Assembly (NCBI RefSeq): GCF_027942865.1
Contig: NC_134510.1
Coordinates: 9,206,183 to 9,270,182 of the forward strand
Length of the DNA: 64,000 bases
Direction of reading: 5' to 3'
Source of the DNA: Odontesthes bonariensis
Taxonomy: Eukaryota > Chordata > Actinopteri > Atheriniformes > Atherinopsidae
The notes under the pieces were generated by a model. The model was given only the letters and a program-made list of their open reading frames with translations. It was not told the DNA's origin and ran no database searches. Within the stretch, counting starts at the first letter, position 1; every line of letters starts with the position of its first letter. This document shows positions 1-64,000 of this stretch, piece by piece. Position numbers and translations under genes: made by a program.

Positions 1-1916
1 ACACTGGTGAATAATCTTTTTATATGTACAATAATGGACCTAAAATTCTTTGGAAATAGCTTTGTAACCCTGATGGGCAGCAACAATTGCTTTTCTGATG
101 TCTTTCCTCTTTCGCATTGTGTTAACAAGGAATGTTACGCCAAACTGCTAAAACATCTGCCTTTATAGACTTACTAATGATCGATTATTCAAATGCATTT
201 GATTATCAGCACCTGACTGCAACTTATCATATTATTTCTTATGGAAGCAGTAAGGATGCTTCTGCATTTTGGCTTAAGTTTTGTTGAATAAATTATGATA
301 CAGGGTAATACAACGTATTGTTTGCTATGTAAGGATGTGGTAATTTAGTGCTAGGACATAATGCTGCTATTGATGTATCTATAAACAACAGAACATAAGA
401 AATACTATGAATGTATGAGTGAGTGAGAAAACACTCTATAGAATACTTTATGGCACCTAGATAAAATAAAAAGATGCAATTTGACAACACTAAAATAGTC
501 ACAGGTGCAAGTGCTCACAGGCTGCATTCTGAGCCAATCTTCTCCTCAACCTAACCAAGTAGTTTTAGAGCTTGAACGTAGTCAATTTTGTTGCCAAAAC
601 CAAACCAAAGAGTTAAAGTGGATAGGACATGCTCGAGAGTCAAACCAGGTTATCAAAAGTGAAACAATAAGCATTAAAGTTTTCACACAAGAATTATTAA
701 TGGGTCCCCAAGATGAAAGTCTCAGGCCTTATTTCAGTACCAGCTCTCGAACCACCCATTATACACTTTGTAGCTGGTTGATATGGCACACACTCTGCAC
801 TGGCTTATAACAAGTTGCCAGAGCACTGAGCAACATTGCAAATATGTGTATTCATGGCTCTGAGACAGGAAAAGGGACAATTTAAATAATTATCGGTTAG
901 GCAGGATTCACGAGGATGCAATGTCTTAAAGCTTAATAATTACCTCACATTTGGATCTGTAGTGACAATAAGTCAGCATTTAGCCACACAGCCATTCATT
1001 CATCAGCCATGCAATGAAATAGATTGGCTGATGCCTTTACTGCCTCTTGAAAATTCAAACTTTAACTGAAATATTCACTGCAAGCAGTGGTAGCAAAGCG
1101 AAGTAACAACCCAAATTCAATTTACTCAGTGTTCCTCATTAAAGTGAATGAGAAAGGGAAAAAAAGAATGAAGCAGCTAACAGCTCTTAATGGCACACAC
1201 ACTAGCTGGCTGTAAATGCTCTGGAGCATCTGCTTCTGTATTCACATATGGCTGCACTCGCTGATCTTCCTGACTTCCTATGTGGCTGGCCTGAATAGAA
1301 AACACATTTAGGCCTAATCTGGGCTACTTTTAACACTTATGGTGCAGGCAAGTGTTATGTGGGCCAGATGTGGCCCAAGGGTTATAAACTGTCTTTGACA
1401 TTGGTTATAGCAAGTGTTGTGAAGGCCAGAAAGGGCCCAGAGTCCCCCAAAAAATTAAGATTTGGACATTTCTGGTGGATATGTTGCTGAGTCTAGGCAG
1501 CCAGACTCACCCTGAGTCAACACCATTAATCGAAGCCAAATTTTGGCCAAAAATTACTTGCATTCTGGCATGATAATCTCAAGAAGTGACAAGCTAATGT
1601 AGCAGACATTTGAGTTCATACATGTCACTTATGTATGAAAATGAGTTTAGTTTAGCATCCCAGCTAGCTAATGCTTGATGATATTTAGATCAGGCAAAGT
1701 ACAAAGAGGCTGATGTAATTGTTGTGAGAGTGTGTTGCAGTGACTCGTGCAGCCGAATGTTGATAGCTCCCTTTAACTGTCTGTAAACTGAACATAAACA
1801 GCAACTGTGTCTCCGGAACCAGCACAAATTTTTTCTTCAGCTGAAGGTTAACAACATGCCACCTTAAGTGGAGTCAGAGCTGTGACTAACACTGACCGTT
1901 TTTCTTTCTCTACCAG
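1..1916 (+). other. Intron of spire1 with a short tandem repeat
   Basis: No coding exon was recognised before the acceptor at 1911-1916 (TACCAG). A degenerate 63-bp-period duplication starts at 1347 and 1410 (GCAAGTGTTxTG...GGCCAGA...GGCCCA). The open frames here have no recognisable domain and are not supported as genes. Confidence 0.6.
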
Positions 1917-4900
1917 AACCTCCGGAAGATGGAGGCGGAAACGTCAGAGGAGCCTGGCGGAGACCTGAATGAGCTACAGAATGCTGACTGGGTATACAAC
2001 CACACCTCAAACTTCCAGCATAAACTGATCATTTCTTCTTAGTGGTGTAGACCCCTTTTGATGTAATCGGATAGATTTTTCAATACTGCATGTTCACATA
2101 ACACAACCTCTATGAAACCATGCACCACTCTAAACAGTAAGTTAATGCTGATTTGGATGGAGCCACCCCTCTCCCCTTAATTTTGCTGCACAGAGATGTT
2201 AGCTCACAGATTAGAATCAAATACAATTTACTACTGTATTAAAGGGTTTGTGCTATTTTCTACATCTATATCGTTGTCCAATTTCAATGTTTGCTTTCTT
2301 TGTCAGGCACGATTCTGGGTTCAGGTGATGAGGGACCTTCGTGATGGAGTCAAACTGAAGAAGGTGCAGGAGCGTCAGTACAACCCTCTGCCCATCGAGT
2401 ATCAGCTCACTCCCTATGAAATGCTCATGGATGACATCAGGTCCAAACGCTACAAACTGCGCAAAGTCATGGTGAGTGTCTAAAAATGTTTTGCAGCCCA
2501 CAATATAATAATCAGTGAAGTATGTTTGGATTAGAAATGTTCATGCCTTCTGTTTACTACACAGTTTTTTTTTCATCTTGTGGGAAAATGCTTTGATTGA
2601 CTCGAAAATCCATGTAAATGACAATACTGAGGCCAGGGTTGGTTTAAATGGGAGTACTATAAAAATATTTTAATGACAGTTCTCTTCCTAAAAGTAAGAG
2701 TTGTTGTGCTTGCTGGATATCATTTTAGCAATAGGTAAACTTTTAACACAGTCTGTAATTTAACATGAGCAATAATAAACAAAAGTTGGTCAAGAACATT
2801 ATAAACACATTAACACACAATTTCAAGCTTTTTTTCATCAAATTCAAGATGAGCTAATGTGTTTTGATTTTGAGTAAAATGTCTCACTTTCAACATTTGA
2901 CTTCTTCTATATACGATCATGAATAAAATATTGTGTTCACATGTTTTTTTTAATGTGGGTTGTAGGTGACCTCCTGAAACAATCAAACAAAATTTTGTTC
3001 AGATTACAATCTGCCCCCTAAAGTTGAATTTTTGAAAGCCTGAGTACCTCAAAAGCTGGGACCTTGACACCAAACATGGCTGCCCGCCCTGCACATAAAA
3101 TTCTCTTGGTAAAAAAATGTTTCCAGTCCCACTCATAGTACTGTCCAAAAATGTATCAGTGAACAAATTACTAAGGTGTTTTTACCAAAATGCAGTGTAA
3201 GGAATGGTTATCAGCTGGTATGTTTCGTCTGGTCTGTGAGCACAACAGTGGACAAATCTTAGTTCTGTCAGAACCACTCTCGTCAAAATGAGACGAGAAA
3301 CAGATATAAATTTCAGAAGCTTATTCTGAATGCATACAATTTATGTTTGGTGGTATGGCTCTGTTCGGAGGAAGTTCCCAACTTTTCCATGAGCTCCATG
3401 GAAGCCAAGACAGGGAACAGCAGCATCCTCAGGTGGAGTGCCTTCCATTTGCTGTAAAGGCAACAACCCCCTAGAACAGAGCAAGCAACAATGAACAACA
3501 GAATGACATTGTTTGGCAATGCGAAGTGGAGGTGATGGGTGCAAGCAGAAAGCAAAAAGAGCAGTGACAGCAAACCAAGTTTAAATGAAGCGCCCCGAAT
3601 GCCAGCATCCAATTGCGAGCAGCAGCTGATTACCCATAAGCACAGTTGGTTTGTGGACAGCCATAAGGGTTGGGTCGGCGTCAGCCAATAGGCAAAGGGC
3701 GCGTTGACTACGTGGCCTGCCAGAACTATCGCGGTGCTCCATTGATGGTTCAACTTGCAGCTGGAACTTGATCAACCTGAGTGTGACATTGATGCCAGCT
3801 ATGAATTCCAACATCCAAAGCTTCTTCATATTGAACTCTTTGTTGTGACTTCCAGTTAGTTTTAGAATAGAATTTTAGATTGTGTTTGTTTCTTTCATTA
3901 AAGGGATAGTTCACCTCTTTTGACATGAAACTGTATGACATCCCATACTAGCAATATCGTGCATGAACATTGGCCCCCGCTGCGTCCTGTGAGCCGAGTT
4001 CCGGCCACATTTTGGTGTTGACGAAGGTAGTCCGGCTAGTTGGCTGGGGTCAAAAAAATAAAGCGTTTTGCTTCTCAAAACAATATGCGTTCAAAAGAGT
4101 AATACAATTGAATCACAAAATCGTTCTCCAGGAAAAAGTAAGACCTCACAATCGATTTTGTGATGCAATTGTATTGCTCTTTTAATTTTTTTTTATATTG
4201 TTTTGAGAAGCAAAACGCTTTATTTTTGTGACCCCAGCCAACTAGCCGGACTACTTTTGTCAACACCAAAACAAGGCCGTAACTCGGCTCACAGGACGCA
4301 TTCTGGGGTAAGCCAATGTTCATGCTGCTAGTATGGGATGTCATACAGATTCATGTGAAAAGAGGCGAACTATCCCTTTGAATGGTTTTCCTCTCTGACC
4401 TTTTCACTTTGCACATTCCCATGAGATTATTAAAATCAGCTGACCAGAAGCTCCTGGTTGTCCCGTGGATATCAGGCCTTTGCTTTAGCTTCTCCTAAAC
4501 TTCTGGTTTCTTTAAATATGAACAGTGAACATTATTAAAAAACAAATAATTTTGTGCTTTGACTTTTAAGCCAGACCTCTTATCACACTGAACATGTTTA
4601 TCACACATTAAACATGCTTATACATGTAGGACTAGACCCGACTACTCATGGAGTCAAACCCTTTCTCTCTTCATGTGTAATCAGGTGAATGGAGACATCC
4701 CACCCAGGTTAAAGAAAAGTGCTCATGAAGTTATCCTGGAGTTCATCAGGTCCAGACCGCCTCTTAATCCCGTGAGTACAAATAAATATTGTAGATTTAA
4801 ATCTAAAACATGTCTTCCCTTTAAACAAATGATCTCTTGCTTCAATCTCTGTGACTCTCTCTAGTTTTTGTTGTTCCTTTGTAAATTTTAAAGCCAAAAT

Positions 4901-7900
4901 CATGATAATTACTTTATAGTAACACATATCACCTGATATGAATTGGTGTTTAAGTCTCAAAGATTTATATAAGAATGTAAATTGCATTTAAAACCTTTTT
5001 CTGTAATAATCTGAATGTTTAAACTGTCTAATTTGAGTTTTATTGACGTGCAAATTAATTGGAAAGCAGTGTCCATCTCTCCTGTATTGATAGAAATCTT
5101 GCAGCAGGATTAGCAGACGCTGTTTCAGCAGGGCACTCATTTCTCAGAAATCAATCAGTCACTCACAAGAGACATGAGGGGAGTGGCGAAGAGCAGGCCT
5201 GCTGGCTACAGACCATTCATGTCAGTTTTTGCACTCCGTTTACACTCTGTCACCCACCATCAACCTGTGCTAGGTATCAGCTCGGAAGCTGAAACCTCAG
5301 ACTCAGCTTCCTCCCACCCTGCATGAGCGGATCCTGGAGGAGATCAAGGCAGAGAGGAAACTTCGCCCTGTGTCACCCGATCAGGTCCGCAGGGGAAGAC
5401 TGGGTACGGAAAACTTGTTATTTTGTATTTTTAGTTGTACTGTTGTTGCGCACACACAAGCAAACACTCTCACACATACAATCATACCTCACTCTGCAAT
5501 GATTACTTACAAACTGTGCTGTAGCTTCATTATTTCGAGCTGTTTTAGTTCCTTTAACACTTTACGACACTATTATTTGTGCCTCTGCTCTTTGCTGTTG
5601 TAGCTGATGCTGCCTAACCTTTCATATTTGTGTTGCTACTAATGCCTATTAATATTTTGTTCAACATATTGTTTGCAGTGAGTGAAAGTTGAACACAAAA
5701 AAAAATGCTAAGTGTCTGCATTTCTTTTAACATCAACTACACTAAAACCAGTGCTGCATTTTTGAATGGCATTAATCTGTCACCGTTCGGCTGTGGCTTA
5801 TTTCCCATCATAAAAGAGTTGAATTATTTTTTATGTGAAATCAGACAACATGCCATTTCCCAGCATTATTTGCTGAATACAAGCAGACTGCTTCCTCTTG
5901 TATCTGTTAAGTCTTGCCTTAACCTACCACCTCTCACAAGCAGTAACTCCCATGCTGTGAATGTTTCTCGTTGCAGTAATTCGGCCACTTAGCATGTCTT
6001 TCACTTTTGATGCGTCAGGTAAAGTCTCCCTTGCTGATTACCTGGCTTTTTATCTCCTTCCATGTTGTGCCATGTTGTGGCTGCTCGCCTCTTCTATCAG
6101 CTCACACATGCACACAAACATCCATGTTCAGCATCGGCACACACATTTCATGCCATGCTTCTGTGTTTGATGGTGTTTGACTGTTGCCTATGGAGATGAA
6201 ACATGGAGAAGTGGGACACTAGTCAGTAGGAGGAGAGCAAACTCATAACTTTGGGGAGCATAATTAATCCACTGAGTTCATAAAATAAAGATGAAACCAT
6301 TTGCATGCAGGGTATTGCTGCTCCATATTCTCAATACAATATTCTCAATACTGTATAATTCAACAGTTAATTGGAACAATTAAAAATAATCAAAGTGTGA
6401 GGTTGTTTAAAGCTCCTCTAACCGTAGTTTTAATGTTAATTGTTTAAATGTTCATATATGACATTGAAGGTGCCAGTAGTGAAGAATTAATTGATATTTT
6501 GGAACTTGTAGTAGGGCTGTAGAGCTTTTTGGTGTCTTTCAGTTAATTGTTTTGCTCTTCTGGCCGACAAATTCGTCTGTCATCAGTGTCATCTCAGGCA
6601 GTAAAAGGCTGCTGTGTGCAGTGGAAAAGCTTTGAAAAAAAAACATTTTATGCCATCTGCCCATAACTAATTAGCAGAATGTGTGAGTCAATAGTTGGTA
6701 AACATAATGGATAATTCAGAAGCTGAAGTGCCTGACACATATCTCAGGAGCTAAAAGTGAAGCAAACAGAGAAAAAAGAAGAGTGAATATTATCTTTCCA
6801 TACGCCATATGGTGAGAGGTATGACTGCAACTACATCTGTGAAAATGTTACCAACTTTATTTGCTGATAAAACAATAATATTGCTATTTTTCATGATGCC
6901 TTCAGACCTGTTAACTTAGACCTGCAAACCCCTGAAAGTTTATAGTTTTCTTTTAAAAAAATAGCTTTTGTTTTCTACATAAGAAAATGCACTGCAGTCG
7001 TCATATTGTTTGTACCAAATAATACAGTCTGAGTGTCTCACATCATTTTCATTTGACTTCTACTTTAAGGGTTACGAGTTGCTTTAAATGTTTTTCCTGT
7101 CATCACTGACTGCAAAGAAATTACTTAAAAAATCTGTGTGAAACAATTACTGATACCCAGTGGTCAAGTTGGAGATTGCAGCCAACATAAATGCTGTTCA
7201 CCCACTTTGTAGCAACCAAATTGCATCTATATTGGTTGGCTAAATTCGCTGTTGAGGAGACAGCAAGCAACTTCAGTCACTCCAAAGACTTTTAGTCTTC
7301 ATTAACAATTTTCTTCTGGGAAAAGCCACACTATTGTTTTTTTCTTTTTCTCTCCCTTCGCTTTTCGTAAAATTGTTTAATCCCATCATGTTTTTGCATC
7401 TTTGACAGAGTCTAATCATGTGGCACTGCCTGTTCTTGCATTACGCAATCAGTATTGCTCAACTTTTTTCTTTTTTGTCACCCTTCAAGCAGTAGTCTTC
7501 TTTTCTGTAACTTTTAAGATTAAAATTACTTTAATGTCATGTAGTCGTTGTCACATGAAATAAACGAAATTACTCTTCCGCATTTGACCCATTAAGGTTG
7601 GCACCTGTTGAACACGCACATGCACATGCACAGGGTCACACACATGGAGACAGAGGCCATACACTGGAGCGGTGGGCAGCCGATCACAGCGCCCGGGGAG
7701 CATGGGGGTTACGGTGCCTTGCTCAAGGGCACCTCGGCCATGGCAAGGAGGTGGACTGCCACCCCTCCAGCTGTCAGTTCACCAATCTTTTATGGCAGTA
7801 ATATGGCCGCCGTCCCATGTAGAAGGGACGACTGTGCAAATAGATATACATTTTTCACTCTCATAAAATAAAATAATATAAAAAAATCATTTAGCAAACC

Positions 7901-10900
7901 AATAAGATACAAATTACACTAGCTGTATTTAATATTATAATGTTTTTCACAGATCTCATGCACACTGTAATTTTAAACCAATTTCAGTGAAGTTCTCGAG
8001 GCTGGACCTGATCTGATCTGAAGTTCAGATAGTTAGTTTCCAGCAATATGAGGTTTGACAAATTACCTGCGTGTATTTTCAAATTCTCTCTTTATATTTC
8101 TGTCCCTCTGCTGAAGGTTTGAATCATATTTACGCTGCATTTTTACACAGAACTTGTATTTTTTCCCGTCACTGCCATTAAAATAGTCATTGAGAGTGTT
8201 ATCATTGTTGAAACAGACTTAAAGAATTAATCCAACCTTAAATACCAACCAGAATTCTAAAACTGTAATTTAATCTTGTTACCCTAGGAATGATAGTTTT
8301 TCTTTTTTTTTCTTTTACAAATATTTGAAGAATGCTTAAAAAGAATGAAAAACAGCCTTCATTTTACAAACCGACAGAAACCAGGATAATGGTAAACATA
8401 ACACCAAGAAGATACTGTTAACTGCATGTACACTACTCACTGCCAGAGTGACGAAAGGGAATCTCATCTGGTAAGCATCTGTCTGTCCCAAAGGGAAGGA
8501 TTAAACTCAGCTCTCCTGCTGGTTGGAACAGATCACATTGACTCACAGGCGGATTGGGACATTTTAAGGGCTTCATTGCTTATGGAGATCTTACGCAGTT
8601 ATTACAATTGAGACACTAAATTAATAGGCAGTGAAAGTTTATTTAATGGTGTTACTTTAATCCAGCCAAATTTAACGTACAATATCATTGTGTAACATCA
8701 ATCAAGACATAGTTTTGGTGTTTTATTTGACGGATCAAATTCACAGTCTTCCCAGAGGCTCTTCTCAAACATTTGGTCCACGTTACATAACTCGTCGCTC
8801 CTTTCATCTCTAAACACTCAGGAAATGTGTCACCTTCGCAACGTGCATAATCTCTTAAATGTACCGCTGTAACGTGAAGCTTTATTAACACAAAAGAGTC
8901 TTTCACAAATCACAGTGACTTCGCAGAATTGAATCAGTGTGCAAATGGATCAGTGGTCAGCATCAAGCTCTACACAACACAGTGAAGCACACTGTGTGTC
9001 ATGATTGCTCTATTCTATCAGCAGTGGCACCTGTTTTCCTTTCAATTTTATGATATGATTTTCAATGAGATGATGAGGAAACACAGTTGAGGCAGGCAAA
9101 TCTAAATAATAACGTGCTCCACATCCCCTCCTACTGAAGTCAGTGCCTGTCATCATACCACAAGCTTTACTGCCTCATGCTCCCTCATTCATCTTGCGAA
9201 TATTCGTGTGTACAATCCTCCCTCTATAATGAATCATTCTCACATGGTGAGAGCACTTTCAGTGCTCCATGTTTAATGGGTAGATGCTACATGTTCTCTG
9301 ACACTTTAATCAACATGAATAAGGTTTTAATCAGTGAATAGAAAATCCAGTTTCAGGAAGAAATAGGTGTCTCACAAGATTAAAGTTGTGCTGTATCTCA
9401 CATCTTGGTGATATATCACATACATCTGGTTGTCTGTGTTTATGGGATGACCACTAAAATGGAGATAGTGTGATCTCCTGTTTGGGCATTTAGAATACAT
9501 TGTGCAAAATAATGGTTGGACAAGAAAAGTTATGGCACTTTGATTTGAATCAGACAGACATCAAGACAAAGTGTTCTAATTTTGGACAAAAAACTGAATA
9601 AAAAGATAGTGCTAGATATTTTTTTTTTTATAGATGAGAACATCAGATCTACTATGTTTAATGTGTTCATTTACAGAATAACTTAGATATATTTTAAGTA
9701 TTTACTGGCCAACATCAGCACCCTGCAGTGATTGCTGCCTGACATGGAGCTGATGAGATTCCATCACTGCTTGCAGCTTTCATTCCTTTAAAAGGATCAT
9801 TTATTTTTACAGGTGTGGGCTGATGTAGTTTTCAAAATTGAACTAAGATATTCAGATTTGATCTCTTTTCATTCTTTATCCCAGCTCTTTCCCCATTACT
9901 TCAAAGACAGTTTTTTTAGATGAAGTATAAATACTTAAAGATTCTCCTAATACATTTTTTACAATATGTTAAAATAAAAGACTACCATTAGCATTCCATT
10001 TCACTTGGCTTTGCTTGGTAAAAACTAAAATCTACTTATTTTTTCACTCATTGAGAAATTCTTAATTTCAGTCATGCTCTGCCCACCACTGCTTGTTCAA
10101 TTAGACAACAGGACAAAAAGAAATGTGTATCAAAGAGGCACCTCAAGCTCTTCCTCTGAACTCTTTCAAAGCCAAGACTGGTTCACAGAAACCACAAAAT
10201 GTTCTTGTTAGCTTCTTGCTCACATGGTATGTTTTGAAAAATGTTACTACACTAAAATAGACTCTTAGGCTGGATTCACACATATGCATTTCAGGCATCA
10301 ATTGTCTTACTTCGCGTTCACTTTAAATGAGGTAACATTTTGCTTCGCTGAACTGAATTCTGGATCTGTTGCTTTGCTTTGATGGTGTAGCTTGCGGTGG
10401 AAAGTTTACAGTAGTTACAATTTTTCAAGGGGCTGTGGAAGGGCCGGCAATTCAAATCGCTTGACTTATTACGTGTCTGATTTTATGACTAATTGTCTCT
10501 ACAATTCTAGATGCCTGGCTGACCTACTGTTGAACATTAATCCATCAATCTGTGTGAATCCTCCATTAGGCAGGATTCAGACCTGCTTACCAGTGTCAGT
10601 GGTCTTGCTTCTCAGTCACTTTGAATGGGGTGCGGCCATTAACCAAAACAAAGCTTTGTGTCTATGTGAATCCTGCTTTACTCTCCTTATACGCCTGACT
10701 CTCTTCGTGAGGCATTTGACAAAGATTGGCTTTTCAGATTTGTGAGGTAACAACTCCAAATGTGTCCATAGTGCACAGACATCACTATTTCAGAAGAGCA
10801 ATGCAAAAACACCTCTCTGCTTAGGTCAAAGTCAGACACTTTAGGAAACACAAAAACATGTTTGACTTGAAGTTTAAACTAATTTCCTTCAGAATAAAAA

Positions 10901-13900
10901 AACATCGACTTCATGTAGGGTAAAATTTGACATTAAGCAGTTATGCAGTACATGAAGCAATCAGAGACCTTTTCCCCCCATCAACAGTAACCTCAAGACC
11001 AGAATGCAGCCAAGCAATAAGTAAAATCTGAATAAAAGTATTTTCGGTGAGACACATGCTGCTGACTTTCACACATTCAGGCTATTTATATGCTCATGTG
11101 GCTGCTTTTGGTTGATGGAGAGTGGTTGCACCAGCTGGAAAAAATAAAATCATGAAAATTATCAGAGCAGAACTAAGAAGTAAAGGCCTCCTCAGGAAGA
11201 ATTAAATCATTCAATGAAACAATCTTGTATTTGCTGCATCAATAATCATAGATTGTTTGGATGTAAGCCTCAGGCATACTGAATTCTGTGATCAACTCGT
11301 AGCTATTCTAATGAAGGAGGTGTCCTCTTTTAGGTTTTGGCAAAACTCGCAGTATGCCACAGGATTTGTTTCGTACAGGAAGAGGTAAAGTATATGCAAT
11401 GAGTTTTGGAAGGCCTTGTTTGCCTTTAACTTAAAGGCCTTGTCTATCTCCCTCCCTGGCTGAAAACTAATATCTTCCAAAAAAAAAAAACAAAGACATA
11501 ATGTAAAATATGTATAGGGGTCAGTCAAAAATCTGGTAATGTAGGTTCTCAAAAATGTTAGGTTAAAGACTGTTAGTTCTATTTCAGTTGCAGCTCTGTA
11601 TCTTCCTCTTGCAGAAATTGCTTGTCTCATCATCCTCCCCTCCCTCCCTCCCTCCCTCCCTCTCACCTTCCTCTCAAGTCCTCTTTTGTCTTTTCGATCA
11701 ATGTGCCTTCCCACAAATTACAGCTAGAATCAGGCAGGATGGCAGATATTCTGTCATAGATTGAACATTTAGTTTTAAGGACTTAGCTTTCCCCAAAGAT
11801 ATATCAAGACTGACAGGAGAGATGTGCTGTTTTATAGCAGCTCCATTATTTAATGAAAAAGGGCATCCATGCTCTGTGTGTAACGCTGGTCTGGTCCTTT
11901 GCTTCCCCTCAGAAAAACCTAACCCTCCCTACCCAACCTCTTTAACACTCAGATGGATCTCAAACCTCACTCCTCTGTGGCAGGTTTCACTGCATCCTTC
12001 AGTTTTGCCTCCAAATGAAACACAGTGGGATTTGAAAACTTTCCAATATGGGAAATTAGATAAACAAGAAAGATTAAAACACAGAACCCAGCAAGGATGC
12101 AAGAGAGCACAAGAGGAGGTGTTTTGGGATTCTTCTTAGCCGCTTTTTCCAGAAGTCTGAATGTCTCCTGTATGGCTTTGTGCAGATGAGTTTAGTCCAT
12201 ACATGGGCAGGAGGACATCCAGCACTTTGTCTCTGATCAATGGATCAGCGTCACCCAGGGTAGAACCCTCTGGTTCTCAGTCTGTACCTCAAAGAAAGAG
12301 ACTTCTGAAGGCTCCCAGCCTCGCTGAGCTGGACAGCTCCGACTCAGATGTAAGTGTCTTTGTGTGTCCTTTTTTTGGATTGAATTTTTTTTAAACTGCT
12401 CCTGTGATGTGTGGAGCAAATGCTGAGAGAGGTGCATGTATTATTTATGCATTCAGGATGAGATTACGGGGCGCAAATCGGCAAGCAGCTCCAGTGTGGC
12501 GACATCTTTGATGGATGATACATCCCCAGAGTCTGCGCGGGGGAAAAAAAGTGAGTCAGAAAATATTTCCACATCCCTGTCACAGCTCAATTGCCTCTTT
12601 AATAACACCTGGGTTCGATGAGTTTTAATCTTGCAACCTTGCCAACCATATTTTCCTGACTCTGCTTTTTTTGTTTGATCATTACTTCTTTATTCCAGAA
12701 TCATTCAGTCATTGGTTCATTCCAGTTAATCTGCCTACTTTTCTCTTTTTCACTTCTCTCATCCTGTGTATGAACACCAGCTCCACCCATGTTCCTGCCC
12801 ATCTCCTCTACACCTCAACCAGAGAGGCGTCAGGCCCCCCAGAGGAGACACTCTATTGAGAAGGAAACCCCCACCAATGTCCGACTGTTCCAGCCGCCCT
12901 CCAAAAAGAGCTCCAAGTCTCTGGTGAGTCAGATCGTCATAAATCTTCATAAGCAGTGAAATGCTATGTGAAATAAATATTCAATTTTCTATACCATTAG
13001 ATGAAAGAAAAAATAGTGTACTGTATGAAAACAGTGAGAATTCAAAGTCACGATAGCATTTTGATCAGACTAAATCCCATGAATGCATCACTTTTCTCGT
13101 TCAACTGGCTTTCTGAGTGAATTGTAGCCAGTGCAGTGGTCCATTTTGGTTCAGTAACTTAATTATCTGGAAACAGAGGGAGTGATGGGCAGTGTGAGTA
13201 GATAAGGAGAGGAAAGGGGAAAAAGATGATTGAAACTACACACACCTGCCATATTTCTTGTCCCTTTGTTTGCATGAAAAGCCTCCTCCCCTTGATTTCA
13301 ACCACCACCACCCCCTTTCACCTTCTTTTTAAACTATGCTCACTTATTCTGTCAAACTACAGGACATCTGTTCTCCTTTCTCCCACACACACCTCCGTCC
13401 TCTCCCATTCAGGTTGGGATGATAGCCTCATTTTACTCCTGGACCCCCCCCCTCCTCCTCTGCCCTTCTCCCTCCACTCTCCACCCTTTGCGGAGCTCCC
13501 ACCCTATCGAGATGTTTGCATTGAGGTTGATGAAGGCAGTTTTTGCTCTCTGCACGAGCGTTTACATCAGACGAAGAGAGTCAGCCAAGGTTTGCCGGTC
13601 TCCTCTCAGTCAGTCCTGGCCTAATAACTGTAGCTTCCCTCTTCTAATGATTCCAGCTTCATTAGAGATAATTCACCCACAGTATGAGCAGGCTTCTGCC
13701 GTGGCAGACTAATGACAAAATCACTGACAATCATTTAGTGACCAGCACCACTAACTTCATTGCTTTCTATATAACATTTGTCACACTCTGGTGCATTTAG
13801 GTAACTACTGTGTAGCTAAAATACATTCAACTTTGCTCTTGTGTAAAACAAATCACTTGTTAGTTTATTAGTCATTTTATGTGTATATGTAATTAATTAT

Positions 13901-16900
13901 TAGATTTTCTTGCCTATTTTACCAGATTTTTCTTCAATAAAGTACATTTTTAATTAAATTGTTGCCCTAAATAAGCCTTTATCAGTGGGAAATGAAAGGA
14001 AAGAGAGCAAGATATATTTACATTTATATATATATTTATATGTTTATATAAACATAGCATTACATAAAGTACTTATCTGTTTGTTTGTTGTCCACCATTT
14101 TGAAGTCTTGACATTTGGCAGTTCCCATATTTGGATAAAAGTTACATATGTCTATAGCTAGGGAGGAAACTATGCACGGCCATATGTCAGTCACAAAGTA
14201 GCCCCACTTTGCAGCATACCTGGGTTTGCTGAACTCTAGATAGAAGGTTTATAAAAATCCTCTAAAAAACATGTTTACATCTTCAGTTTTAAAATGAACC
14301 CTTATAACATAGTGATGGGGTTATTTTTTATAACTTTGGTAAGCTCCCTCAAGAATCCCAAAAGATTTTTTGCAACTGTTTTAAAGGCTCTAAAAAAGAA
14401 ACACGTGTAAAATTGGTGGGGGTTTTTTCCCCGTAACTTTAGTTTGTCTCTGTTATGGACCGGAGATCTGTCCATGGTGTACCCACCTGATGACAGCTGG
14501 GATGGGTTTCAGTTTTAAGTTTTTTTATCAACTCAAGGCGCTCCAGAGATACAGTCCAATTTAAGCCAATTATAATCGAATTAATTGTAATATAACCAAT
14601 AATCCAATCAAATAAAATAAACATCCAAATTCGTCCATTTCACACAATTTAAAAAATAGAAAAGCTAAATAAACCAACAGATTGAAACTTCTCTTTGATT
14701 AAACCCCCTGTTGTTGTCATCATAATGGCAACACTGGTAGAATGATATATATAAAGTCCAAGATATCAGTGTAACATTATCATTGTGGGGTGAAATATAA
14801 CCCTTTTCACATATATTTGGATTTTAAATGGCCAAGCACCTCCTTTTGTTGTATTGTTTTGGCCACCTTAGCAACAGTACCCCTTGTTAGATTCGATTGA
14901 AAATATGCTTCACAAGTGTATCATAACATTTTCCTGCTCAGTGTTTGGGGAATCAGCTTTTACTGTAACTGTCACTATCCAATAGAAAAGCGTAATGGTT
15001 GATCTGAGGAGTTGTAGCACTATCATCACTTTTTAAACCAAGTTAGAAAGTTTGCTGGAAGAAGCTCAGCATAATGAGTCTTATTAATTTGCTTTGTTTG
15101 ACGAGTATACCTCTTGGATGTGTAATATTGCATAATGTGCATACATTATTTTGGGAGCTATGTTTTGTTCATGACCGCTGGGATAGGCTGCAGCCCCCCG
15201 CGACTCGACAGTTGGATTAAGCGGGTACAGAAAAGGGATGGATGGATGGATGTTTTGTTCATGTTTCTGTTAGCAGGGTGTTTTGTCTGTCAAGGGACCA
15301 CAGGAATTAGTAGCTATTATCTGGTGTGGTGCATCAGACGGTAACGTTTATGTCTAAACAGTATGCTATTCCTTTTACCCTTTGATGATCATTTTTGTAT
15401 TCTGAAAGTTTTTCTTAACAGTGTTCTCTTTAGTTCCATTTACTCTCTGTACTGCTGTTTTCTTTTACTGAACAACGGGGGCATTTTTTATGACCCAGAG
15501 GTAGCCAGGACCCACTCACACTGCAGTGAAAAGTGCAGAAAGATGGCTGTTTGTGTCCTGAATGAGAAACACTAGGTCCGGTGTGTTAAATCTGCTGTTG
15601 CCGGGGTCACCGGTCTGTGTGTCTATGCGTGGTCCAGTTGTAATACTCCCGTTTTGTTCGAAAGCCAAGATGCTGGAGTTCACAAAGTGTAAATATCTTT
15701 TCGAGGGTCAATACTAGGGTTTGGCTAAGGATAAGATTAAGAGTTAAGGTAAGGGTTTTGGGTTTAGGGAATATGTTACGTCCCTACATGACTATGAGTA
15801 TGTGTGTGTTGTTACAGGAGGAGTTCTGTTTCCCAGTGGAGTGTCTGTCTCTGACGGTGGAGGAAGTGATGCACATCAGACAGGTGCTGGTGAAAGCTGA
15901 GCTGGAGAAATTCCAGCAGTACAAAGAAGTCTACAATGCTTTGAAGAAGGGAAAGGTAATATGTTTTTCTCACTTACAACACTGACACTGAATGAGCTGT
16001 GTTCTATCTTTCTTTTCTTCACCATGAGCGAAAGAGCATATTAACTTTCTCCTGGGGGAAATTGCCTCTTGATGCTAATCAGTCACATATGGTTTTCAGT
16101 AGTTTTTCAACTAATATCGTCAACTTTTTATTGCAGCTTTGCTTCAGTTGTCGAACCAAAAGGTTTTCCTTTTTCACCTGGTCCTACATCTGCCAGTTCT
16201 GCAAAAAGTAAAACACCTCAAATTATCATTCTCACGTTTCGCATTATTTGTTTCCTGTTTTGTATAGAAGTGTTATATTAGATACTATGACGGCTTTCAT
16301 TCACCTTCCTCTCTGTTTTATCTTCCAATCACCTTTTTGCAGGCCTGTGTGTTCACAATGCTGCAAAAAGGTACGTCTGATCGGATAAACCAGCCAAATC
16401 AGCTTCCTGTGCAACGGGAAAATTAGCTTAATCTTTGTTCTGGTAATAACAACAGGTCCCTGTTAAAAAGATCAAATTTCCCTTTTAGAAAGCAAAGATA
16501 AACACGTCATAGTCAAGTGAGTTTTGACCAGTGTTAAAAGTAATCAGTAAAAGCATTAGTACAATCACAGTTTTGTCCAGTTTCTAGATTTAAAATCCTT
16601 ATATAAACAATAACCCCTTAGCCTCTTTTTGTTATGTACACACATATTGAAAGATCATTTGTCTCTGCATTCTTTTTCAGTAACTATTACTCTGCCTCCT
16701 ATTAACATTCATACCATCCTTCTGTAACAGATGCGGCTGCCATCCAAACCTTATTCTAGTCTGCCCATCTATTCCATTGGCTCGACCAACACTCTCCCCA
16801 GAGATAGAATAAATGCCATGGCTACTGTAGAAGGAGTCTCTGAGGCTGCAGGACCGGGGCCTTTAATGACAGAAGGAGGGGCCGCTGCGCCCCCCACTTT

Positions 16901-17950
16901 GAAAGAATCTAGAAAAGCGGCATCTAAAGGATCTGGAAAAGCCACGGGAGCAGCAGCATCTCCTAAAGCTGACAAATCCTCCGGGAGCCCACAGCGCCAC
17001 GGCATTCACAAGACCATGTCCAAGTAAGAGCTATGAGCAGCATTATTTGTTTTGTTTGTCCTCATTTCAACAAAGCATGTTGAGATTTGAGTCAAAGGAA
17101 AAAAAAGAGAGGAATAAACAGAGGTTAAAATATGCCACAAATGCTGCAGTTTTAAAGCAGAGAATCAGATGCAGAATGTGTTCCTCATCACAGACTGCAA
17201 TACTGAAGCATAAAACATGTTTAAAAAAAACAGAGCACAGCTCTCAGTTCTGTTAGCCGCGTCTTTGATTCAACACGTCCACCTCACACAGCACTCTTCC
17301 AGTTTGATGCTTCCAACTATAAATTACTGACATCTAGTGGACAAGGTTATAACTACCAGACCAGTAGGTAGTAAGCTGCCTGCTGTCCACATTGCTTTGT
17401 CATGTGTCCTAGACATGCCAATCTTCCTATTGTGTTAAGAGAGAAAAATTAGGAAATGGTTTCAATTTTTCTCATTCAGTTCTCATTCTTTTATTTTGCA
17501 CAAAAAATAAAAGTAAAAGTACGGTCACAGGTGGAATCCCTTGAGGAAAAACAGTTGAACTTTGAGTTTGCGCTTTGGTGAACTGATGCTTTAAATAATT
17601 TAAGACCAACTGTGATGAGCACAAGCTCACAAGCTCAAGCCTGTTGCAAGTTGTTAGTATAAAAACAAGCCCACCATGACAACTTTGACTTGTTTCACAG
17701 GCTTTCGAAGCATGGCTCTTTAAAGTCTCACGATGAACTGGAGCTTCCCCCGGAGCTGACGGAGGACTGGGCCACCATGGAGGTGTGCGTTGACTGCAAG
17801 AAGTTCATCTGTGACATAATCGCCTCCAGCAAGCACAGCCTGTCACTGGCCACCAAGAGGGCTCGCTTAAAACGCAAGACACAGTCCTTCTACTCTCCTA
17901 AAGGACGGGAGGAGTACAGGCCGTCTGAACGAACAATCAACGAAATCTGA
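1917..17950 (+). CDS. spire1: Spire-type actin nucleator (SPIRE1), 3' part; KIND domain outside window
   Basis: Nucleates unbranched actin filaments with formins and acts in vesicle transport. Coding exons, joined in phase: 1917-1991, 2307-2471, 4685-4771, 5274-5403, 5977-6018, 12186-12349, 12457-12550, 12781-12923, optional 13413-13589, 15818-15955, 16137-16207, 16343-16370, 16731-17023, 17701-17950. Without the optional exon this is 560 codons including stop. Exons 2-4 encode the four actin-binding WH2 repeats (cores [49 protein letters not shown]). A conserved linker [13 protein letters not shown] follows. The Spir-box ([20 protein letters not shown]) leads into a FYVE-like zinc finger with Cys pairs CFSC, CQFC, CSQCC and CVDC. 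The C terminus ends SERTINEI, as in SPIRE1 rather than SPIRE2 from memory. Exon 16731-17023 is longer than I recall for the mammalian gene and is Ala/Gly/Ser-rich. The N-terminal KIND exons lie left of position 1. spire1a versus spire1b cannot be decided here. Confidence 0.95.
3901..4381. mobile_element. Palindromic MITE in a spire1 intron
   Basis: The whole 480 bp is one imperfect inverted repeat. The left end AAGGGATAGTTCACCTCTTTT is mirrored by the right end; internal blocks such as GACATCCCATACTAG, GTAGTCCGGCTAGTTGGCTG and AAAGCGTTTTGCTTCTCAAA all have reverse-complement partners. The centre is near 4140. It has no coding capacity, so it is a non-autonomous foldback/MITE copy. The family was not determined. 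Confidence 0.85.
6019..12185 (+). other. Large spire1 intron (6.2 kb)
   Basis: AT-rich intronic DNA. The only recognisable content is an interspersed repeat at about 7595-7800 and short purine/pyrimidine runs (for example TCCC repeats at 11637-11661). The open frames at 10392-10745 and 11292-11714 show no domain, conserved-looking composition or splice context. Confidence 0.6.
7595..7800. repeat. Interspersed repeat of a type common in fish genomes
   Basis: GC-richer than its surroundings. It contains the phrase GTGGGCAGCCGATCACAGCGC followed by CCTTGCTCAAGGGCACCTC, which I recognise as a widely dispersed teleost repeat fragment. Overlapping short ORFs here are by-products of the raised GC content. 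The class (SINE or DNA element) is uncertain. Confidence 0.5.
13413..13589 (+). CDS. spire1: Optional spire1 exon, probable mitochondrial-targeting ExonC
   Basis: A 177-nt open exon sits between the exon ending SKKSSKSL and the exon starting [10 protein letters not shown]. It has a pyrimidine-rich acceptor (CCCATTCAG) and a GTTTGC donor. Both flanking introns are phase 0, so including or skipping it keeps the frame. It reads 59 residues from [17 protein letters not shown] to [11 protein letters not shown]: hydrophobic and aromatic stretches plus a basic end. Mammalian SPIRE1 has an alternative exon of about 58 residues at this place, between the WH2 and Spir-box regions, that anchors the Spire1C isoform to mitochondria. 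Match of position, size, phase and hydrophobicity supports the call. The weak donor fits an optional exon. Identity to the mammalian exon was not tested by alignment. Confidence 0.75.
13590..15817 (+). other. spire1 intron with LINE 3'-end fragments
   Basis: Between the optional exon and the Spir-box exon there are two short pieces resembling the 3' ends of L2/CR1-type fish LINEs (about 14455-14515 and 15168-15255). The second ends in GGAT repeats. The rest is AT-rich with no coding signal. Confidence 0.55.
15168..15255 (+). mobile_element. L2/CR1-like LINE 3' tail with GGAT repeats
   Basis: The phrase GCTGGGATAGGCTGCAGCCCC, then a GGATTAAGCGGGTACAGAAAA-type segment, then four ATGG/GGAT units is the usual 3' terminus of teleost L2-like LINEs. 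A related copy lies at about 45125-45240. Only the last ~90 bp is present, the expected result of 5' truncation. Confidence 0.7.
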
Positions 17951-18402
17951 AACTGCTTATGCATATTCAAGTCAGACAGAGCTGTCAGACTAGTTGAATG
18001 AACCTCAGAGATGGGCTTTGTGTGTGTGTGTGTGTTTTAAAAAAAAATTTGTTTAATTTCTTTTGGGCTGTGTTCTGACTACGGTATCGAGCTCCTCCAG
18101 ACGAGAGCATCCTGCAGGTCAGCCAGCTTTTTTAAAACTTTTTTTTTTACATCACTGACATCAAAGTGTATCCTTCTCTTTCTGGCCACAGACATTTGAC
18201 TACAGAGAAGACTGTGGGAAGTCAAAGTGCACTGACTTCCTCCCCTCTGGTGGCACAAGCATGTGGTCCAGCCCAACTCACATTCAACTCAAAGCACAAA
18301 ACTGAAGAGAGAGTGTGTTGCGAACTGAGAGTCACACTCAAGTAAATACAGACTATTAAGCTGTACAGTTTATATGGGTTGTGATTTTTTTTTTTTTTTA
18401 AC

Positions 18403-18409
18403 GTGTGTG

Positions 18410-18462
<53 letters not shown>
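18403..18462. repeat. (GT)n microsatellite in spire1 3' UTR
   Basis: About 25 GT units with two early interruptions (GTGC, GTTT). Confidence 0.95.
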
Positions 18463-18465
<3 letters not shown>

Positions 18466-19909
18466 GTAAAGGATTGATTGAAAAAAAATATTACCCTCTG
18501 TTTTGAATTTTGCTGATGATGCTCAGGGAGACCCTCCCTCCTCAATGCAACAGTCAGCACACCTAAAAGCATGATTCTGCTCTTCTGCAGGAAGGAAAGG
18601 AAAGCACTACCTACATTTTTCTCCTGACAGAAACTGCACCTCAGAGATAAAAAATCCCCAGTTTTTAATGCTGATTAGTGCCAAATAATGCCCACTTTCT
18701 CACACCTGAGTCACGGAAGGTAACGCTATTTCCCTGCTGGATCTTTGCAGTGATAATGCTGCTAAGGTAGCCAACCTGCACTCATTAAAGCCCACATTTA
18801 AAATAAAACAAAGATAAAAAAGACATTGCTCAAAGTTGAAAATATAAAGATAACATGCTTGGATGTTCGTTGTCACAGCAGTTGGTGACTTGCTGGAACA
18901 GATCTCTGTGGGTGGGGTATCAGATCAGAGCGGTTATATTGAATTGGTGAAAACAGATCCAGGATGGGCTGAGCTACTGAGAATTTCTTTTATCTGTAAT
19001 TTGACTATTCCTGACTGGTAATTGTTCATTTCTTCTAAATGCCACACAACTGTTTTATACCACAGGTTCTCTGTTCTAAAATTGGTAGAATCTCTAAACC
19101 TATTCGTTTTCAGAGGCAGTGAGACGCTCCTGAGTGTACAGTCAGTGCTATAGTGATACAAAAGAACACATGTTGGGTGATGCAGATTTGCCTCTCACTG
19201 ATTAACATGAAATATTTTTGCATTTCTAAAATGTATCTTGACATTGATAGATACATAGTTAAAGCTAACTCTTTTATTTTTCTTGACATTAACTTCTTGA
19301 TTTGTGTTTTAATGTTTGCATCCTGTAAAGATTAGTCATAATAAAATGCCTCATTCACAGATTACGAAACCCAGTTCAAAGTATAGGCAGCAAAAAGTAA
19401 CAACTCACTGGTCCTGCTGCTTAATACACCCAGTAAATCTCATCAAAATGCCTTTATGATTTCTGTGCATCATCCAGAGCCTCACTGGCAGGAAGTAAGG
19501 TCTGACAGGCCTGGATGTTTGTAGTATTATTATTTTTTTCTTTATCATATGCCTCATCATCCTTCTGACATATTTCTGCCTTAAAAGTTGCCTTTTATGA
19601 TCACTCATATATTCAGCCATCCACTGTTAACTGTACATACTTTGTTTCTATTAGTTTGTTTATAGATCAGGTGTGTGATGTCTTGAGGAGGACAGCGCTA
19701 ACAGTAATTCTTCATCTCTCAGAGGAGAAACTCCCAGTAACGGTGTGTTCAGGTCAGAAGTAGAGGGGATGAGCTGGACGTCTGCAGGGGAAACCTTGCA
19801 GTGTGACAGACAGCATCGTGCATGTATAACCGTGTAGCTTGTACCCTCAGTCTATGTTACCTTTAATCTGTAACTCCCTGCAAAGAGAGTAACAAATGAT
19901 GAATACAAC

Positions 19910-19915
19910 AATAAA
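19910..19915 (+). terminator. spire1: spire1 polyadenylation signal
   Basis: AATAAA within ACAATAAAGTTAAAT, about 2 kb after the stop codon; first good hexamer in a plausible position. Confidence 0.6.
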
Positions 19916-21779
19916 GTTAAATACAATACCTGACTATTGTCCCATTTCTTGAGTTACGTGTGAGTTAAAGGAAAAATTATGGAAAAAAATCCCTCTGAGG
20001 CTGCCAACAGTATTATGGGGAGCCAAAAAAAAGAGCATGTTTTTGGACTGTGGGAAATGAATGTTCTCAAGGCTCAAGTCAGAGAAAACAGCTATAAGAC
20101 ATCATTCTTTGTTGATTCATCCTCTCCTCTTCAGATTCTGTTTGCGTTCACCAATAAGGGAACTTTAGATGTAATTTGTTGCGCACAAAATATCAAATAT
20201 TCCCTCAACTGAGAATCAAGTGAGCTTTCATCTGACACAGGGTTCTCGTGAAAAGGGTTGATCTTTAGTTAAAGTTCAAATCCACAACAGGGTAAACTAT
20301 TCAGCATATCAAATGGGGAAAAGATGCCATTGAAGCACCGTATCAAAATGATTTAGTGGTCACCAATATTTTTTCTACATCTATAAAATTGATCAACTGA
20401 CCAACTTATAAAGTCCAACTAAAGTAGAAATAAATACGGATTCATAGTTTGTCAGGAAAATGTGTTATCAACCACACAGACCAACATAAATGATGAAAAA
20501 AATTACAATATTTTGGCTACATTCCAACTGTGGACTAAGTTTTAAACATCACTAAATCGTGAATTTTACATTTACATGTCTGATCATGCTCCCACCATGT
20601 AGTCGATGGCCTTGTGGGTTAGGGTTAGGGTTAGACTCGACTCGAGCTTCAATAAACTGTGGCAAAGGAGCATCCATTAATCCTTGCTGTCTCTAGTGTT
20701 TATTTTAAAACTAGCAGCTGAAAAATCAGGCAAGTATTGATGATGATACTTAGCTTTTCTCAATGTGGCTTCGCACAAAATCAATTCACTGTCCATAGTT
20801 ACTCCTCTGAGTTCAGTTCGCAGGAGTAGGGGTTTAGCCCTCTAATCTCTGTGGTGCAGTGTTGGTTCCTCCCTAAATTAAGTGTTGTTTCCCTCAAAGA
20901 CGACGTGTGTTTCCATACTAAGTACATGTGCATACATTATGTGGCTTTTCAATTCACCAAGCGTAAATGTGATTCTCTGTTCTGTGTAGCCCCTCCAACA
21001 TTGGCGGTGCCACCTCAGTATTGCTCACCAATTTAAGTAGGTAGTCCTACTTAAGTAAAAAGCAATAAAATTTCAATTTTTTTTTCTATGTGATTTTGTT
21101 TTGACCTCTAGACACAAGTCCAAAGCATTTTTTATGTTTTCACTAAGTAACTGTGATGCATTTCGGTAATAATGTTATAACTTTTTTTTTCTAAAAAGAC
21201 ACATGTTTACCATTATGTTACCTTTCTTTTAATTACACCTTTTAATAATTTGGGAACTGAAGATATAAATTGCTGGAGTATTGAATGAGGAACCTTGAGA
21301 CTGCTCAACAGTCTGTGGTTGTTGTCTGCTGTATATATGTCTATGGTCTGCTGGTTGTCCTGGTCATCATACACATTTTCCGTGGAAGACCACACTGGAC
21401 TGGAGGCAGACGTTCCACTAAGTTCATCCCAACGTCAGACTACAACTACAAAGTACTCATAGCCTTGTATCTTCAGTGTTTTCCTTTTTATGTAAAAATT
21501 ACGATAAAGTTTTGACCAAAAAAAGAGTGGGGGCAGAGCTCCGTTACCATGGAGATATATACAGTATCACTTCCGGTCAAAGTCGCTGTCTTGTTTCTTT
21601 CGAAGGATAGGCTAATTGTTTTTTTATTCGGGCCGAGACCAACTGTTTCGAAGAGGACTGATGTGAGTGACTGTCGTTAACTTTTAGAACTGAAATCCAC
21701 TGTTTTCCCCCTAACATGACACGGACACTTAGCTTGTAGCATGCGGGGCTGAGAGGGGCAGTTGAGAAGGTGTACACCT

Positions 21780-22430
21780 ACAATTGGCTCATTAACGACC
21801 GCCTGAGTGATGTCACTCAGTGGGTCTACGTGATGACATTAATTCGATTATAGCTATAGTTGGATTATGCTCCTTATTTGCGCAATGATCCAAGTATACA
21901 TGGCGGTGAATAAATGGAATCATTGCCACAAAGCATGTCATACCCCGGTACAATAGGTGGCGCTGTACCCATTACAACTATTGCTAATATAGCCACTTCC
22001 GGTTGACCTCTTCACCACCACCAACAACTACAAACTCAGGCATTCGAGAAAGATGTCGAACAAAGAGCAATATGAAACTGCGTCCCTCTACATTTCGTTT
22101 GTGATGAGCATGCTTATTGCACAACGGCGCATTCTCCATCACATTGTTGCGGTTCATGACCCCGGGAAAAAATCTTGAGAATGCACAGAACTTAAAATCC
22201 CATTCACCATGTGCTTCACCGTCTATAAGCACGTTAAGTGTGACTATCAACCGAGTTATCTCGGGGTCTTAATCCAACTGCGAGTAACTCGATCTGGTCC
22301 AATTTTTAGTCAAACTAAGGTGTATACATGAACTTAATAACTCAGTCTTATTGTAATTTAGCCATTAATCCGATTCTTTACAGTACCATGTAACCCCACT
22401 GAGTCATCACGCAGGTTTTAGAATGTTAGG
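21780..22430. mobile_element. Probable degenerate TIR DNA transposon
   Basis: Both ends have related motifs in opposite orientation: CACTCAGTGGG...CGTGATGAC near 21810-21836 against CCCCACTGAGTCATCACG near 22395-22416. Further inside, ATTCGATTATA and GTATACATG on the left are matched by ATTAATCCGATTCTT and TGTATACATG on the right. It is non-coding. The repeats are imperfect and the exact ends were not fixed. Confidence 0.45.
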
Positions 22431-23068
22431 ATCAATGTACCCGGGAGAAAAATAGTTTTTCTTTGTCGTATTTGAAATACATTCACATTTTCAATAGGAT
22501 ATTGCCAATTGTACTGACCAAAGCGTGTACCATCCAGAAATATATGAGAAGTCTGCTCATGTCATGCATTTTTCATAACAACACTTTTTACACACTTAAA
22601 TAATTACTCTAGTTCATTTTATTGAAATACATTCAAAGAAAGTATAGTTTAGGTATAAGTTATTTGCTTTCACCAAAGTGTGTTCATTTAAAGTTTTAGT
22701 TTAATATGTTTTTGTATGTTTTAAGATTGAATTCTGTGAATTATTATCATTGTAACAAATTAAATAATATATTTATGTTGTGATATATGTTGAATTATAT
22801 TTGACTGTAACTTTAAGTACACTTTTATTTCAGCCCATAAAGTAATAACAAAGTATATTGTTAAGTTACTATTAAGTGCTAATTATTATTAGAAATGTTC
22901 GAAAAGTAGGATTGAGGATAGTATTAACGGAATAAGAACCTATTATTGGCATATTGCCTTTATATTGGTGGCACATACATTTCTTGTTATAGTTCCATAA
23001 AAAAGTAAGTAAACTTTATATGTATCAATCAAGCATGTTAATGCACAACCATGTATTAAAGGGTACTA

Positions 23069-23245
23069 AATATAAATCAAATCAAACTTTATAGCACTTT
23101 TTATACAAAAGCAGCACAAAGTGCTTTACATAAAAAAACAATACATACATAAACTCACACACTCATCTAAGTTTAAGAACACACATCTGATCATACTCTC
23201 TTTTTCATACACAACATCACACTGACAACCACACCGCACACACAC

Positions 23246-23302
<57 letters not shown>

Positions 23303-23405
23303 TACTGTTCTGTGTAGCAACGTTGTTTCGTTTCACTGTGTACTGTACACCACTGTATATGGTTAAAATGACAGTAAAAACCACTTGACTTGACTTGACT
23401 TGACA
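23069..23405. mobile_element. Retroposon-like tail with (TA)n and (ACTTG)n
   Basis: It starts with TTTATAGCACTTTTTATACAA...CAAAGTGCTTTAC, a phrase common at fish retroposon ends. It continues through a 50-bp TA run (23250-23299) and ends in repeated ACTTG units at about 23382-23404. It may be two adjacent inserts. The family was not determined. Confidence 0.5.
23250..23299. repeat. (TA)n microsatellite
   Basis: About 25 uninterrupted TA units after a CA run. Confidence 0.95.
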
Positions 23406-23469
23406 CATACTTACACCTTTAGTTTTCACTAGGGTAATATATATATAGCTGTATGTTGTCGTCCCCAGG

Positions 23470-26400
23470 ATGTCTTTATCCCAGGTTCAGACTCTCAGAG
23501 TAGCAGCTGTAATAGAGGACTGTGTGCATCAGTTGGACATACTGGGACACACCCTGACAGCACAGATCAACAAGGAACAGCACACAGCACCTGGAGAGGT
23601 GACTCACTGCATCATCATCTGAACTTCCCTGAAAAAGCTGTTTGTTGCTATTGATCTGACCCTCACTAATTATTTCCTTCACCGTGTTTGTTTCCTGTTC
23701 CTGAACATGGGAATGCTCTGATTTACATTGACTGTTGTGTGTAGGAGAAAGCCAGGCTGATCAAGCTGACTAAAGACTGGTGAGTCGCTCCAGAACAGCA
23801 AATGAATGAATAAATAAGCAAACAAGTAAATAAATGAAATGAAAAGTAAGTAATATTGTAAGCCTGGCCAGGAGAGAAGTGAAGAAAATGATATGGCGCT
23901 TAGCTAAGGTGAGGCGTTCATTAACTTCCTCAATAGTGTCTAAAGCCCTATTCGGACGGGACTAGTTCAATGAGGGGACGTATGGTAATGTTGGTTAACC
24001 AGACGACGCCAGGGACAAGAAATGACCAATTCGGACGGGACAAGAAATCCCTGTAATATTCATCTAACATGGGAGGAGTTTTCTTGAATATAAAGCATTC
24101 TGCTCCAAAATTATTGGATACAAACGCAGAAGACTTTTTTGTTTGTTTACCTGAATGATAAGTATTACTAAAACGTATTGTACAATATAACAGAACAGAA
24201 GATTTATTCATTTTTGACCTTAATGTAAAGTACTGTTCACCAAAGTTTTGTTCAGGATACTTATTTTACCTGAATGTAAAGTATAGTTTAAAAAAAGGAT
24301 TGCACAACGAAACTTAAGTGTCATTTTCTATTTTACACCTAATTGTTTCTCTCTTTAAAAGGATGTGACGACATATTCCGTACTTATTACCGAAGGTCGC
24401 ATTCGCACTGGATTAGTATTACCTATGGTAGATACTCCGGACCGTTTCACAGGAGGTAGAATTCTCGGCAAAGTTTACCGACATACTCCGCTATCTTTAC
24501 TGACATGGCGCGTTCGGACGGGACTAGATTTCCCGGTTATTATTACTTTACCCCAGGTCCCCCCATTAAACTAGTCCCGTCCGAATAGGGCTAAAGAGAG
24601 CAAGCAGAGGGTTTGGTTTCAGGTCCATACCCACAGGTATTGGAAGGTTTGGAAGACCCCTCGCCAGACCTTTGCTAAACCGGAACCGAAGGAGGCCTCA
24701 GAACTGCCACAACTATCATTGTAGGAACTAAAATCTGAATATATGATATAGCCCAGCTTGTGAGACATGTGAGCTCTGTGAATAACCTTAAGTTGCAGCG
24801 AGGAGTGATGAGTACACAGTGACCAGATCGAGAATTGAATCCTGTATATAATCCAGTGTAGAGAGATTGAGGTCTCTTTCCCAAGCGGCTATTTTTCTGT
24901 CAGAGAGAGCTGGTTTGGTGCTACTCAGTTTGTTGTAAACTGAGGAGATCAAATCTTTGTCAGATGGGTGTCATCTAAAAAAGAATCATCAACTAAGATG
25001 GCAGCAGGAGCCTCTGGAAAATTTAGGAGTTAAGTTTAAAGAAAATGTCAGATTTTAAGTCTCTAAAAATTGAGTACATTTGATTTTGGGTAAATCTCCC
25101 AGAGAGCTGTTCAAGCGTCACCGTTTAAAATGTCATTTTCTGTCTCTGCAAGTCAATTCATCTCGCAGCAGATGGCCCAGCTGCATTTTCAGCTGGACGA
25201 GAGGCAGAGTTTCAGCTCTCTGCAACAGGTTGTGGAGAGAGAGGAACAGAAAAGCAAAGATGAAGAGAACAGAAAGTTTGTCCTTGCATTTTTTGCAAAT
25301 GATAATAATCGCGACCTTAATCTCAAAAAGGAGAGTGTAATTGTACAGTGTGTGGTGTTTTTTTGTTTGTTTTTTTTATCCATCCAGAAAGGCAAAGACA
25401 GAGCTCGAACAGAGTCTAAAGAAACAGCAACAAGAGATCCAAGAAAAAAAAGAGAAGCTGAATGTAAGAAATTAAGAGTTTTTATGTGTCTCTAAGAATT
25501 GCTGTTGGGGCAAACAAAAGTCAACATGTTCATTATGGGGCCTCAACTCTTCCAATGCTCTCACCCCCTCAGGACATGTCCACACTAAGGGCTCAGCTGA
25601 AGGAAGTAATTGCCCTCAGGAAGATGACTGTGAAGCCCAAGACTGTCCCAAAGCCAGTGCAGAAAGAGAACTGCAAGCCTGAGAAACTGCTGGAAGACCA
25701 GCTGGAGGTACGTCAGCCCCACGTGTTCTAGGCATGTCAGGTTCTCTGCAAGTAAATGTTTTCTGCCGCCTTCTTTCTCAGTTACTGGAGATAGAGCTGA
25801 AAGAGGAGAAGAGAAGTCACGAAGTGTCTGAACGATTCCTGCTAAATCAGCACACGGTTGGTATGGCAACATTATCACGGACATTAGATACTGTTATGCA
25901 ATTGCTTAGATGTTGTAATTACAAAGTAAAATCAAATTGAAATAAATGAAGAATATATTCTGAATTATAATAGAATTATTAGTGTCATTTTTTCAGTCAT
26001 TCATCAAAAAAGATTAGATAAAAGATTAGTTTATTTTAGTTTTTGTGGATTACAGTGAACGTGCAATTCGTATGCAGTTTATTTAAAATCGTGTCAACTG
26101 ACAATTGGGAACAAGTTCCAGATCAAATTTGCAACATGTCATCATAAAAATCTGGAAAGTTCGACCAGAATTGTGGATGAGCAGCCAGGGAAGCAGTGGT
26201 GACAGAGACGGGACTAATATGCATATTCACAGATACTTAATAAATTAGGCAATATGGTGTTAGATGTAAGTCATCCATAGGCCTGACAGGTTTATCTTTG
26301 TGGGGGAGGAGAAACTCCTTAATAACTAGTTGATTTTCATAATTAGTGCTGAGTTGTTTGAACCTTGAAAAAGGACAGACAGTTCAAGAGCCTCAGAAGT

Positions 26401-27549
26401 CTTATAAGTTGGTTTAGAAGACAATTATGGTAAAAAAAAAAATGCGTTGCAGATTGTTGAAAGGGGGGTAATGAAGTTAAGTTTACTGTTTATATTTTAT
26501 TCTAACATTAAATATATCTAAAAAATGTCTTCTCTTTTCTGTTCAACTTTGCCTAAAAAGAGCTTTCGTGTTCAAAAGTGTACCTGCTATAAGTTTAATA
26601 TACTGTATATGGATAATAATGTGACTGAATGTTTCAAGGCAGTTTTGTATGAATTTATGAACATCCAACATAACAAAGGTTTGTAAGACCTGTTACATGA
26701 GTCTATGTGCCACAGTAAAAACGGTTACCGTACTTGTTCAGCGTGACTTCCCAATTGCTCACATTGCATTAGGTTATACAGTTATTATTACAGAGGCAAA
26801 GGCTATAACAGTATGACATGTATTTGCGTCAAAGGATAGCGCTGATTTATGTGAATAATAAAACATGCCCTGACCTGGATTTAGTGCAACAGGAGAATAA
26901 ACACTGTTTTTAGAAATCCCATTTGCTCGTTTCTGACAATATAGACTGAAACTGTTCCAGCTAATTTCTAAATGATTTATATTTTTCATGCAGCTCATTT
27001 TGTGTTTTTGCTGTTCAGGAGCTGCAGCAGGTTCTATATCAGTGGCAGCGGCGCACAAAGCAGATGCTGCAGGAGAAGGAGAATCAGCTCAACAGCGTTT
27101 GCTGTAAAAGAACGGTGAACTTAGACAAGCTGATGGAGATGAGGAGGAAGGTGAGTGGCTCTCAGTGCTCAACAGCTGCCGATGCTGCACAGCAGAATGT
27201 TGATTCCTTGCTGATTTCAGTTCAGGGAGATGGAGCTGGTGGCGATGGAGGACAAGGAGGAGCAGGAGAAACTGCGCCAAAAGCAGGAAGAGGCCAGAGT
27301 TGCTACCAAGGTAATGACATCCAGTCCGAGCTGAGACTCACAAGCCTTAGCAGCACATTTTATCTTTCTGTCTGTGTGCACTGATGCCCATTTCTGACCC
27401 TGACCGGGTCTGTGCAGCTGCAGGCCTGGTGGAGGGGCTGCATGGTTCGCCGAGGCCTTGGTCCTTATAAAAAAGCAGAGGAGGACAAGGAAGGCAAGAA
27501 AAAGAAGAAAGGAAAGAAGAAGAAATTACTTTTCTGCTCATTGAAATGA
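23470..27549 (+). CDS. iqcg: IQ domain-containing protein G / dynein regulatory complex subunit 9
   Basis: A subunit of the nexin-dynein regulatory complex of motile cilia and sperm flagella; family members bind calmodulin through the C-terminal IQ motif. Exons: 23470-23598, 23745-23779, 25153-25275, 25388-25463, 25573-25707, 25782-25856, 27019-27150, 27221-27310, 27418-27549. They join to 308 residues plus stop with consistent phases. It starts MSLSQVQTLRVAAVIEDCV, is followed by a long charged coiled coil, and ends with the IQ motif LQAWWRGCMVRRGLGPYKK and a Lys-rich tail. The IQ region and the preceding FREMELVAMEDKEEQEKLRQ identify the family. It is shorter than mammalian IQCG (about 440 residues), mainly at the N terminus. 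Exon 3 needs a CAAG acceptor (25149-25152). An ATTAAA lies at 27593. Further 5' coding exons cannot be excluded. Confidence 0.85.
23945..24591. mobile_element. Non-autonomous TIR transposon in iqcg intron 2, with TAAA duplication
   Basis: The left end GCCCTATTCGGACGGGACTA and the right end are near-perfect inverted repeats over about 28 bp. TAAA directly flanks both sides (23941-23944 and 24592-24595), a plausible target duplication. It is 647 bp long with no transposase frame. Because the flank and the ends are partly palindromic, a 3-bp duplication is also possible, so the superfamily is left open. Confidence 0.85.
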
Positions 27550-28542
27550 CACGATTCAACCCAAATAACGACAAAGTCAAAGTCTCTTCTTTATTAAAAG
27601 TTTAGAAACATTCAGTTTTTCTGTCATTTTAAACATGCACCAAAAACAAATATTCCTATGATCCCATCCATTATTTCAGAAAAATAATGTGTTTGTATCA
27701 GGCATGATAGAAATAGTAGCTTAATGGCACATTTATTCAAAATCTTTTACTTAATTTCTATGAACAGAAAGTATCAAACAATACCAAACAGAAACAGGAT
27801 ATCAAAATGCAATAAGAAAAAATAAAAAGAAATAAATACAAATAAAAAACGACTTATTTATTAAGTTACTCTTAATGACCATAGGCCATACACTGCATCA
27901 CTAGCCTTTATCATTACATGGTATTGATTTCAATCACACAATATACAGTGAGCTGATGAAATATTCCCCTTATCCATCAAAGAGAGATGACTCAGTACCA
28001 ACGCTGCCCGGCAAAATTTCCAGCTGTTCCCCTGAATGTAAGCCATCATGTCTGACAGAGAAGCAGAACACCCAGCATTGCTAAACAGGAAGGAAGCCCT
28101 TTGACTCTGGAGATTTATTTAAGGATAAATGTTTTTGGGGAGCTGACGTTTGTTTGTGCAAGCTGGAACGTTTTACAACACGGGAACTTTTACAACTCTA
28201 GGACAGGTTTCAAGTCGCGTAACGAGATCAGAGGAACAGTGACATCAGTCAGAACATCAAAATATCAGGCACTGAAACTACGTGGAGATAAATTCCACAT
28301 AAAATGAATCAGCAGCGCTTGATTTACTTGCTGCTTTTCTGGTTGTCCAGCTTCATGAGCTTATTGGCTTGTTTTTAGTCTTTCGTGTCATTAAACCGAA
28401 GATCCACCACATAATGGTGATATGTAATATTTTACTGCTCTATGACGTTTATAGATCAATCAATTATAAATGTCAATTGGTGATAAAAAGATTAAAAACA
28501 AACTTAACTTTAGCCTTAGAATAATACTTCTAAACATGTAGT
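27550..28542. other. Convergent intergenic spacer between iqcg and the minus-strand gene
   Basis: It holds the iqcg 3' UTR with ATTAAA at 27593-27598 and presumably the 3' UTR of the minus-strand gene. It is AT-rich, with no further coding frame supported. Confidence 0.6.
27593..27598 (+). terminator. iqcg: iqcg polyadenylation signal
   Basis: ATTAAA 44 bp after the stop codon, the common variant hexamer. Confidence 0.5.
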
Positions 28543-30384
28543 CTAAGCTTGAATCCCGCCAAAGAGTGTGTCACACTCTGCACGCATATTGTTGTTGTCT
28601 CCGATGATAACGTAGTTGAGGCTCGAGCTGTGGATGCAGATGTTCAGATGTTCCCCTGATGGAGGGGGAAGGTAGGGAGAAGCAGGTGAGGGAGGAGCGG
28701 TCGGTGCTGTCTCGTGCTGTCCATGGCTGCAGCTGCACCTCATCCGAGTTGTGCCTAACGCATAAACAAGACTTGTGAGCACATTTAGAGGCGCTGGGAT
28801 ACGTTCGGTACAGGCTTAAAGGAGAACTGCGGTATTTTCAACATTAAGCCTCATTTATGAGTCGTCTGCAATGTTTTAGAACCCCCCTCACCGCTTTTTT
28901 GATGTTTACTGCTGTCTCCGGTATTTGCCTAATTTTGATTCTTCTCAACCTGCTTCAGAATGGCAAGTACGGTGCATATCCAAAAAGGTCCGTAAAAGCA
29001 CCATAAACGTCCGTTTTCAAACTCATCAACTCACCGGAGTGGTTACTGGTGTGCACTGATAATCCATATCAAATTTCATTGCGAAAAGTTGCTTCTGTCA
29101 TGTTTTATTTGACATTTTGTACTGGATGTTCGTTGATATTACTCCGCCACGGCGAAGAAAATAGTGCGAGCATAAATGAGGCTTAATGTTGAAAATACCG
29201 CAGTTCTCCTTTAAAAAGTTAAGCTTTAAACGGTTACCCACCCTGCTTTTGGGGCTCAGATTCCCGCAGCAGGGGCTGACGTTCAGTCACCGCAGATGGG
29301 TTGGAATCCCCGATGACGCAGTTGGTTAGGGTGGAGTTGCTTATGTTGACAATCAAAATGGTCGACGGTGCATTCTTGAGTGTTTCTGTTTGTGAGAAAG
29401 GAAGTTGTTGTCCCAGAGTGGCATCAAAGCAGAAATGCTATCACAGTCAAAGATCGTTCCAGTTCCTGAATATGCAGAAGGGGCTTGTTTCGCTTATTGC
29501 ACACAATTTGGAAGGCCATAGCAGAGTGGCTGGTTTGGGCAAGCAAAATGTGTGACAAAAAAACATAGTTTCGGATGTAGAGAAAATGAACCCAAAACTA
29601 TTTATACGAAAATGATTTCAAGGCATAATCAAATTCAAAACAGGCACATACCTGGTGTATGTTTCTCCTCCCTGGATTGAGGAGTTGGAGCTGTAAAGGC
29701 AGTGAAAAGGAATTTGGTTTACTACAAAATGGTCTTTTGGCATCAAAGCTGCCAAAAAAAATTTGCCAAAAATGCTGAAAACTAACATCATTAAGGGGGA
29801 TTCTACCTGAACACCATGAGGTCTGGGAGTCTACAGGGAGGCAGAAGAGCTGGCAGGCTCTTATGCAGCTCTTCTGAGCCACTGCCTGCATCACCTGGAT
29901 GATTCTCTGCATGCTGGAGGCTTTAAAAGTCACCACCTGAAGAATGATTGCATCATGGTTAAAAGAACTGGTTGGCTTGAGAGGGTTTTGTTTTTCATTC
30001 TATAAACCACAGCCCTGGCAGGTCGCCCACGTGAAGCCCAGCGTTGCACCTACCTGCAAATGGCAATTCCCCCCCCCTTCATTAGAAAACATTTACCGGA
30101 AATGGCGTTACGCCTAAGAATTTTCACATAGACTAACTGTCAATTTGCCATTTCTTTTATAACCGGTAAAAAAAAAAAGCCTCGGGAAATAAGAACATGC
30201 TCTGTAATACACGATATTCACAAGTTAAAGAGAAGTAGGGCACACTTATCACCGCAAGCTCGCGAGCCGTGGTGGGAAATGTACTTAAATAGAGGCTTAC
30301 CTGAGTGCTGGGCGCTTTTTCTTTCTTCTTTGTCGAATTGTCGTTACTGGACGAATTCAGTGTCAGGTGGCCGGAGTTATTCAT
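28543..30384 (-). CDS. Unrecognised 202-residue protein with two RHIM-like motifs
   Basis: Five exons on the minus strand join with consistent phases: 30384-30301, 29936-29807, 29690-29652, 29385-29242, 28754-28543 (stop TAG). The protein begins MNNSGHLTLNSSSNDNST, followed by a Lys-rich patch. A helix-like segment with several Cys follows (SSMQRIIQVMQAVAQKSC). Then come two related blocks near the middle and the C terminus: TILIVNISNSTLTNCVIGDS, and LNICIHSSSLNYVIIGDNNN with M next. The pattern hydrophobic-x-I-x-N/H-S-S/T...V-x-I-G-D-x-N-x-M resembles the RHIM amyloid core (I/V-Q-I/L/V-G-x-x-N-x-M) of RIPK1, RIPK3, ZBP1 and TRIF, but the Gln is replaced. No kinase, death, TIR or zinc-finger domain is seen. 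The gene model is well supported by splice sites; the function is unknown. A role in RHIM-type assembly is inference only. Confidence 0.7.
28816..29214. mobile_element. MITE with ~44-bp perfect TIRs inside the minus-strand gene's last intron
   Basis: The left end AAAGGAGAACTGCGGTATTT... through CCTCATTTATG is repeated exactly in reverse orientation at 29170-29214. It is about 400 bp, non-coding, and bounded by TTAA/TTTAA. It fills most of the 487-bp intron (28755-29241) between the exons carrying the two RHIM-like motifs. Confidence 0.9.
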
Positions 30385-30540
30385 CGCTCGAATGATTGTG
30401 ATATTATGCTTCTAAAGTTCGCTGTAACTGTCGGATATAGGAAAAAAAATTCATAGGAAATCCCAGCGCATGCGCACTTCCAGTTACGTTCGCTGTTTTA
30501 AGTGACGCTTACCTCCTGTGATTGTGGTATATTAGCATAG
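30385..30540 (-). promoter_or_regulatory. Probable promoter of the minus-strand gene with an NRF1-type site
   Basis: Upstream of the first coding exon (ATG at 30384 on the minus strand) lies the palindrome GCGCATGCGC at about 30466-30475, the consensus for the activator NRF1. There is no TATA box at a usual distance. Site and position fit a housekeeping-type promoter; the start site is not known. Confidence 0.5.
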
Positions 30541-30896
30541 AGTTTTAGAAGTCTCGTGATATTCACTATGTTACAGTTTGTGGCCAATATATAAACGCTA
30601 AATAATGTCGCAATGAACAGTTTTGTGTGTGACCTCACGGCAGGAGGACGACTGGTGTTGGATATGAAGACATTTCATTTGTTAGACTAAAAGTTTTCTT
30701 TACTTTTTGGCAAAAGCCCCGTTTGCTGTTGTTCGTGTATCTCCAAATACATTATTATTTTTTAGGGGTTTACTTTATTGTAAGCCACTCTGCTGCCACA
30801 ACAATAGGAGACAAATCCTTCTACAACTTCTTCAGCCTCACCTTCACCTCCTGGCTTTAGAATACACTTTCTGACATACACAAAACAACTGAGCTA

Positions 30897-31162
30897 CCAC
30901 TCAAGTCAACTTTATTGTCAATGCTGCCATATGTGCAGGACATACACAGAATTGAAATAGTGTTTCCCTCTTATCCCTGGTACAAAACAGCAATAAACAT
31001 GAACATGAACATACCAACAATTCCCAGCCCTGTGCCTGCTCCTTTTCGTTCTACCTTATCACAGTACACGAAATATGTGTGCACCAGACATACGGTACAC
31101 AGTCTGTGGCATGATATCATCATTTTTTTTCTGCGTGTTCAATGTATTATTGGAATTCACCA

Positions 31163-31200
<38 letters not shown>
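30897..31200. mobile_element. Retroposon-like insert ending in a TA microsatellite
   Basis: It begins CACTCAAGTCAACTTTATTG, then GCAGGACATACACAGAATTG, phrases I recognise from a common fish retroposon end. It is followed by GTACAAAACAGCAATAAACATG and a (TA)n run at 31167-31199. The class is uncertain. Confidence 0.5.
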
Positions 31201-31204
<4 letters not shown>

Positions 31205-33229
31205 TGTAAAACAACTCATGAAATGTTTTACAGATTAAATATCTACAATCAAATGCATGCACAAATCCATTAGCCAGCACTATTATTTACACACGAACAA
31301 AGCTGACGTGTGCATGGTGATGAGTAAAGGTAAAACATATTCAGTAGGAGAAGTGAATCTTTGCTGAGGTATTCTAGAGTGTGACGTCTTATGAAAATAC
31401 TTCTCTTTCAAAGTATCCTAAATGAAAGCTATACTAAAAAGGGAACCAACATTGAGGAACCACATAAACACACATGATTAAGGAAATAAGAACAACTGAA
31501 ACACACTAAAGCATTAAAATAATCAAAACCATTCCAGGTGAAAGTAGTTGACCGCTGTTATTCTCAGATATTAGTAGAGCAGCGATATTAGTAGAGCAGC
31601 ATTTAACAGCTGAGGCCAGTTTAAGAGATAGTTTAACTACTTTGACAGTTTAACTAACATAACGTCAGCCCTGCTTTTGAATCTACGATAAACACAGGAT
31701 GATGAAGCAAGGAGGGAAAACATTTAGATCATTTAAATAAGCCTTTCGTTTTCATCAGGAGTTACATGCCAGAAAGCGATGTCATTCTAACATTAAGTGC
31801 AACCGATTTAAGCTGGAAAACAATGTAAAACATGGATTGGTCAGATGTCTTTTCTCTGCTTTCTTTGAGCAGTCCTTAGCTGAAACAAAGAAGAGGAAGT
31901 TTTACACACAATAAGAAGAAATGTAACTCATGTAATAACTCCAGAGAATTGCCCATTTATGCTTTAATTCAGGGTTCAATCACATATACTCTCCCAGCAA
32001 ATGAACCGAACAAGACCTCTTAAAGTTTTTCATGATTATCTTTTAAAGAATTATATTTAAACAAAATTAACAAAACAACAAATCTGGGTTGATTTTCTCA
32101 AGATATCGAGGTCAGTTATGATGTGAACATTTGCTTTGTTGGGACAGTTTTTCCTTGTTTGTGACGTCACTCCATCTTTCTATGTTTAAAATAGAATTTT
32201 GAAATAGAATTTTTTTGTCCCATGTTCTTTGTGCATACACATTGAAGTGTGCAATGTTTTGCACATTTTGTTTCAAAATTCTCCAAACGTTCTTTTCTGA
32301 GGATGGACATAGATGTCCCTTATCCTGAAGGATGCATCTGTTGCTCTAAATTCAAAGTGTTCCGTTAATGCTGCCATCAGAGAAGTGTGAATGACCTTTG
32401 CCAGGCGCTCTGATGTAACCCTACACCTTAAGAGAGCCTGGCTCTAGGACTGGTTGCTGAGTGGATGATCCTTTTTGTCTTTGCTTCTATGCACCAATTT
32501 CTTTCAAGAAACGATCTGGAATATGGATTCTTCAGACCATAACACCCATTTTCCACTGTGATTGTCCATCCCAGACGCCTCAGAGTGAAGAGAAGTTGAT
32601 GCTGCCTCTGGTCAAAGATAATATGTGGCTTTAAGTGACATTTGTGAGGGTAACGCCGTGTTGTTGTGCTTGACAAAGGTTGACAAAGGTTTCCCACATT
32701 GACAAGGGGTCAACTGTGTCAACTATTAATGGATGATGGCTCCTTATCAAGCAAAGTCTGAAGGATTGGAGAGCACAGGTGTCCTGCTTAGGCTTGAGCT
32801 CTTACCTTTTGCACATGAAAAAAAATCATTCACATCTTCACTTCACACCAATAACTTTGAATTTAGGAAAAGCCAGCACACAGAGATGGTTCTGAAAAGT
32901 ATTTAGACCATATTAACCTCACACCAGCAGTATCAGCGAATCAGTGCAAGCTAATTCAGAATCATGTAGCCAAAAATGATACTAAATAAGCAACTATTTT
33001 ATAATTAAAATAATTATTACTATTTTATTTATCTGAACGTAGGGGGAGCCAACGCTAAAGTCGTTCACACCTCCCGCTTACTCCCATCTTTATGGGGAGT
33101 TGGAATTCTCCGGAAAGCAGCGCGAGTTTCGCGAAACAACCAGCAGGGGCAGTCAAGAGCAGAGAGCAGCAGAGAGCCAGGCATAGCTTCCTGGATGGGG
33201 ACAAAACACTGAAGCAGAGCTCTCCCTCG

Positions 33230-33254
33230 CACACACACACACACACACACAGCC
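33230..33254. repeat. (CA)n microsatellite near the rnf144b 5' end
   Basis: About 11 CA units, followed by further short CA/CT stretches to about 33275. Confidence 0.85.
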
Positions 33255-33441
33255 ACACTCACTCTCACACACGCAGCAGAAACACAGAGAGAGGCCTGAC
33301 AGCAGCGTACGGGAGGTTTGGGCATGTTTCCTTTTTGTTTTTCTTTAAGGTAGTGGGCATGGGGGAAGTGCTATGTCGGGGCGGCTGCAGTGACATTTAG
33401 CAGCGGTAGCAGGTTAATACAGAGACGGACTCTATCAACAC

Positions 33442-36104
33442 ATGTGTCCGAGTCACAGGAAGAGCACTGCGGCTGCGGATCTGGACTCAGGCAGCCCCAA
33501 CACCCAGCGGTCCACACGCAAGGTAGGTGTCCTTCCTCTCTGCCCTCGTCACTTCATCATCAAAGCTGTGTTTTGTCAAACATGTGTGATAAGGTGAAGG
33601 CCTCAGATTGTCGATTTTGACCTATGCGAAAGTGCAACCTTGAGGGGGGATACAGATGTGTCATGTTTCATGTGTGGTCTGCTTGGAGACACTGCTGTCA
33701 AACAGTAAACATCTTACACGTATGTTATTGGTGGAAATGTATACATTCATCGAAAACTGGTGGTCCTAAACCTTCAGGTCAACAATGAAATTGAGTATGA
33801 GGCACACTAATTGTGGAACACACCTATGCTTATCTGTTCCCACTCATTTTCCATAAAATGGCGTGATTCATCTTTCTGTGCTCGTATTTTAGGCTTTCTC
33901 CCAAAAAGCCCACAAGTTATTGGGCCAGAAATCCTCAGAGTCCCACAGATGTGGAGTGAATGCAGCTGTACAAATGATGCAGTTTGAATTCTGCTTCACA
34001 CTTTCCCCAGCCGCACACTCCCAGCTGCCTCCTTCACAGCACAGTGGCAGTCTGTGTAAAAGCAGCAGCAGCTTTTCACCAGGCAGATCTGGTTTTCCGT
34101 CTCTGCCTCACCGGTCAACAGTGATGCTTTGATCCCGACCCTTCTTCCAAGTCCGCAATGCCATCAAGACCTTGATCCACGAGGACAGCTAATCACCATT
34201 TCACACCTACGGGGGAAAAAAAAAAAGAAGCAGCTGTTTGCGTACAGAGGCGTTTAGGTCAACGAACTGGTGGAAGCTCCCATCTGAATGTGGGCTTTGT
34301 GCATTCAGATTTTGGAAGGCCTGTACTGACAGTGATAATGCAGGTACTCGGAGAAGAAATTCTTCTGAACCAGTTCTTTTGAAAATGTGCTCTCACCCTC
34401 AAACTCATTTGTTCAGACTTAAATCTGACCGCTTTGTTGCATTCGAACCAGATAGCTATGAAAAACTGGTGCACTCTGCACTACTGCCTTATATCAGTGG
34501 TGCTCTGATCTGTCGTTGCCTGAGTGCTGCTAATTTCAAATTGAACTTTTGGAGTTGCTCTGAGACGAAATCTTCACCATGTTATTAAAGATCACATTAA
34601 GAGTTACCTCTGAGGCAAGGTGGCTGATAGGAAGGCGATTATTTAGTTTCTCATGGGAAACCACAGGGTTGGTGATATGCTCGGGCAGGACAGGACAAGC
34701 TGACAGAGTTGCGGGATGATGACTGCGGGCGGATCAGCTCGTCTGTCTGAAACTGGTGTGTGACGATCGACTATGACTGTGCAGAAATGGCAGCCTGCGT
34801 TGCTCCAGTGTTCTGCATGTAAGCCCCCCCCTGCTGATCGATGGCACATAATAAAAGAGCCCTCTGAAAAAAAAATATTTAGGACACTGGTGGTGGCGGC
34901 GGCTGTATTGATTGAACTGCTTCAAAGTTTCCTGCCAACTCAGAACATTGTGTGTGGGACAATGTGTGAGTTCAGCAGCCACTCAAGCTGCAGGGTGTGC
35001 TGTCAAAGCCACCGTTTCTCATGTGACCCAATTCTGCGGCTAAACATCGTCATTCACAAGATTAAATTCAAATCCCAGATCACAGCATTAATTCTTCTAC
35101 TTTTTGGGTTTGAAAGCTAAAGGAACAATTTTGGGAGGTTTTACGGCTTTGGTTTCGCGTAACACTGGATGGATTCTTATCAACCATCTACCTGTGTCCA
35201 GTTGTCCCAGAATGTTCATCCGCTTAATGATGTCTGATAACCAAACGAATATACCAACCCAATGTCTATCTGTCGGTTAGTCAGTCCTGCACTCTGGTCC
35301 AGCCTGAAATATCCCTCTTCTCTGTTCTCTGACCGGCGCTACCAAGAGCTTTGTGGCATTATATAGAACAGAAATCAATCAATCAAGACATTTACATCAT
35401 GTCTTCCCTCTTGGTTACATAAACTCTATCCTTTTTTTTTCTGGACAAAAGTGATTATGTGTCCAGCACTTTTTGAAGTTTACGACTAAAGCTTAATGTT
35501 TTCCCATCTGCTTGTGATGTACTTTATACTATAAAATGATGTTAAGGTATTTAAACAGTGACGTTTAGTTGATACGTTTTCAAAGTTATTAATTTCCTTC
35601 TGGTTGAGCTTCTTTTCTATATTTCTCCTCATGTGATTCCTGTGTTCTGTGTTCTGTTTTTTTTTTTTTTTTTGCTGCTCCACTTTTTGTTTTCACCACC
35701 TCTACAACAATGCTGTGACAATCAGCAGCCAGTACTTGCTGACGGAATGAATGCAGAGCCTGTCAGTAACTTTAAGCTCAGTAAACACAGACCTTGGACT
35801 CTGGCCTTAAATATTATGTCCCTATAAAGAGAGACGACAAAGGATTATTATGAATGATTATAGGTGAAATCATCAGAGTTGGTAAAGCAGTCATCAGAAG
35901 GAGTGACAGTTTCCTGAAACGGCCTGCAGTGTTGTCTAAAGGAGAAGGGAAATAAAGTGCTGCGCAAACACTGTGTAAACAAAGAAGTCTCATTTCTGCT
36001 TTTAGGAACATGGAGGCTGTAGATCATCTGCGTCGCTTGCAGAAGGTTTAGAAGCAGCCCGATTCCTCCATCCTTCCCTTCCTGCGTGCCTCATTCCATC
36101 ATGA
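33442..36104 (+). promoter_or_regulatory. rnf144b: Spliced upstream ORF in the rnf144b leader, ending in an ATGA overlap
   Basis: The leader exon ends with a strong donor (CGCAAG|GTAGGT, exon end 33522) and the next exon begins after CTTTTAG at 36006. Splicing them makes an uninterrupted frame of 27 + 32 codons from ATG 33442. It starts MCPSHRKSTAAADLDSGSPN, and its TGA (36102-36104) overlaps the main ATG (36101-36103) as ATGA. Such an overlap suits termination-reinitiation control, or the uORF may simply repress. The exon pairing is predicted, not observed. Confidence 0.6.
33523..36005 (+). other. First rnf144b intron (in the 5' leader)
   Basis: 2.5 kb between the predicted leader exon and the first coding exon. 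No repeat or coding exon was recognised; open frames here lack family resemblance. Confidence 0.5.
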
Positions 36105-39100
36105 CCAGCAGGAGTCCTACCCTGAGCCGGGAAGTCCGGGATTCGGCTCCTGTGACGCCTCGGGCTGGTGCAGACCTCCATCGTGGGCCTGAGGTCTTCT
36201 GCAGGCTGTGCCTCAGCCAGCAGCCGACGGCAGCTTCCAAAGAACTGCAGGCCTGCAAGTGCATGTACTGCACAGCGGTAGGTAGAAACCACGTTCAGCA
36301 CTTCATTGAATCATGCTCCTGCTCAGGTATTTGAGCTCTATGGGAATCAAATCTGTGGACGTGTGCAACTTAAACAGAATAAGGTGTATAAAGCCTAGAT
36401 AAAGACTTGCATTGATCATGCTTTTTCACTCTCTGTGGGTGGTTAGGATTTCACAAGAGTGTTCCAACAACAGACTTTTTCATCTGAGTAATTTAGGAAA
36501 TTGGCCAACGTTTCTTTGGAACGGGATCCTCCTTTTCATTGCAGTAATGCTTGCTGCTTTCAGACCTTAAAATAGATAATTTCACAGGCAAATTTAGAAT
36601 ATTTCCATTTTAGAGAAATGAAATGGTTTCAACATCAGACTTGCTGCTCTCACGTTCAGTCTTGTTGAATTGCCCCTTGGAATTTTTTTTCTTTTACAGT
36701 TTATCCCAGCTTTTTTTTTTTTTTTTTTTTTTTTCTTTTTTCAACCACTCCCAGCCATGTCCTGAGTTTCAGTTGCAGCCCTCGCATGAGAACACCAGTG
36801 TTATCTTTAGAATACAGAGCTGTATTGTTTGTAACAGGAGTATAAAGCTTCTCATCCAATGCCTGCTTGCCTGCATATAAAAAGGAGTGAATTCCACATA
36901 GCAGCAGCCAGGTGTTAATCTCTGTCCAAGAAGGCCGCATAGATTCCTTCTTCCACAGAAAAGTGACACTCAAAAGACTTTTTTTCTGTTCCTCAAAGCT
37001 GTCTGCCTTTGTGCCACGATGACACAGTTCCTCCTACTTTTCTAGATTGAGGCAACATATGACTTGGATTGCCCCACTTTCACAACAGCTCATTTCCCCC
37101 TTACGTTCTTTGTATTCCATACCTGTCAACTTTTGATACGTTGTTTATTTCTCTCACACAGCTTGGACGGTAAAGACAAATTGTGATTTGCAATGGAATG
37201 ACATCTGTGACACATTGTGGTGTCACTGCTTCACGAAATATCACGTCTAATTCTGCCATGTTGTTCTTCACCCTCTAGTGTTTGCAGCAGTATGTTAAGC
37301 TTGCCATAATGGAGGGTGGCGGGGCACCCATCACCTGCCCAGATATGACTTGCCAAAAGAGTGGAGCGCTAACAGATTCCGAGGTATGCCCTGTTTTAGA
37401 AGCAATGATATATTTTGGTCACCTAAAAAAGACAAAAAAACAAAGAAAAGGACTGTTGATGTGCAGGTTTTTTTTTTTGTTTTTTTTTTGGTTGTGGAAC
37501 ATTCCTAAAACTTATTGTTTTGTTGGCTCCAGCAGTTGGTCTCCACGCGAGCGCTGCAAGCACTCTTCTCATGAAACGAGAAGTTGGGATTTTCACCCTT
37601 GTGTTGTTTTTTTTTGTTTTGTTTTTAGATTCAGAGTTGTGTAACTTCTGCAGAACAAGCTTTGCGGGACATGCCCCGAGAAAATTCCTGTTGCTCTGTA
37701 GTGGAAAATGAAAACGGGGGGATTAGTGCCGTAAAATGAAAACATGAAAGTGATCCTGCAGTTTTTTTCTTACCAGTCTAAACCTCCTTGTGCTTCGTTC
37801 TTAAAGCAATACTATGTAACATTTCTACCTTAAAATAACAGCTTGAAAAAAATTGTGCGGCTAGAATGAGTTTTAATATTACGATTGGCCTGTCTCCTAT
37901 GCCCTTCGGGGGTCTGAGTTGGAAAAACTGCGCTATGTAACTTTGCTGGACCGGCCCGGCAGCTGAGCGGAAGTACTTCGACTTGCTTTCTGGCACACCT
38001 ACCGCAAAAACAAATAGACCCCTCTCACGCTCCCAGGTACATTTGATTACTCTTACCTTCTCAGTCAACATAGCTTGCACCTTCTGACTCCTCGCAGGTT
38101 CATCAACAAACGTGAAACGTGAAAGCGAAAGGGTGTTGTATTTACGACAGTGTAACCGTACATTACCTCCAAGCCTGTAGGGGGAGCTCCATAATGGGCT
38201 TTTTGAGAAGTTACATTGTATTGCTTTAATAGGAAATGATTTGATTATCCAGAAGTGAAATGAAGCAGATGCTGAGTAAACCAAAAAGTATATCACATGT
38301 TTTTTTAACTCTAAAAGATTTTGCTGCATTTTTATAAATAATGCTGTTGCTAGGTAACCCAGGTTTTCCCATTATCAGTCTCTCAACACCAACACTACAC
38401 AGCCTCATATGTATGAGTTTAGAACTTTTTTCATGGTGGCTTTAAAGGTTGCTGTGTTTAAAAAAAAAAATTTAAAAAAAAAGAATCATGTTTCGTGTAT
38501 TTGAACATCCAACTTTTATTTTTCTTAAACAGCAGATATGTAAATGTCATCACAGGTGTGTGTGTGTGTGTGTGTGTGTGTGACCGGGGCCAATCCCTGT
38601 GCTTTGTGATTGCAGATAGCCGGTTTGGCTGCAGCAGGTCAGGCTGAGCTGTATCAGCGTCTGAAGTTTGAGAGAGGTAGGTTTTTTTACATTCCTGCCC
38701 TGATGGCTGATGACAAGCGCTGACCTATTTCAGGTTACACAAACAAGCCACCAAGTGTTTACCCTCACGTGTCTGGGATATTGTGGAGCCTGCTGCCCTT
38801 TTTCCCATTCTGCTCTGGCCACTGTGATCCCTGAGGCATAGAATAGATTATTCGGTTCTATTTTAATTCTTTTTTGATTCCATTCTATTGCTGTATAGCA
38901 ATAATTAACATCGGAACATAATGATAATAACGAACACTTCAAGACACGTGTGTCACTGTGCTGGTAAATTAGAAGTAATTAGCTTCTCAGTGTAAATAAA
39001 TTGTTTGAACTCTTATGGAAACGTTTGTGTGGCACACAGCACTGGACGTCTGTTGCAATAGTTTTCTGTTGACATCTCTAAATTGCAAACTGAGGGTAGT

Positions 39101-42100
39101 TTGCCTTCCAGTTATATTGGTCTGCTCCAACTGCATGGTAACAGCACACTTATTGTTGCAGTTATTGTTCACTCGAGCCATAAATCTTGACTCATATTAT
39201 TGGAAAGAAAAAAAAGAGTTCAAAGTACAGGCTGTTTTGCAATGCTGTTTACCTTTCGGTGTGATTCATAATGAAAGTAGGGGCTAGTCAAGAGTCTGAG
39301 TCAGCGTGTGGTTTTGTTTTGGTTGCGTTATGTGGGATTTGATTTCTGTGTAAACATTATAGATCTTGTTCTTTTGCTGTCCTCTAAATCTATTTGTCTT
39401 CAGACTTAATTAGTTGAAATCAAGAAGAATGTGTTGTGAATGCTATTTTTTAAAAAACAGTTTTTTCCCACACTCTTGAGTTTCGGTTTGTGATTTTTCA
39501 ATCTGAGTCAGGTGTCCGTCATACTTATCAGCAGGTGCTTCCAGGTTAAACTATTACGATGGGGACTGCTCAAAGTCCTTCCAGTCTTAGTCTGTCCTTG
39601 TAATGTCTCTGCCGCAAATCGACATCACCTAGAATCTTTGAGTAGCTGGTTTGAGCACGTCGACGTACACCTAGATGTCTTGTTTGCGGCACTTCATTGG
39701 AACGGTTCGTCAGTGCGGCCGCCATGTTGGTCAGGTACATATAGAATTTTAGCTTCAATACATGCACAAACAAATGCTCCAGATTCCACTTTCATCTAGT
39801 TCACTCCAAAATTTAGAGCCCTATAAGATACTACATCAGTACACTCATTTGACCTTGTAAGCTCATGACTGACGTGGGTTCCTCAGATTTAAAGTCTGCT
39901 TTGCTTCATACTTGTAAAGATTTCAGCTTGAAGATGACTGAAACGGGGCGATTTGCCTTTAAAGTTGACTCAGTTGCAGCTAATATTTTTGAATATGTTG
40001 TGTTATGTGTACGGCTCTATCCTTTTTTCTAAATCACTCCTCTCGTTATGCATCCACAGAAGTGAAACTTGACCCGAGTAAAGCCTGGTGCCCGGTGCTT
40101 GGCTGTCAGGCGGTTTGCAGCATGCAGCCGAGCACTGAGGGCCGACCGGCCGCTGTGCCCTGCCTGACCTGCCACACTGTCTTCTGCTCCAGCTGCAGGG
40201 GGCCCTGGCAGGACGCCCACACCTGCCCGGAGCACCAGCTCATGATATCGCCCTCACCCTCCCATGAAAGCAGGTTAGTCGGTCGGTTTGGTCAGCTGCC
40301 CGCTGCCTACAGCCGCAGGGCTGCGCTTTGAAAATGGCACTGCGCTAAAAGCAGGACAAGTGAGTCAGTTCAGGCACTGAGGGGCCTTCTTAAGGGGCCT
40401 AGAGAGGCCTAGAGAGTTACTGCTGTAAACAAACTTGGAAGCGAATCAGGATTCCAAGGATCATGTTTTCTTTGTTCTGTTTTTATGTGGAAAATATTAT
40501 GATTTTACCGCTTCTATTTCATATAAAAATGCCTAAGTGCTATTCGGGCAGCACTTTGAATTTGATTTGTTGCACCTCAGCCCTCAAAGGTGTCTCTGTG
40601 CTGAATAATAACATTATTTTAGGATTAGTAGCTTCGTATTTCTCAGCAGAGGCCTCAGTTTAGTCCCTTTGGTACAGCTATATAACTGCGCTGTTTAAAG
40701 CTGTGGCTCTGCCAGATTGACTGATGTCATCCGGGAGCCACTGAGTTATATTGGAATTCCATTGTCTCTGTGCCAATGGGAGGAGGAGGCCGGGTGGGAG
40801 CTGAGCAAGTTAGTACAGCAGAAGTCCAAATGCTGCAGTGGCCTCTGCAGTGTGCTGTTAAGGATGGAGGAGAAATCATTCAAGCTCCTAATACTGTATG
40901 ATTTAGCCTTTTTGCTGTGCTTCTGTCATCAGGATGTAGTTGCGGAGCATTTTCCATCTCATTGGTTTGGTTTTTTGGCCTGCCTTTATCTCATTGCTCA
41001 GGAACTCCTTGCCCTCAGTTATTGCAATCATCCATGATTGTAGATATGACCTTGCAATGTACTCTGAGAGTCCCTCTCTCATACTCATGCTTCTCAAAAT
41101 AATTAACCCTTTTCAAAGCGAGTTCACATGCTGCTAAATTAAGATTTCCCACATTGTCTTTAGGCTCCCGGGGCACTTATGGCCTCACGCTCCTAACATG
41201 CTCCCTTTAAGCGCATTCCCGGTGTTTCTTTTGCCTTCTCCAACAGCGACACTGACATGTCCATCAAGCAGTGTCCTATGTGTGGTATCTACATCGAGAG
41301 GAACCAGGGCTGTGCACAGATGCTGTGTAAGAGCTGCAAACACACTTTCTGCTGGTACTGTCTGCAGAATCTGGACGTGAGTCTCCTCCTGCCAACGATA
41401 CCACAAATGCGAAACATGGTTGTGAGCACAAGTTGATAAAGCTAAGAAATATGCAACTAACGTGGTTGTTTAAATGCAGGGAGACATCTTCCTGAGACAT
41501 TATGATAAGGGACCGTGCAGAAACAAGCTGGGACACTCGAGGGCCTCAGTTATGTGGAACAGAACACAGGTGAGGCATTTTAAGTTTGTGGGGAGGCTGT
41601 CATTGTCTCTCAGACAACTGTGAGTCACAGCATTTTTTTTGGACTGAATGTTTTTTCATGGGCCTTACTCTGCCATCATATCACCAGGATCAGCTGTTAA
41701 AAGTTTGCGGACTTAATCTTCGTGAGACTTAAACCTTCTGTGAGGGTGAAACACTAAACAAATAAATCCAAGCCGAACAAGTAAAATTTCCATGACGCAT
41801 TTCACTTTATTTAGAAATGACAAAGTGTGCTACTGCACTCTCATTTATTGCCAGAAGAGCATGAGGGACATTTAGTTTCCTTTCCACTTATCAGCTGCTG
41901 CATTTTTAACTAAATGTACAGTTAAAGGCCTGTAAAGTCTGTGCTGCCGTGCCGTTTGGGTTGTTTATTTTTCCACCACTGTGTCCAAGAAATCCTTTAT
42001 CAGACTTTAAACTGAGCTAATCCCAGCACTAATCCTAAATTCCTGCCCTGTAGCAACGTCAGCCATTCAACAAGACGATTACAGTTGGCCATCAAACCTA

Positions 42101-43921
42101 CTTTGTTTTTGCTTTTCCCTGCCTTATTGCCTTATTATCACATGATTAGTAACAAATTTACTGCGAAGCTCCAGGCTGTGCTTTGGCCTGTGTACGTTGC
42201 TGAGTGTCTGAGAGTAGACGTACAACAGCACAGTTGTTCACTGGAAAAAAAAATCATGATAGATTTGGTTACACCCTTGATTAACCGGTATTTTAAGGTC
42301 AGCTGTCAGTTTGCCCTAAATTCCTTTAGCTACAGTAACATTCTTTGCTGCCAGCAAGCAGTTTTGTTGTGCCAGTACGTTTTGTCGGCACAACACGATC
42401 TGTTCAGAGAATATTGAACATTGTATGTTTTTTTTAAATTCAACACGTGATACGTGACTTTACCGTGCCTTGATCTACACACCAAGGTGATGTGGACATG
42501 TGAATATGAAAATATAACACCCATCTGTTATAGGTCAACGACTCACTTCCTCAATGACCGCAATTAAATGAGGCTCTGGCAGCACACCATGAACTGAACA
42601 AGTTTAGTTTGGCCAACCGCTGACTGAGTAACAAAGCTTCTTCTTCTGGTTCAGCAGTACTGTTCGTCCCAAACCTGCTGTACCAAGTTAGGGTGTGGCC
42701 ACATATTTCCGCACACTGGCCTTTAAAGGAAGACTGAAGCTCCTGTACTAAAAAATTAATACAAAAATCAAATGTATAAACAACTAGATAAATAAGTTAA
42801 GCCAAGCAGTGCTGCCAGATTAAAATAACTAAATTAAGCATTAATTATCTTTATTTTATTTTAATTTAATATGTCTTTATATACTTATTCTTTTACCCCA
42901 GTATTTATTTCTCCATCATATTTTTTTGCATTTCCCCCCTATCTGTTTCCCTTGGCATATTTATGTATTTCAATATTATTTTACGCGTCATTGAATCAAA
43001 TTGTACATTGCATTTTTACATGTATTTACTTCTTCATTGTTTCTGCTTTTAAACCCCCTTTTTTCCCATATGTATATATAGTTTTGTTTTTCATGTTTGA
43101 CAGTCCTTTACACCTTACCGCTTCATTATCCATATGAGGAGGGACATTATACACAGTGAGTCCCTCGCAAGGTATTGACAGAGACCAGATGAGAGTAACA
43201 GCGTTAGCGGCTAGCTTAACTTATAGTCCAAACAGTGGCCTAAAAGCAGTTAGCCATGATGCGTAGCTTTTTGTTCTTACTCCATAAAGAACTATACTTC
43301 AAGCAGGTGAATTACTGACTGGGAGAGCACAAGCTATCGCAGGCTGTTCAACGCACAAGGCATTTGTATCATCGCTAGGGGAATGGTAGTAGCTATTGTT
43401 TATGCTACTTCCAGTTTTTGGAGACCATGGCAAACTTTCAAATACAACCCCCTTTCATTTGCATAGTAAAGCAGAAATGCACACTGAAATGAAATGGCCA
43501 CTGTACTTCACCTCGACTTTTGCATGCAGGGTTTTTAGGTAGAAAACAAGTGTAAGCTCACTGTTTCCTTGGACATACTGATATACAATCCTTTGCAAAG
43601 ATCATGGGATCACCACACTTGGAGGGTGCTCATTCATCTTTTTTTATTTAGTACAAAAGATCAACAAGACACAAATCTATTTTACTGAACAGCTTAACAT
43701 TATAATATTGATTAGTGTGTCTTAAAATGTGTTGCTATGTTTTGGCTCAGGTGGTGGGTATCCTGGTGGGGGTGAGCATCATCGTGTTGGTGACATCTCC
43801 ACTCCTCCTGCTGGCCTCACCCTGCATCCTGTGCTGCATGTGCAAGCCCTGCAGCGGGAAAAAGAAGAAGAAGAAGAAGAGGAAGAGGGAGCACAGCCAG
43901 CCAGACCGCTCCACATCATAG
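36101..43921 (+). CDS. rnf144b: RBR-type E3 ubiquitin ligase RNF144B
   Basis: Transfers ubiquitin by the RING-between-RING mechanism; mammalian RNF144B has roles in apoptosis and innate signalling. Coding exons: 36101-36277, 37279-37383, 38616-38676, 40060-40273, 41247-41376, 41480-41569, 43751-43921, giving 315 residues (human about 303). RING1 uses [13 protein letters not shown] and CPDMTC. The IBR starts after [10 protein letters not shown] ([23 protein letters not shown]). RING2 is [19 protein letters not shown], with the probable catalytic Cys208 in NQGC. The block [20 protein letters not shown] and the membrane helix [20 protein letters not shown] match RNF144B rather than RNF144A. The tail is an unusually Lys-rich [12 protein letters not shown] from AAG runs. 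The start codon was chosen because it matches the family N terminus and lies at the uORF overlap. The leader exon is at about 33400-33522. Confidence 0.93.
37801..38229. mobile_element. MITE in rnf144b intron
   Basis: The termini are inverted copies: TTAAAGCAATACTATGTAAC at the left and, read from the right end, TTAAAGCAATACAATGTAAC (19 of 20 match). It is 429 bp and non-coding. The 183-residue minus-strand ORF across it is incidental. Confidence 0.85.
38559..38582. repeat. (TG)n microsatellite upstream of an rnf144b exon
   Basis: About 12 TG units, 34 bp before the acceptor of exon 38616-38676. Confidence 0.85.
38677..40059 (+). other. rnf144b intron
   Basis: 1.4 kb with no recognised exon. 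A GC-richer segment at about 39530-39830 (with GTGCGGCCGCCATGTTGG) resembles a dispersed DNA repeat, but I could not find matching ends. Confidence 0.4.
41570..43750 (+). other. Last rnf144b intron
   Basis: 2.2 kb of AT-rich sequence. No coding exon and no clear repeat boundaries were seen. Confidence 0.5.
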
Positions 43922-44810
43922 CAGCTCCCGCTCCCATCTGCCTGTCCAGGATTGCTCAAGTGACCTCACGGAAGCCAAGAAAAGTGCAAGTGCCGAAAAA
44001 AAACTTGTGGAACAGTGGAGTATTTTTCATCTCTGAACAGACTGGAAGCCCTTACGTGGGTCACCTGGATTACCATGTGCAGACTTTCATCTTGAACCTC
44101 AGTGAGAGACGTGTTCAGAAATCACCGTCGAGTTAAAAATGTACCTGATTTGGTGGAAGTGTAAATATGTGGAGAACGAATGTACATCTCGGCATAACAG
44201 GTCGTAACTAGAAAGCCATGTCTGTGAGTTTTCCTGGACAGGACACTTACTCCCTAACACACCCCTACATGCACACGCATCCAGTTCAAAGTGCAACGCC
44301 ACCCTCATGTGCCAAACTTCATGATGCCAAACCAGAGACGTTAGGTGCTCAAGTGCCTCGCTCTAATGTGCCAGGTACTTGGTTCGGTTTCTTTTTGCCT
44401 TCCATTCTATCTTTATCTTGTGAAAAAAAAAAAAAAAAAAATGCATTATGAAAATGGACAACTATCAGGATCACACAGGGCTGGAAAATCCTAAACAATG
44501 CAAAACACTATTAATGGGAGGAAGCAAACAGCATCATGTGTGCACTTTATTATCTGTATTGATATGAAACATTATAGGGCTTCTATGATGCACAGAGAAC
44601 TCTTCTTCTGCAAGTGTTTGTTGTTTCCAACCGGCATATGTCCCAGACCAAAGGCTCTAAAGGATAATGTGTGCTTTTCTAAAGTGTGTTAATATGTATT
44701 TATGGATTATGTGTGTGTGTGTGGTATCATTTCTACTTTTCTGTTGATGTTTCTGCATCAGATATTTTCTAAAGGCGCCATTGTAAATGAGAATAAACAT
44801 AATGTGTTGA
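43922..44810 (+). other. rnf144b: rnf144b 3' untranslated region
   Basis: It runs from the TAG at 43919-43921 to an AATAAA at 44792-44797, about 0.9 kb. It contains an A run at 44422-44440 and a short GT run near 44709. Confidence 0.75.
44792..44797 (+). terminator. rnf144b: rnf144b polyadenylation signal
   Basis: AATAAA followed within 20 bp by GT-rich sequence (ATGTGTTG). Confidence 0.65.
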
Positions 44811-45114
44811 ACATGCATGAGACGATGCTGTGGTTTCAGTGACAGGAGTCATTTCTCAGCTTTCTTATTTTGCAAAGCAGTCATGAGAGAAGATATTATT
44901 GCGTTTCACACAGCATGCTCACATCGTACCAATGAATACATAAGAATGGAATTTCTGGTGTATTACATTGGGAAGCTGCAGAAAGCACGGCAAGGCAAGG
45001 CATTCAAAAGAAATGCAAGTCAGTAAGATAGAGGAGGTAAGTGAACAGAATTTCCGTTGTTATATTGTGAAACACTGGTCTATATTTCACTAAACAACTT
45101 AAGACTAGTCTCGT

Positions 45115-46050
45115 TTGTCTCTGTGTGTCCCTGTGATGGACTGGCGACCTGTCTCTAATCCAATGCCAGCTGGGATAGGTTGCAGCCCCCCCCCACCCCC
45201 TGTGATTGTTGGATTAAGTGAGTGTAGAATATGGATGGATATTGCTGGTTTGGGATGTCATACAGTCAAAAGAGGCTTCCCCTTTAAGTGGAAGTTCCGA
45301 GGTCACATAAATGTGATAAAATATCTAATAGAGATACATTCCAGTCCTGTTTTAACACACCACACTGCACAGTGTCTGCTCTGTTTGAGAGCTGTAATGA
45401 TATTATTTTACCTGACGACTCCGGCTCCCATGCTGTGTTAATTCCTATTGATCGTAAGACAGTTTTTGGTATTGTAGACCACAACATTCTGCTAAAACCT
45501 TTTGGGGGATTAAGCGGATTTTTCAGTGACAGTATTAAAACGGTTACATGGCTCTGTCAGAAGGAACTGTCTCCTCCAAAAAGGAAACTACTCATCATCT
45601 CCTGCTTTGAATTTCATGTGGAATGAATCAGGGCTCCATTTTAGATCTCTTTTGATTCTTTTTGTACACACTGCCCCTTGGCTCAGTCTAAAAAAAAAAA
45701 ACATTTCCGACCACAGTCATGCCGGTGACACAGTTTCACCTCCCACTGACATCTGACACAACACTGGCAGTACTGCCATCTGTGTTGATGACATTAAAGG
45801 TTGGCTGGTAAGTCATTTCCTTCAGCTAAATGAAAAAAAAAAAAAACCTATTCAGTCCATCACACTCTCTCAACAGCTTTAACAATAAACTTGTCCCTTG
45901 ATCAAACAATGTGCAGGATGCTGTAAAAACGTCATGGAAATATAGTCAAATAAAAACGTGGACCTGGAAATTGTTATCCATGCTTTTATCTCCTTTGGTT
46001 AGACTGTAGTACGTCATACATATGGGGCTCACTCCGTCCAACAGTGAGTT
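45115..46050 (+). mobile_element. Decayed L2/CR1-type LINE reverse-transcriptase fragment
   Basis: Frame-shifted pieces read like a LINE reverse transcriptase in order: ALFESCNDIILPDDSG, then SHAVLIPID...FGIVDHNILL, a degraded middle, then DDIKGWLVSHFLQLNEKK and LEIVIHAFISF. The start at 45115-45240 resembles an L2 3' tail from another copy (GGGATAGGTTGCAGCCCC, ATGGATGGAT). Stops and indels are frequent, so it is an old dead copy. Confidence 0.75.
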
Positions 46051-47080
46051 ATGTGTTTAACTGTCTAAAACCTTTCAAATTGTTTCTATTTATCTGTTTT
46101 GTTTTGTTTTTTTCTTTCACCACGCTACATAGAAAACACTTGGGTCAGCCTCTGTTGCTTTAAATGTGCCGGAGAAGCAAAGATGACGTGACTTTACTTG
46201 ACAAAATAAATCTAGTAAGAATGCTTCAGTTGAGGAATTTAAAAAGAAGTGCTCCAGGCCAGGGGGTGTCTGATTCCGAAGGGCTTTAGTGACACCTTGT
46301 GACCGTGGACGGAACTGCGCCTTTTTACCCTTTTTGTTTTTTGTGCACAAGCTGAGAGGGCGTGCCCTAAATTTGCCTTGAGCTTGAAGCAGCTGTGGAC
46401 GTTGGGATCCAGTAATGGCAGCTCAAGAGGAATTTTTTGCGGGTAAATGTAGCCTAACGCGTCAGTGCTTCTGGAAGTCATACACTGTCTGATGTGTGTG
46501 TGTGTGTTTATGTACACGGTGAGGACAGAAAGTTTTGTCTGTATGGCGAGTGGTGAGCAACAAGGCGACAAGGTGTTATGCCGAGAAATGCATGCCTGCT
46601 GAGAATTGCATCCCCTGTCGCGGGAACGCGCATCGCTCAAACGCCTGCATATCGATGAGAATACGCATATAAATATGACCGGCGAGGCAACTTTTAAACA
46701 TATTCATAATATAATCGTGTTGTTTAACTATGAATGCCCTATAAATGTGGAGTTTTATGGAAGATTAATTTTAGAAAACACGACTTTGACACCCTTATAA
46801 ACACGTTGGAGGCGAACGCTTACAGTCACACTGTCTGATGAAAAATGTTCTCTGTTTCGTGGTTTGCAGTTACGGGTGACATTCCTCGCTTTTTCTACCT
46901 ACACAATAATAGTTTAAGCCTTATGTAACACCCAAACTTTTGAACTAGTAATAAAACGCTGGAATGGTTGCAAATAGAAAATGGTCTGAGTGAGAAAATA
47001 ACTGCATTCCCTTAAATTGCACAATGGTTATAGCCTAAAAACTCATTAATAATACATAAATTAAACAGTATAACTAATAT
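46051..47080. other. Intergenic stretch without recognised features
   Basis: AT-rich, with a short GT run near 46495. The minus-strand ORFs (46117-46350, 46239-46640) have no family resemblance. Nothing else was seen. Confidence 0.5.
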
Positions 47081-47519
47081 GTATAATATGCACGGCAACC
47101 GTGCGAGTGCGCAGGGACCGTCTGCAACACATGGGCAAGACGCTGTAAACAAAAATCAGCAACTCCACTGTTGTACAGGATAGAGACGCTAAAACCACTC
47201 CACACATCAGCGTTCTCCTCGTGACCACACTACAACAGCTGTTATGGACAAACCAGGTTCTGCAAAATGTTGGTATTTAAAAAAAAAATCTGATTAATCG
47301 ATAAAAACTTGAATAGTAATCAATAACTTTACTGTTAGAAAGTACATACGCTCTAAACTCACGACACACATCACCAGTCTCCTCCTGGTCATACTACAGC
47401 AGCTGTTTTGGACAAAAAAGGATTTGGAATAATTTTGGTCATTATTTTTTTTAGTTTATTAATCATTATTAACTTCAATAATAATCAGTAACTTCGCTGC
47501 TATAAAGTACAGACACAGT

Positions 47520-47937
47520 ATGGACAGTATCCTGGAGATCTGTAAATGATTAAGAACAGGATTTTAGGAACACCCTTTAAAATAAAACTCAGACATTCAA
47601 AAGAAGTGAAATCACCAAATGAGATCTCTTTACACTGGAATGTATCTTTAAATAAGGCAGCCTCCCCCCCACCTTTCCTCCCATTTCGGCATTTATCCAT
47701 AAAACTAAAGTTTGGGGGAGCTGCTTCATTAAGAACAGTAGCACTTGTGCTCTCTGTTAACCATGTTTCTGTCAGAAAAAGAAAATCTAAATTGTGTGAA
47801 ATTATGAAGTCATTAACTAACAGTGACTTATTGGACAGAGATCTAATATTAAGTAAGGCTAGCTTTGTGGAGTTTACACTGGTCTCTGTTGTATTCTGAG
47901 TTGTACGTGGTACCGTTAACAGATTAGATAGATCCAC
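47520..47937 (-). pseudogene. LINE ORF2 start, truncated inside the endonuclease domain
   Basis: The frame begins MDLSNLLTVPRTTQNTTETS and continues with LALLNIRSLSNKSLLVNDFI and FLFLTETWL, the N-terminal part of an APE-type LINE endonuclease. It is cut off after IYRSPG, where the sequence passes into the left repeat arm; the last few codons are arm sequence. The reverse transcriptase is absent. The element has lost its 3' part, opposite to the usual 5' truncation of LINEs. Confidence 0.8.
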
Positions 47938-48060
47938 CCAGGAAGTTGACTGTTTTTGATTCCTTCTTTTACTAACTAATACAGGAATCCTATTGGGCCC
48001 CAGCTTGTTCTCAGAACAGCTGTCAGCAGTCGGACTTCTATAGCAGGGACCCTGAACACA

Positions 48061-49389
48061 TCATGGCATGGTATCTTTGGTTTGAACAGTGCTATCTTTG
48101 TTTTGAACTCTGGGTGTTGTGCTGCTCCTTGAACATCCTGCACATCCCCCTGTGTCCTGCTCTGCCAGGACAGATGATGTAAGAGGAGGAGGAGGGGGTG
48201 CCCTGCGTTTCTCGGTAGATGGTGGTCGCTGGAGTCCTGGCTGGGATAGAGACATCCTTTTGAGACCTTGGGTGATGTGGAGTAAAGGGTCTGGTGAGGG
48301 GGGAGGGCTGGGGGTTGTTTGCCTCGCTGCTGTGTCCTTCAGTCTAATCTGTACAGTCATGTTTGGGTTTGCCGTCCCAACAGCATGACGTAAATGTGCA
48401 CCAAGTAATCTGCATCCAGTTCGATTGGGATGCACGCCATCAGCTCTGAAACGCTCCTTACAGTTCCAAAAGATAATAAAGTTATCAATGAACTTAATCC
48501 CATGGGCGATGCATGCATTTGACAACCATGTGTTCAGGCCGAGAAGTCTGCTGAAAAGTTCAATTCCTTTACCCACAGTAGGAATGGGGCCAGAAATGGA
48601 GACCCGGTGTGCTCCATAGTGACACAGTCTCTCCAACAGCAGAGAAAAATCCTTCTTCAGGATCTCAGAGCCAGTCTTCCTTCTCAGAATATCAAAAGAC
48701 CCTGTGTGGACCATGATCCTCGTGCCATCTGGATGAGTAGACAGAATGGTCGGCAAAATATCTATCAGTTCCCTGACTGATGTATCAGAAAAAGTTATAT
48801 TTTCCGTCTTTGCCATTCTGACATGCTGTGTTATAGAGTCCCCGATCAGAATGGAATATATTGCTTTTTGTGTGGAGGTGTCGATCACTTCTGTAGTCCT
48901 CACCTTGGTTGTGGGATTTGGGCTTCTCCTGATGATCTGGTTAGCCCTTGGCTGAGGTTTGGGGCCATTTATTTTGTTTGTCTTCATGTTTGGGTTACAT
49001 TCATCATCACACACTCTATTTTGAGTCAATGGATCGTATCTATTGTGCAATAGAACTTCAGGTGGCGGAGTGAGTGCTGGAGGTTTAGGTTTAGTGCTGG
49101 GTTTACCTCTGCGACGGACAACATGAGACCAGATCCTGGCCGGGGTTGATGATTTGGGTTTGGCACCAACACTGTTCCAGTGGGTGATATCAGTCGGACC
49201 GTCCGGTTTGGAAGCTTCACCAGATATTCCAGTGTCATTCGGGCACATCCAGGGAAGTGTGTCAGCCAGGGCTGCAGCATGAGGCTCCACATCAGCTGTG
49301 ATCCCGCATAGAAAGATCTGAGTTAGTCCTTTGGCACGTGAAGGCTCCACAGCCTGCACAGGCGCTATAATAGAGTCAATAAATTCCAA
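48061..49389 (-). CDS. LINE ORF1 with SGNH/GDSL esterase-like domain
   Basis: An intact 442-codon frame. The N-terminal ~180 residues are Pro/Lys-rich and low in complexity. The middle holds an SGNH-hydrolase-like domain: ILIGDSITQHV (block I with the Ser), a degenerate block III (VHTGSFDI where GxND is usual), and ADGVHPNRTGCRLLG with the Asp and His of block V. ORF1 proteins of CR1/L2-type LINEs carry such an esterase domain. It stands 123 bp upstream of the ORF2 start on the same strand, the normal LINE order. It is probably a recently active copy, since the frame is open, but the rest of the element is missing. Confidence 0.8.
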   Translation of the reverse strand: MEFIDSIIAPVQAVEPSRAKGLTQIFLCGITADVEPHAAALADTLPWMCPNDTGISGEASKPDGPTDITHWNSVGAKPKSSTPARIWSHVVRRRGKPSTKPKPPALTPPPEVLLHNRYDPLTQNRVCDDECNPNMKTNKINGPKPQPRANQIIRRSPNPTTKVRTTEVIDTSTQKAIYSILIGDSITQHVRMAKTENITFSDTSVRELIDILPTILSTHPDGTRIMVHTGSFDILRRKTGSEILKKDFSLLLERLCHYGAHRVSISGPIPTVGKGIELFSRLLGLNTWLSNACIAHGIKFIDNFIIFWNCKERFRADGVHPNRTGCRLLGAHLRHAVGTANPNMTVQIRLKDTAARQTTPSPPPSPDPLLHITQGLKRMSLSQPGLQRPPSTEKRRAPPPPPLTSSVLAEQDTGGCAGCSRSSTTPRVQNKDSTVQTKDTMP

Positions 49390-50325
49390 ATGTTTTGCAG
49401 CGTTTAAATTCTCTTCTCGAGCTGTGTTATCCTCACAGAGAGTCGCTCACACTGTGTGCAGCTCACTGATACTGCAGGGTTAGGAGACATTGTCCTGTCC
49501 GATTCGCTTTGCAAACGGGAGGGATAATACTGTTTACAAATATACAATTAAAAGAAAAAAAATAAAATAATAAAATTATATCCGTGACTTTTGGAAAGAC
49601 GTAGAATGATTTAAAAGCAAGTAAAGCAGTAAGCAGCAGGAGGAAGCAGAGACTAGTCTTGAAAAAGAGTCTAAAATATGTATATTTCTCATCATGACCC
49701 GTAAGACCAGGAGGAGACTGCTGATGTGTGGAGTGAGTTTGGGGGGTCTGGACTGTATACCAGTGAAGTTATTGATTACTATTGAAGTTATCGATTAATA
49801 TTCCCAAATAGAAATTCACCAAAATTATGCAAAACATTTTTTGTGTAAAACAACTGTTGTAGTATGACCAGGAGGAGACTGCTAATATGTGTAGTGAATT
49901 TGGAGTTTCCGTAATGTATAAAAGTGAATTTATTGATTTACTATTGAAGTCATTAATGATTAATAACAATTAAAAAAAAAAACACGTTTTTTTTGGTCCA
50001 AAACAGCTGTTGTAGTATGACCAGGAAGTGATCGCTGATGTGTGTAGTGATTTTGTAAGGTGTGTATTTTATAACAGTGAAGTTATAGACGTTTTTATTG
50101 ATTCACCAGAATTGTAAAAAAATACCAAAATTATGCAGAACCTGGTTTGTCCATAACAGCTGTTGTAGTGTGGTCACGAGGAGAACGCTGATGTGTGGAG
50201 TGGTTTTAGCATCTCTATCCTGTACAACAGTGGAGTTATAGATTTTTGTTTACAGCGTCTTGCTCTTGTGTTGCAATTTGCAGACGGCCCCTGCGCACTC
50301 GCACGGCTGCAGGCTGCGCATAGGT

Positions 50326-50471
50326 TTTGGTCCTTGTAGCTCCTAGTCTATGCTATGATGGGACAGAGGTATCATTTATGTTTTGACAACGTTTGGCTTC
50401 AGACTTATTGATCCCGGAAGTCCGAATCTGTGAATATCTTTCCAACTTTACTTAAGTGAAGCTGTTCTTCA
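50326..50471 (+). promoter_or_regulatory. Short presumed promoter of the xylose isomerase gene
   Basis: Only about 150 bp separate the right arm of the foldback-like element from the candidate first exon. It contains CCCGGAAGTCC, an ETS-type core, at about 50413-50423. No TATA box is obvious. If transcription starts here, the transposon arm forms the immediate upstream region. Confidence 0.35.
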
Positions 50472-53400
50472 ATGGAAGAGGACTGTTTGTCCCCAGATTA
50501 CATGTGAAGAAATTCAGTCTCACGATCTGCTCCTAAACACAGTTTGTCCATTCCGCTACATTTCCGATGGGAGACAAGGCCTACGCGGGTTGAAATAGCC
50601 CTTTCTCATCAAATCTTATCAAATATTGCTCGACTATGTTCCACAGGCATTCCCAAGATCCAGTATGTTCCAGGTGCTGGACCCACAGATGTCATGTGCT
50701 TCAAACACTACGATGCAGAGGAGGTAGGTGTGGCTCACAGAGACACATGTATGGAAATGGAGCTTGGCTGCAAATACTGAAACTGACAGGAATGAAGTAG
50801 ATTTGTTGGGATCCAACAACACATTTTTTTTCTTCTTGAGGGCCTTACAGGAAGTGGTAGTTTTAAATGCAGAGCTGTGGCCTTCTGTGTGGAGCTCAGT
50901 GTTCCTCTGTGCAGGTGCTGATGGGGCGGACGATGGAGGACTGGCTGAGATTCTCAGTCTGCTACTGGCACTCCTTCTGTGGAACTGGTACTGTAACAAC
51001 TGAGCCAAACGGTCGGCAGAGGCTTTGCGCTGAGTAAAACAGATTCCCTCTTTACATCGGGTTAGCACTTTTCTCCTTTGTGTAGGCGCTGATCCTTTTG
51101 GGTTTCCAACCCTCCACCGGAAATGGAATGAAGGCTCCCCGATGGAGTCGGCCAAGAAGCGTCTTCGTGCTGCCTTTGAGTTCTTCACCAAGCTTGGTGT
51201 GAGGGAATTCAGCTGAGCTTTGATATGTTTTGTACAGTGCTGTGCAGAAGTCTTGAGCCACCTCTCATTTCTTCATGTATTGCCAGGAAAACAGCAAATT
51301 GATCGAGCAATTAATTGAAACGTGTGCAAGCATGATAAGAATGCAGAATGCAAAGCAAAAATGGTTCGCAAATGCAATGAACTTGAAAGTCAATATTAGG
51401 CATGCTCACCTTTATTTTTAAACACAGCCTGAACCCTCTTATGACAAGCTTTCTTGTTATTTCTTTAAGTAGTCTTCAGGAATAGTTCTATAAGCTTTTC
51501 CAAAGCTCTTTGGATGTTGGCTGTTGATCCCACACTGCTTCAATAATGTTGAGGTCCAGGTTCTGGGGAGGATTAATCCCTCCATAAGCCCTACTGCCAC
51601 ATTTTTCTAAGTCCACTTCTTGTGTCATTTGGCATACCTCAGCCTTTTCTCCCCGTTTTCCCTTCCTTAAGAATGGCTACTTGACAGCCACCCTTCCATG
51701 GAGACCATTTGTGATGATCTCTAATAATTCAGATGGCGCTCATCTTCTGTAGATAGTTTTTTAGCTGTACCCTTTTCTTCTTTTGTCCTCCACTTGACCA
51801 ATTTCTTCAGTTCCTTAAGGACTGCACGCACCATGCAGAAATATGCCACATTTTCAGCTGATCATTCTTTATCACATTGTTGTTGCAAAAACACTATTTA
51901 TTGTCTGTCAAACTATGTTATCTTTGTACTATGTTATCACTTATTTTGTAGATTCAACTAAAAACTGAACTGAAACTAGAAACTGTAGCAAAACCAACAA
52001 TGTGGTTTTACAACAGAATATCAAGTTTTCTGTGATGTGTGTAAATATCACTGCTTATCTCTTGAGTATGGTGCCTTTTTTTATGCTATAGTAATTCATA
52101 GGTGTGCGTTAAGCGGCTTAACAAACAAGAAATGTATGAATATGAAATTGTTCAAGTTCAAGAATTGGACTGAAACTGTGTGAAAAAGCAGCCGGTGTCC
52201 AAAGAAAGTAAAAATATTTCTAGAAAATATTAGATTCTTAAAATTATGGCTCCTTTGAAGCAAAATATGAAGAAAATATGAAGACTTTTCCACAGTGCTC
52301 TATTTGGTCAGAATTAGTACATTGCTTCTGTAAAACTTCTGCTTTTGTTTCACAGGTCAAGTATTACACATTTCATGACCGGTGAGTGACTTCAAATAAT
52401 CTTGCTTTCACCCCATTTTAGAAAGTTCAGACAGAAGCTACATTTACCCTCAAGTGGGTTTTGTATATTAACTGTAGTTTAGACCGCAAATAATTTCAGT
52501 CAGACACAATTCACAAATGTTAGAGGATTTAGATTATTTCAAAAAGGTACACATGTTTAACAAAATTGACTTACATTAGTAAAGAGTCCAAAATCCTGGG
52601 CAGCTGACGCATACTGTGATAGCAGCCACACTCTTTATCAGGTAGACTGCAGCTCAGTCTGCACATCATCAGCCTGGAGGCCAGCACTTGCTGAACAACG
52701 AGATGTTTTTGTTTTTAATCCTTTTTGTTTAATATAAGCACATAAAAGACCTCTCAGTTGAGCTCTTCTCCTCACAGTGATATGTCCCCTGAGGGCTCCA
52801 CTTTGGAAGAGTCTAACAAGAATCTGGATGAAATCACAGAGCTGGCTCGCCACCTGCAGAACCAGACTGGAGTCAAAGTGCTGTGGGTCACCTGCAACCT
52901 CTTTGCCCACCCAAGGTCGGTATTCTTAAACCAGCATGTACGAAAATAAATGTGACACCAGGCTGTGTGGGAGGAGGTGCAAAGTGTTCAGCAGTCATGA
53001 AAATGTGTCTGGATCCTGTAAGCGGCTGGCTCCGAATCACAAAGCACCGTTTCCCCACAGGAGTTTTTTAAATAATGCCACTCCAGTTACTGTGCTGTGG
53101 CTACGAAAAAAATAATTTTGTGGGCAGATACAGAATTAGTTTGATCATGCACTGAGGCATTAATAGCAGGAGGCAAGGCGCACAGCTCCAGCCTCTCCAG
53201 GGAGGAAAACCCTCTTACAAATGCAGCAGCTTGCGTCATTAGGAAGTGATACAGTAAATTTAAATCAATGAACAAGCAAGTTTAAACTTGGTATACACAT
53301 TTGTAGCCAGCTACTTAAATGAAACTGTCATGTCTTCAGGTGGATCATTCATCCTCTTCAACTCACTGAAAATATCTTTCGTTGTATTTGTACTTTTGCT

Positions 53401-56263
53401 CTACCACTAATTGGTGTCATGCATGCGTTAACGTTAAATGTCACATGACAGGTACATGAACGGCGCTGCCACCAACCCGGACTTCCATGTTCTGGCCTAC
53501 GCCAGCGCTCAGGTGAAAAAGGGTCTGGACATTGCCAAGAAGTTGGGAGCAGAAAACTTTGGTGAGGACTTGATTTGTGTGACATGTAAAGTCCGTCATT
53601 TCCATTTGTAAATATTGTCCAGTCTCTGTAATCCGAATATGTTTGTCTCCTCAGTCTTTTGGGGAGGTAGAGAGGGTTTTCTTTCCGTCCACAACACAGA
53701 TGTCGCAGCTGAACTGAAACATATGGCCAACTTTTTCAAAATGGCCATCAGTAAGTGTGCACGTGAATATGAGAGCAGGCTGAGTTTCGGTTTGTCTCCA
53801 GTCTGTATAGCTAATGTCTGTGAATCCGTCTCCAGAGTACAAGGAGAAGATTGGGTTGAAGTGTCAGTTTCTTATTGAACCCAAGCCAAAGGAGCCCTGC
53901 AAGCACCAGTATGATTATGGTGAGGCTTCCTAAATCTAACGAAGCAAATACGCCATTTCATCATCATCATCCACCTCCAGTGTTGAATGTTTCTCACTCT
54001 CTCCTGCTTTAGATGCTATGAGTGTGATAGGATTCTTAAAGCATTATGGTTTGGAGAGCCACTTTAAGTTGAACATCGAGCCCAACCACACCACTCTGGC
54101 AGGGCACTCCTATGAGCATGACGTTGTCATGGCCTCAGCGTAAGACCTCATCATTTTACTGGAAATTTAAAGTTATCTATGTTGGAAAAGTTGCTGTCAT
54201 AGCTTGAGTGCTGCCATGTGTTAAATGTTCTTTGTCGTCCTCGCTGACCGGTGAACAGTTTTGGCATGTTAGGCTCAGTTGACTCAAACACCGGCTCTCC
54301 TGATCTGGGCTGGGACACAGATCAGTTCCCCATGGACATCAGGAACACCACCTTGGTCATGAAGGTAAGCTGATTAAATGAGTCTGTCTACTAAGTATGC
54401 TGCCGGTAATCTTCATAAAAGTGACATTGTTCAAAAGTTATACGATGATCAGCCACAACATGTAAAAGACAACTTGCAAGATTACTGCAGAGATGAGGAG
54501 TGCAGCAGACAAATGGGATGCCGTGAGAGTTGGACAGATGAAGAAGAGGAGGGTATCAGGTGGATAAGATACAGTTTGTCACAGTTCAGAATCATTTATG
54601 TGAACACAAGTGTAAAGTTTGGTTAATAAGGAGGAAAAAAACAAAAACAATGTCAGCAATATACTAAAGCTCTAATTTATTCTTAATGTTTTATTACGTT
54701 TAAAAATAACTCAGACTGCACTCATTTGTTATTATAGCAGATGACTTGTACAACACACTTTAACTTAATTTACTCCACAATAACTTGAACATCCAATGAC
54801 TGAACTGGACTAAGCCTCAATTGTTTCAAGATCATACATGAACAACACCCCTGGGGGGTTGAAATGTAAATTGACAGTCCAAATATGACTAGTCATGAGC
54901 AGCCTACAGCCATTTCCGACTGTGTAATGCTTTTTTTTTTTTAACATGACAGCAGCTGAAGTGGGAGACTTAACTGCTAATTACGTCCGTAGAATTGGTC
55001 ATTGCGACAACAAATTGTGATGTCAAAACAGTGTCACAATTTAATTCTATAATGGTGATGCTGCGATCATGGGTTTGTCCAGTCAACATACACTTACATC
55101 CATGCCCACTCCTCTACACAGTTCTCTTGCTACGTGAGATTTGCCAGCTATTTGGTTACTTACTCTGTTATCTGCATTGTGTTGGACACATAACGTAAAG
55201 TGCCCTTAAAAGGATTTCTTTTTTTCTTTGAAATAATTAGATAAAAGTAGACCACAAAAGTAAAACGGTTGGCTAAATGAGGTAGAAGAGTGTCGCTGGA
55301 GTCATAATCAAAAGCAACTCCCTGTCAGCTCAGTTCAGTTTAGAAAACTCTGTTTATCCCAAATGGGCAATTCGGTTTGACAGCCTTCCCAATTCACTTA
55401 ATATATTATCCACTTTTGCACTGTTAGTATAAATCTGTCAACTGATGCATATTTAACTATCATTCAAGCCACTAATGAACAATTAAGGTTTAATCGGGTA
55501 AAGTGGGATTTTGAAATAAGGAAATGGCTCTCTTTAGTAGCAGCACATGAAAACGGAGCTAATGGAACCAGTAATTTCTTAGTGTCTAATCTATTACAGG
55601 CCATCATTGAACAAGGTGGTCTGCAGCCAGGAGGCCTGAACTTTGATGCAAAGGTGCGCAGAGAGTCCACAGACCTCGAGGACCTTTTCGTGGCTCACAT
55701 TGGAGCCATGGACGCCTTTGCAAGAGGACTCAGGAATGCTGTTCGCCTCATTGAGGACGGGGTAATGGCTGGTATGGTGAAGGTATGCGTTCAGCCGCTC
55801 GTATGTAAAACAGACCGTCCTGCACCGTCTGTGAATGAACGATCAAGTCATGTCCAACGTTAAACAGGAGCGGTACTCGAGCTTCAGTCATGGCTTGGGG
55901 CAGAAGGTGGAGGATGGTTGTGGCACCTTAGAGGAGATGGAGGTAAGACACCAGCCAAGCTGCTCAGCGGGAGTTCCATTTAATAAAGTGGAACGGCTGC
56001 CAGCTGCAGGTGCTTTCTGCACAGTAACTTCTCTCGTTAAAGCTTCCTTATTAATCAGTGTAGTTTCCTAAACTTAGAGGGAAACATAGCTGTTGAATTA
56101 TACATTTAACAAGTCATCTGAATGAGAGAGGATGGCCCCCCAGATATGAATATTTTTTGTTTTTCTTTTATGATTTCAGGCTTTCATCGAGCAAAACGGG
56201 GAGCCAAGAGCAACATCAGCAAAGCAAGAAAAATACGAGTCAATCTTTAATCATTACATATAA
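50472..56263 (+). CDS. Xylose isomerase (XylA-type), nuclear, 13-14 exons
   Basis: Interconverts D-xylose and D-xylulose (EC 5.3.1.5). Exons: first coding exon unsettled (candidate 50472-50484), then 50647-50723, 50915-50987, 51086-51198, 52356-52381, 52778-52915, 53452-53561, 53655-53750, 53836-53919, 54013-54139, 54259-54364, 55600-55782, 55868-55942, 56180-56263; 434 residues with the candidate start, the usual family length. Motifs in order: IPKIQY, FKHYD, FCGTGADPFG, FHDRD (H99, D102), FVFWGGREG (W186), LIEPKPKEP (E230, K232), [12 protein letters not shown] (E266, H269), GSVDSNTG (D294), GWDTDQFP (D305, D307), [13 protein letters not shown] (D337). All known catalytic and metal residues are kept. 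From memory it resembles plant xylose isomerase more than the common bacterial enzymes (RRESTDxEDLF, SAKQE near the end). An AATAAA lies at 56614. Neighbours are ordinary fish genes. Confidence 0.93.
51233..52305. mobile_element. Degenerate Tc1/mariner-like transposon in a xylose isomerase intron
   Basis: The left end ACAGTGCTGTGCAGAAGTCTT resembles the CAGTGCTGTGCAAAAGTCTT terminus of fish mariner-type elements. The right end, read inward from 52305, is AGAGCACTGTGGAAAAGTCTT. Inside, the minus strand has traces of a transposase-like 3' half but many stops. It is about 1.07 kb. Its presence in the intron shows that the xylose isomerase gene sits in normal fish DNA. Confidence 0.65.
54365..55599 (+). 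other. Xylose isomerase intron
   Basis: 1.2 kb between the GWDTDQFP exon and the LNFDAKVRR exon. No repeat or exon was recognised. Confidence 0.5.
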
Positions 56264-57320
56264 TCAAAAAGTGATGAAGTTCTGCCTGTAGGATAAAACA
56301 GGACTAGGAAGCGACTTTCTTAAAGTTTTGTATTAGTCCGGTTGGAATTAGAACATGTTATTAATCATGTAAACATTTACAGATGAAATGTGTGTCTCAA
56401 GTATTTGTGGTGCTGTTGACATAAAGAATCATCTGGATGTATTTGTACGAACTCATGTTTACTGTTTAAGAAACTATGTTGTCAGAATGAAGTTGAGTGA
56501 TCATGTTTACTGGCAGCTTTTTACAGTCCAGTTAACAAGTCACAAGTGTGCACAGCTACGATGTTCCAGCAGAAAATGAAATAATGTTACGTTTAAAAAC
56601 AGTCAAACTGTACAATAAACTTGTGACTTTGTGACTTGACTGTTTTCAGGGAAGCTAATTCTACTTTAATATTAGGGCTGAATAGACCTTTGATCCTGAA
56701 CGCCCAAATAGTATTTACCTTGAATAGGTTATGGCAGACAGTAGTTCGAAGTTGTACTATAGGAAAACTTCTAACTATATATATCTATAGTTTTATGTTA
56801 CACTGTGTACACTGTTACACTATGTTTTATAGATTGAGGACATATGTGACTGGAAGATATCATTATTATTATCTTCCCCAGCAGTCTTACATAATTGACA
56901 AATCTAACTAACCAGTTTATGTTGATAAAAGTTGTTCTGTAGTTCATATAACATCATTTTGGACACTGCCACCCACACACCAACAGTGGAAAGAACTCTC
57001 ACTCTATTATGTGATTCGAATCCACACCTGGCCAGATGTGCCACTCTAGTCTCAAGCCCTTTAAAATGAATGATATTGCATAGACATTATGACTGTGGAG
57101 TGTAACTGGATTATGGCTCTTTTACTTTTTGTGGTGACTCGATAGATACAGCGTGGCGTCTTAACTCGAGTAGAGTCCTAATATGTATGAGACACGCAGT
57201 CTAAATGGTGGTACGTTGTTACCCCACAGAGATCATTCTCCTGTCAAACATCCATAATCTTTGATCCCGTGCAGCCTCTGGACTGTCAAAGAAATAAAAC
57301 TCGCTTTCCATTGACATCAC
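56264..57320. other. Xylose isomerase 3' UTR and spacer to sqle
   Basis: An AATAAA at 56614-56619 probably ends the xylose isomerase transcript (3' UTR about 370 nt). The remaining ~700 bp before the sqle promoter has no supported gene or clear repeat. Confidence 0.6.
56614..56619 (+). terminator. Xylose isomerase polyadenylation signal
   Basis: AATAAA about 350 bp after the stop codon, followed by GTGACTTTGTGACTTG, a GT-rich downstream element. Confidence 0.7.
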
Positions 57321-57480
57321 ATCATACTACAGTCTTGCCGGACGGCTGTCCAATCAGCGAGCGAGAGGAGGCTCGATGCTGGCGCTACTGTCCAATCAGC
57401 ACAAAGCGTGAGCTCTGCTCACCTGTTCATCAGCTGTGATTGGAGGGTTGGGCATTGGGGCAGGCGTAATGTAAAAGCAA
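57321..57480 (+). promoter_or_regulatory. sqle: sqle promoter with three CCAAT boxes
   Basis: CCAATCAGC occurs at 57350 and again at 57392, and an inverted box (ATTGG) at 57439-57443. NF-Y bound to such boxes works with SREBP at sterol-responsive promoters. ATCACATCAT at about 57326 is a weak match to sterol response elements (ATCACNCCAC type). GC content rises locally. Sterol regulation is inferred from the gene's family, not proved by a perfect SRE. Confidence 0.6.
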
Positions 57481-57765
57481 CGAATCGGAAATGGTCCGTC
57501 TTTCTCATTTTCATAAAATATTCAGCAGCATCCGCTCAACCGTCTGTGAACAAATGGGCTGGAGTTTCACAGACTATCGCTGGTTTTGGGCAAACTAATT
57601 CATTTTTTTTAATTTGTCTTTTTTTTAAATTATTATTATTTGAGAAACAAAATTTAAACCAGAATCATCACTAAGTGGATCCTTTTATATAGACATATTT
57701 GATCAGTTAAGACGTTTCTTTGTCATATTTTCCCATCATTTAGCCTTTATCATTATTTTTAAGAG

Positions 57766-63787
<6,022 letters not shown>

Positions 63788-64000
63788 AGAGCTCCAGAGC
63801 AAGACCAAACTGAGTATCTTCCTAAAAGGATGCCTGTTGGCTTAAACACTCTTCCATTTTAACTGGTATACTTGGAGAACCGTGCTGTTTTTAGGTACAT
63901 ATTTGTCAGTTATACAATATTGTCATTGTATATGTTTCGATATGGACTTATTATGCTGTAATGCCTTGGTTGTGTTCCTGTCTGTGCTCACCCCCAGAGG
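63788..64000 (+). other. sqle: Start of the sqle 3' UTR
   Basis: The 213 bp after the stop contain no AATAAA, so the transcript probably continues past the window. Confidence 0.6.

Follow-up and report, generated by a model that had tools for sequence, protein, structure and literature searches.

To our knowledge, the textbook view holds that vertebrates reach xylulose by the reductase/dehydrogenase route only. The locus described here raises the question of whether a fish, Odontesthes bonariensis, also carries a working gene for xylose isomerase and, if so, where that gene came from. The locus lies in a stretch of 64,000 bases (hereafter the window, C6:9206183-9270182), located in a contig of 42,238,777 bases within a genome assembly of 945,434,557 bases in 187 contigs. 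A sequence-only reading of the window had proposed a full-length xylose isomerase gene split by introns. Our analysis, which compares sequences throughout, indicates that the locus is probably a working nuclear gene for a cytosolic class II D-xylose isomerase (EC 5.3.1.5) belonging to an old animal lineage.

The proposed gene was borne out by its structure. The coding region spans 50567-56263 on the plus strand and consists of 14 exons (Table 1), rather than the 13 previously counted. All 13 introns carry GT-AG sites, range in length from 58 to 1235 bases and fall in phase 0 (n = 5), phase 1 (n = 5) and phase 2 (n = 3). The spliced frame of 1314 bases encodes 437 residues and a stop, contains neither a frameshift nor a premature stop over the 14 exons, and ends at the same stop codon that had been proposed (56261-56263). 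The GC content is 0.51 in the exons versus 0.39 in the introns, and reaches 0.62 at the third codon position.

Table 1. Features of the xylose isomerase locus (window coordinates)
Feature	Position	Strand	Basis
Coding exon 1 (MGDKAYAG; start codon, upstream in-frame TAA)	50567..50588	+	N-terminal profile, best of 29 candidates
Coding exon 2	50647..50723	+	GT-AG, frame kept
Coding exon 3	50915..50987	+	Spliced frame
Coding exon 4	51086..51198	+	Spliced frame
Intron 4 stretch with dispersed repeat	51226..52050	.	Genome copies align at about query bases 3-708
Coding exon 5 (H102)	52356..52381	+	Spliced frame, residue numbering
Coding exon 6 (D105)	52778..52915	+	Spliced frame, residue numbering
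Coding exon 7	53452..53561	+	Spliced frame
Coding exon 8	53655..53750	+	Spliced frame
Coding exon 9 (E233, K235)	53836..53919	+	Spliced frame, residue numbering
Coding exon 10 (E269, H272)	54013..54139	+	Spliced frame, residue numbering
Coding exon 11 (D297, D308, D310)	54259..54364	+	Spliced frame, residue numbering
Coding exon 12 (D340)	55600..55782	+	Spliced frame, residue numbering, genome matches
Coding exon 13	55868..55942	+	Spliced frame
Coding exon 14 (stop TAA, 56261-56263)	56180..56263	+	Spliced frame
AATAAA, candidate poly(A) signal, about 350 bases 3' of the stop	56614..56619	+	Pattern match only

To evaluate the 5' end of the gene, an N-terminal profile built from 80 bacterial relatives was used to score 29 candidate first exons within 1.7 kb upstream. 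The start at 50567 ranked first with 11.0 bits, a score that carries a mild circularity because the anchor column of the profile came from an alignment including this version, and the runner-up obtained 2.0 bits. The coding start previously claimed at 50472 (MEEDC, reconstructed with a donor after 50484) keeps the phase, but it scored -7.2 bits and ranked 11th of 29, and was rejected. Judged by this profile, 50567 is most likely the coding start. The donor of exon 1 agrees with the consensus at 2 of 7 positions, compared with 3 of 7 for the 50472 version and 5 of 7 for two overlapping upstream candidates near 49900, and intron 1 measures merely 58 bases. Exon 1 is therefore the least certain exon, owing to its weak donor and the short intron that follows.

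The predicted protein was compared with family models and solved structures to determine the identity of the enzyme. TIGR02630 (NCBIfam xylose isomerase, equivalog) matched with 643.1 bits (cut-off 533.25; E 2.2e-193), and residues 6-437 of the protein were aligned to positions 2-435 of the 435 in the profile. The class I model TIGR02631 gave 125.5 bits, under its cut-off of 447, and Pfam PF01261 (TIM barrel) matched with 39.1 bits (cut-off 31.1). Among solved structures, eight xylose isomerases align with almost the entire protein, 1a0d being the best (E 3.5e-148). These eight chains, which we take to be class II, match from residues 4-16, whereas the weaker ones, presumably class I, match from about residue 55; the N-terminal extension is thus present in the fish protein. 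The fish protein resembles the bacterial class II xylose isomerases (TIGR02630; 1a0d, 1a0e, 4xkm) in near full-length similarity and in ten active-site residues, and differs from them in being encoded by a nuclear gene with 13 introns and in sharing at most about 59% identity with those found.

The ten residues H102, D105, E233, K235, E269, H272, D297, D308, D310 and D340 are shared by all 80 bacterial rows, and are presumably the metal-binding and catalytic positions of xylose isomerase. The sequence-only reading had listed all ten correctly but numbered each of them 3 too low, as follows from the start at 50567. Among the 125 near-invariant bacterial columns (at least 79 of 80 rows agreeing), 109 are kept in the fish protein and 16 are changed. 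The changed columns include one missing residue near the N-terminus, four more in residues 16-23 and three beside key residues, namely, G141V by W140, A273T by H272 and A298S by D297. Substrate preference could have shifted in view of these changes.

Class II xylose isomerases open the sugar ring and perform a metal-assisted hydride shift between C1 and C2, thereby producing D-xylulose. In the fish enzyme, one divalent metal ion would be bound by E233, E269, D297 and D340, and the other by E269, H272, D308 and D310. By analogy with the family, K235 would aid the hydride shift that converts D-xylose to D-xylulose, and glucose may be converted slowly to fructose in a side reaction. The enzyme is probably cytosolic, because an N-terminal targeting peptide was absent on inspection by eye. 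After phosphorylation, the resulting D-xylulose would join the pentose phosphate pathway, thereby bypassing the cofactor-linked reductase route. The xylulokinase expected for this step was sought exon by exon, a search that is insensitive: the FGGY_N model gave six exon matches on three contigs of the genome, none of which was identified, and a bacterial XylB query (a frame taken for XylB) gave no match in the genome. Two of the FGGY_N exon matches compared with the PDB gave no match.

The genomic setting was examined for signs of authenticity. Searching the genome with the protein gave 12 matches (11 of 11 candidates scored), all of which are exons of this gene, and the nine matches of the family-model search lay without exception at the same locus. 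The repeat in intron 4 has at least 55 aligned pieces on many contigs, including the window itself (40 of 3378 candidates scored), and its main pieces are 72-84% identical. A mariner-like remnant had been claimed in one of the introns; the part of this claim that stands is that intron 4 holds a dispersed repeat whose copies have diverged. The gene had also been placed between rnf144b and sqle on the same strand. An IBR-domain exon upstream (frame 40005-40331) and the sqle exons downstream all lie on the plus strand, in agreement with this placement. We take the IBR-domain gene to be rnf144b; a PDB search with the IBR-domain exon gave no match. Squalene epoxidase (sqle) occupies 57766-62610 and starts about 1.5 kb past the xylose isomerase stop. 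The frame at 62395 contains a squalene epoxidase domain and matched squalene monooxygenase 6c6n, the frame at 58365 matched general FAD/NAD-binding families only, and an apparent N-terminal sqle exon presumably begins at 57766.

Roughly 1 kb 5' of the gene (47500-49389), two minus-strand frames together look like a non-LTR retrotransposon remnant. The frame of 442 residues shows weak OSK/GDSL-lipase similarity under the Pfam cut-offs, and the frame of 145 residues, which has no Pfam match, is presumably similar to the beginning of a retrotransposon endonuclease.

Bacterial relatives were collected to clarify the origin of the gene. A contig scan with six exact peptide patterns yielded 208 relatives, and the closest among the best 80 of 208, which were kept, was 58% identical and came from a Chitinivibrionales bin. 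In the nearest phylum, 150 genomes were scanned and 16 of them matched, with a best identity of about 59%. A recent bacterial transfer is very unlikely, given that no bacterial protein found exceeds about 59% identity. Four stretches of viral contigs fitted the pattern, and none of them encodes a relative. In the Chitinivibrionales locus of the 58% match (L001), the isomerase (1983-3296) overlaps by 8 bases the preceding sugar-kinase-like frame (464-1990), which we take to be a xylulokinase, as in an xylB-xylA pair.

Trees of 81, 41 and 42 rows were built from bacterial rows and the window protein only; the 41-row tree contained 40 of the 80 loci, and the 42-row tree contained 28 of the 80 together with 13 loci of the nearest phylum, three repeats being omitted. 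The terminal branch of the window protein measured 1.27, 1.07 and 1.02 changes per site in the 81-, 41- and 42-row trees, respectively. Its nearest rows are Fibrobacterota, and its grouping with Fibrobacterota-side rows (8-row set) obtained 98/87 support in the 42-row tree. The inner placement was unstable, with 86 SH-aLRT in the 81-row tree, an open fork in the 41-row tree and 82/76 in the 42-row tree, and in the 41-row tree a clade uniting the window protein, L001 and L002 was not rejected (p-AU 0.286). The absence of a recent bacterial source is supported by the low identity, the long terminal branch and a position outside any recent bacterial group in these bacterial-only trees. Five isomerases of the nearest phylum (L113, L114 and L116-L118) formed a separate long-branch group with 100/100 support, and carry the motif D-I-N-R-G near the metal site versus D-A-N-x-G.

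The novelty originally proposed for the gene is overstated, because sequences named xylose isomerase from salmonids, molluscs, a crab and a tunicate are already in print, some of them under automatic names. Animal xylose isomerase is already known, chordates included, and the Odontesthes bonariensis gene adds a member. Its role in vertebrates appears little studied: among the matches listed in the open-access literature (titles and abstract openings, with preprints and most subscription papers outside the scope), no study of a vertebrate xylose isomerase was found. In the available portion of PMC5007756, embryo reads of Arctic charr were aligned with EST contigs of Atlantic salmon, and a group of six contigs labelled 'Xylose isomerase' was higher in the aquaculture morph (FDR 0.0035); these are teleost transcripts of the same name, which is an automatic table name, and the comparison is by name. 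Excerpts of PMC4436767 and PMC5591498 give the xylose isomerase of Ciona intestinalis, a chordate enzyme that shares both name and class and is likened here by description only, as functional in yeast. Entries named xylose isomerase-like, likened by name only, appear in excerpts on other invertebrates, namely apple snail (PMC8533556), scallop (PMC12357810, in which the authors raise contamination from adjacent bands) and hybrid mud crab (PMC9312322).

The available part of PMC10142993 attributes three octopus-ink peptides to a xylose isomerase-like protein of oyster, thereby allowing a comparison by peptides alone, in which one of the three is the same as in the window protein and two differ. 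The window protein contains an exact copy of the peptide LGAENFVFWGGR at residue 181, which none of 93 distinct bacterial proteins reproduces (best agreement 10 of 12 positions). For the second peptide, 7 of 10 positions agree, and 18 of the 93 bacterial proteins do as well or better; for the third, 3 of 9 agree, and 65 of the 93 do as well or better. On these sequence matches, the second and third peptides do not favour animal kinship, and the peptide evidence is mixed.

Several other sources were set aside. Papers on a sponge microbiome, termite gut prokaryotes, marine isomerases (a review) and Drosophila gut bacteria shared words only, as far as their excerpts extend, and in the excerpt of a septin paper 'xylose isomerase' is the label of a database domain in a human septin. 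One peptide listed for xylose isomerase in an isopod proteome resembles, as we take it, phosphoglucomutase. This proteome, which names xylose isomerase in the portion available (PMC6798089), was rejected on account of that peptide.

Assembly contamination or a decaying pseudogene is highly improbable as an explanation of the locus. The weak donor of exon 1 could be read in that direction, but 13 introns with standard splice sites, 14 exons free of frameshifts and premature stops, one locus inside a 42 Mb contig and a dispersed host repeat in intron 4 argue against it. The single locus, the introns and the repeat likewise uphold the sequence-only reading in its view that contamination is very unlikely, and it is supported that the xylose isomerase gene is a genuine chromosomal gene. 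An independent old horizontal transfer into a vertebrate lineage from a bacterium akin to Fibrobacterota or Planctomycetota would account for the grouping with Fibrobacterota-side rows in the 8-row set, and for the two of three mollusc-assigned peptides that are no closer to the window protein than to bacteria. We consider such a transfer improbable, because a tree of bacterial rows alone makes some bacterial placement inevitable, the inner placement is unstable, no prokaryote above about 59% identity was found, and molluscs, a crab and a tunicate have proteins or transcripts of the same name. Old inheritance in animals looks likelier than private acquisition, and the gene would come from an old animal lineage retained in some fishes, molluscs, crustaceans and tunicates.

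The enzyme might also be a sugar isomerase whose physiological substrate is not xylose but glucose/fructose, another aldose or a modified sugar, with fold and chemistry kept and the pocket drifted. The 16 changed columns, with G141V, A273T and A298S beside pocket or metal residues, and the long terminal branch (1.02-1.27 changes per site) are consistent with this possibility, which is nevertheless unlikely: all ten active-site residues are kept, the score lies well over the curated equivalog cut-off, and the Ciona enzyme, likened by description only, is given as xylose-active in yeast in the excerpts cited above. A class II D-xylose isomerase remains the preferred assignment, and its function should be easily testable, since a single copy was found and the class can be expressed in yeast according to the available parts of PMC4436767 and PMC5591498.

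We tentatively suggest, as a possibility we would not yet favour, that some vertebrates retain an ancestral direct conversion of xylose to xylulose, and perhaps of glucose to fructose, independent of the cofactor-linked polyol route, and that others lost the pathway; the pocket changes would suit another physiological sugar. Under such an ancestral pathway, the xylose may derive from algae, from plants or from the fish's own proteoglycan turnover. An intact isomerase gene means that a vertebrate may be able to use xylose directly, free of cofactors, or to convert between glucose and fructose, which bears on pentose use by plant- and alga-feeding fish and on feed design.
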